A stretch of DNA of 64,000 nucleotides from an uncultured Bacteroidia bacterium. GTDB lineage: Bacteria; Bacteroidota; Bacteroidia; NS11-12g; UBA9320. The stretch is from NCBI GenBank assembly GCA_905478335.1, contig CAJQIC010000009.1, positions 62,001 to 126,000 on the forward strand, given 5' to 3'. A program made the translations under genes and the position numbers. A model generated the notes under the pieces. That model worked only from the letters and a program-made list of their open reading frames with translations. It searched no databases and was not told the DNA's origin. Each line of letters begins with the position of its first letter. The first letter of the stretch is position 1. Below are positions 1 through 64,000 of this stretch, one piece after another.

Positions 1-1134
1 TTTCCTGGTGGAACAACATCAGAAATTGAAACAGATATACTCCGATCAACCAAAGAATATCGGTTAACGGTATCTGATGGCTGTACACCTACAAATGGAA
101 CATCGACCCATACCATAGTGGCCAGAAAACCCTTATCACTGGTTACGTCTAAAGACACCGTATTGTGCTTCGGCGAATCTACATCCATGACAGTCACGCC
201 AAACGGGGGGATTGAAGGACAACATGAAGTAACTTGGAACCATGGACTCGGGACAGGATTGTCTAAAACCGTGACACCTAATAAAACCGACACATATCAC
301 GTGACACTATGGGATAGATGTAGCGACTCCGTTTCTGCAGATATTCAGGTGCAGGTAAATCCATTACCAATCGTTAATTTTTACACGGCAAGTAGCGTTT
401 ATTGTACTGGGTTGCCGGTGCATTTTTTTGACTCTTCTAGCTCATCTCTACCAAATAGCTTTTCATGGAACTTTAGCAACGGTGAATCCAGTTCTGTTCA
501 AAACCCAACACTGCTCTTTAATTCTACAGGATTGATTGACGTTAAACTAAAAGTGACAAACAGTTTCGGTTGTGTTGACAGCTTAAGTAAAGCGTCATTC
601 GTTCGTATCGTAGACCATCCTATTGCAGATTTCACCTTTTCACCTCAAGACCCGAGCTTCTTGCAATCAAAAGTTGAATACGTTAATACCTCAAAACACT
701 ATACCTCTAGCCTATGGGATTTTGGAGACGGCATTTCGAGTAGAGATCAGAACGCATCAAACATCTACCGTGATTCGGGATTGTACACCATTGTTTTACG
801 GGTCGAAAACGGCATAGGATGTTTTGACGAAATTTCTAAATCGGTGTATGTCGCCGACGACGTCGTGATCCACGTCCCTACAGCATTTAGCCCTAACAAG
901 GATGGCATCAACGATGATTTTCGGCCCTTCATAAGAGGCATGAAGTCGTATGATTTAATGATTTACAATCGATGGGGTGAAGTCCTGTTTACATCAACCG
1001 AAAGCACCAAATATTGGGACGGCATGGCCAATGGAGAAAGAGCCATTCTTGGCTTTTACTTTTATCGATTAACCGGTGTTGACATGAACGGAAAAGAAGT
1101 TGAACGAAATGGTAGATTAAACGTAATCTATTAA
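1..1134 (+). CDS. T9SS type B sorting domain protein with PKD-like repeats (5' end outside window)
   Basis: Large secreted or surface protein, seen here only as its C-terminal ~377 residues. The frame is open from base 1, so the GTG at 118 is internal and not the start. Visible parts are an Ig-like stretch, then two PKD-type domains (WNFSNGESSSVQNP and WDFGDGISSRDQNAS are the typical PKD signatures), then a C-terminal gliding-motility-associated domain (CHU_C type). That domain begins near VPTAFSPNKDGINDDF and contains YNRWGEVLF. Such domains direct export by the type IX secretion system and, in type B, SprF-dependent delivery to the cell surface. PKD domains usually serve as spacers or as binding modules for polysaccharide or protein. 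No catalytic domain lies inside the window, so the function of the full protein is unknown. Confidence 0.9.
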   Translation, partial: FPGGTTSEIETDILRSTKEYRLTVSDGCTPTNGTSTHTIVARKPLSLVTSKDTVLCFGESTSMTVTPNGGIEGQHEVTWNHGLGTGLSKTVTPNKTDTYHVTLWDRCSDSVSADIQVQVNPLPIVNFYTASSVYCTGLPVHFFDSSSSSLPNSFSWNFSNGESSSVQNPTLLFNSTGLIDVKLKVTNSFGCVDSLSKASFVRIVDHPIADFTFSPQDPSFLQSKVEYVNTSKHYTSSLWDFGDGISSRDQNASNIYRDSGLYTIVLRVENGIGCFDEISKSVYVADDVVIHVPTAFSPNKDGINDDFRPFIRGMKSYDLMIYNRWGEVLFTSTESTKYWDGMANGERAILGFYFYRLTGVDMNGKEVERNGRLNVIY

Positions 1135-1283
1135 GCATCTTGTCCGAGAGTTTTTCTGAATCCTGCTTTAATTCAATAGATTTCAGTCGTCCAATTTGGG
1201 CAAAGGCGGGGTGAATTAATATTACCAGAAATCTAGAAACGACGTTTAAAAAAGTTTCGAAAAGAATAAGTAACTTTCGCCCA

Positions 1284-1931
1284 ATGCGTAGAAGAAATGG
1301 TTTTGCAATCGCTTGTGCGTGGCCAAAAACTTGGTGTAAAGCGCCCGGTTCTTGGTACGACAAGCTTATGAACGACATTGGCATTAGTCAGAATGGCTAT
1401 TACCGTGTTGGTCATGCAGCTCTTATACTGGTTGACAAGGATACCGGAACTTGCAGTTATTATGACTTCGGACGTTACGGTACTCCTGATGGATATGGGC
1501 GCGTAAGAAACCCATCTGACGACCATGATTTAAAGATTCAAACCACGGCCATTATCGAGGGCAACCACATCCTTAACCTTAAAGAAATTTTGGAGGAAAT
1601 GTACGACAGCAATTCCAGCTGTTGTGCCGGTCCACTGTTTGGTACATATGCTTCTGTTCGACTTGAAAAAGTAGAATCAAAAATCGACAAATTGATTGAA
1701 GCAAAACACATTGAATACGGGCCATTTATCGTTAAAGGCACAAACTGTGCGCGGTTTGTAAACAAAGTAATCCGGGCAGGGCGACCAGGACTTGACCGAC
1801 ATACCTTACTCAAATTCCCACTTACCATTAGCCCTACGCCTATGTGGAATTTGCGTGCGCTGCAAAACGACATCATTCAAGTTGGCGAAACAGAATCTGC
1901 ACAAGAATCTGCTCCAATAGCTATTTCGTAA
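1284..1931 (+). CDS. DUF6695-like protein, possible permuted NlpC/LRAT-type papain fold
   Basis: A 215-residue soluble protein with no signal peptide or membrane segment. From memory it resembles the Bacteroidota family DUF6695 (AWPKTW and WY near the N-terminus, then YYDFGRY). Two blocks stand out: VGHAALILVD around residues 42-51 and GTNCARFVNKVI around residues 152-163. A His block followed by an NCxxFV block is the circularly permuted order found in LRAT/YaeF-type NlpC/P60 relatives, where the His and Cys form a thiol active site. I infer a hydrolase or acyltransferase; the substrate is unknown. ATG 1284 is preceded at 5 nt by TAACTTTC, one base from the TAnnTTTG promoter box, so the mRNA may be nearly leaderless. 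Confidence 0.75.
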   Translation: MRRRNGFAIACAWPKTWCKAPGSWYDKLMNDIGISQNGYYRVGHAALILVDKDTGTCSYYDFGRYGTPDGYGRVRNPSDDHDLKIQTTAIIEGNHILNLKEILEEMYDSNSSCCAGPLFGTYASVRLEKVESKIDKLIEAKHIEYGPFIVKGTNCARFVNKVIRAGRPGLDRHTLLKFPLTISPTPMWNLRALQNDIIQVGETESAQESAPIAIS

Positions 1932-1957
1932 GCAGTAGAATCGTTTAACTTTACCAC

Positions 1958-2521
1958 GTGGATGTTTTAAGGGATTTTCTGAATCAACATATTGCGTTAT
2001 CAAATGCCGACTGGGTGGCCATTTCAGAACGGTTTAAACCAGAAACCTTCAACAAAAACGAAACCTTAACAAAAGCTGGTCAAACAGAAGGCAGGATGTA
2101 TTTCATAGTGAGAGGTGTTGTCCGCTTATATTACGAACTCGACCACAAGGATATCACGCTCAATTTTGCTTTTCCGAATGCCTTTGTTAATGCTTACACA
2201 TCGTTTCTAACTCAAGAACCCTCTGACTTTTTTTTAGAGGCTTTGACCAACTGCGAGCTGTTATCTATTGCGAAAGAAGACCTTTACGCGCTATATGATC
2301 ACACATCTTGTGGTCACGCACTCGGCAGGATATTCACAGAAAAACTGTTCTTGTATCTGTCGAAAAGAGAAAACGACTTTATGATCAAAACGCCGACCCA
2401 ACGTTACCTCGATTTATTTGACCAACAACCACATTTGATAAAGGAAATACCTCAGAAATACCTCGCCTCTTATATTGGAATTACCCCGCAAGCGTTGAGT
2501 CGCATAAGAGCAAAAATCTAA
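1958..2521 (+). CDS. Crp/Fnr family transcriptional regulator
   Basis: A 187-residue regulator with an N-terminal cyclic-nucleotide-binding-like beta-roll (about residues 20-115; NETLTKAGQTEGRMYFIVRGVVRLYY is split here as GQTEGRMYFIVRG). A dimer helix follows, and the protein ends in a short winged helix whose recognition helix is in ITPQALSRIRAKI. No cysteine cluster for an Fe-S centre is visible, so it is not a classical oxygen-sensing Fnr. The length fits the compact Bacteroidota members of the family. The start is GTG at 1958. An in-frame stop lies 12 bases upstream and no ATG lies between, so GTG is the only reasonable choice. The target genes are unknown; the divergently unrelated neighbours give no clue. 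Confidence 0.88.
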   Translation: MDVLRDFLNQHIALSNADWVAISERFKPETFNKNETLTKAGQTEGRMYFIVRGVVRLYYELDHKDITLNFAFPNAFVNAYTSFLTQEPSDFFLEALTNCELLSIAKEDLYALYDHTSCGHALGRIFTEKLFLYLSKRENDFMIKTPTQRYLDLFDQQPHLIKEIPQKYLASYIGITPQALSRIRAKI

Positions 2522-2601
2522 CGGCGATTAGTTAACCCTGGTTCATTGACCTGCACAATCTTCAATTCTTTATTTGCGCTATCAAAAAGAAACAAAGAAT
2601 T

Positions 2602-3060
2602 ATGATTGACATTCAAGATTTAAACGCACCAACAGAATCTACACAAGTAAACATTCAACATGTACTACGACCAAGCGACGCCTTTGTCGGAGCCGCTTGG
2701 ATGGCCTTATTAATTGGCATGATATCCTATTGTGTGGGCTTATGGAATGCTGAAATAGAGCTTAATGAAAAAGGGTACTATTTTACCATTCTCCTGTTCG
2801 GTTTATTCTCCGTGATCTCAGTTCAAAAAGCTGTAAGAGACAAGCGAGAAGGAATCCCTGTTACGGACGTGTATTACGGCATTAGTTGGTTCACCACCAT
2901 AGCCTCGATGGTGCTACTTGTGGTTGGATTATGGAATGCTGAAATCGAATTGAGCGAAAAAGGGTTTTATGGCATGTCCTTTACCCTGAGTCTTTTCGCA
3001 TCCGTTGCCGTTCAAAAGAACGTTCGGGATTTGGTTTGGCTTAAAGACAACAACGACTAG
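2602..3060 (+). CDS. YiaA/YiaB family inner membrane protein
   Basis: A 152-residue membrane protein made of two copies of the YiaAB two-helix unit. Each unit has one helix, then the motif [15 protein letters not shown] (about residues 46-60 and 109-123), then a second helix, giving four predicted transmembrane segments. The two motif copies are almost identical, so this is a clear internal duplication. The function of the family is unknown. It is a single gene with an 80-bp upstream gap after the Crp/Fnr gene, so it could share that gene's transcript or have its own promoter. No lesion is visible. The duplicated motif points to a pseudo-twofold fold. Confidence 0.85.
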
Positions 3061-3097
3061 AAATATTTTACCAAACTAACCTTGAAAATAAGCGATA

Positions 3098-3844
3098 TTA
3101 GAAAGTAATACCAACGTTAAACACAAATGACTCGGTTGATCTGATACGTCTAGAGATTGTTGAATAAGGAAAAACAGGTAACGTCTTTAGCTCAAAAAAG
3201 GGCACGTCCATAAGGTCGTAACCAATTGAAAGATTGACAAGGACAGAGTTAAACTTGTTCAAATAAACTCCAATCGCTGGGTTTACAACTAAACCGCCTT
3301 CGCTTAATCCTTCGTCTGAATTAAAAGCAACACCTGCTGATAAACTCGCAAATGGCACCGCCACTTTTGACGGAGATAAGTTATAACGCCCATTCGCGTA
3401 AATGGGAATAAATGCTGGCCAATTATCAGCCGTAGGTTGACGAAGGCCAATACCTCCACCAACAAAGAGGTTCTCGTTAAACCGATGACCGTTAACAAAA
3501 TCAAGTTTAAACATATCTAAACCGTACGTGCCCATGCCTGCACCAACGCCAGTCTCTACAAATCCGTGGTAACCTTTCGCAAAATGGTTTTTAGCAGAGC
3601 CATTGGGGAGTTTTGTTTTAGCACTTGGCAAATCCCAAGTAATCTTGGCTATATCCTTTACTTCAAAAACGAATTTGTTCCCGTCTGAGGTAATAATCGT
3701 GTACGTCGTATTAGGAACATACTCTACAATGGTTCCTGAAACTACTGTACCGTTATTAAGGTGGATGGTTTCTTGGCTTTTATTTTGAGCCCCTGCTGTT
3801 AGACTAAAAAAAACAGCAACAAGAATTAGGATGGTCTTTTTCAT
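3098..3844 (-). CDS. secreted outer-membrane beta-barrel-like protein
   Basis: I chose the internal ATG at 3844 because it starts a proper Sec signal peptide (MKKTILILVAVFFSLTAGAQ, cleavage after AQ). The longer frame to 3904 would place 20 odd residues ahead of it. The mature part, about 230 residues, begins with a small Sm/SH3-like beta segment (NGTVVSGTIVEYVPNTTYTI and then DGNKFVFEVKDIAKITW) that is common in Bacteroidota envelope proteins. It continues as alternating beta strands rich in Gly and aromatic residues, ending in F, as expected for an outer-membrane barrel. No enzymatic motif is seen. Function unknown. Confidence 0.7.
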   Translation of the reverse strand: MKKTILILVAVFFSLTAGAQNKSQETIHLNNGTVVSGTIVEYVPNTTYTIITSDGNKFVFEVKDIAKITWDLPSAKTKLPNGSAKNHFAKGYHGFVETGVGAGMGTYGLDMFKLDFVNGHRFNENLFVGGGIGLRQPTADNWPAFIPIYANGRYNLSPSKVAVPFASLSAGVAFNSDEGLSEGGLVVNPAIGVYLNKFNSVLVNLSIGYDLMDVPFFELKTLPVFPYSTISRRIRSTESFVFNVGITF

Positions 3845-3966
3845 AAAGCAATTATACTGATAAAGCGTAATCCCCAAAAGTCCAAAAAGAAAAAAGAAGT
3901 TCAAAGCTGATTCCGCTAGTCCACTCTAAAACCTCAACCACAAAGACACTTGTTTATTTAGCTCAA

Positions 3967-5009
3967 TTATTGGTAGGCTTCCCACCAGCGCGACGTCTCA
4001 CTTTTTGTGTGTGTTAAAGCTCCAATTTCTGGGGTTAATGGGATATGCCTTTCTGTTGTGCTTCAGCCGTGAACCGTTCTACTGGTTCTTTCCAAGAATG
4101 CTGTGCTAACGAAAAACCGCCCCAATGCACGGGCAGTGCATATTTAGCCCGAACGTCTACACAAGCCTGTACACTTTCTTCGGGATACATGTGTATTTGG
4201 TGCCAGTTTGAGTTGTACTGACCACACTCTATAAAAACTACGTCTACGTCACCTAAGCGTTTGTGAATTTCTTTGAAATGCTCACCATATCCGCCATCTC
4301 CACTGAACCACGTATGTTCGTTTTTGTATTTAAATGACCAGCCACCCCAAAGTGATTTTGCGCGATCTCTAAGTCCTCGGCCAGAAAAATGGCGTGTAGG
4401 CGTAAATGTAATGTGTATATTATTAATGGTAAAACTATCCCACCAGTCATATTCGCTCAAAGCATCAGCCGAAATTCCCCATTCTTTTAAATGACGCCCT
4501 ACACCCATGGCTACATGATATTCCTTCACCTTTGGCATCAGCTTTTTGATACTCTATAAATCAAGATGATCATAGTGATCATGGGTCATCAAGAGCACAT
4601 CAATGTCTGGCAAATCGTCAATGACGTCAATCGCATTGTCTGAAAACCTTTTGGTTGGAAACGGTGCAATTGGCGACGCACTAGGACCAAACATCGGATC
4701 AATCAGTATGGTTGTATTGGCGATGTTGAGCAGAATTACAGAATGACCATACCAAATAAACTGGGCATCCGTACTAGGTGATTTAAAACGATCACTGTAT
4801 GGAATGATGGGTATACTGACTTGAGGTTCACAGCCTTTCGATTCAAAAAATTGCTTGTACAACAATTTGGGCAACGTATGGAAATTTATGTCCATCGTTG
4901 TTTCTTCTAGGTTTTCAAACTTTCCTTCCCTCCAATTTGGAGAACTGCTGTACGCGTTTTGCAGGGCCTTGGTAGCCGTGCCACCAAATTGTGCCTTAAA
5001 TGTTTTCAT
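3967..5009 (-). pseudogene. metallo-beta-lactamase-fold hydrolase (NAPE-PLD/UlaG-like), broken by amber codon and frameshift
   Basis: Reading leftwards from ATG 5009, the frame encodes an N-terminal cap, the strand FIWYGHSVILLNI and the zinc motif THDHYDHLD. It then meets TAG at 4554-4556, directly after HLDL. The same frame continues without shift as SIKKLMPKVKEY and on through TPTRHFSGRG, WFSGDGGYGEHF and LPVHWGG, all expected for the family. Near 4042-4050 the frame slips by one base. The shifted frame reads IPLTPEIGALTHTKSETSR and then a WWEAYQ end, stopping at 3967, which is a typical family C-terminus. Relatives usually have Tyr at the TAG site, so a single T/C-to-G change is likely. 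With two independent lesions the gene is most simply a pseudogene; two sequencing errors are the alternative. Confidence 0.85.
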
Positions 5010-5050
5010 GCTGTAACGAATTTGGTGATTTACTCCCGCTTTTCAAGATT

Positions 5051-5638
5051 CTATTGAATCAATTCAACAACAACTTCGTTTCGACGTCCAATCACCTCGA
5101 AAGGTGGATTGTATCCCAAATAACTAAAACTACCCGTATAGGCCAATCCCTTGTCGTCTAAGGCCTTCTTAAGCTTATCGGTATACTTGGCAATTCTTTT
5201 ATCGGTTGACTTTCCTCCAAAACGTATGGCTGCAACAATTTTTTCTTCTTCTTTGGCAAATCGCACGGTACTATTATTTGGCTTCGGTAAATCTTCCAAA
5301 TCCATATCCGACGGGATTTTAAACTTCATGGTTATCGAGTCGCTCATATCCATAGCTACAGGTGTGGTCATAGCAATTTTTTGGTTCTTGTCATTATCAC
5401 CGAAAATGTAACCCGCCAATCGTCTAAAGCCTTTACCTGACACATTTTTGTACGAATCAGACGCCATCACCGTATAAGAGAATAATGCAGGCTCATATTT
5501 ACGCACCTCAAATTCTCCGTAGTCTTCAATAAGGGTATACGAATGCCCTTCTGTTTTGTTGGTAGATCGTTTGATTAAAATTTGTGACACCAAGAAAAGT
5601 ACTCCTAGTATCAGCATAACGATTGCAAATGTTCTCAT
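5051..5638 (-). CDS. SOUL family heme-binding-like protein
   Basis: A 195-residue protein with one N-terminal membrane segment (residues 5-23) followed by a SOUL domain: YTLIEDYGEFEVRKYEPALFSYT opens it (here cited as EDYGEFEVRKYEPALF), KIAMTTPVAM is the family's best-conserved block, and YLGYNPPFEVIGRRNEVVVE closes it. SOUL proteins bind heme or porphyrins in some organisms, but many bacterial members have unproven ligands, so heme binding is inference. The membrane anchor suggests the domain sits on the periplasmic side. It lies 41 bp downstream of the broken hydrolase in the reading sense of its own transcript and could once have been cotranscribed with it. Confidence 0.88.
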   Translation of the reverse strand: MRTFAIVMLILGVLFLVSQILIKRSTNKTEGHSYTLIEDYGEFEVRKYEPALFSYTVMASDSYKNVSGKGFRRLAGYIFGDNDKNQKIAMTTPVAMDMSDSITMKFKIPSDMDLEDLPKPNNSTVRFAKEEEKIVAAIRFGGKSTDKRIAKYTDKLKKALDDKGLAYTGSFSYLGYNPPFEVIGRRNEVVVELIQ

Positions 5639-5762
5639 ACCATAGGTAACAAAAATCCGAACTTATGGTTTTAGCGTCTCTTTGACATGAGCTTCGAAAT
5701 TAGTATATTCGGCTGACTGGATTCGCAATCAAACTGGCTCAATCCATAGAATTAATAAACCC

Positions 5763-6107
5763 ATGAAAATAAAACTTTTATTAGTTGCGTGTTCCGTTCT
5801 GTTTGTCTTGTCATCTTGCTCTGAAGAAGAAATTCCACAGCCGAAAAATACAATTGGCAATGACATTAAAGCGTTAGCTGAAGAAAAAGGAGTACAGTTC
5901 GTCTATTATTGCTACCCTCCTGGTTCTTCCTGTACAATTCCATTTGGTGACGAGTGGTACAGTAATTATACTTTCGTTGGCGACAACTCGATTCGAATTG
6001 GCTCTACCTACTTTAACCTAAACCAAGTCAAAAGATATGAAGTCAAAACTCTTTCGGAAAAGGAGAAAACTGAGATTTGGTTGGTTTTACACCTCGTCGA
6101 GTTTTAA
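5763..6107 (+). CDS. small hypothetical lipoprotein
   Basis: A 114-residue protein with a lipoprotein signal (LFVLSSCSEEE, lipidated Cys at about residue 20). The acidic run directly after the Cys (SEEE) resembles the lipoprotein export signal that sends Bacteroidota lipoproteins to the outer face of the outer membrane; surface location is inferred. The mature part is small, with a YYCYPPGSSCTIPFGDEWYS block whose two Cys could form a disulfide. I do not recognise a family. The gene is convergent with the next one, with 22 bp between the stop codons. Confidence 0.7.
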   Translation: MKIKLLLVACSVLFVLSSCSEEEIPQPKNTIGNDIKALAEEKGVQFVYYCYPPGSSCTIPFGDEWYSNYTFVGDNSIRIGSTYFNLNQVKRYEVKTLSEKEKTEIWLVLHLVEF

Positions 6108-6129
6108 CAATTATGCTAGCCTAACTGTA

Positions 6130-7179
6130 CTATTCCATTTTACGCGTAACTCCCTCAAAGTTCATAATAAAATCAGCGCCAAAAGCCCCGGCTGGTGTAA
6201 AATAACCTGCTCCTACTTCTTTATTCAATATTTTCTCCGCACACATAATGGCCGTTTTTGCCGTTAAAGCATACGATTCTGGCGTGACCATTTCTGCGAC
6301 AACTTCGTTACCGTTGCTATCCCAAACGCGCCCGTACAACTGTGCCGTTAAGCTATTGCGTTTTTCTTGACTTGGCCCGTCAATCTTTTTGCGAATAATG
6401 TATCGACCTATTTTTTGTATCAAAGACGTCTTAATCAACCAAGCCCATTTAGACGCACGGCGCATTGTGTTCATGGTTTTTACAGGCATCCCGGTAAAGA
6501 CAGAGATGTTTGGAATTCCGGTGGTGTGAAACGCAGTAAAAATATCTCCCCACGCAATGCCTACCACATTTCTTTCTTTGCCTTGAAACAGCAGAGTTTT
6601 GTTAACAGATGCCGTACGTTGTTCTACGATTTGTCCATCAATACGCACCGAACTGCCTTGATGAAACCTATTTAAAACCGACAGTGCCGTACCACGTGAC
6701 AGCCCAGAACTTGAATCGAAGGCCAGTTCTAAGTGTGTAGCTGATGGTAACTGCTCAGACAAATATTTAGCCAAACAATCTGTGGGCACAACGTCGAAAC
6801 CAGCCCCAGGCAACAAGGTGACGCCTGCCTCTTTGGCTTGATGCTCGAGCGAATGAATGTATTCGAATACCAAAACCTCACCATTTATATCGGTATAATG
6901 TGTTTTGTTTCGGATGCATGCCGGAAGTATTTCATGTATGGTGAGTGAAAAAGGTCCGGCACAATTGATTAACAATTCATGATTGCTTAAGGCCTTGTCC
7001 CATGCAGCTTGATCGTCATACTTAAAAGCTACAAATGGCAGGTTATGCGATTTGGCCAACTGCTCGACCAATTCGGCATTTCTGCCCGCAATAGTTGGAG
7101 TCATACCCCTTTTTAAGGCTTCTTCAACAATGAGTTTTCCGGTATATCCGTAAGCACCGTAAATGATGATGTTGTTCAT
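6130..7179 (-). CDS. saccharopine dehydrogenase-like / trans-acting enoyl reductase family oxidoreductase
   Basis: A 349-residue protein. It has an N-terminal Rossmann fold with the nucleotide loop IIYGAYGYTGKLIVEEAL (GxxGYTG, residues 6-14), then INCAGPF (about residue 72) and HYTDINGE, all typical of the NAD(P)-binding domain of the saccharopine dehydrogenase-like/YwkD group. The C-terminal part is longer and partly hydrophobic (WAWLIKTSLIQKI). Members include trans-acting enoyl reductases of lipid synthesis and many uncharacterised reductases; the substrate here cannot be assigned. A near-consensus box TATACTTG lies 5 nt before the ATG, so the transcript may start almost at the start codon. 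Confidence 0.82.
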   Translation of the reverse strand: MNNIIIYGAYGYTGKLIVEEALKRGMTPTIAGRNAELVEQLAKSHNLPFVAFKYDDQAAWDKALSNHELLINCAGPFSLTIHEILPACIRNKTHYTDINGEVLVFEYIHSLEHQAKEAGVTLLPGAGFDVVPTDCLAKYLSEQLPSATHLELAFDSSSGLSRGTALSVLNRFHQGSSVRIDGQIVEQRTASVNKTLLFQGKERNVVGIAWGDIFTAFHTTGIPNISVFTGMPVKTMNTMRRASKWAWLIKTSLIQKIGRYIIRKKIDGPSQEKRNSLTAQLYGRVWDSNGNEVVAEMVTPESYALTAKTAIMCAEKILNKEVGAGYFTPAGAFGADFIMNFEGVTRKME

Positions 7180-7271
7180 TACTGCAAGTATAATGGGTTT
7201 CCACTACTGAGAACAAAAAGAGGTAGTGCAAGGCATTTTGTATATTTAGTTATACCAAAATGTAAAACGCT

Positions 7272-7967
7272 ATGCGACGTATTAGTCTCTTTTGTTTTGT
7301 ACTGTGTATTTCCTTTCAAAGTTATAGCCAGATCTATTTCACCTACGGATACGGCGGAAGTTTTACCAATCCCAAAGGTTTAAACCAGTTTGTAGAGAAT
7401 TATAACGCAACACGGTCTTGGCTAAATAAAGAGATGAAATCGTTTTCGTATTTAGATGGTATTTCTGTTACGCTGGGCGCTGGTTTTGGTGGCGGATCGA
7501 TTGATATGGAGTATGCCTTAAGGGCTCAGAAACGATTTGCCGACGGAATTGATGCAGCTGGAGACGATGTGACCAGGCAGGTAAAGCATAGGCAGAATGC
7601 GTTTGCCGTGAGCACCGGCGGCATGTTTGTAGAAGGCAGTGGTGGTGTTGCATTTGGCTTGCGGACAGAGTTTGGAAATCAGAAAATAAACACCCGGTTG
7701 TACGAAACGAATGGCTCCAAATCGGATTGGGAGAAATATGACATGGGTTTAATGGTGAATACAGGACCCGTACTCAAGATATTTTTTGGAGAAGACGGAG
7801 GATTGGCTGCGTTGTCTTTGCACTACACTTTTGGCTTATTAAACCGTAACGTTTCAGAAATAGAAGATTTAATCAATCATTCTAACCCACCAGATGATGA
7901 TGAACGGTTTGACAACAATACAGGTGGTTTTGGATTCGGTGTTTCATTCGGTGTTTTTGGTTCTTGA
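7272..7967 (+). CDS. secreted hypothetical protein, outer-membrane beta-barrel-like
   Basis: A 231-residue protein with a Sec signal peptide (MRRISLFCFVLCISFQSYSQ, cleavage after SQ). The mature chain alternates Gly-rich and aromatic strands (TYGYGGSFTNPKGL, SVTLGAGFGGGSIDMEYALR, GGVAFGLRTEFG, and a terminal GGFGFGVSFGVFGS), which fits a small 8-to-10-strand outer-membrane barrel. No family recognised. It stands alone between a leftward oxidoreductase gene and a leftward regulator gene; its stop lies 17 bp from the end of the regulator gene, so the two are convergent. Confidence 0.65.
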   Translation: MRRISLFCFVLCISFQSYSQIYFTYGYGGSFTNPKGLNQFVENYNATRSWLNKEMKSFSYLDGISVTLGAGFGGGSIDMEYALRAQKRFADGIDAAGDDVTRQVKHRQNAFAVSTGGMFVEGSGGVAFGLRTEFGNQKINTRLYETNGSKSDWEKYDMGLMVNTGPVLKIFFGEDGGLAALSLHYTFGLLNRNVSEIEDLINHSNPPDDDERFDNNTGGFGFGVSFGVFGS

Positions 7968-7984
7968 TTATCGAACACAACACT

Positions 7985-8812
7985 TCAGTCTTCAATGACC
8001 ATTTTGTAGCCAACACCTTTCACATTCACCAGTTTTACGCGCGGATCGTATGCCAATTTTTTTCTGAGTTTTGAGATAAATACATCCAACGTCCTACCAT
8101 CATAGCTTCCTTCATCGCCCCATATTTCTTTTAAGATATGCTCCTTTTTTACTGTGTTGTTTATTGATTTATAAAGGAGATGAAGTAAATCCGATTCTCG
8201 TGTCGTCATGTTAACCCGCTCCCCTTCGTACACCAAATACATCGCCTTAGTATCAAATCGATAACGGCCAATGCGAACTAAGTTCGTTTTGGGCTTGAAA
8301 ACGTATCTGTATAGGGCAAATCCTATTACAACGCCCAACACCATCAAACCTATGATCAACAGTCCCATGTTCTTTGTACTTCGTTGACCTGAGAATCTTA
8401 TATGCACTTGGTAACATCCCGTTTCTAAAACCCGACTACGGCATTGGATTAAATCAGACCGTGTTGTTGTATCTCGCTCATAGCTATATACTACATCTGC
8501 TGTGTCGCAGGTTTTAACTTGGACGATATACTCGGCAGCAAGGTTGGTTTGTGCAAATGACTCTTCAATGGCGTCCACCAAATCGCTCGGAAGAATAGAA
8601 ATGGGTTTGGCAAAGCCGATGATATATTCGCCTTCTACGAACTGGACTGGCAACACCCGTGTAGTTGAATCTCCATGACTGAGCAGAATCTGATGCCCAA
8701 TGTTTCTGAGTTTAACGTCGATTCTTTCAGACTCAATTGCCTCGTCAGTGGAGTCTGAATAGCTTGAATTTCCAGACAGGATAACAACTAGTAGTAAAGT
8801 TAAAACGCGCAT
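7985..8812 (-). CDS. membrane-anchored OmpR/PhoB-type winged-helix regulator
   Basis: A single-chain sensor and regulator. It has an N-terminal signal sequence, a ~120-residue periplasmic domain with Cys pairs, one transmembrane helix (about residues 150-171, LLIIGLMVLGVVIGFALYRY) and a cytoplasmic C-terminal Trans_reg_C winged helix (about residues 180-275). That domain contains TTRESDLLHLLY, DGRTLDVFISKLRKKL and VKGVGYKMV. No receiver or kinase domain is present, so an envelope signal would have to act directly across the membrane. The topology is the reverse of ToxR, whose DNA-binding domain is N-terminal. GTG 8815 is followed at once by ATG 8812, which I prefer because the -7 box TATCTTTG ends 4 nt before it. 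A tandem 14-bp repeat upstream is a likely operator. Confidence 0.85.
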   Translation of the reverse strand: MRVLTLLLVVILSGNSSYSDSTDEAIESERIDVKLRNIGHQILLSHGDSTTRVLPVQFVEGEYIIGFAKPISILPSDLVDAIEESFAQTNLAAEYIVQVKTCDTADVVYSYERDTTTRSDLIQCRSRVLETGCYQVHIRFSGQRSTKNMGLLIIGLMVLGVVIGFALYRYVFKPKTNLVRIGRYRFDTKAMYLVYEGERVNMTTRESDLLHLLYKSINNTVKKEHILKEIWGDEGSYDGRTLDVFISKLRKKLAYDPRVKLVNVKGVGYKMVIED

Positions 8813-8816
8813 CACT

Positions 8817-8824
8817 CAAAGATA
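8817..8824 (-). promoter_or_regulatory. -7 promoter box TATCTTTG of the membrane regulator gene
   Basis: Perfect match to the Bacteroidota sigma-A -7 element TAnnTTTG, 4 nt from the ATG at 8812. This element is normally centred about 7 bases before the start of transcription, so the mRNA should start at or next to the ATG. Confidence 0.55.
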
Positions 8825-8834
8825 CGGTTTGAAC

Positions 8835-8862
8835 AATTTGTAATCTTTAATTTGTAATCTTT
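8835..8862 (-). repeat. two tandem copies of a 14-bp sequence in the regulator promoter
   Basis: AATTTGTAATCTTT occurs twice head to tail (8835-8848 and 8849-8862) with no mismatch. It covers roughly the -20 to -50 region of the predicted promoter. OmpR-family proteins typically bind paired direct repeats, so this is a plausible autoregulatory operator. This is inference from position and form. Confidence 0.6.
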
Positions 8863-8960
8863 TACAATTGTTTGCGATTGATTTCTCGTTGAAAGTGGTT
8901 TTGTAAAAGCTTTATCTTTATGCATAGTGGAAATCAGACACACCCGTATTTACTACCCGC

Positions 8961-11888
8961 CTATTCCTTAATTAAACGAAATGCTGACCTGCCGATTTTC
9001 ATAAAATAAACCCCAGACTCTAAATGTGACAAATCGAAAGACGAAACGTTGTCTGATAAATCAGACTCCCAAACCTGCACTCCGTTAACGTTAAACAGTC
9101 TTACCGTTGCATCTTTATTAAAAAAGTGTTGAATGGTTATAGACGTAAAAAATGGGTTAGGAAATACAGTAAGGGTTGAATCTATCAGCAAGGTTTCAAG
9201 ACCGAGTTGACATTTTACCGTTTTAACGTCAATGCTTTTAACACTGATGCAGCCGTCAGCATTTTGAGCACGAATGGTGTATTTCCCGCTTTGACTCATG
9301 TTCAATGTATCTGTCGCGCTTTCGCCATTAACGACATACTCAATAGAATCCGAAAGCGGTATATTCCACATTGAATCTTGACATATGGTTGTGTCGTAAA
9401 ACTGATGGAGTGTTGGCAAGGCATACTGCCATATAGTGAGGGTATCGCTATACGCGCACCCCTCTTTATTCAGCACCTTTGCCACATAGGTATCAGGCAT
9501 ATCTACCTCTACTTTGTTAGACGCAACCAATTCATTTTGCCAATAAAAACGCTCACCTTCAGGGCGATGTATGGTAATTGATTCTCCAACACACAAACCG
9601 GTGTCATTTCCCAATTCAAAATATGGTAATTCCAATACCTCAATTTGGATGCTATCAACCGACCAGCATCCATTAGAATCAAGAATATCTATCGCACCTC
9701 CTGTAGTTTTTTTCAGCTCCCATCGATCTTCCTTTTCAATTGAATCGAAATACCACCGTTTTATACCATTGGGTTTGTCGATTACTACAAAATCACCATC
9801 ACAAATGCGGTCTTTCGTAATAAGCGACTGTCGTTCTTCATATTCAGCTATCGTTACACTATCCGTATGACTGCATCCAAATGCATCCATAACCGTTAGT
9901 TTTAAATCACCTTGAGTTGCTCGATAAGTGTTTCCATTTGGAACGTTATTCCATACATAACTTTTGAATTTGTTTGTCACCTCAATCAGGGTATCGTGGT
10001 CTGGACAAAGCTTAATGGCATTAGGCAGTTTTACCAACGGATTAGAGTAGGTAACCTCAACCGTGTCCGCATACATACATCCTTGTAGGCTCCGAGCGGA
10101 GAGTCTTACTGTTTCAGCCGAGTCCGTAACGTATTGGAAAGACTGTGACGTGCCGTTGGAATTGTTCCAGGTAAACCGTCGAAATCCCGTTGTATCGGGT
10201 TCAAATGTTATCTGATCACCCAAACACAAATGGACATCGTTGCCCAACTTTGGCACTTCTATTGGGTCTGGCACGATAGTTATCCATGTAGAATCTGACG
10301 TCACACAAGCTGATGAAGCATATTGGGTTACAAATAGAAAAGACGTACTGTCGTATGCGCTAATTGTGGCTTTTGACGTGTTGTATGTTCTACCAGTTGG
10401 TAGCTCTTGCCAAGAATAACTGCAACCTTTAATAGTTTCAACCCCAATGTCAACTTTCGCGTTTTTACATAGGTGATAGGTTTCTGGAGGCTTTGGCAGG
10501 TGTATAGGCACGTTATAAAAACTGACCAACCCCATGCCCGTTTTACCTTTTACCCAGGGTTGCGTGCGGGCCAATCCGTCGTAAGTAACACCGGTAACAC
10601 CGCAACTGCTTTTATTGAGTTGCAACACCACTTGGTTGTTGCGTATAAACCCTCCCGTTATTAAGACAGTAGGATCTCCTTCTGTTCTAAACAACTTCGT
10701 AAACCCGTTATCAGCAAATATGCTGTCGTTTGGATATTTCATCTGCAAGGTGACTTCGGTTTGGTCGGCATTCGCATAAACACAAGACTTAATGCTTGGC
10801 GCATTAATGTGTTGTCGTGTGCTTCCGTAAAAATCCCTACCAACCAAGGCGCTCATTTGATGACCCAATAACTCGTAGCCGTTTACAAACCCGTAATGGC
10901 AGCCGTCATGACTGTTCAAACCATTGGCACTAACAGTCTGGCAATTAGGCAGCACTTCTTCAAGCAGTCTTTGCTTGTCGCGCAGTTGGATAGATGGTCC
11001 TCCACAACCTGCCCGAACTTGAATAACATACAGTTTCTCAAAGTTTGGGTAATCGGTTTTCCAAAATCCATGAAGCTTCTGAAACAGTGTATCGTGTAAG
11101 GGTGCGTTCCGGCCGTCACTCTCTCCTTGAAAATATAAAATGCCTCGAATGTGTTGATCAAGGTTGGCTTTTCTCACCCGATGGAGCAATCGACCGTAAA
11201 TTGTACTTAAGTTAGTTGGATTGTTCGGATCCCGTTGGTGTTGTGTTATTCGTGTCCCCCCAACAGCTCCATTGATCAAGCAGATTGGCACCGAGAAGGA
11301 ATCCACCAGCACCTGCGCCATTACGGCACCCCATTGCCCAACTGACCCACGCGTATATGCGCCATCAGCATACGTTCTGTACCAATTGGAATCAGCACTT
11401 ACCGCGGTTCCGTTTGTAGAACTCGTACCAAACGAACGGCAATACTTATCGTAATACGCAGTATCAAATTTATTGTAAGAGGCGGCTACAGCATTGCTTT
11501 GTCCTTGGATAAGGAACACGTCACCAACAACAATGTCGTCAATGTTTTGCATAACGGTTGTTGGCCCAATCAATTGATAAGAAATCTTATAGATGTACTT
11601 TCCGGCTGGTAGAAATATCATCTGCTTAAAAGTATATTGGGAACCGCTAAACGCTAATCTCACCTTTGATCTACTCATCTGCCTACCCGATTGATACACA
11701 GTGATAAATAAGGTATTGTAAGACACATCTTTGACTACACCAGTCAGCAGGTAATTCGCACTTTTAGATTTGACGTTCTGCGCTAAAAAGGCACCTTCTT
11801 TTGGTGCATCTATCAATTCGAGTTGCGCTGAAGCAAAGGCCGAAAACAACATAGCAGAAATCAGCAGAAATACGCGAATAGCAGTCAT
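8961..11888 (-). CDS. T9SS-exported sialate O-acetylesterase-like SGNH hydrolase
   Basis: A 975-residue secreted protein. After a signal peptide (ending FASAQ) comes a beta domain, then an SGNH esterase domain of the sialate-O-acetylesterase/DUF303 type. That domain shows GDVFLIQGQSNA (about residue 130, nucleophile Ser in GQSN), YFQGESDGRN (about 255) and NSHDGCHYG (about 327, catalytic Asp and His). Residues about 450-880 are five or more Ig/PKD-like segments with paired Cys, rich in GDxxxLCxG-type openings. The end is a T9SS type A sorting domain (FPNPFFTSITIQ to FRLIKE). Likely role: removal of acetyl groups from glycans outside the cell; the exact ester is unknown. The promoter box TATCTTTG lies 4 nt before the ATG. 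Confidence 0.9.
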   Translation of the reverse strand: MTAIRVFLLISAMLFSAFASAQLELIDAPKEGAFLAQNVKSKSANYLLTGVVKDVSYNTLFITVYQSGRQMSRSKVRLAFSGSQYTFKQMIFLPAGKYIYKISYQLIGPTTVMQNIDDIVVGDVFLIQGQSNAVAASYNKFDTAYYDKYCRSFGTSSTNGTAVSADSNWYRTYADGAYTRGSVGQWGAVMAQVLVDSFSVPICLINGAVGGTRITQHQRDPNNPTNLSTIYGRLLHRVRKANLDQHIRGILYFQGESDGRNAPLHDTLFQKLHGFWKTDYPNFEKLYVIQVRAGCGGPSIQLRDKQRLLEEVLPNCQTVSANGLNSHDGCHYGFVNGYELLGHQMSALVGRDFYGSTRQHINAPSIKSCVYANADQTEVTLQMKYPNDSIFADNGFTKLFRTEGDPTVLITGGFIRNNQVVLQLNKSSCGVTGVTYDGLARTQPWVKGKTGMGLVSFYNVPIHLPKPPETYHLCKNAKVDIGVETIKGCSYSWQELPTGRTYNTSKATISAYDSTSFLFVTQYASSACVTSDSTWITIVPDPIEVPKLGNDVHLCLGDQITFEPDTTGFRRFTWNNSNGTSQSFQYVTDSAETVRLSARSLQGCMYADTVEVTYSNPLVKLPNAIKLCPDHDTLIEVTNKFKSYVWNNVPNGNTYRATQGDLKLTVMDAFGCSHTDSVTIAEYEERQSLITKDRICDGDFVVIDKPNGIKRWYFDSIEKEDRWELKKTTGGAIDILDSNGCWSVDSIQIEVLELPYFELGNDTGLCVGESITIHRPEGERFYWQNELVASNKVEVDMPDTYVAKVLNKEGCAYSDTLTIWQYALPTLHQFYDTTICQDSMWNIPLSDSIEYVVNGESATDTLNMSQSGKYTIRAQNADGCISVKSIDVKTVKCQLGLETLLIDSTLTVFPNPFFTSITIQHFFNKDATVRLFNVNGVQVWESDLSDNVSSFDLSHLESGVYFMKIGRSAFRLIKE

Positions 11889-11892
11889 TGAC

Positions 11893-11900
11893 CAAAGATA
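11893..11900 (-). promoter_or_regulatory. -7 promoter box TATCTTTG of the esterase gene
   Basis: Perfect TAnnTTTG element, separated from the ATG at 11888 by only GTCA. Predicts a leaderless or nearly leaderless mRNA. Confidence 0.55.
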
Positions 11901-11961
11901 ATTGATTTAAGTGGTTAACGACCAAAGTAAGCCGTAGTAGAAATAGCTGTGGTAAGTTGAT

Positions 11962-13172
11962 CTACTCAGAAACGATGTTTCCTAGCATATCCAATTCTAG
12001 TAGCGTAAAGTAATCTTCACCCTCATATTTATAGCTCGTTCCTACCACCATGGTACCTGCATCAGTAAACATCTGCCTATACGAATACACCTCTGAAAAA
12101 TCGGGAACGGGTAAGGTAAAATTCAAATTTGTATTTGCGTCTTTGTCAACTGATAGAAATTTGAGCTTTTTGTCTACTTCCGAGTAAATCACATGTCCTT
12201 GCCCTGGCCCTAAAAATTCAGGCAACGAATTGGCTTGACCTATTGGGAAATGACCATTAGAGTAAGACCTAACCAATTGGTTGTTGATGTAATTGGCTGG
12301 AAGTAAAGATTCATCCGTTTGCTCACCTGTTTGAACATCAATCGCTGAATAATGCTGTAAGTGTTCATCATTTATTACAGCATTGTATACAAACGAACTA
12401 CCCGTATAGGATAAACCTATAACCTCCATATGAGTAGCTTCAAGGGTATCCTTGACTGAATAACGAATCGCACCATTGGATTCCAAAAGTTGTATTGTTC
12501 TCACATTATTTGGATCATATCCAAACCGCCCAGGCCCCAACTGGACCCAACCCGACTGTCTGATAGTGCCAATTACGACAGTATTGTCTGGCAATTCGAT
12601 AAAACGGCAACTATGCCCTTCTGCTATAGTATGAGACCTGATCTCATCTAAATTTTCATCCAACCACACTAATATTCCGATACGGTTACCAAACGGACCT
12701 TCTTCAGGGTAATCTATGGACATAAGGTATCCCCCAGAACTTAACTGACTAATCTTAAATAGTCGCATATCATAATCGGAAGCGCCATTCCAAACATGTG
12801 CATGTTCTATATTAAAATCCCGGCCTACTTTCTGTATCATTACTTGTGGAGATGATGATTCCGGAACACTGTTAATAATCCATCCATTTTCCTTCAAACA
12901 TGTTATACTCAGTTGACCTCCAAAATTCTCCATACTACTAATAGGGATTATTTCTATTAAACGCAGATTTCTATCGTAGCGATAAATTACGGTAGAATCA
13001 GAAAACCATAAGTACCGACACAAATTGTTTCATCGTTTGGTCCTTCTTGTATGGAGGAAACATAGAACCCACTCGTACCGCTTATATGAAGCCTTGACAG
13101 ATCGGTTTCATCTTCATTGCACGAACAATTAAGCAGTACCAAAACGGAGATTATAAGGTTTACATTTTTCAT
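11962..13172 (-). pseudogene. lipoprotein with beta-propeller-like repeats, split by a one-base frameshift
   Basis: ATG 13172 opens a lipoprotein signal (LLNCSC, lipidated Cys) and runs about 56 codons to VGTYGF, then ends in a short out-of-frame tail at 12987. The remaining ~345 codons lie one frame over. They read SDSTVIYRYDRNLRLIEIIP right after the point where the first frame fails, and continue to a stop at 11962. Adding one T to the TTTT run of GGTTTTCTG (near 13000-13005) gives one continuous protein of about 403 residues. The body has repeated blocks such as GGYLMSIDYPEEG and GTMVVGTSYKYEGEDYF, typical of propeller lipoproteins. A real mutation and a sequencing error are both possible; the second part alone would have to start at TTG without a signal peptide. 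Confidence 0.75.
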
Positions 13173-13432
13173 TTTATCGTTCCGTTAGCGTCGTAATGAA
13201 GAAGGTAAATAATCTTATTTTTATTTACGGCCAGAATATAATCCCCATTATACAGTTTACACAGCTGTTGCTGTTGCCAATCTGTTTCAAACTTATTAAT
13301 TATATCAAAATTTTCATCTGTTTCAATAATAGTGCCGTTTCGTTGTGCCAGCATAAAGTGGTTGTCGAAAGTTGCGTATGCGTTTACAATCTCTGTAAAA
13401 TTGAACGGGACAAAATTGTTCGACGTCAGCAA
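13169..13432 (-). pseudogene. C-terminal remnant of a propeller-type protein
   Basis: Eighty-seven codons from a TTG, with no signal peptide and an in-frame stop just upstream. The reading ends NGDYILAVNKNKIIYLLHYD and then ANGTIK, the same style of ending as the next gene (LLELDMLGNIVSE), so it looks like the tail of a paralogue whose front is gone. Its TGA overlaps the ATG of the lipoprotein gene as ATGA. The upstream 230 bases give no coding match in any frame that I can recognise. It may be a short real gene, but the truncated-paralogue reading is more likely. Confidence 0.5.
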
Positions 13433-13667
13433 AAAGTGAACTTATAGGGGTTATGATTTAAGAGAGGGTTATTTAATATATTTATAACCTTTTAAATCAA
13501 CCTTAATGGTAAACAAGAAAAGTACAAGTTCACTAATCAGTGACTTAAAAAGAAAGACAAGAAAAGCGTATTCATCGACTGAACTTCATATTAATTACAC
13601 TAATAAGGCCTTGCAGACCTCTTCAAATATATATAATAAAGTGATAAAATTTAGAACGCGCGAATGG
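13433..13667. other. A+T-rich gap, no gene seen
   Basis: About 235 bases between the truncated lipoprotein remnant and the 8-bp repeat array. Very A+T-rich, with several stops in all frames and no convincing hairpin or promoter pair. Probably degraded sequence of the same decaying locus. Confidence 0.5.
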
Positions 13668-13747
13668 TTGAGGGAGTGAGGGAGTGAAGGATTGAAGGAT
13701 TGAGGGATTGAAGGATTGAAGGATTGAGGGATTGAGGGACTGAAGGA
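13668..13747. repeat. 8-bp minisatellite, ten units of TTGARGGA
   Basis: Ten directly adjacent 8-bp units with the consensus TTGAAGGA or TTGAGGGA (first base varies T/G/C, fifth base A or G), followed by a partial unit. It lies in non-coding DNA 50 bp past the stop codon of the DUF819 gene. Unit variants alternate (GAGGGA and GAAGGA), which suggests slippage followed by point changes. No role is known; it is a likely length-variable locus. Confidence 0.9.
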
Positions 13748-13796
13748 TTGAATTCTTGTCAACGCTCATGCGTCAGCTAGTCCTTAGTCCTTAAGT

Positions 13797-15416
13797 TTAC
13801 AACGGTGCGACACCTTCCATTAGCACGGCACATAACCAAGCACCATAAGTACCTAAAGCATACCCTAATACCGCAAGCAAAACGCCTACCGGTGCTAAAG
13901 ATGGGTGAAATGCTGCTGCAACTACGGGCGCCGATGCTGCTCCGCCAACGTTGGCCTTACTCCCAACCGCCAAAAAGAAGAATGGTGCTCTGATCAATTT
14001 GGCTACAAGAAGAAGCAAGCCTGCATGGAAGGCCATCCAGATTAAACCAACCACTATCAGTAATGGATTGTCTACAATTTGCCGTAAATCCATTTTCATA
14101 CCAATGGTTGCCACTAGAATATAAATGAATACGCTACCCAATTTGGAAGCCCCATAGGCTTCTAGTTTTCTGGCTTTGGTAAAACTTAGTACCAATCCTA
14201 TAGTTGTTGCCATTACCACCAACCAAAAGAAGGAACTGGTTAGTGTTGTTCCTTTTAATGCCTCTATCCCACTAAAATAGCCAGTAAACCATTTTGACGA
14301 CAAGTGTGAAAATGCTGTTGCACCAAAGGCGATTCCCAATACCAATAAGATGTCACGAAGTGTTGGGTTCTTGCTTATGCTTTGGGTAAAGTGCTCCATT
14401 TTTTCTTGAAGCTCCTTAATTGCAGAACTATCTGCCTTCAGCCATTTATCTACTTTATCGGCTTTACCTGCACCATATAAAAGAACAGCCATCCAAATGT
14501 TGGCCACTACGATATCTACCAAGACCATTCCGCCATACTTACTCTGTGCGTATCCATAAACCTCGAGCATGGCGGTTTGATTGGCTCCTCCACCAATCCA
14601 ACTACCCGCAAGCGTCGACAATCCTCTCCAAACTGCCTCAGGTCCTTGGCCGCCAACCGTTTCAGGAGAAAAAGTAGAGACCAATAAAATAGCAATTGGC
14701 CCGCCAACGATAATTCCAATCGTACCCGTAAAAAACATTATTAAACTCTTAGGTCCTAAATTGATAATGCCTTTAAGATCGATGCTTAAGGTCATAAGCA
14801 CCAATGCTGTTGGTAACAAGTACCTTGTGGCTATAAAGTATATGCTGTGAGACTGCACGCTGTTAACGATTCCTAAGCTTGCTAAAATTGATGGCAATAG
14901 GTAACACATTAACAAGGCTGGTATTACGGTATAAAATTTCTTTAAGAGCTTGTTGTTTGATGTACTGGTGTAAAAAACGAATGCCAAACACAACAACAAT
15001 AGACCCAAAACCACCGCATTATTTTTGACTAATGGCGCCTTTTTGATGACATCGACCTTCATTTTTTTGGCGCTTCCACCAACTTCCTGCAGCGTAAACG
15101 CGACCTCTCCTGATCCAGGAAGAGAAACAACTACAGGCTTCAATGACGACAAAACCATGCTGTCTTCATTCATAAAAAAGACGTACGACGACGCATTATA
15201 CCATTGGGAAGGAAAATCTATTACCCATGATTCGGATTCAGACAAATCCAAATAACCGGGGGCATGACCAAATACGAAAGATGGTAGTTCTGTGTCATCA
15301 GAGATGCTATCAATTACAGTGGCCGCCGAGGAATTTACCGATGAGAATGCAAGGCTTAAGAGTAATATCGGAAAAATGAATACGGTTTTTACGCGTTGGA
15401 CTTTGATTCGAAACAT
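13797..15416 (-). CDS. DUF819 family membrane protein with extra N-terminal periplasmic domain
   Basis: A 539-residue protein. Residues 1-32 form a signal sequence. Residues about 33-130 form a soluble beta-rich segment (VFGHAPGYLDLSESESWVID, LSSLKPVVVSLPGSGEVAFT). From residue ~135 on, it has about eleven membrane helices of the DUF819/YjcL transporter family, with TLAGSWIGGGANQTAMLE and GSKANVGGAASAPVVAAAFH as the two facing Gly-rich family motifs. DUF819 proteins usually have about 400 residues and lack the soluble front. The front may sense or bind a ligand for the transporter; this is inference. The substrate of the family is unproven. Monocistronic on the evidence of its spacing. Confidence 0.85.
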   Translation of the reverse strand: MFRIKVQRVKTVFIFPILLLSLAFSSVNSSAATVIDSISDDTELPSFVFGHAPGYLDLSESESWVIDFPSQWYNASSYVFFMNEDSMVLSSLKPVVVSLPGSGEVAFTLQEVGGSAKKMKVDVIKKAPLVKNNAVVLGLLLLCLAFVFYTSTSNNKLLKKFYTVIPALLMCYLLPSILASLGIVNSVQSHSIYFIATRYLLPTALVLMTLSIDLKGIINLGPKSLIMFFTGTIGIIVGGPIAILLVSTFSPETVGGQGPEAVWRGLSTLAGSWIGGGANQTAMLEVYGYAQSKYGGMVLVDIVVANIWMAVLLYGAGKADKVDKWLKADSSAIKELQEKMEHFTQSISKNPTLRDILLVLGIAFGATAFSHLSSKWFTGYFSGIEALKGTTLTSSFFWLVVMATTIGLVLSFTKARKLEAYGASKLGSVFIYILVATIGMKMDLRQIVDNPLLIVVGLIWMAFHAGLLLLVAKLIRAPFFFLAVGSKANVGGAASAPVVAAAFHPSLAPVGVLLAVLGYALGTYGAWLCAVLMEGVAPL

Positions 15417-15540
15417 GCCGCAAGTAATAAAAAAAAACGACTTGGTAATTCGATTATTATGGATTAACTTCGACTACTTTCAATTTTTTATAAAGCATAA
15501 TACTCATTAATTAGAATTTATGGTTTAACTTTACTTTTAA

Positions 15541-15565
15541 GAGGGACTGGTTCGCCAGTCTCTTT
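15541..15565. terminator. hairpin between DinB and DUF819 genes
   Basis: Stem GAGGGACTGG / CCAGTCTCTT around the tetranucleotide TTCG, with two G-T wobbles when read on the + strand, and a T-rich tract to its right. It sits 2 bp past the DinB stop, so it probably ends the leftward DinB transcript, although the T-tract lies on the other strand. Confidence 0.55.
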
Positions 15566-15566
15566 T

Positions 15567-16022
15567 TTATTTTACAACACGTCGTCTTAATGCCATCATG
15601 TATCCTAAATGAAGGGCTTCGTGGGCATTATTAAACGACAGCGCATCTTCAATGCTTGTGAGGGTAAGTCCATAACTTGTTGGGTATTCTTGGAAGCTTT
15701 TGAACTTCCCTTGATTGTAATCATTCTCCAACGTATCAACCAATGACATTAGGTTCGATTTGATAAAATCAAGCATATCCTGATCATAATCCGACGCCAT
15801 TGTTCCTTTCTTAAAGTGGTTAACAATATTTGAATCTAGGTTCATGGGTAAACCACCCAACCGATTGGTTAAAGCCTGCTGTGTGACCACAACATGCCCC
15901 AAGTTCCAAAGCAAATTGTTATTGAACCCAGTAGGTATCGTATTGAGTTGTTCTAAGGATAGTCCAGCAATTACCTTCTCTATGTTTTTACGCGTTTGCC
16001 GTGATATATCGAATACATTCAT
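15567..16022 (-). CDS. DinB family protein
   Basis: A 151-residue four-helix-bundle protein of the DinB/YfiT type, a family of metal-binding enzymes that includes thiol-dependent transferases. The three expected metal ligands are visible: His in LLWNLGHVVVT (about residue 43), and two His in NNAHEALHLGYM (about residues 133 and 137). It starts at ATG 16022, with the box TATATTTG only 4 nt upstream. No thiol or substrate partner can be assigned from the context. Its neighbours on the same strand are separated by hairpins on both sides, so it is probably transcribed alone. Confidence 0.85.
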   Translation of the reverse strand: MNVFDISRQTRKNIEKVIAGLSLEQLNTIPTGFNNNLLWNLGHVVVTQQALTNRLGGLPMNLDSNIVNHFKKGTMASDYDQDMLDFIKSNLMSLVDTLENDYNQGKFKSFQEYPTSYGLTLTSIEDALSFNNAHEALHLGYMMALRRRVVK

Positions 16023-16026
16023 GGCT

Positions 16027-16034
16027 CAAATATA
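16027..16034 (-). promoter_or_regulatory. -7 promoter box TATATTTG of the dinB-family gene
   Basis: Perfect TAnnTTTG element, separated from the ATG at 16022 by AGCC only. The terminator of the upstream gene ends 7 bp ahead of it, so promoter and terminator are packed together. Confidence 0.55.
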
Positions 16035-16040
16035 CAGCTT

Positions 16041-16075
16041 AAAAAAACGCCTAAAACCAGAGGTTTTAGGCGTTA
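16041..16075 (-). terminator. Rho-independent terminator of the T9SS protein gene
   Basis: Perfect 13-bp stem (AACGCCTAAAACC paired with GGTTTTAGGCGTT), 3-nt loop, then seven T on the minus strand. It lies 16 bp past the stop of the leftward gene ending at 16092. Confidence 0.93.
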
Positions 16076-16091
16076 ACTGAATTCTTTTCCT

Positions 16092-17366
16092 TTAGTATTT
16101 CACGATTTTTTCTACGTGTACTTCAGCACCAGATTTCACCTTTAGGTAATAAATACCTTGAGCAACGTTTGATATATCAATCTGGTTGGTTACAAGTCCG
16201 CTTTGCACTGAAATATTGCGTAATACTTGTCCGGCTGCGTCTGTTAACACAATAGCATCGACCAACATATCAGCATCACTTTCAACACTAATCACATCCT
16301 GTGTTGGATTTGGATAAACTTTAACACTGTTGGCCAGTGTATGCAATCTAGCTGCATCTCTATTGGTCTGTTGAGGGATAAAGATGTCTGCATTTTCAGT
16401 CATCTCAGTCGTTTCTTCAACCGTATTGGTTTCTGCGTTAATTTGGTATGCCGTCGACACGCCATTCACCACTTTAGATACAAACAATTTGTCCATTTCA
16501 GCGTCGTACTGAATGGTGCCATTTTGCTCAACCAATTTTGACTTTGCTTCAACGCCTAGTAAAGACTTTTGGGTAACCTCGCCGGTTACGTCATTCAAAT
16601 CAGCGATGTAAAAACTTGTTGAACCTGATTTGTCGGCTTCAACAATTATCGCTTTTAGCGTTTTGGTTGTATTACAATATGCCAAAGACAGGACATCCAC
16701 TTGAACAGAAACTGTTCTGGTCTTGTTTGTATTTAAATGAAGCTTCACCAAGCGATTAAATCCAGGAATGTCTTTTGCCACAAACAGGAATTCTGATTTA
16801 TCCGTATTAATAGTTGGTAGGCTGATTGAGAAGTTATGTTTTTGTGTTAATCCTGCTGCGTCATTTTTTGTCTGCTCTCCCACACAAGGCAGCGTAGGAA
16901 CGAATATCGAAAAAGTCGGAATTTTTACTTTGTTCGCCGTGTTGTCCACCAAATCAAGTATGGTAATGCTCACATCTTCCGTTAAAAAGTCATAATAATT
17001 AGGAACTTTAGACGTCGCTAAATAGACCAGCTTGTTCTTCGACTCAACAAAATTTAACGACAACACATGGTCGTATAACCGGGTTGACTTAAAGTGTCCA
17101 CCAGCCTCATTTCTAACGTGAATTGTTGATGACGTTCCATCAAAACTAGCATAGGCATATTGCTCTTGTCCAGCGTATTTAATGAATGTGTTACGGCTAT
17201 AGTCAGTACCTAGCGAAACTGATGGTTTGTCAAATTCTCCATCTGAGGTACTATAATTTGAAATTTTCCAGTCGCTGTCTTTTTTAACAACACATGGATA
17301 GTTTGACTGCGCCATCACCATCCCGGCTGAGGCTATTAGTGCTACTGCTACACTTAGTTTTTTCAT
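16092..17366 (-). CDS. T9SS type A sorting domain-containing secreted protein
   Basis: A 424-residue protein with a Sec signal peptide (MKKLSVAVALIASAGMVMAQ). The body of about 320 residues has beta-propeller-like repeated strands (KLVYLATSK, SEFLFVAKDIPG, KLFVSKVVNG) without a catalytic motif that I recognise. The last ~80 residues form a T9SS type A sorting domain (VKVYPNPTQDVISVES, QGIYYLKVKSG, ending EKIVKY). It is therefore exported across the outer membrane and either anchored or released. Function unknown. It has a strong terminator of its own and a 67-bp gap from the floA gene upstream, so it may form the end of the nfeD-floA transcript or stand alone. Confidence 0.85.
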   Translation of the reverse strand: MKKLSVAVALIASAGMVMAQSNYPCVVKKDSDWKISNYSTSDGEFDKPSVSLGTDYSRNTFIKYAGQEQYAYASFDGTSSTIHVRNEAGGHFKSTRLYDHVLSLNFVESKNKLVYLATSKVPNYYDFLTEDVSITILDLVDNTANKVKIPTFSIFVPTLPCVGEQTKNDAAGLTQKHNFSISLPTINTDKSEFLFVAKDIPGFNRLVKLHLNTNKTRTVSVQVDVLSLAYCNTTKTLKAIIVEADKSGSTSFYIADLNDVTGEVTQKSLLGVEAKSKLVEQNGTIQYDAEMDKLFVSKVVNGVSTAYQINAETNTVEETTEMTENADIFIPQQTNRDAARLHTLANSVKVYPNPTQDVISVESDADMLVDAIVLTDAAGQVLRNISVQSGLVTNQIDISNVAQGIYYLKVKSGAEVHVEKIVKY

Positions 17367-17433
17367 GGTACTCTTGTTAATTTGTTCTACAATTTACAAA
17401 ATATATACGAATCTGACGCCTTATGGTTACAAT

Positions 17434-18408
17434 CTAGCCGTCGGTTTTCTTCTTATTAGGCTTAGAGATAGAATCACGCATACTTGTGTCTGCTTCAATA
17501 TTTCTCAGCTTATAATAATCCATTACACCTAAATTACCTGATCTAAATGCCTCGGCAATCGCCTTAGGTATCTCTGACTCGGCCAAAATTACTTGTGCTC
17601 TTGCACGCTGAGATTCAGCCTTCATTTCTTGTTCGCTTGCAACAGCCATTGCACGTCGCTCTTCTGCTTTTGCATTGGCGACTTTTAAATCCGCTTCAGC
17701 TTGATCTGTCTGTAATTCAGCGCCAATATTTTTTCCTATATCAATGTCGGCAATATCAATACTTAATATCTCAAAAGCCGTTCCCGCATCCAGTCCTTTG
17801 GAAAGAACCGTTTTCGAAATACGATCTGGATTTTCCAACACAGATTTGTGATCAGTGGCAGAACCAATCGTTGTAACAATACCTTCACCAACACGAGCCA
17901 GTATGGTTTCTTCACCAGCACCACCAACCAATTGATGAATGTTTGCTCTTACCGTCACACGCGCTTTAGCAATTAACTGAATTCCGTCTTTGGCTACGGC
18001 CGCAACCGGAGGTGTATTGATAACCCTCGGGTTAACACTAAGCTGTACCGCGTCAAACACGTCACGTCCTGCAAGATCAATTGCCGCAGCAAGGTTAAAA
18101 TCTAGTGGGATATTTGCTTTGTCGGCACTAATAAGTGCTTTGATTACATTGTTTACATTTCCTCCTGCCATGTAGTGCGTTTCCAAGTCGTTAACACCCG
18201 TATTCAAACCAGCTTTCACAGAGTTGATTTGAGCGTTAATGATAAGTGATGGCGGCACTTTACGAATGCGCATTAATATCAATTGCACAATACTTGTTCG
18301 CGCTCCAGACACCAATGCCGTAAACCACAATCCAATTGGGACAAAGTACAAAAACACAAAAAGGAAAATGAGAATTGCGCCAATGGCGAGCAATAATGAT
18401 GCATTCAT
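17434..18408 (-). CDS. floA: flotillin-like protein FloA
   Basis: A 324-residue SPFH/flotillin scaffold protein of functional membrane microdomains. It has an N-terminal membrane hairpin (residues 5-35), an SPFH domain (about 36-215; [53 protein letters not shown]), and a coiled-coil, Ala/Glu-rich tail ([21 protein letters not shown]). Length and motifs match bacterial FloA (YqfA). Its ATG overlaps the stop of the nfeD gene upstream as a 4-bp ATGA, so the two are translationally coupled. The pair is the classical NfeD-flotillin partnership. Confidence 0.95.
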
Positions 18409-18872
18409 ATGTCTAACTTTTTAATAAATATTTTATTCTGATTAATTCGAATCACTTCAATGGAGCTTCCCGTTTCTATGGCCTCTCCTTCTGAACTGAC
18501 TTCGACTTTTTTACCGTTGATTAGCCCTGTTCCCAGTGGCCGCATGGCCGAAAGTGCACGACCTTGATCGCCTACCTTCACCAAGTCTACAGCATCTTTC
18601 TTTGCCTTACTGGCAATGGTGCCTGTAGATGCCATTTTTGTCCAAACGCCACTTTTTAGCGCAAATAGAACGACACTAATGGTTACAATGCCCACAGAGA
18701 ATAACACCACGTTACCTGTTGTGTTTCCATACACGTTATAGGCTTGATAGACCCCAAAGCTGATAAACCCAAGGCCAATAATGCCTAACACCACACCCGG
18801 AGTCACTAATATTTCTACCAAAAGAAATACCAGGCCAATTGCAATGAAAAATATGATTAAACCTAAGGTCAT
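18405..18872 (-). CDS. NfeD family membrane protein
   Basis: A 155-residue protein of the short NfeD class, which lacks the ClpP-like protease domain. It has three or four membrane helices in the first ~85 residues, then a soluble OB-fold domain (about 95-155: [50 protein letters not shown]). Short NfeD proteins occur next to flotillin genes and are thought to act with them in membrane organisation. It overlaps floA by 4 bp. Confidence 0.93.
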
Positions 18873-18946
18873 GCTTGTGTTTTACAACGTACGCAATTTA
18901 CATATAAAATGATATTTACTGACCTGATTTGGAGAAAGGCTTCAAT

Positions 18947-19822
18947 CTATACGACAAACGTAATACCGCTTCTAATTTCGATGTCGAAGACGTTTGCTGA
19001 CATTTGCTCCCCATCTAAGTGCGCATACATGAGTGATTGTGAACTAACCTGCACTTTTTTAACCTTGTATTGTGAAACAAATGGTGCACTAAGATGCTCG
19101 CCAGATTCCACTTTGGGGATGTTAAACAATCTTTTTAGAGGCGATAGCGCATCAATCAAAATTAAGTTTAACAAACCATCTTGCGCATCACTTTCTGGTG
19201 ATATTCTAAATCCTCCACCATACTCTGTGCCATTAGCAATAGCAATCATAAACAAACGTTTTTTGATTTGTTCATTTGACGTTTTAACCTCAACCTCTAC
19301 GCTTCTATAAAAGAGTACGTTCTTAAAAATGGCTATCCAATACTTCCATTTGCTCGAAACAAATGGGACCTTCATGCGCATCGTTTCTCTTGCCACACTG
19401 CCGTCGAAGCCAATACCCACCCCATTAAGAAAATATCTGTTGTTACAAATCCCGAAGTCGTAGTCGTCTCTTCCTGTGCGCATCACAGCCTGTATCGACT
19501 CAGCAATAGAAATTGGCCCATACACCAATCGATAAAAATCGTTACCACTTCCAGCCGGGACCAAATGAATGGTTCGGTTGTGCACATCGGTCACATTCAA
19601 AACCTCATTGACCGTTCCGTCTCCCCCTACAATAGAAACCACATCGGGTTGAGCAAGTTGTATTTGCTCCTGTATCGCAGTTAAATCGTTGGGTTTTTCG
19701 GTATAATAAAATATAAAATTGTGTTGTTTATGCTGTTTCGCAAAAGTCTCATAATCTGCACCAACTTTCTTGGCGGTTCCCCCACCCGCAAAAGGATTAC
19801 AGATGACGAGTATCTTAATCAA
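18947..19822 (-). CDS. diacylglycerol kinase family lipid kinase
   Basis: A 291-residue member of the DagK/YegS/sphingosine-kinase-like family. The ATP-binding domain shows [11 protein letters not shown] (about residue 9), [14 protein letters not shown] (about 65, the GGDGT nucleotide motif) and [10 protein letters not shown] (about 91). The C-terminal beta domain contains [20 protein letters not shown]. It most likely phosphorylates diacylglycerol or a related lipid; the exact lipid cannot be read off. Its ATG overlaps the fbp stop by 4 bp, so it is cotranscribed with and coupled to fbp. Confidence 0.9.
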
Positions 19823-20796
19823 TTACAACGCTTTAATACGTCATCAACCATGTGTGTTGAACCCATTATTACAGGAACGCGTTGATGAAGTTCTGATGGC
19901 TCAACCTCCATAATGCGTTGATCGCCAGTAGAGGCTTTCCCGCCAGCTTGCTCGGTAAGAAACGCCATCGGATTGCATTCATACATTAAGCGCAACTTAC
20001 CGTTTGGTGCTGAAGCACTGGCCGGATACATAAAGATCCCACCTTTTATTAAGTTTCTGTGAAAATCTGCCACCATTGAGCCAATATAACGTGCCGACAT
20101 TTTAGCTTCTTTACACGCATCAATGTATTGCTTAATGCCTTCAGGGAAGGTCTTATAGTTGCCTTCATTAACGGAATAAATGGCACCCATTTCTGGTGTA
20201 TGCATATTGGGGTGACTCAAGCAAAAATCGCCAATCGACATGTCAAGTGTAAACCCGTTAACACCAGCACCAGTTGTGTAAACCAACATCGTGCTAGATC
20301 CGTAAATGATATAGCCTGCAGCAATTTGATTTACCCCTTTTTGTAAACAATCGGCATCAGTGGCTTTTGTTCCAACTGGAGACACCCTTCTGTAAATTGA
20401 AAAAATTGTTCCAATAGGTGCATTCACATCAATATTAGACGACCCATCTAATGGGTCCATGGCTAAGACATACTTAGCGTCAGGGTTTAGGTGTCTGATA
20501 TAATCCTCTTCCTCACTTATAATGGCACAACAATCGCCACCAGCTGACAGAGAAGAAATAAACTCGTCGTTGGCAATCACATCCAGCTTTTTAACCTCCT
20601 CACCCTGGATATTGGTAGACCCATGCTCGCCTAGCACGTCTACAAGACCTGCTTTCCGCACATCTCGATTTACCAGTTTGGTCGCAAACTTTATATCACG
20701 AAAAATTTTAGATAAGTTACCTGAAGCTCCTGGGTGTTTAGCTTGCTCGTTAGCCACAAACTGACTTAAAGTTATGACGGTGTTTCTGTTTCTCAT
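19819..20796 (-). CDS. fbp: class I fructose-1,6-bisphosphatase
   Basis: A 325-residue gluconeogenic enzyme that removes the 1-phosphate from fructose 1,6-bisphosphate. Class I signatures are all present: [22 protein letters not shown], cited here as [17 protein letters not shown] (about residue 55); SEEE (about 95); the metal-binding [12 protein letters not shown] (about 113); and [20 protein letters not shown], cited as [18 protein letters not shown] (about 265). No lesion. It is the first gene of a leftward pair with the lipid kinase. Its promoter box faces that of the divergent aspartokinase gene across a 92-bp gap, so the two may affect each other. Confidence 0.97.
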
Positions 20797-20837
20797 TTTG
20801 GTTATTCTTCACAAACGCTTTAGTAGTGGTAAAAACG

Positions 20838-20845
20838 TAATTTTG
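20838..20845 (+). promoter_or_regulatory. -7 box TAATTTTG of the aspartokinase promoter
   Basis: Perfect TAnnTTTG element, 43 bp before ATG 20889. It overlaps the divergent fbp promoter region (the -7 boxes are 6 bp apart and face opposite ways). Confidence 0.5.
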
Positions 20846-20851
20846 CAGTGG

Positions 20852-20859
20852 CAAATATA
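20852..20859 (-). promoter_or_regulatory. -7 box TATATTTG of the fbp promoter
   Basis: Perfect TAnnTTTG element on the minus strand, 55 bp before the fbp ATG at 20796. Divergent and nearly overlapping with the aspartokinase promoter. Confidence 0.5.
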
Positions 20860-20888
20860 AGTCCACAAACAGCAATAAACTTGGTTGA

Positions 20889-22151
20889 ATGTTAGTATTC
20901 AAATTTGGAGGGGCATCTGTTAAAGATGCAAAATCGGTTCGCAACGTAGCAAACATCTTACAGCGTTATCAAAACGAACAAATTTTGGTCGTAGTTTCTG
21001 CCATGGGCAAAACAACGAACCTAATGGAATCATTGGTTGATGCCTACATTAATCAGAAAGACTTCAATTCAATTCTTGATGAGGTAAAATCTTTTCATCG
21101 AAAAATAACACAAGATTTAATCGGCGAAAACTCACAACAGTTCTATGAAGTTGAGAACCTGCTCATTGAATTGGAATGTGCTTTAGATACAGACATGTTA
21201 AGCAACGGTTATGACTTCGTCTATGATCAAATTGTGCCTTACGGCGAATTGATTTCTACACGAATTATTAGCCATTTCTTGAATGAGAATGACGTTACGA
21301 ATCGCTGGCTAGATGCCAGAAATTTTGTTGTCACCTCTTCCGATCATCGAAGAGCTAGAGTGGATTGGGACACAACCAAAAACCTGATTAGTAAAAGAGC
21401 CAAAAAGCTAATCGAAAAGCAGTTGACCATCACACAAGGCTTCATCGGCCGAACAATAGACAATACGACGTCAACACTGGGCCGTGAAGGGAGTGACTAT
21501 TCAGCGGCCATTTTTGCATTTTGTCTGGATGCGGCGTCTGTCACCATTTGGAAAGACGTACCTGGCGTGATGAATGGCGACCCAAAATTACTCGACAACA
21601 CAACATTGTTACCCGACATTTCTTTTAAAGAAGCAATTGAATTGGCTTACTACGGGGCATCTGTTATACACCCAAAAACGATACAGCCCTTATTAAAAAA
21701 ATCGATTCCATTATACGTTCGTTCATTCGTTGATGAACATGCTGCTGGAACCATTGTGCAAGACCACGGTCTTCAAAATGTGGTTGAGGTTCCGTGTTAC
21801 ATTGTAAAAGACAATCAAGTTATGCTTTCGTTGTCGTCAAAAGATTTTGCCTTTATTGTTGAAGACAACCTTAGTCATATATTCAGTGCACTTGCCTCGA
21901 GTGGCATTCAAATAAACTTGATGCAAAACACGGCCATTTCGTTTACCATATGTGTAAACAACGACGCCATGCGTATTGATAATTTCCTGTCTATCGTAGG
22001 AGAAACCTACTTGATAGAAAAAACAGAAAAACTAAAGCTCTTGACTGTGTTTAACCCGTCTAGCGATTCAAATTTGTCTAGTATCGGGGAAGGTAAAAAG
22101 GTAATTCTTGAGCACCGAACGCAAAACGCATTACAGGTTATTCTTCAATAG
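20889..22151 (+). CDS. aspartate kinase
   Basis: A 420-residue monofunctional aspartokinase, the first step of the Lys/Thr/Met/diaminopimelate pathway. It begins with the ATP-binding strand LVFKFGGASVKDA (the usual KFGGTSV with Ala for Thr). It carries ITQGFIGRT, TTLGREGSDYSAAIFA (family TTLGRGGSD; here E replaces the second G) and WKDVPGVMNGDP. Two ACT-like regulatory domains follow from about residue 300 (DNQVMLSLSSKDF, SSGIQINLMQNTAISFTICV), so feedback control by an amino acid is likely. There is no homoserine dehydrogenase domain. The last 14 bp overlap the end of the convergent SIMPL gene. Confidence 0.93.
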   Translation: MLVFKFGGASVKDAKSVRNVANILQRYQNEQILVVVSAMGKTTNLMESLVDAYINQKDFNSILDEVKSFHRKITQDLIGENSQQFYEVENLLIELECALDTDMLSNGYDFVYDQIVPYGELISTRIISHFLNENDVTNRWLDARNFVVTSSDHRRARVDWDTTKNLISKRAKKLIEKQLTITQGFIGRTIDNTTSTLGREGSDYSAAIFAFCLDAASVTIWKDVPGVMNGDPKLLDNTTLLPDISFKEAIELAYYGASVIHPKTIQPLLKKSIPLYVRSFVDEHAAGTIVQDHGLQNVVEVPCYIVKDNQVMLSLSSKDFAFIVEDNLSHIFSALASSGIQINLMQNTAISFTICVNNDAMRIDNFLSIVGETYLIEKTEKLKLLTVFNPSSDSNLSSIGEGKKVILEHRTQNALQVILQ

Positions 22152-22878
22152 CAAAGGTCGCGTTGATCTCATACTTTATGGTAATCTCTCGGAGTTCAGT
22201 TGCTCCAGACGATTGATTGGATTGGGTATTCATTACCCTTTTTTCTCTTGCAAACGGAACAGGCGGGTTGTAGCCATATTCTGCTTCACTAATCATAAGA
22301 ACTGCACCACATTTTTGGTCTAAGCTCTCTAATAAATAAGAAGCTTTGTCTTTTGCATTTTTAAGTGCCGCAATTTTTACTTCCTTTTTTATCGACTCCA
22401 TCTTAGAGTGTCTTAATGCACTGATTTGCATGTTGGCTACTCCTTTTGCATCAATCGTTTTGATAATTTGGTCCACAGTTTTAAAATCACTTAGCGTTAG
22501 CACAAGTGTTTTGTTTACCAACAATTCTTTCCCTGCGGGCCGATAATAATTACCCGCTGCACTCACTTTAATCTGGTTATCCTTTACCCCTGCCTTCTTA
22601 AGCTGCCCTAAAATTAAAGGTTCAATAGTGGTTATCGATATTTTGGTTTTATAGTCTTCGTACTTCTTACCAGGCTCAAATTCTTCTTTCCAGTATTCTT
22701 TAATATTGATGGTGAACTCAATAATATCTGGAACAATTTTTTTCTCAGCCGTTCCGGTTACATTGATGGTTCTAGTTTGATCTGCTGTTGTCGTTGTCAT
22801 TTTTTGAGCTTTACAATTCGTAAAAAAGAAACTGGTCAATACAAATATCCAAGTGATGCTGCGTTTGTTTGTTTTCAT
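22138..22878 (-). CDS. SIMPL domain-containing protein (DUF541)
   Basis: A 246-residue envelope protein of the SIMPL/DUF541 family. It starts with a lipoprotein-like signal (FFFTNCKAQ, possible lipidated Cys at about residue 22). The domain opens with INVTGTAEKKIVPDIIEFTI, the standard start of the family, and closes with ELREITIKYEINATFAIE. The function of SIMPL proteins in bacteria is poorly known; some relate to oxidative or envelope stress. It lies 6 bp downstream of the MORN gene, so the two form an operon. Its 3' end overlaps the aspartokinase gene by 14 bp. Confidence 0.88.
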   Translation of the reverse strand: MKTNKRSITWIFVLTSFFFTNCKAQKMTTTTADQTRTINVTGTAEKKIVPDIIEFTINIKEYWKEEFEPGKKYEDYKTKISITTIEPLILGQLKKAGVKDNQIKVSAAGNYYRPAGKELLVNKTLVLTLSDFKTVDQIIKTIDAKGVANMQISALRHSKMESIKKEVKIAALKNAKDKASYLLESLDQKCGAVLMISEAEYGYNPPVPFAREKRVMNTQSNQSSGATELREITIKYEINATFAIEE

Positions 22879-22884
22879 AATACG

Positions 22885-24036
22885 TTACCTCATTTCAATA
22901 TCGTTTTCAAATTGAACAGTGACAGAGCCACTAATTGGACTGTATAGCTCAAAGTCTCCTTCTTTCTTGCCATTCACCCAGGTGCCGCTTAAAGATGTTT
23001 GGCTTCCATTGACAACCTGTTTGCAATATCCATGTGGTTTGCCATTCCTAAAACTGCCATCAACATATCCTTCAGGACTCACCAACTTGCCTTTTCCGTT
23101 GAATTGATTGTTCCGAAACTCTCCTTCGTAGTGATACTTCTCTGAAAACCAAAAATGGCCATCTCCATGCATTAAATCACGGTACCATTGACCCTCGTAT
23201 CGCGTACCATTCGAAAAAGTTGCATTTCCATAACCAGTTCGACGACCCAATATAAAATCACCTTGATACAGTACCCCTTTGGGAACGCTTAATACACCTT
23301 CTCCCCAAAGGAAGCCAAGTCTAAAGTTACCTGTGTAGGCCATCCCGGTGGAATCCGAAAATGTCCCTTGTCCATTGGGTATCCCACTCTCCCAATTGCC
23401 ATTGTATTGAAGCGACGTGGGCCACCTCATCTCACCTTTACCAACAAAACAATCACCAGATATGCACTGACCACCAGGTATAATGCGCATCCCCCATTCC
23501 GATTGTAGCAATTGATTTTGAGCTGTCAAAAAACTATCGTTTACGCTAAACTTTACCAACTCAATATTTTTGTTTTTAAAATATACTTTGGCGTGCCCCA
23601 CGCCTAAATCGCCGTGGTAAATGAACTTATTGAAGGTGTCAACTTCGAACGCATCATAAGTATAATTTGCAAAATCAGATAACCGCATAGAAAAATCTAG
23701 CGCCATCGGCAACTCACCTTCAAAAGGACTAAACACATATCCCGAATCGTAGAATTGAACTTCCTTAAGGACAAAATTTTGATTGAAGATTAAACTAATC
23801 CCTTTTTCGTACGAACGCATTTCATACTCGTTGTTTGCTAAGGAAAATATTTCTTCTAACTGTCCCGAGTCTAAAGACTGAATTAACGCGGTAAGTGGAG
23901 GATACGTGGCAATTTGACCCAACATATATAAATATGGGCTCGTTTTTATCTCTTCTGTTGGCTTGGCTTGTCCAAAACCAACCAAACTACTCGCAACAAG
24001 TATTGCTAAAAAGACTCCTTTTGTAATGTATTTCAT
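22885..24036 (-). CDS. secreted MORN-repeat protein
   Basis: I take ATG 24036 as the start because it opens a good signal peptide (MKYITKGVFLAILVASSLVG ending at FGQA). The longer frame to 24093 adds 19 unlikely residues. The mature protein has an N-terminal ~170-residue segment, then about eight MORN repeats from residue ~205 to the end (YNGNWESGIPNGQGTF, YTGNFRLGFLWGEGVL, YEGQWYRDLMHGDGHF, YEGEFRNNQFNGKGKL). MORN repeats form an extended beta structure that binds lipids or proteins. An exported MORN protein probably works at the inner face of the outer membrane or in the periplasm. Operon with the SIMPL gene. Confidence 0.9.
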   Translation of the reverse strand: MKYITKGVFLAILVASSLVGFGQAKPTEEIKTSPYLYMLGQIATYPPLTALIQSLDSGQLEEIFSLANNEYEMRSYEKGISLIFNQNFVLKEVQFYDSGYVFSPFEGELPMALDFSMRLSDFANYTYDAFEVDTFNKFIYHGDLGVGHAKVYFKNKNIELVKFSVNDSFLTAQNQLLQSEWGMRIIPGGQCISGDCFVGKGEMRWPTSLQYNGNWESGIPNGQGTFSDSTGMAYTGNFRLGFLWGEGVLSVPKGVLYQGDFILGRRTGYGNATFSNGTRYEGQWYRDLMHGDGHFWFSEKYHYEGEFRNNQFNGKGKLVSPEGYVDGSFRNGKPHGYCKQVVNGSQTSLSGTWVNGKKEGDFELYSPISGSVTVQFENDIEMR

Positions 24037-24120
24037 GTAGACTTCTATACAAATAAACGTGAATGAAAATGAATAGTATGAATAGCCGAACATTTTTTTA
24101 TTTAGAATGTTTTAAAATAG

Positions 24121-24128
24121 TAGTTTTG
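24121..24128 (+). promoter_or_regulatory. -7 box TAGTTTTG upstream of ferredoxin gene
   Basis: Perfect TAnnTTTG element with 8 nt to ATG 24137. Predicts a leader of only a few bases for the ferredoxin-iscX-kdsC operon. Confidence 0.5.
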
Positions 24129-24136
24129 CACGCTTT

Positions 24137-24463
24137 ATGGCACATAAAATTCGATTTCTTTTTGAAAACAGTGACCTCAAGTCGAAAGAGGTAGATTGTG
24201 ATTCAGGTGATTCCATTTTGGATGTAGCGCATGATCATGACATTGAGTTGCACCACAATTGTGGGGCAGTTTGTGCATGTTCAACCTGCCACGTATACAT
24301 TGAAGAGGGTATGGACAGCTTGCCTGAAATTACAGACAAAGAAGAAGACTTTATTGATCGGGCTATTAATCCTAGCATTAATTCTCGATTGGCCTGTCAA
24401 TGTAAAATATCAAGTGATTTGACAGTCACTATTCCTGATCAAGAACAATTTAACGGACACTAA
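24137..24463 (+). CDS. 2Fe-2S ferredoxin (adrenodoxin/Isc type)
   Basis: A 108-residue ferredoxin with the adrenodoxin-type cysteine spacing: Cys in HNCGAVCACSTCHVYI (first, then +6 and +3) and the fourth ligand in RLACQCKI. A further Cys in GAVC and one in CQC are extra. It also has the acidic helix typical of the class (LPEITDKEEDFIDRA). In other bacteria such ferredoxins supply electrons to Fe-S cluster assembly. The following gene is IscX, which supports that role. One bp separates its stop from the next ATG, so the operon is tight. Confidence 0.92.
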   Translation: MAHKIRFLFENSDLKSKEVDCDSGDSILDVAHDHDIELHHNCGAVCACSTCHVYIEEGMDSLPEITDKEEDFIDRAINPSINSRLACQCKISSDLTVTIPDQEQFNGH

Positions 24464-24464
24464 G

Positions 24465-24701
24465 ATGGAGACATTTGAATTACCTATAGAGTGGTCTGAC
24501 TATGAAGACATCGCCATGACTTTATACGAAAAGTTTGGAGACGACTTTAACGAAGGTAAAATATACCGCATTCGATTTACTGATTTATTGAGTTGGGTGA
24601 TGGAAATCCCTAATTTCGCTGGAACAAAAGAAGATTGTAACGAAGGCCACCTAGAAATGATTCAATCAAACTGGGTATACGAGTGGCGTGACAATCAATA
24701 A
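24465..24701 (+). CDS. iscX: Fe-S cluster assembly protein IscX
   Basis: A 78-residue acidic protein with the IscX (YfhJ) fold. It has WSDYEDIAMTLYEKFGD at the start, then RFTDLLSWVMEIPNF (family DLHxWVLELxxF) and HLEMIQSNWVYEWRDNQ at the end. IscX binds IscS and iron and adjusts cluster assembly. The surface-forming acidic residues are conserved. It is encoded between the ferredoxin and the KdsC phosphatase with 1-5 bp gaps. The rest of the isc operon (iscS, iscU, hscBA) is not in the window. Confidence 0.92.
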   Translation: METFELPIEWSDYEDIAMTLYEKFGDDFNEGKIYRIRFTDLLSWVMEIPNFAGTKEDCNEGHLEMIQSNWVYEWRDNQ

Positions 24702-24706
24702 TCGTT

Positions 24707-25207
24707 GTGGCAGAAATATACTTACAGAAACTCAAACACATAAAAGTATTCGTCTTTGACATAGACGGGGTGTTAACCGACGGTAATATCAATGTTACCG
24801 ATGACGGAGTTTTTTTCAGATCTACAAGCGTGAAAGATGGGTATGGTATAGCCAAAGCACTTAAAGCAGGATTTAAAATCGTTGTTATCAGTGGTGGATC
24901 CGCCGAAGGTGTAAAAATTAGACTAAATCGTCTTGGCGTTGACGATGTTTTCTTACACGTTAAAAACAAGCTTGAGGTTTTAGACAGTTGGTTGATGAAA
25001 AATAATTATCAGCGTGAAGACTGTTTAATGATGGGCGATGATGAGCCTGATTTAAAAGTAATGGCTGCTGTAGGCTTTTCTTGCTGTCCGTCAGATTCGG
25101 TTCAAAAAGTTAAAGATGCCGTAGACTATCAATCTCCCAACGTTGGAGGCAAAGGTTGCGTTAGAAACGTGATTGAAACCCGTCTCAAACTATCAAACGA
25201 CTGGTAG
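24707..25207 (+). CDS. kdsC: 3-deoxy-D-manno-octulosonate 8-phosphate phosphatase (KdsC-like HAD)
   Basis: A 166-residue HAD-IIIC phosphatase without a cap domain. It shows VFVFDIDGVLTDG (both catalytic Asp, about residues 18 and 20), VVISGGSAEGV (motif II), KNKLEVLDSWL (motif III Lys) and MGDDEPDLKVM (motif IV). It is the KdsC type that makes KDO for lipopolysaccharide. The usual KdsC C-terminal GGxGxVR tail is present (GGKGCVRNVIE). The start is GTG 24707, because no ATG lies in frame nearby. It is the last gene of the operon; the first of two small terminators follows about 120 bp later. Confidence 0.9.
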   Translation: MAEIYLQKLKHIKVFVFDIDGVLTDGNINVTDDGVFFRSTSVKDGYGIAKALKAGFKIVVISGGSAEGVKIRLNRLGVDDVFLHVKNKLEVLDSWLMKNNYQREDCLMMGDDEPDLKVMAAVGFSCCPSDSVQKVKDAVDYQSPNVGGKGCVRNVIETRLKLSNDW

Positions 25208-25279
25208 TCAATCAGTTGTGCTAGCAATGTTTTACTAGAAATAATTTGTGATTCATAAAATTTACACTTTCTTTGTCTA

Positions 25280-25353
25280 GCCTTTGTGAGGAGGCATTTT
25301 TTCATGGTTAGTTTGGTTTATTTGCCCTGCTCATTAGAGCGGGGCTTCTTTTT
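25280..25353 (+). ncRNA. candidate small RNA / mini-ORF cassette, copy 1
   Basis: Predicted 74-nt transcript. Upstream is TTTG, 19 bp, and TTTCTTTG (25268-25275), one base from the Bacteroidota -7 box. The RNA then holds GGAGG (25290-25294), a T-rich linker, ATG at 25304 and a terminator hairpin, stem GCCCTGCTC / GAGCGGGGC with loop ATTA and a T-tract (25324-25353). From 25290 to 25353 it is identical to copy 2. GGAGG lies 9 nt before the ATG, an ideal Shine-Dalgarno spacing, and the mini-ORF MVSLVYLPCSLERGFF runs through the hairpin. It could be an untranslated RNA, a leader peptide or both. Not matched to a known family by me; comparison with the Flavo-1 RNA model would be the first test. 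Confidence 0.6.
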
Positions 25354-25440
25354 AGTCACAATTTGCACATATAGTCACATGTACTATAAATAATCTGTTA
25401 ATTCTTGCAATTCACAAGTGAATGACCTTATCTTTGCTTC

Positions 25441-25514
25441 GCCTTCGAAAGGAGGCATTTTTTCATGGTTAGTTTGGTTTATTTGCCCTGCTCATTAGAG
25501 CGGGGCTTCTTTTT
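25441..25514 (+). ncRNA. candidate small RNA / mini-ORF cassette, copy 2
   Basis: Second copy, 161 bp to the right. Its -7 box is perfect, TATCTTTG at 25429-25436, with a TTG 21 bp ahead of it. The 64 bases from GGAGG to the end of the T-tract match copy 1 without a mismatch, while the upstream promoter region is only partly similar. This separation of conserved and diverged parts argues for selection or recent gene conversion on the RNA itself. The mini-ORF from ATG 25465 stops at 25521 (18 codons, same first 17 residues as copy 1). The terminator hairpin (25485-25506) also fits as the end signal for this RNA and may serve the leftward LtaS-like gene poorly, as the T-tract is on the + strand. 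Confidence 0.6.
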
Positions 25515-25530
25515 GCCCTAAACTGACGCT

Positions 25531-27348
25531 TTAATAATCTCTAAATTTTTCTGATGCAAATTGCGTGACGCCAAGAAGTTGGTTTTGCATTAGGTCTGAT
25601 ATGGAGTCGTTCTCTGTAGTGTTAACTAAAAACAAACTTCCTTTTATATCATAAACGATACATCCGTTTTCGTTAATAATCCCTGCACCCAACACGTAAT
25701 AATACAAAGCGTTAGAATTGTTGCTATCAAAAATTGACTTACTAAACTCATATTGGTCGGTAGGTGTATGCAGGATACTCTCGTGCAAAGACAGTGGGAT
25801 ATCTGTATGAGAACAGTAATGCGTATACCTTTTAGTGTGTTTCACTGCTCCGCCTGTCAATAACAAAGGCACCCTAAATTTTCTTGGACTCAAAAGAACC
25901 AAATTACCAGGATTCTTGACCCCATGATCGGCTGTCACAACGACCAATGTATTCTCCCAAACAGGGGAAGCACTTAACTTATCCATAAAAACCCCAAAGC
26001 AACTATCTGTATAGTAAATGGCTTTATAAAAGTCTGAGGTTAAGGAGTCTGAGGTATATGATACTGCCGGTATGTCGAAAGGTTCGTGGCTACTTAACGT
26101 ATATAAGGTCGAAAAAAATGGCTTTTTTGAATTAACGATATCGTTGTAATAATGTGCAAACATATCCTCATCCCGTACACCCCATTTCCCTTCGTTGTTG
26201 GTTGAAATGTCGTTACCAGTAACCACATCATCTACATTGCCATCACTGAATAATAGCTTCAAATTGGCAAAATCCAAATTGCCCCCATAATAAAACGACG
26301 TGTTATATCCTGCGTCTTTGAACCCCTTATAAACCTTAGGCACTTTTACTAATTTGTTGGGATGACTAAGCAATCTGGCATTGGGCAATGCCGGATAACC
26401 GGTAAACAAAGTAGTCAATCCTTTGTCCGAACGGTCGCCGCTAGCATAGCATTGCTCAAATGACAACCCGGTTTGCATCCATTTATTAAGATTAGGCGTT
26501 ATTCCATCAATCCCACCAATACTCGAAACAACGTTGGCTGTAAAACTTTCTAATACAATAAAAACGACATTACAATTCTTCTCAAATACCACTGCGGAAG
26601 TATCAGGTGCTGCTGGATAGGCTGAATTGTACCCTCTTTGCATGGATTTATTGTCGGTAAAATTAAACGTCGAAACTTCGCTTTCCGTTAAAGAAAATGC
26701 AGCGTTCCAAACCGGATTAACCGCTAAATGATTGGCAAAAGGTTGGCTAGAATAATACACCGTACTCACGTTCATGGTAGCCACGTCTAATCCACCACGA
26801 ATCGGCACTATCAAAATTCCAGCTAAAAACAGGGCCCATATGCTTGCACCTCGGTTTACTTCATAATTTCTAAGAAATCTCGTTATGCCATACCGATAAC
26901 ACCTGAGCATGAGGTAGGTAAAAACAATTGCCACCAAAACGACTATCCCCCAATCATACAAATTCGCAGATGCGAAAGCTTCCTTCGGCGTTTTAAGATA
27001 TTCTAAAATAGATCTGTCAATGTGATAACCCCAATAACTATAGAGTCGGCCGTTGATGATTAGAAAACCTGCCATTACGAAAACCAACAATCGATTCATC
27101 CAAAGAAGAATCTTTGGTAATGGTTTAAATGTAAATACGTTACACACCAAAATGACCAGCACATTCAAGAGGGTGACGTAACCTGCCATTGAAAAATCCA
27201 TTGGCAAGCCATGTGCACTAGCACTAACAAGTAGTGCCAGGTCAAGCCCGCTGTCTTGGATATTGAGGAGATAGAAAGACACTCTCCCGACCAAGAAAAA
27301 AATCGTATAAAATAAAAACAACAGTATACTTAGTCGAACTGTTTTCAT
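25531..27348 (-). CDS. LtaS-like sulfatase-fold membrane phosphoglycerol/phosphoethanolamine transferase
   Basis: A 605-residue protein with five N-terminal membrane helices (residues 5-195) and an extracytoplasmic sulfatase domain (about 240-540). Motifs: VVFIVLESFTANVVSSIGG (first metal ligand Glu), CYASGDRSDKGLTTLFTGYPALP (nucleophile region, cited as SGDRSDKGLTTLFTGYPALP), HEPFDIP, and VTADHG (metal Asp and His). In most Bacteroidota relatives I recall Thr in GDRTDKG; here Ser is present, which can still act as nucleophile. The family modifies envelope polymers or lipids with head groups taken from phospholipids; the acceptor here is unknown. It overlaps the FAD oxidoreductase gene upstream by 4 bp. 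Confidence 0.85.
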   Translation of the reverse strand: MKTVRLSILLFLFYTIFFLVGRVSFYLLNIQDSGLDLALLVSASAHGLPMDFSMAGYVTLLNVLVILVCNVFTFKPLPKILLWMNRLLVFVMAGFLIINGRLYSYWGYHIDRSILEYLKTPKEAFASANLYDWGIVVLVAIVFTYLMLRCYRYGITRFLRNYEVNRGASIWALFLAGILIVPIRGGLDVATMNVSTVYYSSQPFANHLAVNPVWNAAFSLTESEVSTFNFTDNKSMQRGYNSAYPAAPDTSAVVFEKNCNVVFIVLESFTANVVSSIGGIDGITPNLNKWMQTGLSFEQCYASGDRSDKGLTTLFTGYPALPNARLLSHPNKLVKVPKVYKGFKDAGYNTSFYYGGNLDFANLKLLFSDGNVDDVVTGNDISTNNEGKWGVRDEDMFAHYYNDIVNSKKPFFSTLYTLSSHEPFDIPAVSYTSDSLTSDFYKAIYYTDSCFGVFMDKLSASPVWENTLVVVTADHGVKNPGNLVLLSPRKFRVPLLLTGGAVKHTKRYTHYCSHTDIPLSLHESILHTPTDQYEFSKSIFDSNNSNALYYYVLGAGIINENGCIVYDIKGSLFLVNTTENDSISDLMQNQLLGVTQFASEKFRDY

Positions 27349-28394
27349 GAGTCAAATCTTTTAATGTCAACCTCAGCATGAAGTGCTGTCCCGTGTTCTA
27401 TATGACTGTATAGTTGCATCGCTAAACTTGGCGCCATTGATACCCCTTTGCTACCAAGTCCACTAAACAAATATTGATTGTTCTTTGATGGGTGACGACC
27501 TAACAACGGTCGTCTGTCTTTAACCGCGGGTCGAATTCCAACACGATGCTCCTTTATTTGGAGCGGAGATGATGTAAATTTCGAAACCTTGTCTAGTATT
27601 TCTACTCTGGCTTTTTCCGTTTTCTCAAGGTTTGTATTTCGCCAATCGTAGGTAGCACCTGCATAAAAGCTACCCTGTTGCGTTGGGCATAGAAAACACC
27701 CACCTACAAAAATGTGGTCTTGATCCAGTTTTTTTGACGTTACTTCTAGAACCTCGCCTTTCATAGGCGTGAAAGGTAAGTAACCCCAATGCATCGCATT
27801 AGCACCCACACAGTACACAACGTTTGCAGCAGAAACATTTTGCCAGCTAATACCCTGGCTCGATGGTTGAATGTCTTCTAGTTCGATTTCGCTTTCAGCG
27901 AACTGGCCAAGAGATTCAAAATATAGTCTCACAAAATCTAGAAATGCATTTGTATCCACTCGTCCTCCGCCAGTCACGGCCATACTGCCATAAGGCGCTG
28001 AAACTCCCTCGAACATTGGAGAGTCCAACGCTCCGGTGGTGATGAAATTTTTATACTTTTCGTCAGTCCATTTGCCAGACCAGTCATTCTGTTCGCCAAT
28101 CGAACTAAAAATCCTAACGATAGGGTGTTCGAATAAAAATCTTCGGTCTGCCATCGATTCCATCCTTTTATAAAAGGACTTTGCTGTAGGAAAAAAAGTA
28201 TCCGCTTCCCATGTGAGGGTCATTCGTTTACCGGTTACAGGGTTCATAATTCCTGCTGCAACACGAGACGATGTATTTGGCTTAGGGCTGTCAACAATAC
28301 AAACAGATTTACCTTGTTCATGCAACGTCATAGCCAAAACAGAACCTGCCACGCCCTGCCCAATTATTAAATAATCATAAACACCGTTAACCAT
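27345..28394 (-). CDS. FAD-dependent oxidoreductase (DAO family)
   Basis: A 349-residue flavoenzyme of the D-amino-acid oxidase/glycine oxidase fold. It shows the N-terminal FAD loop YLIIGQGVAGSVLAMTL (GxGxxG at about residue 12), ASRVAAGIMNPVTGKR (about residue 45, a block shared with related oxidoreductases), and the C-terminal FAD contact GLGSKGVSMAPSLA (about 323). The substrate, probably an amine or amino acid, cannot be assigned. ATG 28394 is preceded 5 nt upstream by the perfect -7 box TATCTTTG, so the two-gene operon with the LtaS-like gene should have a leaderless mRNA. Confidence 0.87.
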   Translation of the reverse strand: MVNGVYDYLIIGQGVAGSVLAMTLHEQGKSVCIVDSPKPNTSSRVAAGIMNPVTGKRMTLTWEADTFFPTAKSFYKRMESMADRRFLFEHPIVRIFSSIGEQNDWSGKWTDEKYKNFITTGALDSPMFEGVSAPYGSMAVTGGGRVDTNAFLDFVRLYFESLGQFAESEIELEDIQPSSQGISWQNVSAANVVYCVGANAMHWGYLPFTPMKGEVLEVTSKKLDQDHIFVGGCFLCPTQQGSFYAGATYDWRNTNLEKTEKARVEILDKVSKFTSSPLQIKEHRVGIRPAVKDRRPLLGRHPSKNNQYLFSGLGSKGVSMAPSLAMQLYSHIEHGTALHAEVDIKRFDS

Positions 28395-28399
28395 TGCAG

Positions 28400-28407
28400 C
28401 AAAGATA
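28400..28407 (-). promoter_or_regulatory. -7 box TATCTTTG of the FAD oxidoreductase/LtaS-like operon
   Basis: Perfect TAnnTTTG element, separated from the ATG at 28394 by CTGCA. Predicts a leaderless transcript. Confidence 0.55.
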
Positions 28408-28476
28408 CTTCGTTGAAGTTTACCGAATTGCGTATGATAGTAGTCTTTTAAAGCCGAAAGAAATGCAAAAGGTGGT

Positions 28477-28484
28477 TACTTTTG
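28477..28484 (+). promoter_or_regulatory. -7 box TACTTTTG of the porin gene
   Basis: Perfect TAnnTTTG element 16 nt before the GTG start at 28501. Confidence 0.5.
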
Positions 28485-28500
28485 CCGCCGTGTTTTAGTT

Positions 28501-30381
28501 GTGCGCGTTCTACTGACAACCATATTGATTCTATCGCTAACTGCGTTCGGTTTTGGCCAAATGTTTGATACGACAACCTATCACAAAGATTTATCATCTT
28601 ATGTAAAGGTTGATGACGTCTTGCATATGCGGTTTAACAAAACGAATGAAGACACCCTCTTAAAATTTGGTCACCGAATCAACGATGCTTTTATTGAAAC
28701 CCCCATTGCTTTACATACAGGTCGGATCGCAAGTCCTTCTAGGCCACTGATTTACCAAGCACCAACAACGGATCAATTTCAGCTCTCGACTCCTCTGTTC
28801 AGCAGCTGGTTCTACAATCCCGATAGCATAGTTTACCACAGCTCGCATACACCGCGTACGGACTTAACCTATGCCCAGGGTACGGGGAATTTGTTACACT
28901 TAGCCGCTAGTCATTCGCAAAGCATCGCTCCAAATTGGAGTTTTGGATTGATTTATAACCGAACAAAGTCTCATAATTTATTCCATAACAACTTACCGGC
29001 ATTCAATCAGGAAAGAATGACCAATCTGTTTAGCACTGGTGTTTACTCACATTTTCACACACCCAATCACAAATACGAAGTATTCGCAAATTTTGTCAAT
29101 AGTAAAAACACGGTAAAAGAAACCTTTGGCATTGCCAACCCGGATGAGTTTGACCAATTATCCGGAAGAGCCAAAACGTTTGCGGGTGAGGCTAACTTTT
29201 ACGACGCGTCAAATTTGTTCATTGATAGAATCTGGTCGGTGACACAGTTTTTTAGACCTGGCGAAAGAACCATTCAAGTGAATGACACCACTACTGGACC
29301 AGACACAAGCACTTCCAATATTTCATCTCAATGGTTTCATCAACTGCGGTACAGAAGGCACGTAAACAGGTTTACTGATGGAGACCCGAACACCATCTTG
29401 TTCCCAACAAGATTTGTTTCTCTTGAAACACACGATTCCATTTTCCATTCTGTTTTATCCAACAAAGTAGGAAAAGCATTTCATGTCAATTCTATGCTAA
29501 CGAAGATTTGGATGTTACACGAAGCCATTCAGGTAAAACAACAGTATTTTCATAACAGTAGTTTCAACCACCTTAGGTTTGGCGGCGATATCCGTAAAAG
29601 TGGAGAGAACAAGCACCACTATCTATATGCACATGGCTCAGCATTGGGCTTTTACAGTGGAGACTTTAAAGGTTTGTATAGATTTGAATCAATGTTAAAG
29701 CGCATTGACCTGCGTTCTGAAATTAGTCTTACACGACGACGACCAGATTACAATGATCAATTTTTTGGTAGTAATAATTATTATTGGAATAGTTCATTAA
29801 ATAAAACGTTAACAGGTCAAGTAACTGGCCGAATATCAAGTAAAAAATCATCCCAGTTCCTGGATGTTAGCTTGTACACTATTGACCAATTCGTTTATTA
29901 TGACTCGAACGGGATGGTACAACAATTTGACAATGTATTGCAACATGCTAGAGTCAATGCAGTTTTTCAACTTCGATTAGGATCGTCTTGGTATTTTAAA
30001 AATCGTGTAACCTATCAATGGGCTTCAAGCGAGGTTTTGGCGTTACCAACGTTTAGCGTTAAGACGCGACTCTATAAAGAAGGGTTTCTATTTAATAAAA
30101 ATATGTGGGCTAGAATTGGTCTGGATATTCAATACTTCTCACCATATACAGGTACAAGCTACAACCCTATTGTTAGACAAATGACCTTGTCGAACAATGA
30201 AATCGGTGGTTTTCCAATAGTTGATGTGTTTATCAATAGTGAGGTTCGATCAATGGAACTTTACGTCTCTACGAACCATGTCGGTCAAGGTTTCTTTATT
30301 AACGATTCTTTTATGGCTTCCAATTATGTGCTCATCGGACGCACATTCCAATTTGGGGTGAATTGGCGCTTGTTTGATTAA
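28501..30381 (+). CDS. putative porin (Bacteroidota Porin_10-type)
   Basis: A 626-residue outer-membrane protein with a signal peptide (ending FGFGQ). The sequence begins TDLTYAQGTGNLLHLAASHSQ, the conserved entry of the Bacteroidota putative-porin family, and goes on with alternating strands to a C-terminal aromatic (TFQFGVNWRLFD). The barrel likely has 16 or more strands; the solute is unknown. The start is GTG 28501, since the reading has no earlier in-frame start after the promoter box. Its TAA shares TTAA with the stop of the convergent OmpA-like gene. Confidence 0.85.
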   Translation: MRVLLTTILILSLTAFGFGQMFDTTTYHKDLSSYVKVDDVLHMRFNKTNEDTLLKFGHRINDAFIETPIALHTGRIASPSRPLIYQAPTTDQFQLSTPLFSSWFYNPDSIVYHSSHTPRTDLTYAQGTGNLLHLAASHSQSIAPNWSFGLIYNRTKSHNLFHNNLPAFNQERMTNLFSTGVYSHFHTPNHKYEVFANFVNSKNTVKETFGIANPDEFDQLSGRAKTFAGEANFYDASNLFIDRIWSVTQFFRPGERTIQVNDTTTGPDTSTSNISSQWFHQLRYRRHVNRFTDGDPNTILFPTRFVSLETHDSIFHSVLSNKVGKAFHVNSMLTKIWMLHEAIQVKQQYFHNSSFNHLRFGGDIRKSGENKHHYLYAHGSALGFYSGDFKGLYRFESMLKRIDLRSEISLTRRRPDYNDQFFGSNNYYWNSSLNKTLTGQVTGRISSKKSSQFLDVSLYTIDQFVYYDSNGMVQQFDNVLQHARVNAVFQLRLGSSWYFKNRVTYQWASSEVLALPTFSVKTRLYKEGFLFNKNMWARIGLDIQYFSPYTGTSYNPIVRQMTLSNNEIGGFPIVDVFINSEVRSMELYVSTNHVGQGFFINDSFMASNYVLIGRTFQFGVNWRLFD

Positions 30382-31490
30382 GAATCGCCAAGTAGCTGAA
30401 GTGTCCACACCTCAACACGTTTGTTCTGATCTGCTTCTTTATTGTTGGCAGGAATCGGGTAAATCATCTTATAGTTACTTAATCCCTTGTAGGTAAGACG
30501 CTTCTTTTCTATACCACGTGATATTAAATATTGGAATACAGCCTTAGCACGCTTATGGCTTAAATCGTGGTTATAAATACGCTGCATTATATTGGCTGTC
30601 CTCGATTTGGAAAAATTCATATGCCCCTGAATCTCAATAAAGAGATTTTGGTCTTCTGCCAGCATTTGAACCAACTTCTCGAGTTCTGGCATCGCCTCAG
30701 GTTTAAAATTATCCGTGTCTGTGTAGAAATAGATATGGTCATATCTCAATTTCTGGACTACGGCAACGGGTTTCAAGTAAACCTGAAGGGTTAACGTATC
30801 TCCCTGCTGTCTGACGCTACTAGGTTCCACATGTATGACCTCATTCAAGTAACCCGACTTAGAGAACGTAATGTTTAATGTTGGGTATTTCTTACGACTA
30901 AAAACACAAACCGCATTACTACTCGTTCGAGCAAACACATTTCTATGTTGTCTTTCAATAACATAATCGCAAGGCAGGCGTGTTTTCGTATTTGAATTAA
31001 AGGTTTCAATTTTGACAAATTTTACTTCATCCGTTTTCAATTCAGGAATCTCAGGAGGATATGTTTCGTCTTCATACACTATGGTTATCATCACCCTCCG
31101 ATTTTTATGCTTGACTTTACTTATCAGTTGACTTTCTCCAAAAGCACCAATTTTTATGATTGCAGGTTTAACACCTTGTGAGATTAGATACGTTTGCGCA
31201 TTGGCTGCTCTCCTATTAGACAATCCAACGTTGTACGTCATTGACGCATCACTATCCGTATGACCTTCGATATATATTTCTCTGATAATTTTGGGTTGTA
31301 TTTCGAGAATTGCTTTTCGAATCAATGATTTTGACTGCGTGTTGAGTGCATATCCGTTAGAGGGGAAATAAATACTGAGGGACTTCTGATTAAAAGACTG
31401 GGCATTCACCTGAGTGACCATAAGACTCAGTACAGCGGGCATAAGGAATAGCGCAACTGAATACTTCCGAATATTCTGTAAGAGTGTCAT
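30378..31490 (-). CDS. protein with two OmpA-like peptidoglycan-binding domains
   Basis: About 370 residues. ATG 31490 is preferred because it begins a normal signal peptide (MTLLQNIRKYSVALFLMPAV ending at VNAQ); the frame to 31523 adds 11 residues. Two OmpA_C domains flank a central segment. The first (about 35-130) has IREIYIEGHTDSDASMTYN and LSNRRAANAQTYLISQGV; the second (about 255-370) has FIEIQGHMNFSKS and LSHKRAKAVFQYLISRGI. Only the first has the canonical Asp/Arg pair; the second has lost the TDxxG form (GHMNFSKS), so peptidoglycan binding may differ. The middle resembles a carboxypeptidase-regulatory or Ig-like fold with paired Cys. Likely an envelope anchor. Confidence 0.8.
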   Translation of the reverse strand: MTLLQNIRKYSVALFLMPAVLSLMVTQVNAQSFNQKSLSIYFPSNGYALNTQSKSLIRKAILEIQPKIIREIYIEGHTDSDASMTYNVGLSNRRAANAQTYLISQGVKPAIIKIGAFGESQLISKVKHKNRRVMITIVYEDETYPPEIPELKTDEVKFVKIETFNSNTKTRLPCDYVIERQHRNVFARTSSNAVCVFSRKKYPTLNITFSKSGYLNEVIHVEPSSVRQQGDTLTLQVYLKPVAVVQKLRYDHIYFYTDTDNFKPEAMPELEKLVQMLAEDQNLFIEIQGHMNFSKSRTANIMQRIYNHDLSHKRAKAVFQYLISRGIEKKRLTYKGLSNYKMIYPIPANNKEADQNKRVEVWTLQLLGDS

Positions 31491-31588
31491 GAACAACTTG
31501 ATAAACGCAAACATGGTGCCCAATATTTCAAGGCTAGGCCTGAAGGTTCAATATTTTCCTTGTATCTTCGAAAGATTGTATAAATGAC

Positions 31589-31615
31589 AAGCCCCGACCA
31601 TATAGGTCAGGACTT
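31589..31615 (-). promoter_or_regulatory. hairpin in the 5' region of the OmpA-like gene
   Basis: 11-bp stem around ATATA. Read as + RNA it has two C-A mismatches. Read as minus RNA these become G-U wobbles and all 11 positions pair, so the structure is made in RNA of the minus strand, i.e. in the leader of the OmpA-like gene about 100 nt before its ATG. No T-tract follows, so a simple terminator is unlikely. Confidence 0.5.
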
Positions 31616-31949
31616 AAAATCAAAGATAAAATACTAAACTACTACTTATGATGAAAATTATTAACCATGTGCTCTTTCTCTCGAAAGCTACAACTTGTTA
31701 CAAGCGAAGTATATGCCATACTCATATATCCTGAATATCAGCACTTTAACGTTTTTCACCACCTTAAAGTGATTCATTTTGGGAATATTTAGTCTATTTT
31801 TTAGAATAACAGTATATTTATATCGTTATTGTTATTATTCAAGGCATACAGTAGTTATATTTCGTCCCATTTCGGGATTACATTCAACTTTCTGAGAATT
31901 AATCCACAATTTAAGGCTACAGAAGGCTGTTTTAATAGCTTTGCTTAAA
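31616..31949. other. A+T-rich leader region with a shared 14-bp motif
   Basis: No gene is supported. A 28-codon frame from ATG 31648 has no match to any pattern. TTTTGGGAATATTT at 31777-31790 recurs at 32394-32407 before the response-regulator gene. Confidence 0.5.
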
Positions 31950-32381
31950 ATGGACAAACAATGGAAAATATCTAACGACGAGACCTTGTTCCTGCTGGAC
32001 GATCTATATGATGTACAACCCAAATTACAGCGTAAGGAAAGCTCCCCTAAGCAAAACAAGAACTCGAAATCAATTGGTATTATCCTTAACGAAGAACCAT
32101 CCACCCAAACAAGTCTGTTTATTTCAAAAGTCATGCAATCGGTAAATAAGTCTGAAACTGACTTTGACGTCTATTGGAACCAGGACACAAGTGACATTGC
32201 ACCGGAAGTAGCTTTGCGATTTGGCGTTAACACGAACACCTCTGACCTATATACAACTACTAAACAAGATGGAATCACAACTTGCGATTTTGATTCGATT
32301 CATACAATTATGACTGACACGAGCAAAAAAAGACTTCTCTGGGAATGCCTCAAAACAACATTTAAAATGTCTCAAAATTAA
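31950..32381 (+). CDS. hypothetical protein
   Basis: A 143-residue soluble acidic protein. The frame is open to a TTG at 31941 but the ATG at 31950 is the better start. It has an N-terminal low-complexity, lysine- and glutamine-rich linker (QPKLQRKESSPKQNKNSKS), then a compact domain with GIILNEEPS, DLYTTTKQDGITTC and a C-terminal block FDSIHTIMTDTSKKRLLWEC. I do not recognise a family. The position ahead of a single-domain response regulator, with a shared upstream motif, suggests a link in regulation. No membrane segment, signal or catalytic motif is visible. Confidence 0.65.
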   Translation: MDKQWKISNDETLFLLDDLYDVQPKLQRKESSPKQNKNSKSIGIILNEEPSTQTSLFISKVMQSVNKSETDFDVYWNQDTSDIAPEVALRFGVNTNTSDLYTTTKQDGITTCDFDSIHTIMTDTSKKRLLWECLKTTFKMSQN

Positions 32382-32497
32382 CCATCAGTCTACTTTTGGG
32401 AATATTTCCAATTATTGACTTTTGTTAATTTGCTCTTTTTCAGTTACTTAAGAAATAAAACAATCATTGGCATCTGTATTGTAATTAATGATGCACT

Positions 32498-32884
32498 ATG
32501 ATTACTACGACTATGACAACTGAACTTAAGATCCTACTTATTGATGATCACGAGATCAACAGCCTTTTTACTGGGTACATGTTTACTAAACTTGGCATTC
32601 CATTTGACGTGGCTACCAACAAGCAACAAGCGATCAACTTACTGAAAGACAATTCGTATACGCTCATCCTTCTTGATATTCAAATGCCAAATCACGATGG
32701 GTACGATGTAGCTAAGGCCTTAAGACTCATGAGTCCGAAGGTGCCTATCATTGCCTTTACTAGCTTACCTGAAGAAGAAGTTTTACCAAAAGCGCTTAAC
32801 TCTGGCATGAATGATTACATGTTAAAACCACAAGCGATGCAGGAGATTTGGGGAATGATTAACAAGTTTAAACAGTCTGCTTAA
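32498..32884 (+). CDS. single-domain response regulator (CheY-like receiver)
   Basis: A 128-residue receiver domain without an output domain. It has ILLIDDHEINSLFTGYMF (acidic pair DD, about residues 16-17), the phosphoacceptor in LILLDIQMPNHDGYDV (Asp about 60), PIIAFTSLPEEE (Thr/Ser switch, about 89) and DYMLKPQA (Lys about 110). All catalytic residues are in place, so it should be phosphorylated by a histidine kinase that is not encoded here. A second ATG at 32513 is an equally good start. The gene stops in TTAA, shared with the end of the UvrD/PcrA helicase gene. Confidence 0.92.
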   Translation: MITTTMTTELKILLIDDHEINSLFTGYMFTKLGIPFDVATNKQQAINLLKDNSYTLILLDIQMPNHDGYDVAKALRLMSPKVPIIAFTSLPEEEVLPKALNSGMNDYMLKPQAMQEIWGMINKFKQSA

Positions 32885-35178
32885 GACTTAACAAACCTCA
32901 ATTTAGCAAACTTTAAGACCAGCTGCTTTTTACCGAATTGATCAAAGACGATGGTGGCTTTTTTGTTACCAAAATCTCCATCTATCTTCTCCACCGAACC
33001 CTTCCCAAACCGCTGGTGCTCTACACTGTCACCAACTTTAATGTCTTTGGTGTCATCAGGAACAAAGTCCTCTATAGGAGGTGGTAATGGCTTATTAGGC
33101 GAAGGCTTGTTTGAACGGCCATATTTATTCTGAAAACTAGGCTTAGACTTTGCAGCAAAACTTCTGCCTCCACTCAATCTTGACTCGTCAGGATCAACTT
33201 TCTGTTTAAATGTCTTTTTGTCAAGCTCGATAAAATCATTCACAATCTCACTAATGAAACGACTAGGCTCACAAGGAAGTAGCTGCCCAAATCGAAACCT
33301 AGAATTTGCGTACGACAATGTTAATTTCCGCTCGGCACGGGTCATCCCAACATAAAACAATCGACGTTCTTCTTCCAAGTCTTTACGACTGCCACTACTC
33401 ATTTGAGATGGAAACAAGTTTTCCTCCATTCCAGAGATATACACATAAGGAAACTCAAGACCTTTGGCTGCGTGAATAGTCATTAAAGAAATCTTTTCAT
33501 CAGAACCATCATCTTTATCGGCATCGGTAATCAAAGCGATATCCTGAAGATACACACCTAAATTCTTGTCCAATTCAGACTCATCATCCTCAACAAACTC
33601 TTTTATACCATTGAGCAGTTCCACTACATTCTCGTACCTGCTGATTCCTTCAACCGTTTTGTCGTCATACAAGTTCTTCAACAAACTGGTTGACTTGGCA
33701 ATATGCATCGACAACTCGTAAGCGTCTTTACTTGCCAACATGGTTGCAAAGCTTTTGATCTTTGTGGCAAAATCTGCGAGCCTGGTTTTAGCCGACCCTA
33801 AATTGGCAAAAACCTCCGCATTACAAACGATATCCCACCACGACACACCTTGCTCACTGGCGTGAAGCTGAATTTTATCCAAAGTCGTTTTTCCAATACC
33901 CCTTGCTGGATAATTTATAACGCGCTTTAGGCTCTCTTCATCTTTATGGTTTACCGTCAAACGTAAATAAGCCAGCAGATCTTTCACTTCTTTGCGCTGG
34001 TAAAAAGACGTCCCTCCGTAGATTCGATAAGGCAAGTTGAGCTTTCTTAAAGCCTCTTCCAGACTCCGACTTTGTGCATTCGTGCGATACAAAATAGCAA
34101 ATTCCGTGTGGTTCGCTTGGCTTTTCATCTTTTCCTCAAAAATGGACTGTGCAATGAATCGACCTTCTTCGTTATCGGTTACTGCCCGAATAACTTTAAT
34201 CTTTTCTCCAAGCTGATTTGAAGTCCAAACCTTTTTTTCCAACTGATCCTTATTGTTGGCAATAATTGACTCTGCGGCATTAACTATGGTTTGCGTAGAC
34301 CGATAGTTTTGTTCTAGTTTATACACCTTTAAATCAGGATAATCCTTTTCAAAGTTGAGAATGTTCCGAATTGTTGCGCCTCGAAAAGAATATATACTCT
34401 GAGCATCGTCGCCAACCACACAAATATTTTCGTTAACCGCAGCTAGCTTTTTAACAATCATGTACTGACAGTGATTCGTATCCTGATACTCATCAACCAT
34501 TACATACTTAAATTTATGCTGATATTTATTCAGCACATCCACGTGCTTGGTAAATAGCTCAAAGGTCTTAAGCAGCAAGTCGTCAAAATCCATCGCTCCA
34601 GCCATAAAGCATCTTTTTGCATACATGGCATAAATCTTGGCAATCTCAGGCTTTCCACTTACAGAATCGTACGCAGTAAGCTCATCTGCATTTTGATACA
34701 TCTTGTGCGTGATTAAGACATTTTTAGCCGCACTTATGCGACTAAGGACAACATTGGGTTTGTACGCTTTGTCATCTAACTTTAACTCCTTTATAATTGT
34801 TTTTAACAGGCTTTTAGAGTCATCAGTATCGTAAATGGTGAAGTTCGAAGGATAGCCTAACTTGTCGGCCTCAAACCTTAAAATTTTGGCAAATACAGAG
34901 TGAAAAGTACCCATCCAAATATTCTTCGCTTCCGCACCAATTACCTTTTCAATCCGGTTGCGCATTTCTTTTGCAGCCTTATTGGTGAATGTTAGTGCCA
35001 GGATATTAAATGGATCAATGCCTGAGGCAATCATATGTGCAATGCGATAGGTCAACACCCGCGTTTTCCCAGAACCTGCTCCAGCAACAATCATCACCGG
35101 ACCCTTTGTTTGAAGCACGGCTTCGCGTTGCGGGTCATTCAACCCCTTAAGATAGTCCGCTTGGTGTTGCTCATCCAT
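32881..35178 (-). CDS. pcrA: UvrD/PcrA-type 3'-5' DNA helicase
   Basis: A 765-residue superfamily 1A helicase. It has a Q motif (LNDPQREAV), Walker A (VAGAGSGKTRVL, about residue 33), motif II (MVDEYQDTNHCQY, about 229), motif III (DDAQSIYSFRGA), LEQNYRS, and motif VI (LEEERRLFYVGMTRAE). The C-terminal ~100 residues are the PcrA-type flexible tail with a Tudor-like RNA-polymerase-binding domain (VGDSVEHQRFGKGSVEKI). Roles are nucleotide excision and mismatch repair and clearing replication-transcription conflicts. ATG 35178 follows the -7 box by 4 nt. Confidence 0.95.
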   Translation of the reverse strand: MDEQHQADYLKGLNDPQREAVLQTKGPVMIVAGAGSGKTRVLTYRIAHMIASGIDPFNILALTFTNKAAKEMRNRIEKVIGAEAKNIWMGTFHSVFAKILRFEADKLGYPSNFTIYDTDDSKSLLKTIIKELKLDDKAYKPNVVLSRISAAKNVLITHKMYQNADELTAYDSVSGKPEIAKIYAMYAKRCFMAGAMDFDDLLLKTFELFTKHVDVLNKYQHKFKYVMVDEYQDTNHCQYMIVKKLAAVNENICVVGDDAQSIYSFRGATIRNILNFEKDYPDLKVYKLEQNYRSTQTIVNAAESIIANNKDQLEKKVWTSNQLGEKIKVIRAVTDNEEGRFIAQSIFEEKMKSQANHTEFAILYRTNAQSRSLEEALRKLNLPYRIYGGTSFYQRKEVKDLLAYLRLTVNHKDEESLKRVINYPARGIGKTTLDKIQLHASEQGVSWWDIVCNAEVFANLGSAKTRLADFATKIKSFATMLASKDAYELSMHIAKSTSLLKNLYDDKTVEGISRYENVVELLNGIKEFVEDDESELDKNLGVYLQDIALITDADKDDGSDEKISLMTIHAAKGLEFPYVYISGMEENLFPSQMSSGSRKDLEEERRLFYVGMTRAERKLTLSYANSRFRFGQLLPCEPSRFISEIVNDFIELDKKTFKQKVDPDESRLSGGRSFAAKSKPSFQNKYGRSNKPSPNKPLPPPIEDFVPDDTKDIKVGDSVEHQRFGKGSVEKIDGDFGNKKATIVFDQFGKKQLVLKFAKLRFVKS

Positions 35179-35182
35179 AATT

Positions 35183-35190
35183 CAAAAGTA
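35183..35190 (-). promoter_or_regulatory. -7 box TACTTTTG of the pcrA/uvrD gene
   Basis: Perfect TAnnTTTG element 4 nt from ATG 35178 (spacer AATT). Predicts a leaderless mRNA. Confidence 0.55.
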
Positions 35191-35281
35191 TGTTCACTTA
35201 AAACCCGTTCTTGTGAAATTTGACCATTCTTATCAACAATATCCCCAAAAGTTTTACAAATTTGTGCCAACAAGAAAAACA

Positions 35282-35824
35282 TTGGAATTTACATCAATAA
35301 ACATCGAAGGACCTAAAGTAATAACACCCAAAGTATTTGGTGACAGCAGGGGTTATTTTTTTGAAAGTTATAACGACGGCGACTTCAAATCTGCAGGTCT
35401 TGATTTGGATTTTGTACAGGATAATCAATCTATGTCACACAAAGGTGTGCTACGCGGTTTACATTTTCAAAAACCACCCTTCGACCAAGGAAAGCTTGTG
35501 CGCGTCATTGCTGGTGCCGTGCAAGACGTTATTGTGGACATAAGAAAAGACAGCCCAACCTATGGCAGCGCCTTTGACATAGAACTCAGCGGTGAGAACA
35601 ATTTGATGTTCTGGATTCCACCAGGTTTCGCTCATGGCTTTTGCACGCTTCAAGACAATACCATTTTTTCTTACAAGTGCACCAACTTGTACCACCCTTC
35701 CAGCGAAGACGGCATCCCTTACAACGACCCATCATTAAACATTTCTTGGGCCCTTGACGAGGTTCAACTGTCGGATAAAGATTTATTATTCAAACCTTTT
35801 AAGGAATTTACATCTCCGTTTTAA
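35282..35824 (+). CDS. rfbC: dTDP-4-dehydrorhamnose 3,5-epimerase
   Basis: A 180-residue cupin epimerase of dTDP-rhamnose synthesis, which precedes the final reduction. Motifs are VFGDSRGYFFESYN, RGLHFQ (catalytic His), WIPPGFAHGFCTLQD, and YNDPSLNISW. The frame is open back to GTG 35213, but those 23 extra residues do not look like the family. The sequence from TTG 35282 (LEFTSINIEG) matches the usual N-terminus, and the bases before it are A-rich, as usual for Bacteroidota starts. I therefore call TTG as the start; it needs experimental proof. Its TAA overlaps the next ATG as TAATG. Confidence 0.85.
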   Translation: MEFTSINIEGPKVITPKVFGDSRGYFFESYNDGDFKSAGLDLDFVQDNQSMSHKGVLRGLHFQKPPFDQGKLVRVIAGAVQDVIVDIRKDSPTYGSAFDIELSGENNLMFWIPPGFAHGFCTLQDNTIFSYKCTNLYHPSSEDGIPYNDPSLNISWALDEVQLSDKDLLFKPFKEFTSPF

Positions 35825-36786
35825 TGGCACATTTAGATAAAAAAGTTGAGGATCTAGTCCACAAGTTGGAAGAAAAATACAAAAGCATGGGTCAAGACCT
35901 TGCTTCTTATTTAGAGGGTCGACTGTACGAAAACTATGTGCCATACTGGGACTATGTGCATCTCGACACGTTGCTCACACTACAAAAACCCAAAACGGAT
36001 ATTCCTGATGAGCAGATCTTCATCATGTATCATCAAGTAACAGAATTATACTTCAAGATGATCTTACATGAGATTGAACAGGTGGCAAACGAACCTGTCG
36101 TTTCTAAAGAATATCTCATTGAAAAACTAAAACGCATCAACCGTTACTTTATCATTTTAACTGACTCCTTCACTGTTATGAGTGAGGGAATGGAACAACA
36201 ACAATTCCTTGAATTTAGAATGGCTCTTTTGCCAGCTTCTGGGTTTCAGTCAGCACAGTATCGTATGGTTGAAATTGCATCAACAGACTTTGTACACTTA
36301 GTCGGAAAAGATTTCAGAAGCAAATTTGACAGAAACTCCGACATTGAAGAGATGTACAAATACATCTATTGGCAAGCCGGAGCTACCGTTTTGTCGACAG
36401 GCGAAAAAACGCTTACGCTCATGCAGTTTGAGAAGAAATACAACGACCAATTAATTCAAATGGCTGTTGATTACAAAAACACAAACTTGTGGGCTAGATT
36501 CAAGCAACTGCCTAAAGAAGATCAGAAAGACGAAAACCTTATCTCTGCCTTGCGTGACTTGGATTTAAACGTAAACGTGAATTGGCCTTTGGCGCATTAC
36601 AAAACCGCTGTGGCTTATTTACAACGCAACCCTACTGATATTGCGGCAACTGGAGGTACTAATTGGCAAAAATATCTTCCACCAAGGTTTCAGAAACGCA
36701 TATTTTTTCCAGAATTGTGGTCAGAAAATGAAGTCAGTGAATGGGGTAAAACGTGGGTGAGACAGCATGTGTCCAACGTAAAATAA
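35824..36786 (+). CDS. kynA: tryptophan 2,3-dioxygenase
   Basis: A 320-residue heme dioxygenase that opens the indole ring of L-tryptophan to give N-formylkynurenine, the first step of the kynurenine pathway. It shows the family blocks YVPYWDYVHLDTLLTLQ, IMYHQVTELYFKMILHEI (cited as YHQVTELYFKMILHEI), SEGMEQQQFLEFRMALLPA (cited as MEQQQFLEFRMALLPA) and SGFQSAQYRMVE. The proximal heme His is in NWPLAHYKTAV. The length is a little long but normal. It is translationally coupled to rfbC (TAATG), an odd partnership, because rhamnose synthesis and Trp breakdown are not directly linked. Its stop abuts the end of the next, convergent gene. Confidence 0.96.
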   Translation: MAHLDKKVEDLVHKLEEKYKSMGQDLASYLEGRLYENYVPYWDYVHLDTLLTLQKPKTDIPDEQIFIMYHQVTELYFKMILHEIEQVANEPVVSKEYLIEKLKRINRYFIILTDSFTVMSEGMEQQQFLEFRMALLPASGFQSAQYRMVEIASTDFVHLVGKDFRSKFDRNSDIEEMYKYIYWQAGATVLSTGEKTLTLMQFEKKYNDQLIQMAVDYKNTNLWARFKQLPKEDQKDENLISALRDLDLNVNVNWPLAHYKTAVAYLQRNPTDIAATGGTNWQKYLPPRFQKRIFFPELWSENEVSEWGKTWVRQHVSNVK

Positions 36787-37458
36787 CTACTCTTCTCCTG
36801 TTATCTTTTTGTCTTTCTTCTTGAAGTCACCACGCTTCCACGCTTCAAAAAATTGCGCCCAAGCCAAAGGATTTAACAAATTATTTGGCGCTATTTGCCC
36901 TGCTGAATAGTAGGCTCGTGCTTGTTGCTGCAAGTGGAACTTCCCTGCTTCACTCCCATCTGCTTGAAGGGTTTCGCTTTCTTCCTTTAAACGTTCGCGT
37001 TCGAGGTTTTTACGCGCTCTTTCCATGTCGTCATCTGGGATGTTTGCCTTTACAAAGTAATAATCAAACATGTCGCGTTTGGGCAGTGGCGTAATTACAG
37101 AAACATCTAAATACACCGTATCCGCCGTCATTAGTTTAACCATTGAGTACTTCTGACTCTTCAAGGTGTCTGGAATGATGTAATACGACTCTTTAAACCC
37201 GATACAAGCAAAGTCAATGGTGTCGCCTTTATGCGCAACGAAATTAAAATAACCATTGTAATCACTATAACTCCCCATCTTTGTTCTTCGCGTCACAACA
37301 CTTACGTAAGGAATACCAATTAAACTATCCGATGTCATAACCACACCAGAAAATTGAACTAAGGCATTATCTGTTACTGTACTATCTTCACTCTGCGCTT
37401 TAGCAGAATAAAACCCTGCTAACAAGAAGGTTAAACAATATATGATGTACTTTTTCAA
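36787..37458 (-). CDS. carboxypeptidase-regulatory-like domain protein
   Basis: A 223-residue secreted protein. It has a signal peptide (ending AKAQ), then a CarboxypepD_reg-like beta domain (about 35-115; VVMTSDSLIGIPYVSVVTR, YSDYNGYFNFVAHKGDTIDF, cited as SDYNGYFNFVAHKGDTIDF). Such a domain is common as the plug-proximal front of TonB-linked receptors, but here it is followed only by a charged helical tail and no barrel. The start is TTG 37458: a stop lies just upstream, and the signal peptide follows it directly. Function unknown; it may be a small envelope adaptor. It lies 27 bp downstream of the chrA gene, probably in one transcript with it. Confidence 0.75.
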   Translation of the reverse strand: MKKYIIYCLTFLLAGFYSAKAQSEDSTVTDNALVQFSGVVMTSDSLIGIPYVSVVTRRTKMGSYSDYNGYFNFVAHKGDTIDFACIGFKESYYIIPDTLKSQKYSMVKLMTADTVYLDVSVITPLPKRDMFDYYFVKANIPDDDMERARKNLERERLKEESETLQADGSEAGKFHLQQQARAYYSAGQIAPNNLLNPLAWAQFFEAWKRGDFKKKDKKITGEE

Positions 37459-37485
37459 AGATGTTTTTTAGTTATACGTACAAGT

Positions 37486-38775
37486 TTACAAAAGGATACC
37501 TGCTAAAATAGCAAGAACCACCCAAACAGGGGTTGGAATTTTAAACTTCGTAAGCATAAGTGACAATACAATAACCAAACCAATATCGAAATAGTTCACA
37601 AAACTTTCTTGTTGCAGATTCGTATAATGAAAACTATTGGGCACTATCCAGTTAAAAGCCACAGGTAAAAACAGCAAATATCCGGCTGCCAAAACCAACC
37701 CAGCTGATACGGCAATGACTCCATCCAAAGAACGACGTATTATTTTAAGATTTTTAATACTATCCCACATTGGATAGACAAAAAATATCATCAATGTTCC
37801 TGGTAAGAATATGCCTATTGTCCCAACTACACAACCAAGAATTTGATTTGTAAATCCCCCATCTCGCATAATTAAACCACCACAATACGTGGCAACTGTG
37901 AATATTGGCCCAGGTACAGCTTGATTTAATCCGATACCTGTAAGAAATTCATCTGGCTTTATCCAAGACTGAAATTGAACAAATTGATCAAACATCATCG
38001 GAACCAAAACATTCCCTCCACCAAACACCAAGGAACCAAAGCGATACATGTTTTCAAAAACCACAAAAAACTGATTCTCAGTAACTTTACCCGCAACGGC
38101 TACCAATATAAAAATCGCTGCAAATACAATAAGATAGGTCCATTTGGTCACGATCTTTGGTTTGTTTGAAGCATCTTGCACCGCAGTTTGATGCTCTTTT
38201 TTATTCAGGAAATAACTGACAACGCCGCCACCAACAATCAGCACAGGAAACATCCAAGGCGTTTTCACATATTGCTCCAGAGGATGTCTGAGCAAGGCGA
38301 CAATTATAAAAGCTGCAAGCATAAGGATCAGCCGCAAACTCCCTTTGGTTACCTTTTTCGCCATCCCAATACCTGCTGTGACAACGAACGCTACCGCTAA
38401 TGGTTGAATGAAACGAAATACTTTATTGGTCACTTCCATATCCAACCACACGAATAGAAACGAACACATGGTCATAAGGACAAATGCTGGCAGCACCCAA
38501 ATCATTAAGGTTAAAAACGCAAGTACTGGGCCCCCAAACTTATAACCCATCGAGGTTATCGTTTGCGTGCTGCTTGGCCCTGGCAACATTTGAGCTAAAG
38601 AGTACAATTCCAACAGTTCCTGATCGGTCAAATACCTTTTTCGCTCCACCATTCTTTTCTGAAACAGCGCAATATGCATAGATGGTCCGCCAAATGCCGA
38701 CAAAGCAATCACCATCACATCTTTAAGAAATATGATGCGTTTTATTTTTTTTACTTTTGCCCCGCTTGAAGCCAT
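37486..38775 (-). CDS. chrA: chromate transporter, CHR family
   Basis: A 429-residue full-length CHR transporter with two homologous halves. The first half has FGGPSMHIALFQKRMV, then AQMLPGPSSTQTIT. The second has FGGGNVLVPMMFDQFV, then QAVPGPIFTVATYCGG. There are about ten or eleven membrane helices. The two halves have opposite topology in this family. It exports chromate or related oxyanions; the natural substrate in non-polluted settings may be another anion. No regulator such as ChrB lies nearby. A rightward -7 box for the next gene lies inside its 5' end. Confidence 0.9.
   Translation of the reverse strand: MASSGAKVKKIKRIIFLKDVMVIALSAFGGPSMHIALFQKRMVERKRYLTDQELLELYSLAQMLPGPSSTQTITSMGYKFGGPVLAFLTLMIWVLPAFVLMTMCSFLFVWLDMEVTNKVFRFIQPLAVAFVVTAGIGMAKKVTKGSLRLILMLAAFIIVALLRHPLEQYVKTPWMFPVLIVGGGVVSYFLNKKEHQTAVQDASNKPKIVTKWTYLIVFAAIFILVAVAGKVTENQFFVVFENMYRFGSLVFGGGNVLVPMMFDQFVQFQSWIKPDEFLTGIGLNQAVPGPIFTVATYCGGLIMRDGGFTNQILGCVVGTIGIFLPGTLMIFFVYPMWDSIKNLKIIRRSLDGVIAVSAGLVLAAGYLLFLPVAFNWIVPNSFHYTNLQQESFVNYFDIGLVIVLSLMLTKFKIPTPVWVVLAILAGILL
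38752..38759 (+). promoter_or_regulatory. -7 box TACTTTTG, rightward, inside the chrA 5' end
   Basis: Perfect TAnnTTTG element, 49 bp before ATG 38809. If used, transcription of the lipoprotein gene starts inside the first codons of chrA on the other strand. Confidence 0.4.
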
Positions 38776-38808
38776 AGATTTGAAAAGCGATAAATCTAAG
38801 ACAAAAAT

Positions 38809-39420
38809 ATGACGAAGTCAAAAAAAGAACTTGTTTTAACCTTCTCCATCATCACCCTCTTTTTTACGTCTATTTTCCAAACTGGTTGCAATTCAGTGAG
38901 TGAAAAATACAGCACACGACTGGACACCTTGGATATGAAATTGCAATTAAATGCAGAACTTTTAAGTATAGATTTTACAACGATTGAAAATAGAGAAAAG
39001 ACGATTATAAAACAGTTGCGCTACATGCGTAAGTATTACAACAAAACTTACACACAAGAATTGGGCAACAACTTAACCAAGTACAAAGGGATAAGAAAAA
39101 CCTACTCTAATTTCATAAAGAATTATCCGGTTGTTTTTAATGAAATGAAGGCGTTAGAAAAACAGGCCGCCGATCTCAGAGAATCTGTAAGTAATAATGA
39201 TTTAGATAAGAGTACATTTAAGCAGTATTACCAAACAGAATTGACCGACATCAACAACAATCTTGCATTTTCAGAACGCATTAACAAATCTATTCATGCA
39301 TTAGAGCCTGAATACCAAAGAATTAGTAATAGCGTTAGCAACGTGCTCAAAGAACTTGCCCAATCTAACCTCGAATTTAGTCAAGAATTGAAACGGGATT
39401 CTATCCAAAATATGAAGTAA
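38809..39420 (+). CDS. lipoprotein with helical coiled-coil body
   Basis: A 203-residue lipoprotein (signal ends FQTGCNSVSEK, lipidated Cys about residue 27). The mature chain is almost all helix, rich in Lys, Glu, Asn and Gln, with heptad-like runs (IENREKTIIKQLRYMRKYY, FNEMKALEKQAADLRESV). I do not recognise a family. A helical-bundle or trimeric coiled-coil envelope protein is likely. The residues after the Cys (NSVSE) do not form a strong acidic export signal, so a periplasmic-face location is more likely than the surface. The gene stands alone, divergent from chrA. Confidence 0.65.
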   Translation: MTKSKKELVLTFSIITLFFTSIFQTGCNSVSEKYSTRLDTLDMKLQLNAELLSIDFTTIENREKTIIKQLRYMRKYYNKTYTQELGNNLTKYKGIRKTYSNFIKNYPVVFNEMKALEKQAADLRESVSNNDLDKSTFKQYYQTELTDINNNLAFSERINKSIHALEPEYQRISNSVSNVLKELAQSNLEFSQELKRDSIQNMK

Positions 39421-39473
39421 ACCGAGGCGATATCATAGGCCTACAAAAGGGCAAAAATTCCTTAAATAACCAT

Positions 39474-39481
39474 TATTTTTG
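39474..39481 (+). promoter_or_regulatory. -7 box TATTTTTG of gcvP
   Basis: Perfect TAnnTTTG element 23 nt before ATG 39505. Confidence 0.5.
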
Positions 39482-39504
39482 CCGCACATTTTAAACACCC
39501 CAAC

Positions 39505-42390
39505 ATGCAACTAAACGTAAATCAAATCGATTTCTTTCAAGACCGTCACAATGGTCTTTCAAAGGCAGATCAAGAAGCAATGCTTGATGTAATTGGCGTA
39601 AAAAGTCTAGATGAACTGGTTGAACGTACAATTCCTGAAGACATTAGATTGAACAGAGCACTTAAGGTCTCTAAAGCACAGAGCGAACAAGTTTTTTTGG
39701 CTGAGCTTAAAAAGAAAGCTGAGAAGAACAAGTTGTATAAGAATTACATTGGAATGGGTTACTACAACACGCACACTCCAGCAGTAATTTTAAGAAATAT
39801 AATGGAAAATCCAGGGTGGTACACACAGTATACACCTTATCAAGCGGAAATCGCCCAAGGCAGACTTGAAGCGTTGCTAAATTTCCAAACAATGGTAATG
39901 GATTTAACAGGCATGGAATTGGCCAATGCTTCTTTACTAGATGAAGGAACAGCTGCCGCAGAAACTATGACCATGTTCCACAATATTTGCAAACGTAAAG
40001 AAGCGAACAAGTTTTTTGTTGACAACAATATCTTCCCTCAATCGATTGATATTATCAAGACGCGCGCAACACCGGTTGGAATTGAATTGGTATTTGGGGA
40101 CTTTACACAGGTTGAGTTAGACGAATCATTTTTCGGGGCCTTGGTTCAATATCCAGACTCGAATGGGGAGATTCGAAATTATAAAGACTTTACCGCCAAA
40201 GCGCATGACGCTGGCGTATTGGTTGGTGCGGTTGCTGATTTGATGGCGTTAACATTGCTAGAATCTCCAGGAGAATGGGGTGCTGACGCAGTTATGGGTA
40301 ACACCCAAAGATTTGGTGTACCTCTTGGTTTTGGAGGACCACATGCGGCGTACTTCGCAACAAAAGAAGCATACAAAAGACAAATTCCTGGGCGAATTAT
40401 CGGTGTAAGTAAAGATGCTACAGGCAAAAGAGCGCTGCGTATGGCGCTTCAAACTCGCGAACAACATATCAAAAGAGATAAAGCGACTTCAAACATTTGT
40501 ACAGCGCAGGTATTGCTTGCCATTATGGCGGGCATGTATGGTGTATATCATGGACCAGATGGATTAAAGCGTATTGCTGGCAAAATTCATGGCTTGACCA
40601 AAGTGTTAGATGAAGCACTTAACAAACTTGGATATACTCAGAGCAACAAACATTATTTTGATACACTGCGTGTTGATGGACTATCGGCCGAGCAAATTAG
40701 TTCAATACTAAAAACGGCTGAAGACAATCAGATCAACTTGCGAAACGGTGTTGACTTTATTGGGGTTTCGATTGACGAAACGACCGAAATTGAAGACATT
40801 CAAGTCATTGCAAACGTATTTGCGGCTATCAATGGACAATCAATAGATGTAGAAGATCTATCTGAAGGGTTAACCATAGACTGGGACAAACAGTTTGTGC
40901 GAAAAACAGATTTCATGACCCATGAAGTGTTTAGCAGCTATCATATCGAGCATGAAATGCTTAGATACATCAAAAGACTTGAAAACAAAGACCTTTCGCT
41001 AACCCACTCCATGATTTCGTTGGGCAGTTGTACGATGAAACTGAATGCAACTACGGAAATGATTCCGGTTACATGGCCAGAATTCAATTCCATTCACCCG
41101 TTTGTGCCTAAGAACCAAGTAGAAGGTTACCACGAAATCATCGAAGAGCTAACTGCTGACCTTTCTGAAATCACTGGTTTTGCAGACATGAGCATGCAAC
41201 CTAACTCTGGTGCACAAGGAGAATATGCTGGCTTAATGGTTATTCGAGCGTACTTTGAAGATCGTGGGGAATCACATAGAAACATCGCGTTAATTCCTGC
41301 AAGTGCTCACGGAACAAACCCGGCAAGTGCGGTAATGGCTGGCATGAAAGTCGTTGTAGTAAAAACATTAGAAAACGGGTACATCGACGTAGACGACCTT
41401 AAAGAAAAAGCTGATTTGCACGCTGATGACTTAGCGTGTTTAATGGTAACATATCCGTCTACCAACGGCGTTTATGAGGAAACCATTAGAGAAATTACGT
41501 CTATCATACATAATCACGGTGGTCAGGTATATATGGACGGAGCCAATATGAATGCGCAAGTGGGACTAACTAACCCTGGCTTGATTGGCGCCGACGTTTG
41601 CCACTTAAACTTACATAAAACATTCTGCATACCACACGGTGGTGGTGGACCTGGCATGGGACCAATTGGTGTTGCGGCGCATTTGGTGCCCTTTTTACCT
41701 GGACATACCATTGTTCCTACTGGCGGAAAAAATGCAATGTCAGCGATATCGGCAGCGCCATTTGGCAGTGCAAGTATCTTACTGATATCTTATGCATACA
41801 TCAAAATGATGGGTGCAAAAGGACTTGTTGAGGCAACCAAAATTGCTATACTTAATGCCAACTACATTAAGGCTAAACTAGATGGCCCTTACCAATTGCT
41901 TTATACTGGTAAAAACGGAACCGTTGCTCATGAAATGATTGTTGACACCCGTGTACTAAAAGCAGATTCTGGTGTACAAGTGGAAGACATCGCCAAGCGA
42001 TTGATGGACTATGGTTATCACGCACCTACCGTTTCTTTCCCTATTGCTGGAACGCTTATGGTAGAGCCGACGGAGTCTGAAAGCAAAGAAGAATTGGACA
42101 GATTCTGTGACGCCTTGTTATCAATTAGAGAAGAAATAAAAGCAATAGCCGACGGTGTTTATTCTAAAGAAGACAATTTACTGGTTAATGCGCCACATAC
42201 AGCTGCAAGGGTAATGTCGTCTATCTGGGACCACAAATACACACGAGAAATGGCCGCATATCCAAGACCTTGGGTTATGGATCGCAAGTTTTGGCCAAGT
42301 GTATCACGTGTTGACAACACATACGGTGATCGAAATTTAGTTTGTGCTTGCTTACCTCTTTCAGAGTATGAAGAGGCAGCTGAAGCATAA
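39505..42390 (+). CDS. gcvP: glycine decarboxylase (P-protein of the glycine cleavage system)
   Basis: A 961-residue P-protein made of two homologous PLP-fold halves, the single-chain form. It decarboxylates glycine and passes the aminomethyl group to the lipoyl H-protein. Seen: [19 protein letters not shown] (cited as [17 protein letters not shown]), [18 protein letters not shown] (written [16 protein letters not shown] in the sequence), and the PLP-lysine block [19 protein letters not shown] (Lys about 710). The gcvT and gcvH partners are not in the window. It has its own promoter box and a terminator 22 bp past its stop. Confidence 0.97.
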
Positions 42391-42411
42391 TTACATTTGC
42401 TAAAAATTATC

Positions 42412-42442
42412 AAGCCTGATTATTTTTCAATCAGGCTTTTTT
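42412..42442 (+). terminator. Rho-independent terminator of gcvP
   Basis: Stem AAGCCTGATT / AATCAGGCTT (10 bp, no mismatch), 7-nt loop, then T-tract TTTT. Position 22 bp after the gcvP stop. Confidence 0.93.
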
Positions 42443-42475
42443 ATGCCTGATACCGTATTACACATTCCAAAGTAA

Positions 42476-42483
42476 TAGGTTTG
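42476..42483 (+). promoter_or_regulatory. -7 box TAGGTTTG upstream of the 42500 gene
   Basis: Perfect TAnnTTTG element, 16 nt before ATG 42500, directly after the gcvP terminator. Confidence 0.5.
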
Positions 42484-42499
42484 TACACCAATCATCTAA

Positions 42500-42973
42500 A
42501 TGAAGGCCGCGTCGTTAAAACAAATAAAAGATGAACTAAAACATCTTTCTGAAGGACAGTTGACTGATCTTGTGCTTCAGTTATCCCGTTTCAAAAAAGA
42601 AAATAAGGAGTTGCTCACCTACCTATTATTTAATGCCAATAATGAATCTGGATACATCGCTGCTGTTAAAGAAGGCATTGTTGAGGGTCTGGCCGACATA
42701 AACACCCAGACGTATTACTGGATGAAAAAAACCATCCGGAAGGTGTTGAGAAACACAAAAAAGTACATTCGGTATTCTAAAAAGAAAGAAACTGAGATTG
42801 AGCTCTTACTGTTTTTCTGTCAAAAACTTTTGGAATTAGATCCTTCAATAAAACACAACACAACACTTTGGAATTTGTATAATCGGCAACTCGCATTAAT
42901 CCGTAAATCCATGTCGAGCATTCATGAGGATTTACAATATGATTTCCAAAAGGAATTGGATCAATTACCTTAA
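42500..42973 (+). CDS. hypothetical protein, weakly DUF6155-like
   Basis: A 157-residue soluble, lysine-rich helical protein. The opening (KQIKDELKHLSEGQLTDLVLQL) is of the kind seen at the start of DUF6155 proteins, but the similarity is too weak to name it with confidence. The middle has an aromatic and basic cluster (YYWMKKTIRKVLRNTKKYIR). No catalytic motif, signal or membrane segment. It shares a TTAA double stop with the convergent MauE-thioredoxin gene. Confidence 0.65.
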   Translation: MKAASLKQIKDELKHLSEGQLTDLVLQLSRFKKENKELLTYLLFNANNESGYIAAVKEGIVEGLADINTQTYYWMKKTIRKVLRNTKKYIRYSKKKETEIELLLFFCQKLLELDPSIKHNTTLWNLYNRQLALIRKSMSSIHEDLQYDFQKELDQLP

Positions 42974-44154
42974 TCCCACGGATTTTTTTCAAACTCATCG
43001 AAAGAGTCATCTTTCTTCTTCAGGTTTAGCCCGTCTTCCGCATTTTGAACGTTGTCTTCTATGCTAAAGTGTGTCTTAAACGCATCGAGGTTATAGGAAT
43101 CAATGTTCCAATCTTGGACAATTTTACCTTCTTGAAAAACGAGAATCCGAGGAAACCCTTTGCCTTCTAGCAATCGGTTAAATTTGGTATAGTCTTCTGT
43201 GCGTACATACGGGTGTCGACAATTCCCAGCTTGATTAAAAAAGTATTGTTGCTCAAGCGCCTTTCCGTAGTTGACAAGATACATTTTAGGCAATGTTGCG
43301 CGCGCACTTAGTTCACACAGTTCCCGGTAAGAGTCTTGGCAATGCCCACAGGTCATGCTAAACAAGCAAACCATCACAGTACCCTTAGTTAAGTTCATTT
43401 CGCTCCCGTCCGACATTTCACCCATTTGCTCAAGTCTTTCCAGAATGGGCAATTTCTTCGGTGCATTTGGAATGACCTTTTCGGGCTCATTGACTTTTGT
43501 TTCGTCCACCTTAGCACTGGAATCTATAATTACGCCTGAATCGATTATTGAAGAATCCGAGACCTTAGTAAGCAAACTGTCTTGACTTACTATCACTTGA
43601 GGTTCAAGGGGTGTTACTTCGGAAGATTGATATTTTTTCACACCCATCAATAAAGTGAGTAAGGTCACCAACCCAATAACTACTGGCGAACTCCATACAG
43701 CTATTTTATCGTCTGCTTTTAGTTTAACATATACAAAAGCTGTTGCGACCATAGCAACAACATTTTTCACAATGCTTTCAAGGTTATTCATCGGAAGCAC
43801 ATCTCCAAAGCAACCACAGTTGCCTTCGATAAAACCTTTATCGCTCGTTATGCCTTCGTAAAACAGATGAACCGTAAACAATAATAATGTCCCAAAAAGT
43901 GCGGGCAGTGTGAACTTTTTCATCCATTTGTCTATTAAAATGGCAACACCAAGCGTAAGTTCAATCGCTATTAATACACGACTAAGTATTTGCGTGTAAA
44001 ACATTCCAGTGGGGTTGTCATAATAGGTTAGTCCAAGAAACAACTCTGCCACCATGCCATCAAAAAATGGCATAGACAATAATTTACTTATCCCAGAGAA
44101 TAAGAACATAACTGCTAGAAATACCCTACTTATTCGAACTAAATTCTGTTGCAT
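42970..44154 (-). CDS. MauE/DoxX-type membrane protein fused to a thioredoxin domain
   Basis: A 394-residue fusion. Residues 1-180 are a four-helix MauE/DoxX-like membrane domain with a GNCGCFGD Cys pair (about residue 113), the usual redox pair of MauE. A proline- and charge-rich linker of ~60 residues is followed by a thioredoxin-like domain (about 250-355) with SMTCGHCQDSYREL (CGHC redox motif), cis-Pro region GFPRILVF, and an acidic C-terminal tail. It probably moves electrons between a membrane quinone or cytoplasmic donor and periplasmic thiols, or helps to mature disulfides; this is inference from the parts. Operon partners are not evident. Confidence 0.85.
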   Translation of the reverse strand: MQQNLVRISRVFLAVMFLFSGISKLLSMPFFDGMVAELFLGLTYYDNPTGMFYTQILSRVLIAIELTLGVAILIDKWMKKFTLPALFGTLLLFTVHLFYEGITSDKGFIEGNCGCFGDVLPMNNLESIVKNVVAMVATAFVYVKLKADDKIAVWSSPVVIGLVTLLTLLMGVKKYQSSEVTPLEPQVIVSQDSLLTKVSDSSIIDSGVIIDSSAKVDETKVNEPEKVIPNAPKKLPILERLEQMGEMSDGSEMNLTKGTVMVCLFSMTCGHCQDSYRELCELSARATLPKMYLVNYGKALEQQYFFNQAGNCRHPYVRTEDYTKFNRLLEGKGFPRILVFQEGKIVQDWNIDSYNLDAFKTHFSIEDNVQNAEDGLNLKKKDDSFDEFEKNPWD

Positions 44155-44319
44155 TTTTTATCAATGAATGTCCATAATCCTACAACAAATACCGTACCCC
44201 AAAGTTTGGTAAACGGGCTGGTTGAGAATTGCACCCAATATGCCTAATTCTAGAGCCTATAAACATCTTCTCAAACAACCATTGTGATTTGCCTTGACAA
44301 GACAATAGATCCCACAAGA

Positions 44320-45915
44320 TTACTTCGCCAATATCATTGGTTTTGTTTGCTGTAGACTTCCGTTTTGGTATCTATAATAGTAGGTTCCACTCGCTAAATT
44401 TCCAGCATTGAATACAACTTCATGCTCGCCAACGGGCATCTCAGAGTCCACTAAAGTTTCTATAAGCTGACCCTGTGGATTGAACACCTGAACCAAAATA
44501 TGTCCTCCAGACGATTCGAATTTAATCGTCGTTGCATGACTAAATGGATTTGGATAGTTCAGCACATAAGCCTCACCAGATTTTCTTAAAGCTTTACGCG
44601 CGCTTGAGCTTGTATTACAGCTGTCGTTTAAGACCGGCAATTGTTGATGTGTTTTGGTCATGACCGAGTCTACTTCGGTATCTTCCAAACAGAACCAATC
44701 TTTTAACACACTTGCATAAACAGACCTAAAGTCGTACTGCATAGGTAAATTATCATTCACCTCAACCTTATCGGCAATTGTAGGATTCTTCCCTAAAATA
44801 CCTGGTTTTACATTTGTACCAAACAAGAACATAGGCGCTGCTGCTCCGTGATCGGTACCTGAACTAAAGTTGGCCATAATCCGACGACCAAATTCAGAAT
44901 AAGTCATACCTAACACACGGTCTTTCAATCCTAATAATTCAACGTCGTCTTGGAAGGCATCAATCGCCTCACTCAGTTGCCCCAACAAATTGGCGTGGTT
45001 ACCCGTTTCAGTACCTCCAGTGGTAGGCACCTGCCCCGCATGTGTATCAAAACCATTTATGTTTACTACAAAAATTCTTGTTTTTAATCCTCCAGAAATT
45101 AATTGAGCGACAATTTTTAGTTGGTCTGCCAACCGGTTATTGCCCTGATCTGGGTACTTAGTACTTTTATTGTTCCCTTTTTCACCAGCTGTTTTTACAG
45201 CCTGTCCATATTCATTACTTTGTCCAGCTACCTGTCGGATATAATCCAACTCTTTGCCGGCTTTAGAATTTGGAGATGGGGTGTAATTACCCGTAACCAA
45301 TTGGTAGTATGCACTTGGATCGCTAATGGCCATACCCATGTTAACACTCACTCCTTGACATACCGTCGATACCACTGAGCCGATTTGCAATACCAAAGGG
45401 TCTGGCATATCTGTATTTGGAAAACCAACAGGATAGTTAGGAAATTCATGACTTAAATATCGGCCAATCCAGCCTGAGTGCAATTCTTCGTTAGAATCAG
45501 ACGCCGTGTGCCAAATATCCGTACTTCTAAAGTGAGAAAAGTTTGGGTTCGGATATCCTACACCCTGAACAATACCTAGTTTCTCATCATTAAATAAGTC
45601 TCGCATACCTGTCATCGACGGGTGAAGACCCGTTCCCTCAACATCGTCCAGCACCAAAACCTTGGATATAGGTATCATTATATTTGATCTTGCCTTGGTC
45701 AGGTTGGTGTATTGGTCGGTCGGAATTACAGTATTTAGACCATCATTTCCTCCGTTCATTTGTATCAGTACAAGCACATGATCTGTATTCACAAATGCAT
45801 TGCTCAAAATATTCATTGTTTCAGGGTTTCCTAACGCATGAATAGGTAGTCCATTCATCAACACAGGTAGTGTCGCAAATGGGGCGGTTGCTTTTAAAAA
45901 ATCTCTTCTTTTCAT
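44320..45915 (-). CDS. DUF1501 protein with Tat-like signal and T9SS sorting domain
   Basis: A 531-residue protein of the DUF1501 family, a sulfatase/alkaline-phosphatase-like fold. It shows LVLIQMNGGNDGLNTVIP (metal region near the start), VGYPNPNFSHFRSTDIWHT, GFDTHAGQ, FGRRIMANFSSGTDHGAAAPMFL (cited as FGRRIMANFSSGTDHG). The start has a twin-arginine-type motif (KRRDFLKATAPFATLPVLMN). The C-terminus is a T9SS type A sorting domain (LNYPNPFSHATTIKF, GTYYYRYQNGSL). A Tat-type leader on a T9SS cargo is unusual. It forms an operon with the DUF1800 gene upstream (15 bp gap). Substrate unknown. Confidence 0.88.
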   Translation of the reverse strand: MKRRDFLKATAPFATLPVLMNGLPIHALGNPETMNILSNAFVNTDHVLVLIQMNGGNDGLNTVIPTDQYTNLTKARSNIMIPISKVLVLDDVEGTGLHPSMTGMRDLFNDEKLGIVQGVGYPNPNFSHFRSTDIWHTASDSNEELHSGWIGRYLSHEFPNYPVGFPNTDMPDPLVLQIGSVVSTVCQGVSVNMGMAISDPSAYYQLVTGNYTPSPNSKAGKELDYIRQVAGQSNEYGQAVKTAGEKGNNKSTKYPDQGNNRLADQLKIVAQLISGGLKTRIFVVNINGFDTHAGQVPTTGGTETGNHANLLGQLSEAIDAFQDDVELLGLKDRVLGMTYSEFGRRIMANFSSGTDHGAAAPMFLFGTNVKPGILGKNPTIADKVEVNDNLPMQYDFRSVYASVLKDWFCLEDTEVDSVMTKTHQQLPVLNDSCNTSSSARKALRKSGEAYVLNYPNPFSHATTIKFESSGGHILVQVFNPQGQLIETLVDSEMPVGEHEVVFNAGNLASGTYYYRYQNGSLQQTKPMILAK

Positions 45916-45930
45916 TTTACTACGCTTTAT

Positions 45931-47535
45931 TTACGACAATTGATACTCTGATAAATTCATTAAATACTTGACTAAACCTTGAAGCCTAACCTTTACCACA
46001 TTCTTCAACGAATCATTGGTTGGATCTGCTTTGTACGCGTTCCAAGCGTCTGTCCAATACGATGCCGCTTGACCAGATAGTAAGAATGAACGCATATACT
46101 CCTTTTGGTCACTACTAATATCCAAAGTATAATAATAGTCAACCATGTCTTCAACAAGCACAGCTGCGTCTTCGGGTTTATCAAACATCTCAGCAACCAC
46201 TATTGGATCGATTACTATCGTTTGCCTATTACGTGTAATACCAGTCAGAATCATGATGTCCGAGATTTGATTTCTCTTTGGCAGGGTGTCGGTATTAATC
46301 CAAATTTCATGGTATTGAGGAATTTGATAATACGCGGGCCATCCCGCGACATTTGGTGGATCACCTACATTTTGTTGTTGGAGGGCACATACCTGTCCAA
46401 CAATTTGCCACATATAATATTGTTCTACGACATTCGCTGAAGTTGGGAATTCAACCCCACTGTGTCGCATCATCCCAACTGAATAGTCGATAGGACTTTT
46501 AATTAAACAGCCTTGGTTCACTACGTCAAAGAAATGCTCACTTTTAAATAATGCTTCTAGTACTGGTTTAACTTGATAGTTGTTATTTCTAAATATTGTA
46601 GCTAACGGCTCAATAACATTTGTTTCTGCCGCTGCATCGATATCATAATACACAAACCACCGATAGAGCTTACGACAAATATATTTGGACACTTCCGTTT
46701 GCAAGAAAATCATATCAATTAACGCGTCAAGTTCGTTAGCTCCGTCTGCTCCTGATTGGCCGGTTATCGTTTTACTGCCAAAGAATGACGAGAAAGTCTT
46801 ATCATCGGCATCGTGTAGGTTTGGCAAAAAGTAGCTGGTGTAATTGGTGCGGTTCACTCTCCACCCTGTCAAGACTCTGGCTGCCTGTTGAACATCGAGC
46901 TCTGTATATTTAGAATCTTCCCCTTTACCCAAAGTAAACAGTTCTTGTAACTCTCTAGCATAGTTCTCGTCAGGTGCGCGTCGTGTGTTTCTTTCTCCAT
47001 TGAGATAAACCAACATTGCAGGATCAATGGTGATCAGTTTGACCAAGTTCTTAAAATCACCTAAACTGTTTTCTCTCAATAGTTGTTGGTGATTATACCC
47101 ATATATTGGGTCTCTATAGACTTGCGTTTCCGTTGCAAAGTGATTGTGCCAAAATAGCGTCATCTTCTCTAAGATGCTTCTGTCTTGACCTAGCATTTGA
47201 CCATACCACCATGACCGTAAAGAATTAACACGCGCATTTTGTAGCGCTTGATTTGTAGGACCATTTACCCATGTGTCTCCCAAAGCAATGTCTGGGTCGG
47301 TAATTCTTCCATTGTTGTAATTATTAACCGGAGGTGATGGTTTGAACGACGACGGGTTCAGCAATTCATCAACCGCATCGGACATGCTTTTAGATGCAAA
47401 ATAATTTATATCAGATTTGGTGGCTCCAAACATTGTTCGGCGCAAAAGGTGTAAGACTTCATTATTTGTCCATGACCCTGTATAGGCATCAATGCCAGCC
47501 ATGGTACGCGCGGTGCGCTGAGCAGAAGCAATCAT
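45931..47535 (-). CDS. DUF1800 family protein
   Basis: A 534-residue DUF1800 protein. Typical blocks are HLLRRTMFGATKSDINYF (near the start), MTLFWHNHFATE (about 118), YLNGERNTRRAPDENYARELQELFTLG (cited as APDENYARELQELFTLG, about 190) and VLTGWRVNR. DUF1800 and DUF1501 genes are regular partners in Bacteroidota and Planctomycetes and probably act together on an extracellular polymer or as a surface complex. No clear signal peptide is seen at the chosen start, ATG 47535; a stop limits upstream extension, so export may depend on the DUF1501 partner, or the protein is cytoplasmic. Confidence 0.88.
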   Translation of the reverse strand: MIASAQRTARTMAGIDAYTGSWTNNEVLHLLRRTMFGATKSDINYFASKSMSDAVDELLNPSSFKPSPPVNNYNNGRITDPDIALGDTWVNGPTNQALQNARVNSLRSWWYGQMLGQDRSILEKMTLFWHNHFATETQVYRDPIYGYNHQQLLRENSLGDFKNLVKLITIDPAMLVYLNGERNTRRAPDENYARELQELFTLGKGEDSKYTELDVQQAARVLTGWRVNRTNYTSYFLPNLHDADDKTFSSFFGSKTITGQSGADGANELDALIDMIFLQTEVSKYICRKLYRWFVYYDIDAAAETNVIEPLATIFRNNNYQVKPVLEALFKSEHFFDVVNQGCLIKSPIDYSVGMMRHSGVEFPTSANVVEQYYMWQIVGQVCALQQQNVGDPPNVAGWPAYYQIPQYHEIWINTDTLPKRNQISDIMILTGITRNRQTIVIDPIVVAEMFDKPEDAAVLVEDMVDYYYTLDISSDQKEYMRSFLLSGQAASYWTDAWNAYKADPTNDSLKNVVKVRLQGLVKYLMNLSEYQLS

Positions 47536-47590
47536 ATAGCAGTTGTTAAGTGAAAATTTTACTATTTATCCTCACTAAAATAATTAAGGA

Positions 47591-47626
47591 CGTGCTAATA
47601 TCCAATAGCACTGTTTAATTAGCACG
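47591..47626. promoter_or_regulatory. inverted repeat with competing arms upstream of the DUF1800 gene
   Basis: CGTGCTAAT (47591-47599) can pair with ATTAGCACG (47618-47626) over 9 bp, or its GTGCTA core with a nearer TAGCAC (47606-47611) over 6 bp. The two pairings exclude each other. The site ends ~56 bp from the DUF1800 start. It could be a three-half-site operator or a simple RNA switch. Confidence 0.45.
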
Positions 47627-47672
47627 CTTCTACAAACCGCATAACGAAACAAAAACCCTGACAATCAGGTCC

Positions 47673-47712
47673 TTAAACAAGAAAAGCGGCCTAGGCCGCT
47701 TTTCTTGTTTAA
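47673..47712. terminator. perfect 40-bp palindrome, bidirectional terminator
   Basis: TTAAACAAGAAAAGCGGCCT followed by its exact reverse complement, with no loop. T-runs occur on both strands, so it can end transcription either way. It sits 11 bp past the DUF937 stop (leftward gene). Confidence 0.9.
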
Positions 47713-47723
47713 ATGTCATAAAA

Positions 47724-48323
47724 TTATTTTCCAAATAGTTTGCCTAATAGGCCTCCAATTCCTGCGCTTTTTTGACCACCAGAATTGCCACCACTTAAGC
47801 CTCCAACTACTTGAAGAATATCGCCTAAATCAAGACCTGTGCTATTGTCTGATGTTTTAGACATCCCGCCCAATAATCCAGCGATCCCACCAAGATCAAA
47901 ACCCGACCCTTGTTGTTTTTTTTGTTTACCTAAATAACCCATAATTAATGGTGCAGCCATCTTTAAGAGCTGCCCAACTTGACTTGTATTAAGTCCTGTT
48001 TTGGCACTCAAGCCATTTTCTACGGAATTCCTGTTATCTCCTAAAACGTGCTTCAGTATTCCTTCTCCAGGACCTTTGTCACTGTTACCGATAAACCCCG
48101 ACACATCATCAAGGATGCTACCATCGTGATCACGGTCAAGCGCTCCTAAAAGTCCTGAAGCTCCAGATTCTGATTGTGAATTGTTGGACATTGCACCTAA
48201 TAAGGTAGGTACTATACCCTCAAGAGCGCTTGTCGTTTGTTGACTGTTTGCTCCAATTTTACCAGCCATGGAATCAATTCCACCATTCCCTAGTTGCTCT
48301 AATAATAACTGTGTAATATCCAT
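47724..48323 (-). CDS. DUF937 domain-containing protein
   Basis: About 199 residues. I chose ATG 48323 (MDITQLLLEQLGNGG), which is the normal start of the family; the frame to 48356 adds 11 residues. The protein has a helical first half with DUF937/YidB-like blocks (LGNGGIDSMAGKIGAN, ALEGIVPTLLGAM, LLGALDRDHDGSILDD), ending in Gly-rich stretches (GGIAGLLGGMSK, GGLLGKLFGK). The function of the family is not established. It is downstream of the DUF3467 gene with a 10-bp gap, probably cotranscribed, and ends at the 40-bp palindromic terminator. Confidence 0.87.
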   Translation of the reverse strand: MDITQLLLEQLGNGGIDSMAGKIGANSQQTTSALEGIVPTLLGAMSNNSQSESGASGLLGALDRDHDGSILDDVSGFIGNSDKGPGEGILKHVLGDNRNSVENGLSAKTGLNTSQVGQLLKMAAPLIMGYLGKQKKQQGSGFDLGGIAGLLGGMSKTSDNSTGLDLGDILQVVGGLSGGNSGGQKSAGIGGLLGKLFGK

Positions 48324-48333
48324 ATCTACATTT

Positions 48334-48651
48334 TTATGCTTCCCCTGCAGGTCCAAAGTTCATTGGGAAATTAGGCACTTGATCGTGCGATTCAATTTCT
48401 CCAAAGTTTGCTTCGTACTTGTTGATGTTTTCTCCCAATGCAAACATTAATCGTTTTGCATGTTGTGGAGACAAGATAATGCGTTGTTTCACTTTGGCCT
48501 TTGGCGTGCCTGGCATCATTCTAACGAAGTCTACAATAAACTCGGAATTAGAATGTGAAATGATTGCTAAGTTAGAATATGTTCCGTCTGCAACTTCTTC
48601 GCTTAACTCTATATCAATTTGATTGCCTTGTTTTTCTTTTTGTTCTTCCAT
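48334..48651 (-). CDS. DUF3467 domain-containing protein
   Basis: About 105 residues. The ATG at 48651 (MEEQKEKQGNQIDIELSEEV) is the usual start; the frame to 48669 adds six odd residues. The body matches DUF3467: DGTYSNLAIISHSNSEFIVD, then DFVRMMPGTPKAKVKQRIIL, then LSPQHAKRLMFALGENI. Members are short beta-rich proteins often found beside rpoC in Bacteroidota. The position directly downstream of rpoC is conserved across the phylum in my experience. Function unknown; a role near transcription or translation is guesswork. Confidence 0.9.
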   Translation of the reverse strand: MEEQKEKQGNQIDIELSEEVADGTYSNLAIISHSNSEFIVDFVRMMPGTPKAKVKQRIILSPQHAKRLMFALGENINKYEANFGEIESHDQVPNFPMNFGPAGEA

Positions 48652-48663
48652 TTTTTTCGTGTA

Positions 48664-48693
48664 AAACAAAAATGCCCCATTTCTGGGGCATTT
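48664..48693 (-). terminator. Rho-independent terminator after rpoC
   Basis: Minus-strand stem AAATGCCCC / GGGGCATTT (9 bp), 6-nt loop, then TTTTGTTTT. It lies 22 bp past the rpoC stop and ends the rplKAJL-rpoBC transcript ahead of the DUF3467 gene. Confidence 0.9.
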
Positions 48694-48714
48694 CCGTAAA
48701 AAGTTTAAATAAAA

Positions 48715-51700
48715 TTAGTTCGCGGCACCAACTTCTCCAACCGTTTGAGTCTCCTCTTCTTTTGAACTCATCAATAAATCGTATTCTTCTTGAGAACCGA
48801 CAATGACGTCTTCATAGTCGCGTAGACCTGTACCAGCTGGTATTGAATGACCAACGATAACGTTTTCTTTTAAGCCTGTTAGGTAATCGACCTTACCTGC
48901 AATTGCCGCTTCGTTCAAGACCTTTGTGGTTTCTTGGAACGACGCTGCAGACATAAAGCTTTGAGTACCTAACGATGCCTTGGTGATACCCATCAATAAT
49001 GGCTCTGATGTCGCTGGCACAGCATCTCTTACCTCAACGGCTTTAAGATCTTTACGCTTCAGCACAGAGTTAACATCACGTAGTCGACGCAAGCTCACTA
49101 TTTGACCTGGCTTCAACTCATTTGAGTCACCTGCTTCAACAACAACTTTTTTGTCATATATCCAGTTGTTTTGCTCTTTGAAGTCATGTTTTGCAACACC
49201 TTCACCTTCTAAGAACTTGGTATCTCCTGGATCAACTATCGTAACTTTCTGCATCATCTGACGCACAATTACCTCAATGTGTTTGTCGTTGATTTTTACC
49301 CCTTGTAGTCGGTATACTTCTTGAATTCCATTTACGATGTAATTGTGTACAGCACTTGGACCTTCAATTGCCAAAATATCCTTCGGTGTAATGGAACCAT
49401 CTGATAATGGCGTACCTGCCTTAACAAAGTCATTATCCTGAACCAGGATGTGTTTCGAAAGCGAAACAAGATATTTCTTCTTAACGCCTTCTTTTGATTC
49501 AATCAGTATTTCTCTGTTACCACGTTTAATACCGCCATAACTAACAACACCGTCAATTTCAGAAACTACAGCTGGGTTAGAAGGGTTACGTGCTTCGAAA
49601 AGCTCCGTTACTCTTGGCAGACCACCCGTGATATCGCCCGTTTTCCCTAATACACGTGGTATCTTAGCGATAATCTCACCAGACTTAATTTTGGCATTAT
49701 CTTCAACAGATATGTGTGCGCCTACTGGTAAGTTGAACTCACGCAGTGTTTCACCTTTTTTATCCTGTAGTAACACCGCTGGAATTAATTTCTTGTCGCG
49801 GTTTTCAACCAAGACTTTTTCCTTAAATCCAGTTTGTTCGTCAATTTCATCTTTATACGTGATACCATCGATGATATCTTTAAAGGCAATTTTACCTTCC
49901 GAATCACTGACAATTACCGCGTTATATGGATCCCAGTTACAAATTACGTCGCCTTTTTTCACTTTTTGCTTATTCTTAACTTTAATTAATGAACCATAAG
50001 GTACGTTCAAGGTGTTTAGTAATTCCTTTGACTTAGAATCCAACACTTTGATTTCACCAGACCGACCAACTACCACTTCTTCTTTCTCTCCATCTTCTGT
50101 TATACGGTCAACCGTTTTGATTTCGTCAAACTCTAGTGTACCGTTATAACGTACAGTCATTTCAGACTCTGATGCGATGTTAGACGCTGTACCCCCAACG
50201 TGGAATGTACGCAACGTCAACTGCGTTCCTGGCTCTCCAATTGATTGAGCTGCAATTACACCAACTGCTTCTCCTCTTTGAACCATTCTGCCTGTTGGTA
50301 AGCTTCGTCCATAACACTTGGTACAAACACCACGTTCGTTTTCACAAGTCATAACCGATCTAATCTCTAATCGATCTATTCCTGCATCCGTGATCATTTG
50401 AGCAACCTCCTCAGTAATTTCTGAACCGGCCTCAAGTATTACTTCCTTAGTCTTTGGATCTTCTATATCATGAAGGTTTGTACGTCCTAGAATTCTGTCG
50501 TACAAGCTTTCAACGATTTCTTCATTTTCTTTAAGCGCTGTTACCTCAATTCCACGAAGCGTTTCACAATCTACAGCGTTAATAACGACATCTTGTGCAA
50601 CATCATGAAGACGTCTTGTAAGATAACCCGCATCCGCCGTTTTAAGTGCTGTATCGGCAAGACCTTTACGTGCACCGTGAGTAGAAATAAAGTACTCTAA
50701 AATCGACAGTCCTTGACGGAAATTCGAAAGAATCGGATTCTCGATAATCTCTCCTGTTCCACCATGACCTGTTTTCTTTTGTGGTTTCGCCATCAATCCA
50801 CGCATACCACCTAACTGACGAATTTGCTCTTTAGATCCCCTTGCACCAGAATCCAACATCATATAGATTGGGTTGAATCCTTGATCATCTGCGGTTAGCT
50901 TCTGTAAAAGTGCATCAGATACTTTAGAGTTAACACGTGTCCAGATATCAATTATCTGGTTATATCGCTCGTTGTTTGTAATGAAACCATTGTTATAGTT
51001 CTCCCAAATCTCGTCAACCTCAACCTTAGCGGCTTCAATTAAGCCTTCTTTCGTATCAGGAAGTACAACGTCACTAATGTTAAACGACAATCCTCCTTTA
51101 AACGAGTATTGAAACCCTAAATTCTTGATATTATCAAGGAAATCAGCAGTTTTTGCAATCCCAACCTCTTTAACCATGTCACCAATGATTGTTCTCAATG
51201 ACTTCTTAGTCAGAAGTTCATTGATAAAGCCCATGGCTTCAGGAACGAACTGGTTAAAGATTACACGTCCAACAGTGGTTTCAATAATCTTATTAACTAA
51301 TTCGCCATCTTGTTTGACATTGGTTTTAATCTTAATATTTGCGTGAAGTGCAGCACGACCTTCGTTATGCGCTACTGTAAGCTCATCATGAGAATAGAAT
51401 GTTAACCCTTCACCAGCAACTGGTTTAGCTTTGGTCGACTTTCTACCTTTAGTTAAATAATATAATCCCAACACCATGTCTTGCGATGGCACCGCAATAG
51501 GAGCACCGTTTGCAGGGTTAAGAATATTATGTGGCGCCAACATTAAGATTTGAGCTTCTAAAACAGCTGCATTACCTAGTGGTACGTGAACAGCCATTTG
51601 ATCACCGTCAAAATCCGCGTTAAAACCTGTACAAACTAATGGGTGTAGTCGAATCGCTTTACCCTCAACCAATTTTGGTTGGAAGGCTTGTATACCCAAT

Positions 51701-53037
51701 CTGTGAAGCGTTGGAGCACGGTTAAGTAAGATTGGATGCCCTTTTAAGATATTCTCAAGAATTTCCCAAATAACAGGATCCTTACGGTCTACAATTTTCT
51801 TTGCAGATTTTACCGTTTTAACAATTCCACGTTCAATTAACTTCCGTATGATAAATGGTTTGAAAAGCTCACTTGCCATTCCTTTTGGTAAACCACATTC
51901 ATGCAATTGAAGAGTTGGTCCAACAACGATAACAGAACGACCAGAATAATCAACCCGCTTACCCAATAAGTTTTGACGGAAACGACCTTGCTTACCTTTA
52001 AGCATATCGCTTAATGATTTCAATGGTCTGTTACCGCTTGCTTTAACTGCATTGGCACGTCTTGTATTATCCAATAAGCTATCCACCGCTTCTTGAAGCA
52101 TTCGCTTTTCGTTACGCAAGATAACTTCTGGCGCCTTGATTTCCATCAGGCGCTTCAAACGATTATTTCGTATGATTACACGACGGTATAAGTCGTTAAG
52201 ATCCGATGTTGCAAAACGTCCACCATCTAAAGGCACCAATGGTCTTAATTCTGGTGGAATTACAGGAAGAATCTTCATAATCATCCATTCCGGTTTGTTT
52301 TCAAACCTAGAATTTGCATCTCTAAAGCCTTCGATAACCTTCAAACGCTTCAAGGCTTCTGCCTTACGCTGTTGAGAAGTTTCGTTTGCTGCTTGATGAC
52401 GTAGTTGATATGACAATTCATCTAAATTCAATCTTCCTAAAAGGTCCCAGATTGCATCTGCGCCCATTTTTGCTACGAATTTGTTCGGATCGTTATCCTC
52501 TAAATATTGATTTTCCTTTGGAAGGGTATCCAGTATATCTAGGTATTCTTCTTCTGTAAGGAAGTCTAAATAATTGATTCCATCCTCTTCTTTAACTCCT
52601 GATTGAATAACTACGTAACGTTCGTAGTATATAATCATATCAAGTTTCTTAGAAGGTAACCCCAATAAGTAACCAATTTTGTTTGGTAATGAACGGAAGT
52701 ACCAAATATGAGCAACAGGAACAACCAATTCGATGTGTCCCATACGCTCACGACGTACTTTCTTTTCAGTTACTTCAACACCACACCGGTCACAAACGAT
52801 TCCTTTGTATCGAATACGTTTGTATTTACCACAATGACATTCGTAATCCTTTACAGGTCCGAATATTCTTTCGCAGAATAAACCGCCCATTTCTGGCTTA
52901 TACGAACGGTAGTTGATGGTTTCCGGTTTAATAACTTCACCATTTGATCTTTGCAAGATTACTTCAGGAGAAGACAATCCGATACGAACACTTTTGAAGT
53001 TACTTTTTATTTTTTGCTCTTTTTTATTGTAAGCCAT
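48715..53037 (-). CDS. rpoC: RNA polymerase beta' subunit
   Basis: A 1440-residue beta' subunit. It shows the N-terminal zinc-binding domain ([20 protein letters not shown], four Cys), the catalytic Mg-binding loop [15 protein letters not shown] (three Asp, about residue 470), the bridge-helix region ([21 protein letters not shown], cited as [19 protein letters not shown]) and the C-terminal trigger-loop side with ECYGRS-like zinc Cys ([15 protein letters not shown]). The insertion between the two halves of the jaw fits the Bacteroidota length. It is the last gene of the ribosomal-protein/RNA-polymerase operon and has its own terminator. Confidence 0.99.
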
Positions 53038-53082
53038 GTTGTGTTTTTCTAAATAAATTGAAACTAAAACCTAAACTACTGA

Positions 53083-56000
53083 TCAATCAAATGTTAACTC
53101 GAGACCTAAACCTCTGAGCTCGTGAAGCAATACGTTAAATGATTCTGGCAATCCTGGCTCAACACTGTTGTCTCCTTTTACGATTGCCTCATACGTTTTA
53201 GCTCTTCCGATAATATCATCCGATTTCACAGTCAAAATCTCACGTAAAATGTTTGACGCACCAAATGCTTCAAGTGCCCAAACCTCCATCTCACCAAAAC
53301 GCTGACCACCAAACTGAGCTTTACCACCCAATGGCTGTTGCGTAATTAACGAGTAAGGTCCAATAGAACGAGAGTGCATTTTGTCATCAACCATGTGACC
53401 TAGCTTCAACATGTAAATGATTCCAACTGTAGTAGGTTGATCGAAACGTTCACCTGTTAATCCATTGTATAGATACGTAGAACCGTTTGCAGGAACACCT
53501 GCTTTGCTTACGTAGTCTTCAATGTCTTTCTCGGTAGCTCCGTCAAAAATTGGGGTAGCAAAGTTGATACCTAATTCTTCTCCGGCCCAGCCTAAAACAG
53601 TTTCGTAAATCTGTCCCAAGTTCATACGCGATGGTACACCAAGTGGGTTAAGTACGATATCAACTGGAGTTCCGTCTTCTAAGAATGGCATATCCGCTTC
53701 TGGTACAATACGAGCAACAATACCCTTGTTACCGTGACGACCTGCCATCTTATCTCCTACTTTAAGTTTTCTCTTTTTAGCCAGATAAACCTTAGCCATT
53801 TGCAAAATTCCTGTAGGTAATTCATCCCCTACACTAATTGCGAAATGTTGTCTCTTATAATCTGTTGTAACTTCATTAATTCGAAGCTTATAGTTGTTCA
53901 ACGTTTCAGCGATAAGTTCATTTTTCTTATCGTCTGCTGTCCAACCATTATAAGACACAGTAGCAAAATCGATTTCAGCCAATGCTTTTTGTGTAAATTT
54001 AGTTCCCTTAGGAATTACTTCTTCGAAGTATACATTACTTACACCTTGCGACGTTCTACCGTTCACAATTTTGAAAAGCTTTTCTACCAACGTAGTTTTC
54101 AACTTAGCAAGATTTTTATCGTGCTCTGCGTCTAACTTAGCCAGTTTAACTTTATCGTCTGCCTTAGTGGCTTTATCCTTTTTAACTCTTGTGAAAAGTT
54201 TTTTATCGATAACAATACCCTGAGTCGATGGTGAAGCTTTCAAACTAGCGTCTTTCACGTCACCTGCTTTATCTCCAAAGATTGCACGCAATAACTTTTC
54301 TTCTGGAGAAGGTTCTGACTCGCCCTTTGGTGTAATTTTACCAATTAGGATGTCCCCTTCTTTAATTCTAGCTCCAATACGAATAAGACCGTTTTCGTCC
54401 AAATTCTTTGTTGCCTCTTCACTAACGTTAGGAATATCGTTTGTTAATTCTTCTTCCCCACGTTTTGTATCTCGAACTTCTAATTCATATTCTACAATAT
54501 GTACTGAAGTGTAGTAATCGTCTTTAACAACTTTTTCAGATATTACAATCGCATCCTCAAAGTTGTACCCTTGCCATGGCATAAATGCCACCTTCAAGTT
54601 ACGTCCTAAAGCCAATTCACCATTGTCGGTTGCATAACCATCACATAAAACTTGACCTTTAACAACACGATCGCCTTTCTTCACGATAGGTCGCAAGTTG
54701 ATACAAGTGTTTTGGTTGGTACGTTGGAATTTAGTTACCGGGTATGACTTCACTTCACCAATGAAAGACACTGTTCTTTCGTTGTCAGACAAGTCGTATC
54801 GTACTCTGATTTCCTTTGCATCAACATATTCAACAACCCCATCGCCTTCAGCGTTAATCAAGTTTCTTGAATCTTCTGCAATTTTTTGCTCAAGACCTGT
54901 ACCAACGATTGGTGCTTCAGGTCTTAACAATGGCACGGCTTGACGCTGCATGTTAGATCCCATCAGGGCTCTGTTCGCATCATCATGCTCTAAGAAAGGA
55001 ATCAACGACGCTGCAATCGATACAATCTGATTCGGCGCTACATCCATATAGTGCACCTCTTCAGGTTTTACGATTGGGAAGTCTCCTTCGTTTCTTGCCT
55101 TTATTTCATCGTTTACAAATTTCCCATCCTTACCGATTGGCGCATTTGCTTGTGCGATGATATGTGTATCTTCTTCTTCTGCACTTAGGAATATTACGCC
55201 GTCTTCAACCTTACCTTTCGTTACTTTTCGGTAAGGTGTTTCGATGAATCCCATGCTATTAATCTTCGCATGCACACACAAAGAAGAAATCAAACCAATG
55301 TTCGGTCCTTCAGGTGTTTCAATCGTACACAGACGACCATAGTGCGTATAGTGAACGTCACGAACCTCGAAACCTGCTCTATCTCTAGATAGACCACCAG
55401 GTCCTAAGGCTGACATTCTACGCTTATGCGTAATCTCAGCCAGCGGATTCGTTTGATCCATAAACTGAGAAAGTTGGTTTGTACCAAAGAAAGAGTTGAT
55501 TACAGACGATAGTGTTCGTGCATTAATCAAGTCTGTTGGGGTAAACACTTCGTTGTCACGAATATTCATTCGCTCACGAATTGTTCTTGCCATACGCGCA
55601 AGACCAACACCAAACTGAGAATACAATTGCTCACCTACCGTTCTAACACGTCTGTTACTCAAGTGGTCAATATCATCGACGTCTGTTCTTGAGTTACTCA
55701 ATTCAATAAGGTATTGAATAATTAAAATGATGTCTTCATTGGTTAATACACGTGTATCCGATGAAGTATCAAGTTTTAATTTCTTATTGATTCTATAACG
55801 TCCTACTTCTCCTAAATCATAACGTTTGTCTGAGAAGAATAATCGGTCAATAATACCACGAGCTGTTTCTTCATCAGGTGGATCAGTATTTCTCAATTGA
55901 CGATAGATATGCTCAACAGCTTCTTTTCCACTGTTTGATGTATCTTTTTGAAGCGTATTGTGAATGATAGCAAAATCGTTTTTGTTATCAATCTCTTTGC

Positions 56001-56886
56001 TCAAAATAATTGTCTTAACACCTGAATCGATGATTTCAGCAACATGCTCTTCTTCGATTACCGTGTCTCTTTCAATGACAACTTCGTTTCTTTCAATAGA
56101 AACAACCTCACCTGTATCCTCATCCACGAAATCCTCAATCCAAGATCGAAGTACTCTCGCAGCTAATTTTCTGCCAATGCAACGTTTCAACCCAGCCTTA
56201 GAAACCTTAACTTCTTCAGCAAGACCAAAGATATCAAGGATGTCCTTATCCGTTTCATAACCGATAGAACGTAACAATGTTGTTACAGGAAACTTCTTCT
56301 TTCTATCGATATATGCGTACATCACGTTGTTTACGTCTGTAGCAAATTCAATCCAACTACCTTTAAATGGTATTACTCTCGCAGAGTACAATTTAGTACC
56401 ATTGGTGTGGTATGATTGTGCAAAGAAAACCCCAGGAGAACGGTGTAACTGAGAAACAATTACACGCTCAGCACCATTAATAATAAAGGTACCTCGAGGC
56501 GTCATGTAAGGGATGGTTCCCAAATACACGTCTTGAACTATAGTTTCAAAATCCTCGTGCTCGATGTCGTTACACGAAAGCTTTAACTTCGCTTTTAATG
56601 GAACGGCATAGGTCAAACCTCGGTCAATGCATTCTGCCATAGTGTATCTTGGCGGATCTACGAAGTAATCCAAGAATTCTAAAACAAAGATGTTTCGTGA
56701 ATCCGTGATTGGGAAGTTTTCGCTAAACACTTTAAAGAGCCCTTCATTGGCTCTATCTTCAGAAGAGGTTTCCAATTGGAAAAACTCCTGAAATGATTGC
56801 ACTTGAACATCTAAGAAATCAGGATATTTAATGATTTCCGGTATGCGTGCAAAACTTATTCTTTCTCTTTTTTGAACTGTTGACAA
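53083..56886 (-). CDS. rpoB: RNA polymerase beta subunit
   Basis: A 1267-residue beta subunit. The rifampicin pocket is intact: [20 protein letters not shown] (Gln, Asp), [20 protein letters not shown] (cited as [19 protein letters not shown]; His, Arg, Ser, Leu in place). [11 protein letters not shown] and [19 protein letters not shown], part of the switch and C-terminal clamp, are also present. No resistance-type change is obvious in the pocket. Located 45 bp before rpoC and 106 bp after rplL, with a stable hairpin in the rplL-rpoB spacer. Confidence 0.99.
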
Positions 56887-56943
56887 GGTTATAATTATTT
56901 AGGGGTTAGTGCGTAAAAAAAACACAAGTGCGTTCAAACACAG

Positions 56944-56972
56944 ATAGACCCGCAGATTTCTCTGGGGTCTAT
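56944..56972 (-). promoter_or_regulatory. hairpin in the rplL-rpoB spacer
   Basis: On the minus-strand RNA, ATAGACCC pairs with GGGTCTAT (8 bp), then a bulged C, then CAGA / TCTG closed by a GAAA tetraloop. No T-tract follows directly; a run of eight T comes about 22 nt later. The position corresponds to the attenuator and RNase III site known in the E. coli rplL-rpoB gap. A role as a partial terminator or cleavage site is inferred. Confidence 0.65.
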
Positions 56973-56992
56973 TGCGTTAATAAATTGTAATC

Positions 56993-57373
56993 TTACTTGA
57001 TTTCAACTTCAGCTCCTGCTTCTTCAAGTTTAGCCTTCAAAGCATCTGCTTCGTCTTTAGCTACGTTTTCCTTGATTTCTTTTGGAGCTGAGTCAACTAT
57101 TTCTTTTGCTTCTTTCAAGCCTAAACCTGTAAGTTCTTTTACAGCTTTAACTACTTGAAGCTTCGCTGCGCCTGCAGATTTCAATATAACAGTAAATTCT
57201 GTTTGTTCTTCGCCTCCTGCTGCTGCACCGTCACCTGCTGGTCCTGCAACCGCAACTGCTGCTGCCGCTGCTGGCTCAATACCATACTCATCTTTTAAGA
57301 TGTCAGCTAATTCGTTTACCTCTTTTACGGTAAGATTTACTAACTGTTCTGCAAATTCTTTTAAGTCTGCCAT
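56993..57373 (-). CDS. rplL: 50S ribosomal protein bL12
   Basis: A 126-residue bL7/L12 stalk protein. N-terminal dimer helix ([20 protein letters not shown]), Ala/Gly-rich hinge ([20 protein letters not shown]), and the C-terminal factor-binding domain ([40 protein letters not shown]). The hinge is normal. Part of the leftward operon; binds translation factors on the ribosome stalk. Confidence 0.99.
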
Positions 57374-57405
57374 TTTTCGTTAACTTTTTAAAGTTTTTGT
57401 TTTAA

Positions 57406-57927
57406 TTAATTTTCTTTTTCGGATAAAGTTTTAAGAAGTCCTGATAAAGTTGATCCACCAGATTTAAGTGATGAAATAACATTTTTAGCAGGCGATTGAA
57501 GTAATCCGATAATCTCCCCAATCAAATCTTCTTTTGATTTGTACTTCGATAAGTTGTCTAGTTGGTCATCACCAATGTAGACTGCGCTATCTAGGTATGC
57601 ACCCTTTAACACTGGCCTTTTGCCCTTCTTTCGGAAGTCTTTAATGGCAATAGCTGGTGCTTTTGGATTGGAAGCGAATAAGAGTGCGGTTGTCCCTTTA
57701 AGGGTATCAGTAAGTTCACCCCAGTCTTTTTCGGCTCTCACTAATGCCTGTCTGATAAGGGTGTTCTTTGCTACTTGCATTTTTACTCCATTTTTATGAA
57801 GTAAGCGTCTCAGATCATTGTTCGTATTGGCTGTCAATTCTGAACTATCTGTAACGTAGATAAACTCGTAGTTGTTTAAACTATCTACAAGTTGATCAAT
57901 CACTATTTGTTTTTCTTCTCGTGTCAT
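57406..57927 (-). CDS. rplJ: 50S ribosomal protein uL10
   Basis: A 173-residue stalk-base protein that carries the bL12 dimers. It starts MTREEKQIVIDQLVDSLNNY and shows GVKMQVAKNTLIRQAL and ALLFASNPKAPAIAIKDF, the usual rRNA-binding front. The C-terminal helix region (NVISSLKSGGSTLSGLLKTL) binds bL12. The gene is 17 bp after rplA and 32 bp before rplL. Confidence 0.98.
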   Translation of the reverse strand: MTREEKQIVIDQLVDSLNNYEFIYVTDSSELTANTNNDLRRLLHKNGVKMQVAKNTLIRQALVRAEKDWGELTDTLKGTTALLFASNPKAPAIAIKDFRKKGKRPVLKGAYLDSAVYIGDDQLDNLSKYKSKEDLIGEIIGLLQSPAKNVISSLKSGGSTLSGLLKTLSEKEN

Positions 57928-57944
57928 TTTCGTTCTCTTTACAA

Positions 57945-58643
57945 TTAAATTCCCGGAATGGTATTCACGTCCACTTTAATTCCAGGACTCATCGTACTGG
58001 AGATAGTGATTGATTGAAAATATGTTCCTTTAGCAGCCGATGGTTTCAATCGGTGCAAGGTTTGAATAAACTCAAGTGCGTTTTCATTAATTTTATCCGC
58101 ATCGAAAGAGGATTTACCCACTGAACTGTGGATGATACCGGCTTTGTCAACTTTAAAATCAATTTTACCTGCTTTTACCTCAGTTACTGCTTTACCAATT
58201 TCCATAGTTACAGTTCCTGACTTTGGATTAGGCATTAAGTTTCTTGGTCCTAAGATTCGTCCTAAACGACCTAGTTTACCCATTACACTTGGTTGTGTGA
58301 TAATCACATCAACGTCTACCCAACCACCTTGGATTTTTTCGATGAACTCATCTAATCCTACATGATCAGCGCCAGCCGCTTTGGCTTCTTCTTCTTTGTC
58401 AGGATTACACAAAACAAGAACGCGAACGTTTTTACCTGTTCCATGAGGTAAAGAAGCAACGCCTCTAACCATTTGATTGGCTTGACGTGGATCTACACCT
58501 AATTTTACATCTAAATCAACAGATGAATCAAACTTAGTGAAGGTTACTTGTTTCACTAAATCAGATGCCTCGCTTAGAGAGTAAAGTTTGTCTTTCTCAA
58601 CTTTTGCAAGGGCTTCTTTTCTTTTTTTAGAAATTTTTCCCAT
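57945..58643 (-). CDS. rplA: 50S ribosomal protein uL1
   Basis: A 232-residue L1-stalk protein. Motifs are [39 protein letters not shown] (cited as [18 protein letters not shown]), [18 protein letters not shown], and [12 protein letters not shown]. uL1 also binds its own mRNA in many bacteria. A leader site cannot be confirmed here, as rplK lies only 20 bp upstream and is probably the regulated leader gene. Confidence 0.99.
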
Positions 58644-58662
58644 TAATGTTATCGATTAACTT

Positions 58663-59106
58663 TTAGTTATCTGCCGGAAACTGTCCGGTCACAGTAATAC
58701 CCATACTTCTTGCTGTACCTGCTACCATGCGCATTGCAGAAGTAACTTCAAAAGCGTTTAAGTCAGGCATTTTAGCTTCAGCTATTTCTTTTACTTGAGC
58801 CCAAGTAACTTTCGCTACTTTAACTCTGTTCGGCTCAGCAGATCCACTCTTAATCTTGCTTGCTTCTAACAATTGAGAAGCTACAGGAGGAGTTTTAATG
58901 ATGAAGTCGAATGACTTGTCTTGATACACAGTAATAACAACTGGTAAAACCTTACCTGCTTTATCCTGAGTTCTTGCATTGAATTGCTTACAAAAGTCAA
59001 CAATATTAACCCCTTTCGCTCCAAGAGCAGGACCAATTGGAGGTGCTGGATTAGCTGCACCACCTCTAACTTGTAACTTTACGTAACCTGTAATTTCCTT
59101 TGCCAT
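58663..59106 (-). CDS. rplK: 50S ribosomal protein uL11
   Basis: A 147-residue uL11 protein. It has the proline-rich N-terminal factor-binding segment ([20 protein letters not shown]), [16 protein letters not shown] and the C-terminal rRNA-binding domain ([17 protein letters not shown]). It binds the GTPase-associated centre of 23S rRNA. Four bp separate it from nusG; the two are in one transcript. Confidence 0.99.
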
Positions 59107-59110
59107 TGTA

Positions 59111-59662
59111 TTATTCTTTTTCTACTTGAACGTAGTTCAGTTCTAGTGGCGTTTTTCTTCCGAAAATCTTCACCATCACTTTTAATTTTTTCTTTTCTTC
59201 GTTGACCTCTTCAATAATTCCATTGAATCCACTGAAAGGGCCATCGTTCACTTTAACCATTTCGCCAACAATAAACGGTTCGATCATGCTTTCGCCACTT
59301 TCGTTGGCTTCATCAACCTGACCTAAAATTCGGTTCATTTCTGATTTTCTTACTGGGATAGGCGTTCCTTGCTCATCTCCTAAAAATCCTACAACCCCAT
59401 TTATGCCTTTAATAGTAGGTAGAACCTCTCCTACTAAGTTGGCGTTTACATAAATGTATCCTGGGTAAAAATTCTTTTCTCTAGAGGTTTTCTTTCCGTT
59501 TCGGATTTCATACACCTTAGTCGTTGGAATCAAGATTTGAGGAACGTATTGCGTAAGCTTTTCGAAATCGAGTTCAGACTCAATCATTGCCTTAACCTTT
59601 TTTTCTTGGCCGGTGATTGCTCTAACTACGTACCACTTAAATTCGCTTGTCGCTTGTTCCAT
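59111..59662 (-). CDS. nusG: transcription termination/antitermination factor NusG
   Basis: A 183-residue NusG. The NGN domain contains [20 protein letters not shown] and [14 protein letters not shown], and the C-terminal KOW domain contains [20 protein letters not shown]. It binds RNA polymerase and links it to Rho or to the ribosome. The order secE-nusG-rplK is conserved in bacteria. Confidence 0.97.
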
Positions 59663-59690
59663 GATTCTAACCCTCTAAGATTTCTAATTA

Positions 59691-59882
59691 CTAGATTAAC
59701 TTGTATAAGAAATTTGTAATGAAGTCAAAGCCTTTATCAAGGATATAAATAGCCAATGCGAAAATGATTGATGCTACCAATACGATGATTGTGGATTGAA
59801 CTAAATCATCCCAACTTGGCCATGTTACTTTGTTTACGAGTTCGTCGTAAGTAACATTCCACAAATTTTTAAGTTTACCCAT
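59691..59882 (-). CDS. secE: preprotein translocase subunit SecE
   Basis: I chose ATG 59882 (MGKLKNLWNVTYDELVNKVT), giving 63 residues with a single membrane helix (TIIVLVASIIFALAIYILDK) and the conserved amphipathic WPSWDDL turn ahead of it. The longer frame to 59942 would run into the tRNA-Trp gene, which excludes it. SecE is the clamp subunit of the SecYEG channel. It is the shortest form of the family and complete. Confidence 0.95.
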   Translation of the reverse strand: MGKLKNLWNVTYDELVNKVTWPSWDDLVQSTIIVLVASIIFALAIYILDKGFDFITNFLYKLI

Positions 59883-59915
59883 TTTATTACTTCTTTTGGT
59901 AAGAAACCTTTGCTG

Positions 59916-59988
59916 CAGGAGAGACAGGGATCGAACCTGCAACTTGCGGTTTTGGAGACCGCTGCTCTACCAATTGAACTACTCTCCT
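59916..59988 (-). tRNA. trnW: tRNA-Trp (CCA)
   Basis: 73 nt. Acceptor stem AGGAGAG / CTCTCCT, D-stem, anticodon loop CTCCAAA (anticodon CCA), T-loop TTCGATC. The CCA tail is not encoded. It stands between tuf and secE as in most Bacteroidota. Confidence 0.97.
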
Positions 59989-60045
59989 ATAATCATGTAG
60001 CCGGCAATAAAAATTGCCAGCTACTTGATATATATTATTTTATTA

Positions 60046-61233
60046 TTAATCTAAAATCTCAGTAACCTGTCCAGCACCAACTGTACGGCCACCTTCACGG
60101 ATTGCAAATTTCAATCCTTTTTCCATCGCTACTTTGTTGATTAAGTCAACAGTGATCGTTACGTTATCACCTGGCATAACCATTTCAGTACCTTCTGGCA
60201 ACTTGATTTCTCCAGTTACGTCAGTTGTTCTTAAGTAGAACTGTGGACGGTATTTGTTAAAGAATGGAGTGTGACGTCCACCTTCTTCTTTCGACAATAC
60301 ATAAACCTCAGCCTTGAACTTCATGTGTGGAGTTACTGAACCTGGCTTAACGATAACCATACCTCTTTTGATGTCGGTTTTCTCAACACCTCTTAATAAG
60401 ATACCTGCGTTATCACCTGCTTCACCTCTGTCTAGTAATTTTCTAAACATCTCAACCCCAGTACATGTAGATGCCATTTTCTCAGCACCCATACCGATGA
60501 TTTCAACTGGATCACCAACGTTGATTGTTCCTCTTTCGATTCTACCCGTAGCAACAGTACCACGACCAGTAATAGAGAATACATCCTCAACTGGCATCAA
60601 GAAATCTTGATCAACCAATCTTGGAGGAATTGGAATCCATGAGTCAACCGCTTCCATCAATTCGTTAATGGTAGACACCCACTTATCTTCTCCATTCAAT
60701 CCACCTAATGCAGATCCTTGGATGATTGGTGTGTTGTCAGCATCGAATCCGTAGAAATCAAGAAGTTCTCTGATTTCCATTTCAACTAACTCTAATAATT
60801 CTTCGTCGTCGACCATGTCAACTTTGTTCATAAAGATAACCAAACGAGGTACACCAACCTGACGTGCAAGAAGGATGTGTTCCTTTGTTTGTGGCATAGG
60901 ACCATCTGTAGCCGCAACTACAAGAATAGCACCGTCCATTTGCGCCGCACCCGTAACCATGTTCTTTACATAATCCGCGTGACCAGGACAATCTACGTGA
61001 GCGTAGTGTCTGTTCTCTGTTTGATACTCAATGTGAGCTGTATTAATCGTAATACCTCTTTCTTTTTCCTCTGGAGCAGAGTCAATAGCAGCAAAATCTT
61101 GCTTGTCAGCAAGGCCTGCATTAGATAATACGCTAGAAATAGCAGCTGTTAAAGTTGTTTTACCGTGGTCAACGTGACCAATGGTTCCAATGTTTACGTG
61201 TGGTTTGGAACGGTCGAATGTTTCTTTAGCCAT
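60046..61233 (-). CDS. tuf: elongation factor Tu
   Basis: A 395-residue EF-Tu. G1 [17 protein letters not shown]-type effector region (here [20 protein letters not shown], cited as [17 protein letters not shown]), [12 protein letters not shown] (G3), [10 protein letters not shown] (G4) and GSALGGL (G5). Domains 2 and 3 are complete. It brings aminoacyl-tRNA to the ribosome. One tuf gene is seen here; whether a second one exists elsewhere cannot be told. Flanked by tRNA genes on both sides. Confidence 0.99.
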
Positions 61234-61319
61234 GACTTAAAATAAATTACTTTTTAAAATTTTTTTTTAAACTTTTTTCCTTTGAGGATTATTTAAACAT
61301 TTTTTGCTGCGCTACTCAG

Positions 61320-61391
61320 AGCCAACGATGGGAATTGAACCCACGACCTCTTCCTTACCAAGGAAACGCTCTACCCCTGAGCTACGTCGGC
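61320..61391 (-). tRNA. trnT: tRNA-Thr (GGT)
   Basis: 72 nt. Acceptor stem GCCGACG / CGTTGGC with one G-U, anticodon stem TTTCC / GGAAG, loop TTGGTAA (anticodon GGT). T-loop TTCAATT. No CCA encoded. Confidence 0.96.
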
Positions 61392-61446
61392 TTATTGTAA
61401 GCCAACTTTGTCAGACAACGCCTGAGTTACATCGGCAACAACAGTG

Positions 61447-61519
61447 AGCGGGAGACGAGGCTCGAACCCGCGACCTACAGCTTGGAAGGCTGTCGCTCTA
61501 CCAACTGAGCTACTCCCGC
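61447..61519 (-). tRNA. trnG: tRNA-Gly (TCC)
   Basis: 73 nt. Acceptor stem GCGGGAG / CTCCCGC, anticodon stem ACAGC / GCTGT, loop CTTCCAA (anticodon TCC). Confidence 0.96.
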
Positions 61520-61595
61520 ATGTATGCCTCTGCTAATCGATCTTCAAAAAAGAAATCCTCATTAACTTTTTTGACATTTCAAATAACAAATGCAG

Positions 61596-61676
61596 TGGGG
61601 AGGGTAGGATTCGAACCTACGTAGCCGAAGCAACGGATTTACAGTCCGTCCCATTTGACCGCTCTGGTACCTCCCC
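61596..61676 (-). tRNA. trnY: tRNA-Tyr (GTA)
   Basis: 81 nt with a long variable arm (class II). Acceptor stem GGGGAGG / CCTCCCC, anticodon loop CTGTAAA (anticodon GTA). Confidence 0.95.
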
Positions 61677-61693
61677 AGAACAATAAAAAAAAG

Positions 61694-61766
61694 AGCCGCC
61701 TATTGGACTCGAACCAACGACCGGCTGATTACAAATCAGCTGCTCTACCAACTGAGCTAAGGCGGC
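61694..61766 (-). tRNA. trnT: tRNA-Thr (TGT)
   Basis: 73 nt. Acceptor stem GCCGCCT / AGGCGGC, anticodon stem GCTGA / TCAGC, loop TTTGTAA (anticodon TGT). First gene of the tRNA-tuf transcript. Confidence 0.96.
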
Positions 61767-61839
61767 TTTTTATCCTAAAAAATTCGTTCCAATTCTCGCT
61801 ATCATTTAAGCGAGCCTTTCCCGTCATTTTTAGGGTTGG

Positions 61840-61872
61840 CAAAAGTACATTTAATTTAAATTGTTTTCAAAA
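61840..61872 (-). promoter_or_regulatory. promoter of the tRNA-tuf operon
   Basis: Minus-strand TTTTG (61868-61872), 20 bp, TACTTTTG (61840-61847): both the -33 TTTG and the -7 TAnnTTTG elements of Bacteroidota sigma-A, at proper spacing. Transcription should begin near 61835, about 67 nt before tRNA-Thr. The best full promoter in the window. Confidence 0.75.
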
Positions 61873-61888
61873 GATTTTTGAAAATATT

Positions 61889-62191
61889 TTAAGAAGTTGA
61901 AGCAAGTCGTTCTTTATACTTTTTAATCTGAACTTTTAATGCATCAACTGCGTGGTCTGTAGCTGCTTCAAAGCTCCGTGATGTTTGGGTTTTAAACAAG
62001 CTCTGATTCTGGACGTTTACTTTTATTTCAACCGTTTTATTATCCTTCAAACGATTGTTCTCAACTTTTAAAAAAACTTGTGAATCCACGATTGCATCAC
62101 TAAACTGTTCTAACTTAGAAAGTTTTTTTTCTATATACTCAACTAATTTATGATCTGCTTTAAAATGGATTGACTGAATTTCAACGTGCAT
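61889..62191 (-). CDS. hpf: ribosome hibernation promoting factor (HPF/YfiA)
   Basis: A 100-residue short HPF. Starts VEIQSIHFKADHKLVEYIEK, with KVNVQNQSLFKTQTSRSFEAATDHAVDAL (cited as TQTSRSFEAATDHAVDAL) as the second helix and a Lys-rich end. It binds the 30S decoding site in resting cells and helps to store ribosomes. The C-terminal dimer domain of long HPF is absent, so it forms the short type. Follows xerC by 27 bp, in the conserved order. Confidence 0.96.
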   Translation of the reverse strand: MHVEIQSIHFKADHKLVEYIEKKLSKLEQFSDAIVDSQVFLKVENNRLKDNKTVEIKVNVQNQSLFKTQTSRSFEAATDHAVDALKVQIKKYKERLASTS

Positions 62192-62218
62192 ACTGTATTT
62201 TGTTTTAGGGTTTAACTT

Positions 62219-63106
62219 TTAAGATTTGGGGTGTAACTTATGTACTTTCTTTAAATGTGCGATATCGCTTTGGGCATATATTTGAGTTGAAGCCAAACTA
62301 GAGTGACCTAACAATTCTTTTATCGCCGCAATTTCTGCTCCATTTTGTAACAAATGTGTCGCAAAACTATGTCTCAATACATGTGGGCTTTTCTTCTCCA
62401 CATTTGAATACTGTTTTAACCATTTGTTCACACAATTATAAACCCATTTTGGGTAAAGTGGTTTGCCATTTGGTAGAACAAAAAAGCGATTTGATGGATT
62501 ATCTTGATTTTCAATTGTATTGATGTATTTGCTCAACAAGGATACCATCTCTTTCCCAATCGGAACGATGCGCTCTTTCTTTCCTTTACCAAATACTTTT
62601 ATCTGACCTCGAACAAGATCAACATCTTCCGATTTCAAACCAATCAATTCAGCACGACGTATGCCTGTATTGTACAACAGCGCAATAACCGTAGATTCTA
62701 ATGTACCGGCATCAGACAAAGAAGTAATGTCGTCGAACAATTTATTTGCCTCAGACTTACGTACATAAGTTGGAACTTTAGATGGAAGTTTCAGATTTCG
62801 AACTTTGGCAGCTGGATTAATGTCAACAGAACCCATCATCCTCAGGTATTTAAAAAAAGACTTTAACGTACTAAGTTTACGATTGACAGTTGTTGCCTTC
62901 ATGTTTGCCTCCATTAAAGACACAATCCATGACCGAATTATCGCGGTATTGGTTTGTTGAAACGAGGTGACATCAAACTCCTTAATTTGATACACTTCAA
63001 ATTGCTCTAAATCCTTTAGATATGCGTCTACGGTATGAGACGAATACGATTTCTGAAAACTCAGATAGTCGAGGAAATTTTGAAATAAATGAGCAGTAGT
63101 AACCAT
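62219..63106 (-). CDS. xerC: tyrosine recombinase XerC
   Basis: A 295-residue tyrosine recombinase with an N-terminal SAM-like core-binding domain (FQNFLDYLSFQKSYSSHTVD) and a C-terminal catalytic domain. The catalytic set is complete: Arg in TGIRRAELIGL, Lys in the beta-hairpin FGKGKKERIVP, His-x-x-Arg in SPHVLRHSFATHLL, His in LLGHSSLAST and Tyr in TQIYAQSD. The length and place beside hpf and rpsU fit XerC, which resolves chromosome dimers at dif with XerD. It could be called XerC-like only if the partner is not known; the conserved order makes XerC the best choice. Confidence 0.93.
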   Translation of the reverse strand: MVTTAHLFQNFLDYLSFQKSYSSHTVDAYLKDLEQFEVYQIKEFDVTSFQQTNTAIIRSWIVSLMEANMKATTVNRKLSTLKSFFKYLRMMGSVDINPAAKVRNLKLPSKVPTYVRKSEANKLFDDITSLSDAGTLESTVIALLYNTGIRRAELIGLKSEDVDLVRGQIKVFGKGKKERIVPIGKEMVSLLSKYINTIENQDNPSNRFFVLPNGKPLYPKWVYNCVNKWLKQYSNVEKKSPHVLRHSFATHLLQNGAEIAAIKELLGHSSLASTQIYAQSDIAHLKKVHKLHPKS

Positions 63107-63153
63107 AGGCTACTGCAAGATAAGAAATTCTGAGCAGAATTACTTTGTAAGAA

Positions 63154-63336
63154 TTAGTTATTAAGGCTCTGCTTGTATTTAGCCTTAATCATCTGCATTC
63201 TTCTTTTAACAGATGGCTTTGTGAATTGCTTTCTATCTCTCAATTCTCTCAAAACCCCTGTACGTTCAAATTTCTTCTTGAACTTCTTTAAAGCTTTTTC
63301 TACAGATTCGTTTTCTTTTACGTTAACAACTAACAT
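63154..63336 (-). CDS. rpsU: 30S ribosomal protein bS21
   Basis: A 60-residue bS21 from ATG 63336 (MLVVNVKENESVEKALKKFK); the frame to 63366 adds ten residues. Basic helices (RELRDRKQFTKPSVKRRMQM) follow. Tyr54 is present. In Flavobacterium ribosomes bS21, with this Tyr, has been reported to help to hide the anti-Shine-Dalgarno end of 16S rRNA, which explains why most genes here have no Shine-Dalgarno sequence. The leader of this gene shows AGAAGAAAAG but no GGAGG. First gene of the leftward conserved block. Confidence 0.96.
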   Translation of the reverse strand: MLVVNVKENESVEKALKKFKKKFERTGVLRELRDRKQFTKPSVKRRMQMIKAKYKQSLNN

Positions 63337-63399
63337 TCTTTTCTTCTGATTTTTTAAGGGGTGCAAATATGAGGTTAATTTTCATCTATTGCAACGTTT

Positions 63400-64000
63400 T
63401 TATTTTAATAGATGGCGACTAATTACCAATTTCTGAATTTCAGATGTCCCTTCGCCTATCGTGCATAGTTTGGAGTCTCTATAAAACTTCTCTACCGGAT
63501 AATCCTTGGTATATCCATACCCGCCAAAAATCTGCACGGCATCGGTACTGACCTCAACTGAAGTTTCTGACGAATGATACTTTGCCATAGCCGACTCTTT
63601 TGTCATCGGTTTGCCAATGTTTTTAAGATAGGCCGCCTGGTATGTCAGCAACTCAGAACATTCAATTTTGGTTGCCATATCTGCCAGCTTAAACCCAATG
63701 GCTTGGAAATGACCGATAGGTTTACCAAACTGCTCTCTTTCTTTTGAATATTGCAACGCAGCTTCATAAGCTCCTTTTGCAATACCAATTCCCAAGGACG
63801 CAATACTTATTCGTCCTCCATCCAATACCTTCATGGCCTGGATAAACCCTTCACCCTCATTACCGAGCATGTTGGCTGCCGGAATACGGCAATCATCAAA
63901 AAACAAACAAGCTGTCTCTGATGCACGCATGCCTAATTTATTTTCCTTTTTACCGCCACTGAATCCTGGCGTACCTTTTTCAACTATAAATGCGGTCATT
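63400..64000 (-). CDS. acyl-CoA dehydrogenase (5' end outside window)
   Basis: The C-terminal ~200 residues of an acyl-CoA dehydrogenase, an FAD enzyme of fatty-acid or amino-acid oxidation. The ATG at 63999 is internal: it lies in the conserved [13 protein letters not shown] stretch of the middle beta domain. The C-terminal helical domain shows [60 protein letters not shown] and [20 protein letters not shown]. In this group the catalytic Glu is typically the one in the IGEGTSEI block, which is present. It looks like a short-chain or butyryl-CoA type from the IGEGTSEIQ block; substrate not certain. Confidence 0.93.

Follow-up and report, generated by a model that had tools for sequence, protein, structure and literature searches.

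A conserved tandem pair of predicted small RNA genes in an uncultured Bacteroidota family

Comparative analysis of the window, i.e., the whole stretch of 64,000 nucleotides from an uncultured Bacteroidia bacterium, revealed a conserved tandem pair of predicted small RNA (sRNA) genes without an Rfam match. Judged from its sequence, the locus is not a sensor of the ribosome state, and it probably represents a previously undescribed regulatory RNA family of a known general kind, set apart from GibS and FopS by their descriptions. To our knowledge, a structure or mechanism has been described for few sRNAs of Bacteroidota other than Bacteroides. In Bacteroidota, translation initiation largely does without a Shine–Dalgarno sequence and without Hfq. 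The combination of covariation support, an invariant strand of 23 nt, and two copy-specific promoters makes the locus a clean test case for how sRNAs and mRNAs find each other in Bacteroidota.

Architecture and structure of the tandem units

Two units of 74 nt, counted from the start of the hairpin to the end of the T-tract, lie on the plus strand at 25280-25353 (copy a) and 25441-25514 (copy b). The order of elements is the same in both: a promoter, a 6-bp hairpin with mostly a GNRA loop, a 23-nt invariant unpaired strand (UUUCAUGGUUAGUUUGGUUUAUU), a 9-bp terminator, and a U-tract (Table 1). The initial annotation had described two cassettes that are identical over 64 bp from GGAGG to the T-tract (25290-25353 and 25451-25514), which was borne out, and one upstream A even extends the match to 65 bp without mismatch (25289-25353 and 25450-25514). 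The distance of 161 bp given for the cassettes is correct as the start-to-start period of the copies, but not as the gap between them; over an 84-nt unit, the copies share 93% identity. When a 22-nt piece of the repeat was searched for at ≤3 mismatches, the window contained two matches and 100 shuffles none. The objection that the repeat could be an assembly duplication fails, because the copies have different flanks and because the pair was found in five genomes that were assembled separately.

Bacteroidota promoters follow a consensus of −33/−7 boxes. The promoter of copy a (TTTG/TTG-N19-TTYCTTTG) was recognized in G000, G001, G003, and G004; G002a clearly keeps the TTYCTTTG box only. The promoter of copy b (CTTG-N21-TANNTTYG) is present in all five genomes of the genus (G000 to G004). 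A terminator scan returned four terminator-like sites, compared to 0.6 expected in shuffles. Bacteroidota-type boxes and terminator scan confirm the promoter and the 9-bp-stem terminator that had been noted at each copy. The 5' hairpin with the following U-run (25280-25302 and 25441-25463) also scans as a terminator; it lies so near the transcript start that termination there is unlikely.

Table 1. Positions of the predicted sRNA elements, the neighbouring genes, and a second apparent sRNA. Positions refer to the window unless a contig is given.
Feature	Position	Strand	Basis
5' hairpin, copy a (GCCUUU-GUGA-GGAGGC; the 3' arm contains the supposed Shine–Dalgarno GGAGG)	25280..25295	+	fold, covariation
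5' hairpin, copy b (GCCUUC-GAAA-GGAGGC)	25441..25456	+	fold, covariation
Invariant unpaired strand, copy a (UUUCAUGGUUAGUUUGGUUUAUU; presumed seed)	25300..25322	+	identical in 14 copies, four genera
Invariant unpaired strand, copy b (presumed seed)	25461..25483	+	identical in 14 copies, four genera
Promoter, copy a: TTTG (25245-25248), 19-nt spacer, TTTCTTTG (25268-25275)	25245..25275	+	read from sequence; a-type layout also in G001, G003, G004; second box in G002
Promoter, copy b: CTTG (25404-25407), 21-nt spacer, TATCTTTG (25429-25436)	25404..25436	+	read from sequence; b-type layout also in G001-G004
Intrinsic terminator, copy a: 9-bp stem (25324-25345), then U-tract	25324..25353	+	fold, covariation, terminator scan
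Intrinsic terminator, copy b: 9-bp stem (25485-25506), then U-tract	25485..25514	+	fold, covariation, terminator scan
Upstream neighbour: KdsC-like HAD phosphatase gene, marks the conserved site	24707..25207	+	Pfam HAD hydrolase; synteny
Downstream convergent neighbour: gene for a sulfatase-domain (LTA-synthase-like) membrane protein	25531..27348	-	Pfam Sulfatase; synteny
Second apparent sRNA, G000 (L150)	G000:C51, about 2300-2600		
Second apparent sRNA, G001 (L151)	G001:C46, near 46568		
Second apparent sRNA, G003 (L152)	G003:C27, near 4562		

Thirteen copies could be aligned without difficulty; a fourteenth (G005) has the strand and the terminator but a different 5' hairpin. The 13 copies fold into the 6-bp hairpin (GNRA loop in 12 of 13), the unpaired strand, and the 9-bp terminator, with 99.5% of the 195 alignment cells paired, although such cell counts overstate the number of events, since the copies are related. 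Two-sided compensatory changes affect 7 of the 15 stem pairs, compared to 1.2 ± 1.0 in shuffles and ≤2 in slid controls, and are present in both helices. In the 5' hairpin, for example, GCCUUC/GGAGGC changes to GUCUUC/GGAGAC, and G007 has GCCUUA/UAAGGC. RNAalifold, unaided, returned the same structure. The covariation check on homologues that had been suggested for the repeat was favourable for both helices. Two points escaped the initial annotation: GGAGG is base-paired within the 5' hairpin, and the 23 nt that separate the two hairpins are the most constrained part of the unit. All 23 bases are invariant in 14 of 14 copies, and the upstream flanks go down to 55–87% identity between copies. 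Covariation supports the predicted make-up of the RNA, in which a 5' stem-loop is followed by the invariant unpaired strand and the terminator stem.

Phylogenetic range and history

Using a 75-base query, both copies were detected in all five genomes of the genus at the same site, i.e., 3' of the KdsC-like gene and before the convergent sulfatase gene. Single copies occupy this site in G009 and G007, which represent two other genera, we further found a diverged copy elsewhere in G005 (fourth genus), and G002 carries an additional copy on a different contig. All nine neighbouring genes have counterparts in the compared stretches of G001 to G004, eight have them in G009, and seven in G007; identity of the KdsC-like protein drops from 90% to 44% across these stretches. 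The genomes of the relatives are metagenome-assembled Bacteroidota. Homologues of the repeat, whose complete absence had been named as a reason to dismiss it, do exist, and conservation, synteny, and covariation support the earlier suggestion of a tandem small RNA pair with its own promoters and terminators.

Covariance-model searches, both family-wide and order-wide, yielded no further convincing member; as they score only the best first-look candidates, diverged members may have been missed. The site 3' of the KdsC-like gene harbours no homologue in the genera g2, g3, g9, and g10. The sRNA family is narrow, comprising four genera of one uncultured Bacteroidota family. Plasmids had no match, and viral contigs had one match to the strand, located at a gene start on the opposite strand.

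Regarding the history of the pair, the upstream flank of G000b is 87% identical to that of G001b and 80% to that of G004b, compared to 62% for G000a, and the duplication thus predates the split of these species. Terminator loops are species-specific and common to both RNA bodies, most clearly in G003, with 99% identity between its own copies and ≤95% to others. We infer, as the simplest account, that recombination keeps the two RNA bodies alike, with the promoters remaining different. A homogenised RNA body behind promoters that differ between the copies points to sibling sRNAs that are controlled differently.

Proposed function and alternative explanations

With moderate confidence, we propose that a pair of sibling genes at this locus specifies one ~74-nt non-coding, trans-acting sRNA, each gene being expressed from its own Bacteroidota-type promoter and ended by its own intrinsic terminator, both of which are read from the sequence and conserved. 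The invariant strand would serve as the seed, pairing imperfectly with mRNAs around the AUG and hindering ribosome loading, and the RNA may in this way act as a repressor of translation, like GibS and FopS of Bacteroides. The RNA end would be shielded by the 5' hairpin, which would also hold the seed open, and two copies with different promoters would place one RNA under two controls or provide a higher dose. The strand has the complement AAUAAACCAAACUAACCAUGAAA, which looks like a translation start of Bacteroidota. By a start-region profile (631 called genes), this complement scored above 97.6% of the called starts and 99.97% of other ATGs; this start-like look is largely due to A-rich composition, as 58% of the permutations of its upstream part score equally well. 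The exact complement also occurs at apparent gene starts in one Sunxiuqinia genome and one viral contig. Because of the start-like complement and the precedent of GibS and FopS, pairing with start regions is our best guess, and the RNA probably acts by base-pairing at start codons.

Targets were analyzed in a sample of single stretches amounting to 817 kb, i.e., ~29% of the genome. Within these 817 kb, start regions paired no better with the strand than with its dinucleotide shuffles (9 of 60 shuffles were as good on the mean and 17 of 60 on the ten best), and no better than stop regions did. A search of five genomes for the complement of 25 nt at ≤3 mismatches recovered none except the sRNA genes themselves, complements of 16 nt and 18 nt were no commoner than a reversed control, and pairing with the neighbouring genes was weak (−5 to −13 kcal/mol). 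Three top-ranked targets were traced in orthologues, encoding an M1 peptidase, an outer-membrane protein, and a secreted sorting-domain protein. In all five genomes, the start region of the M1 peptidase pairs with the strand, with energies of −16.6 to −23.8 kcal/mol; the case is weak because genes starting with ATGAAAA pair well in general. Pairing is kept in three of five genomes for the outer-membrane protein, and for the secreted protein in one close relative, being weak in another, with two orthologues unscored. Two further sequences were recorded separately: ACCAAACTAACC, complementary to the sRNA strand, is located between convergent genes (window 3068-3090 in G000; G004:C6:63699-63716) and may be due to chance, and two species share a conserved GGGTTAGTTTGGTTTA at the end of a gene (G000:C30:69064-69081 and G001:C17:98498-98515).

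Sequences like the strand were also observed elsewhere. A second apparent sRNA, found in three genomes of the genus (Table 1), ends in AUAGUUAUUUUGGUUUAGUUA, a similar and unpaired strand, followed by a strong ACCGGAG/CUCCGGU terminator, and has a conserved upstream TATTGACC...ACTATAGTGC block. In several genomes of genus g11 of the related family f2 (L084, L086-L089), UUCAUAGUUAGUUUAGUUCA precedes a long terminator stem in the 3' region of a gene that we take to be dnaK from reading its C-terminus; this region is a possible 3'UTR-derived sRNA. Sequence similarity suggests that such strands recur in other RNAs.

The main rival to start-region pairing is that the invariant strand binds a protein, e.g., one of two RRM_1 (RbpB-like) proteins, and that the RNA is mainly a decoy or carrier. 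Each genome of the genus encodes two RRM_1 proteins, single-stranded stretches of sRNAs are bound by RbpB of Bacteroides (PMC11697453), the 23 nt are invariant without a detectable excess of targets, and a similar G/U-rich core recurs in the second sRNA. We nevertheless consider this role rather unlikely, given that 23 invariant bases are long for a single RRM site and that RRM proteins are general in the phylum. The strand could also be an all-purpose anti-start sequence that mirrors the A-rich mRNA starts of Bacteroidota. One RNA and its relatives with similar strands, namely the second sRNA of the genus and the dnaK-transcript 3' end in the related family, would then lower the translation of many mRNAs simultaneously and without any Shine–Dalgarno sequence. 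This reading appears improbable to us.

Three other explanations concern the unit as a whole. The initial annotation had seen an ideal Shine–Dalgarno sequence and a mini-ORF in each copy, whose translation would compete with termination, so that the RNA reports the ribosome state, or whose GGAGG would bind free 16S 3' ends. The motif (GGAGG, 9 nt, ATG) is indeed present in both copies, with the ATG at 25304 and 25465, but the GGAGG, by its covariation, forms the 3' arm of the 5' hairpin and varies together with the bases opposite: relatives read GGAGA, GGTGG, AGAGG, GAAGG, or TAAGG, or lack it, and the pairing with the 5' arm is kept. The mini-ORF itself ranges from 9 to >50 codons, with a different length in almost every copy, and in four copies its stop codon falls within the terminator; its six shared codons contain zero synonymous changes in 14 copies, so the constraint acts on the nucleotides. 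Furthermore, the tandem units are not followed by a gene on their own strand, the next gene being convergent, and the unit is therefore not a leader. The arrangement of leader-peptide or ribosome-sensing attenuators, a regulated gene preceded by a conserved ORF that has a ribosome-binding site, was not found at this locus, and a response to the ribosome state is very improbable. The locus demonstrates that a good-looking Shine–Dalgarno sequence can be merely a hairpin arm. A small protein gene starting inside each copy on the minus strand (MKK... frames) was rejected and is given next to no credence: a 58-aa ORF starts within the copy at 25305, but the frame ranges from 5 to 58 aa without conserved length or sequence among 14 copies, and the U-tracts as well as the promoter boxes speak for the plus strand. 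Finally, the position between convergent genes and the strength of the terminators would fit cassettes that mainly form a double terminator, with the KdsC-like operon insulated against the convergent sulfatase gene and the RNA as a by-product. However, a terminator requires neither an invariant 23-nt strand nor a covarying 5' hairpin nor a promoter, the U-tracts serve a single direction, and extra copies are located at other sites in G002 and G005, making this explanation quite improbable.

Comparison with known sRNAs

The suggested comparison with Rfam, including Flavo-1, identified no family for the locus: only tRNAs in the window reached the gathering threshold, and a permissive scan gave only weak, unrelated matches at the locus. 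A cluster of five tRNA genes was observed on the minus strand (window 59916-61766).

The predicted sRNA resembles several described RNAs. GibS of Bacteroides thetaiotaomicron (~145 nt) has an unpaired 5' end (positions 1-38) with two seeds and pairs with the start-codon region of target mRNAs (PMC7366714). GibS and the present RNA are both intergenic Bacteroidota sRNAs with an extended conserved unpaired seed, presumed in our case, and an intrinsic terminator; unlike GibS, the RNA described here comprises 74 nt with one strand and a 5' hairpin before it, and its targets are candidates only. FopS comprises paralogous sRNAs in 14 dispersed copies with a single-stranded 5' end, which repress SusC-type mRNAs at the start region (PMC11697453). 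It is likewise a multicopy Bacteroidota family with an unpaired conserved seed and then a terminator, whereas our RNA is encoded by two genes in tandem, has a covarying 5' hairpin, and is set apart by the description of FopS. A conserved unpaired strand followed by an intrinsic terminator is thus common to GibS, FopS, and the present family; an unpaired 5' end with the seed at the very 5' end is not, as the covarying 6-bp hairpin precedes the strand. Rfp18 of Flavobacterium psychrophilum, too, is an sRNA that is conserved in a Bacteroidota lineage and predicted to pair with mRNAs, but it is described as strongly folded, and its predicted pairing involves the third stem-loop (PMC9723704). Regarding the tandem arrangement, OmrA/OmrB and PrrF1/PrrF2 are known tandem sibling sRNAs (reviewed in PMC4211561); they are unrelated in sequence and phylum, but like them, the locus consists of adjacent, near-identical sRNA genes that each have their own promoter and terminator, with transcription being predicted in our case.
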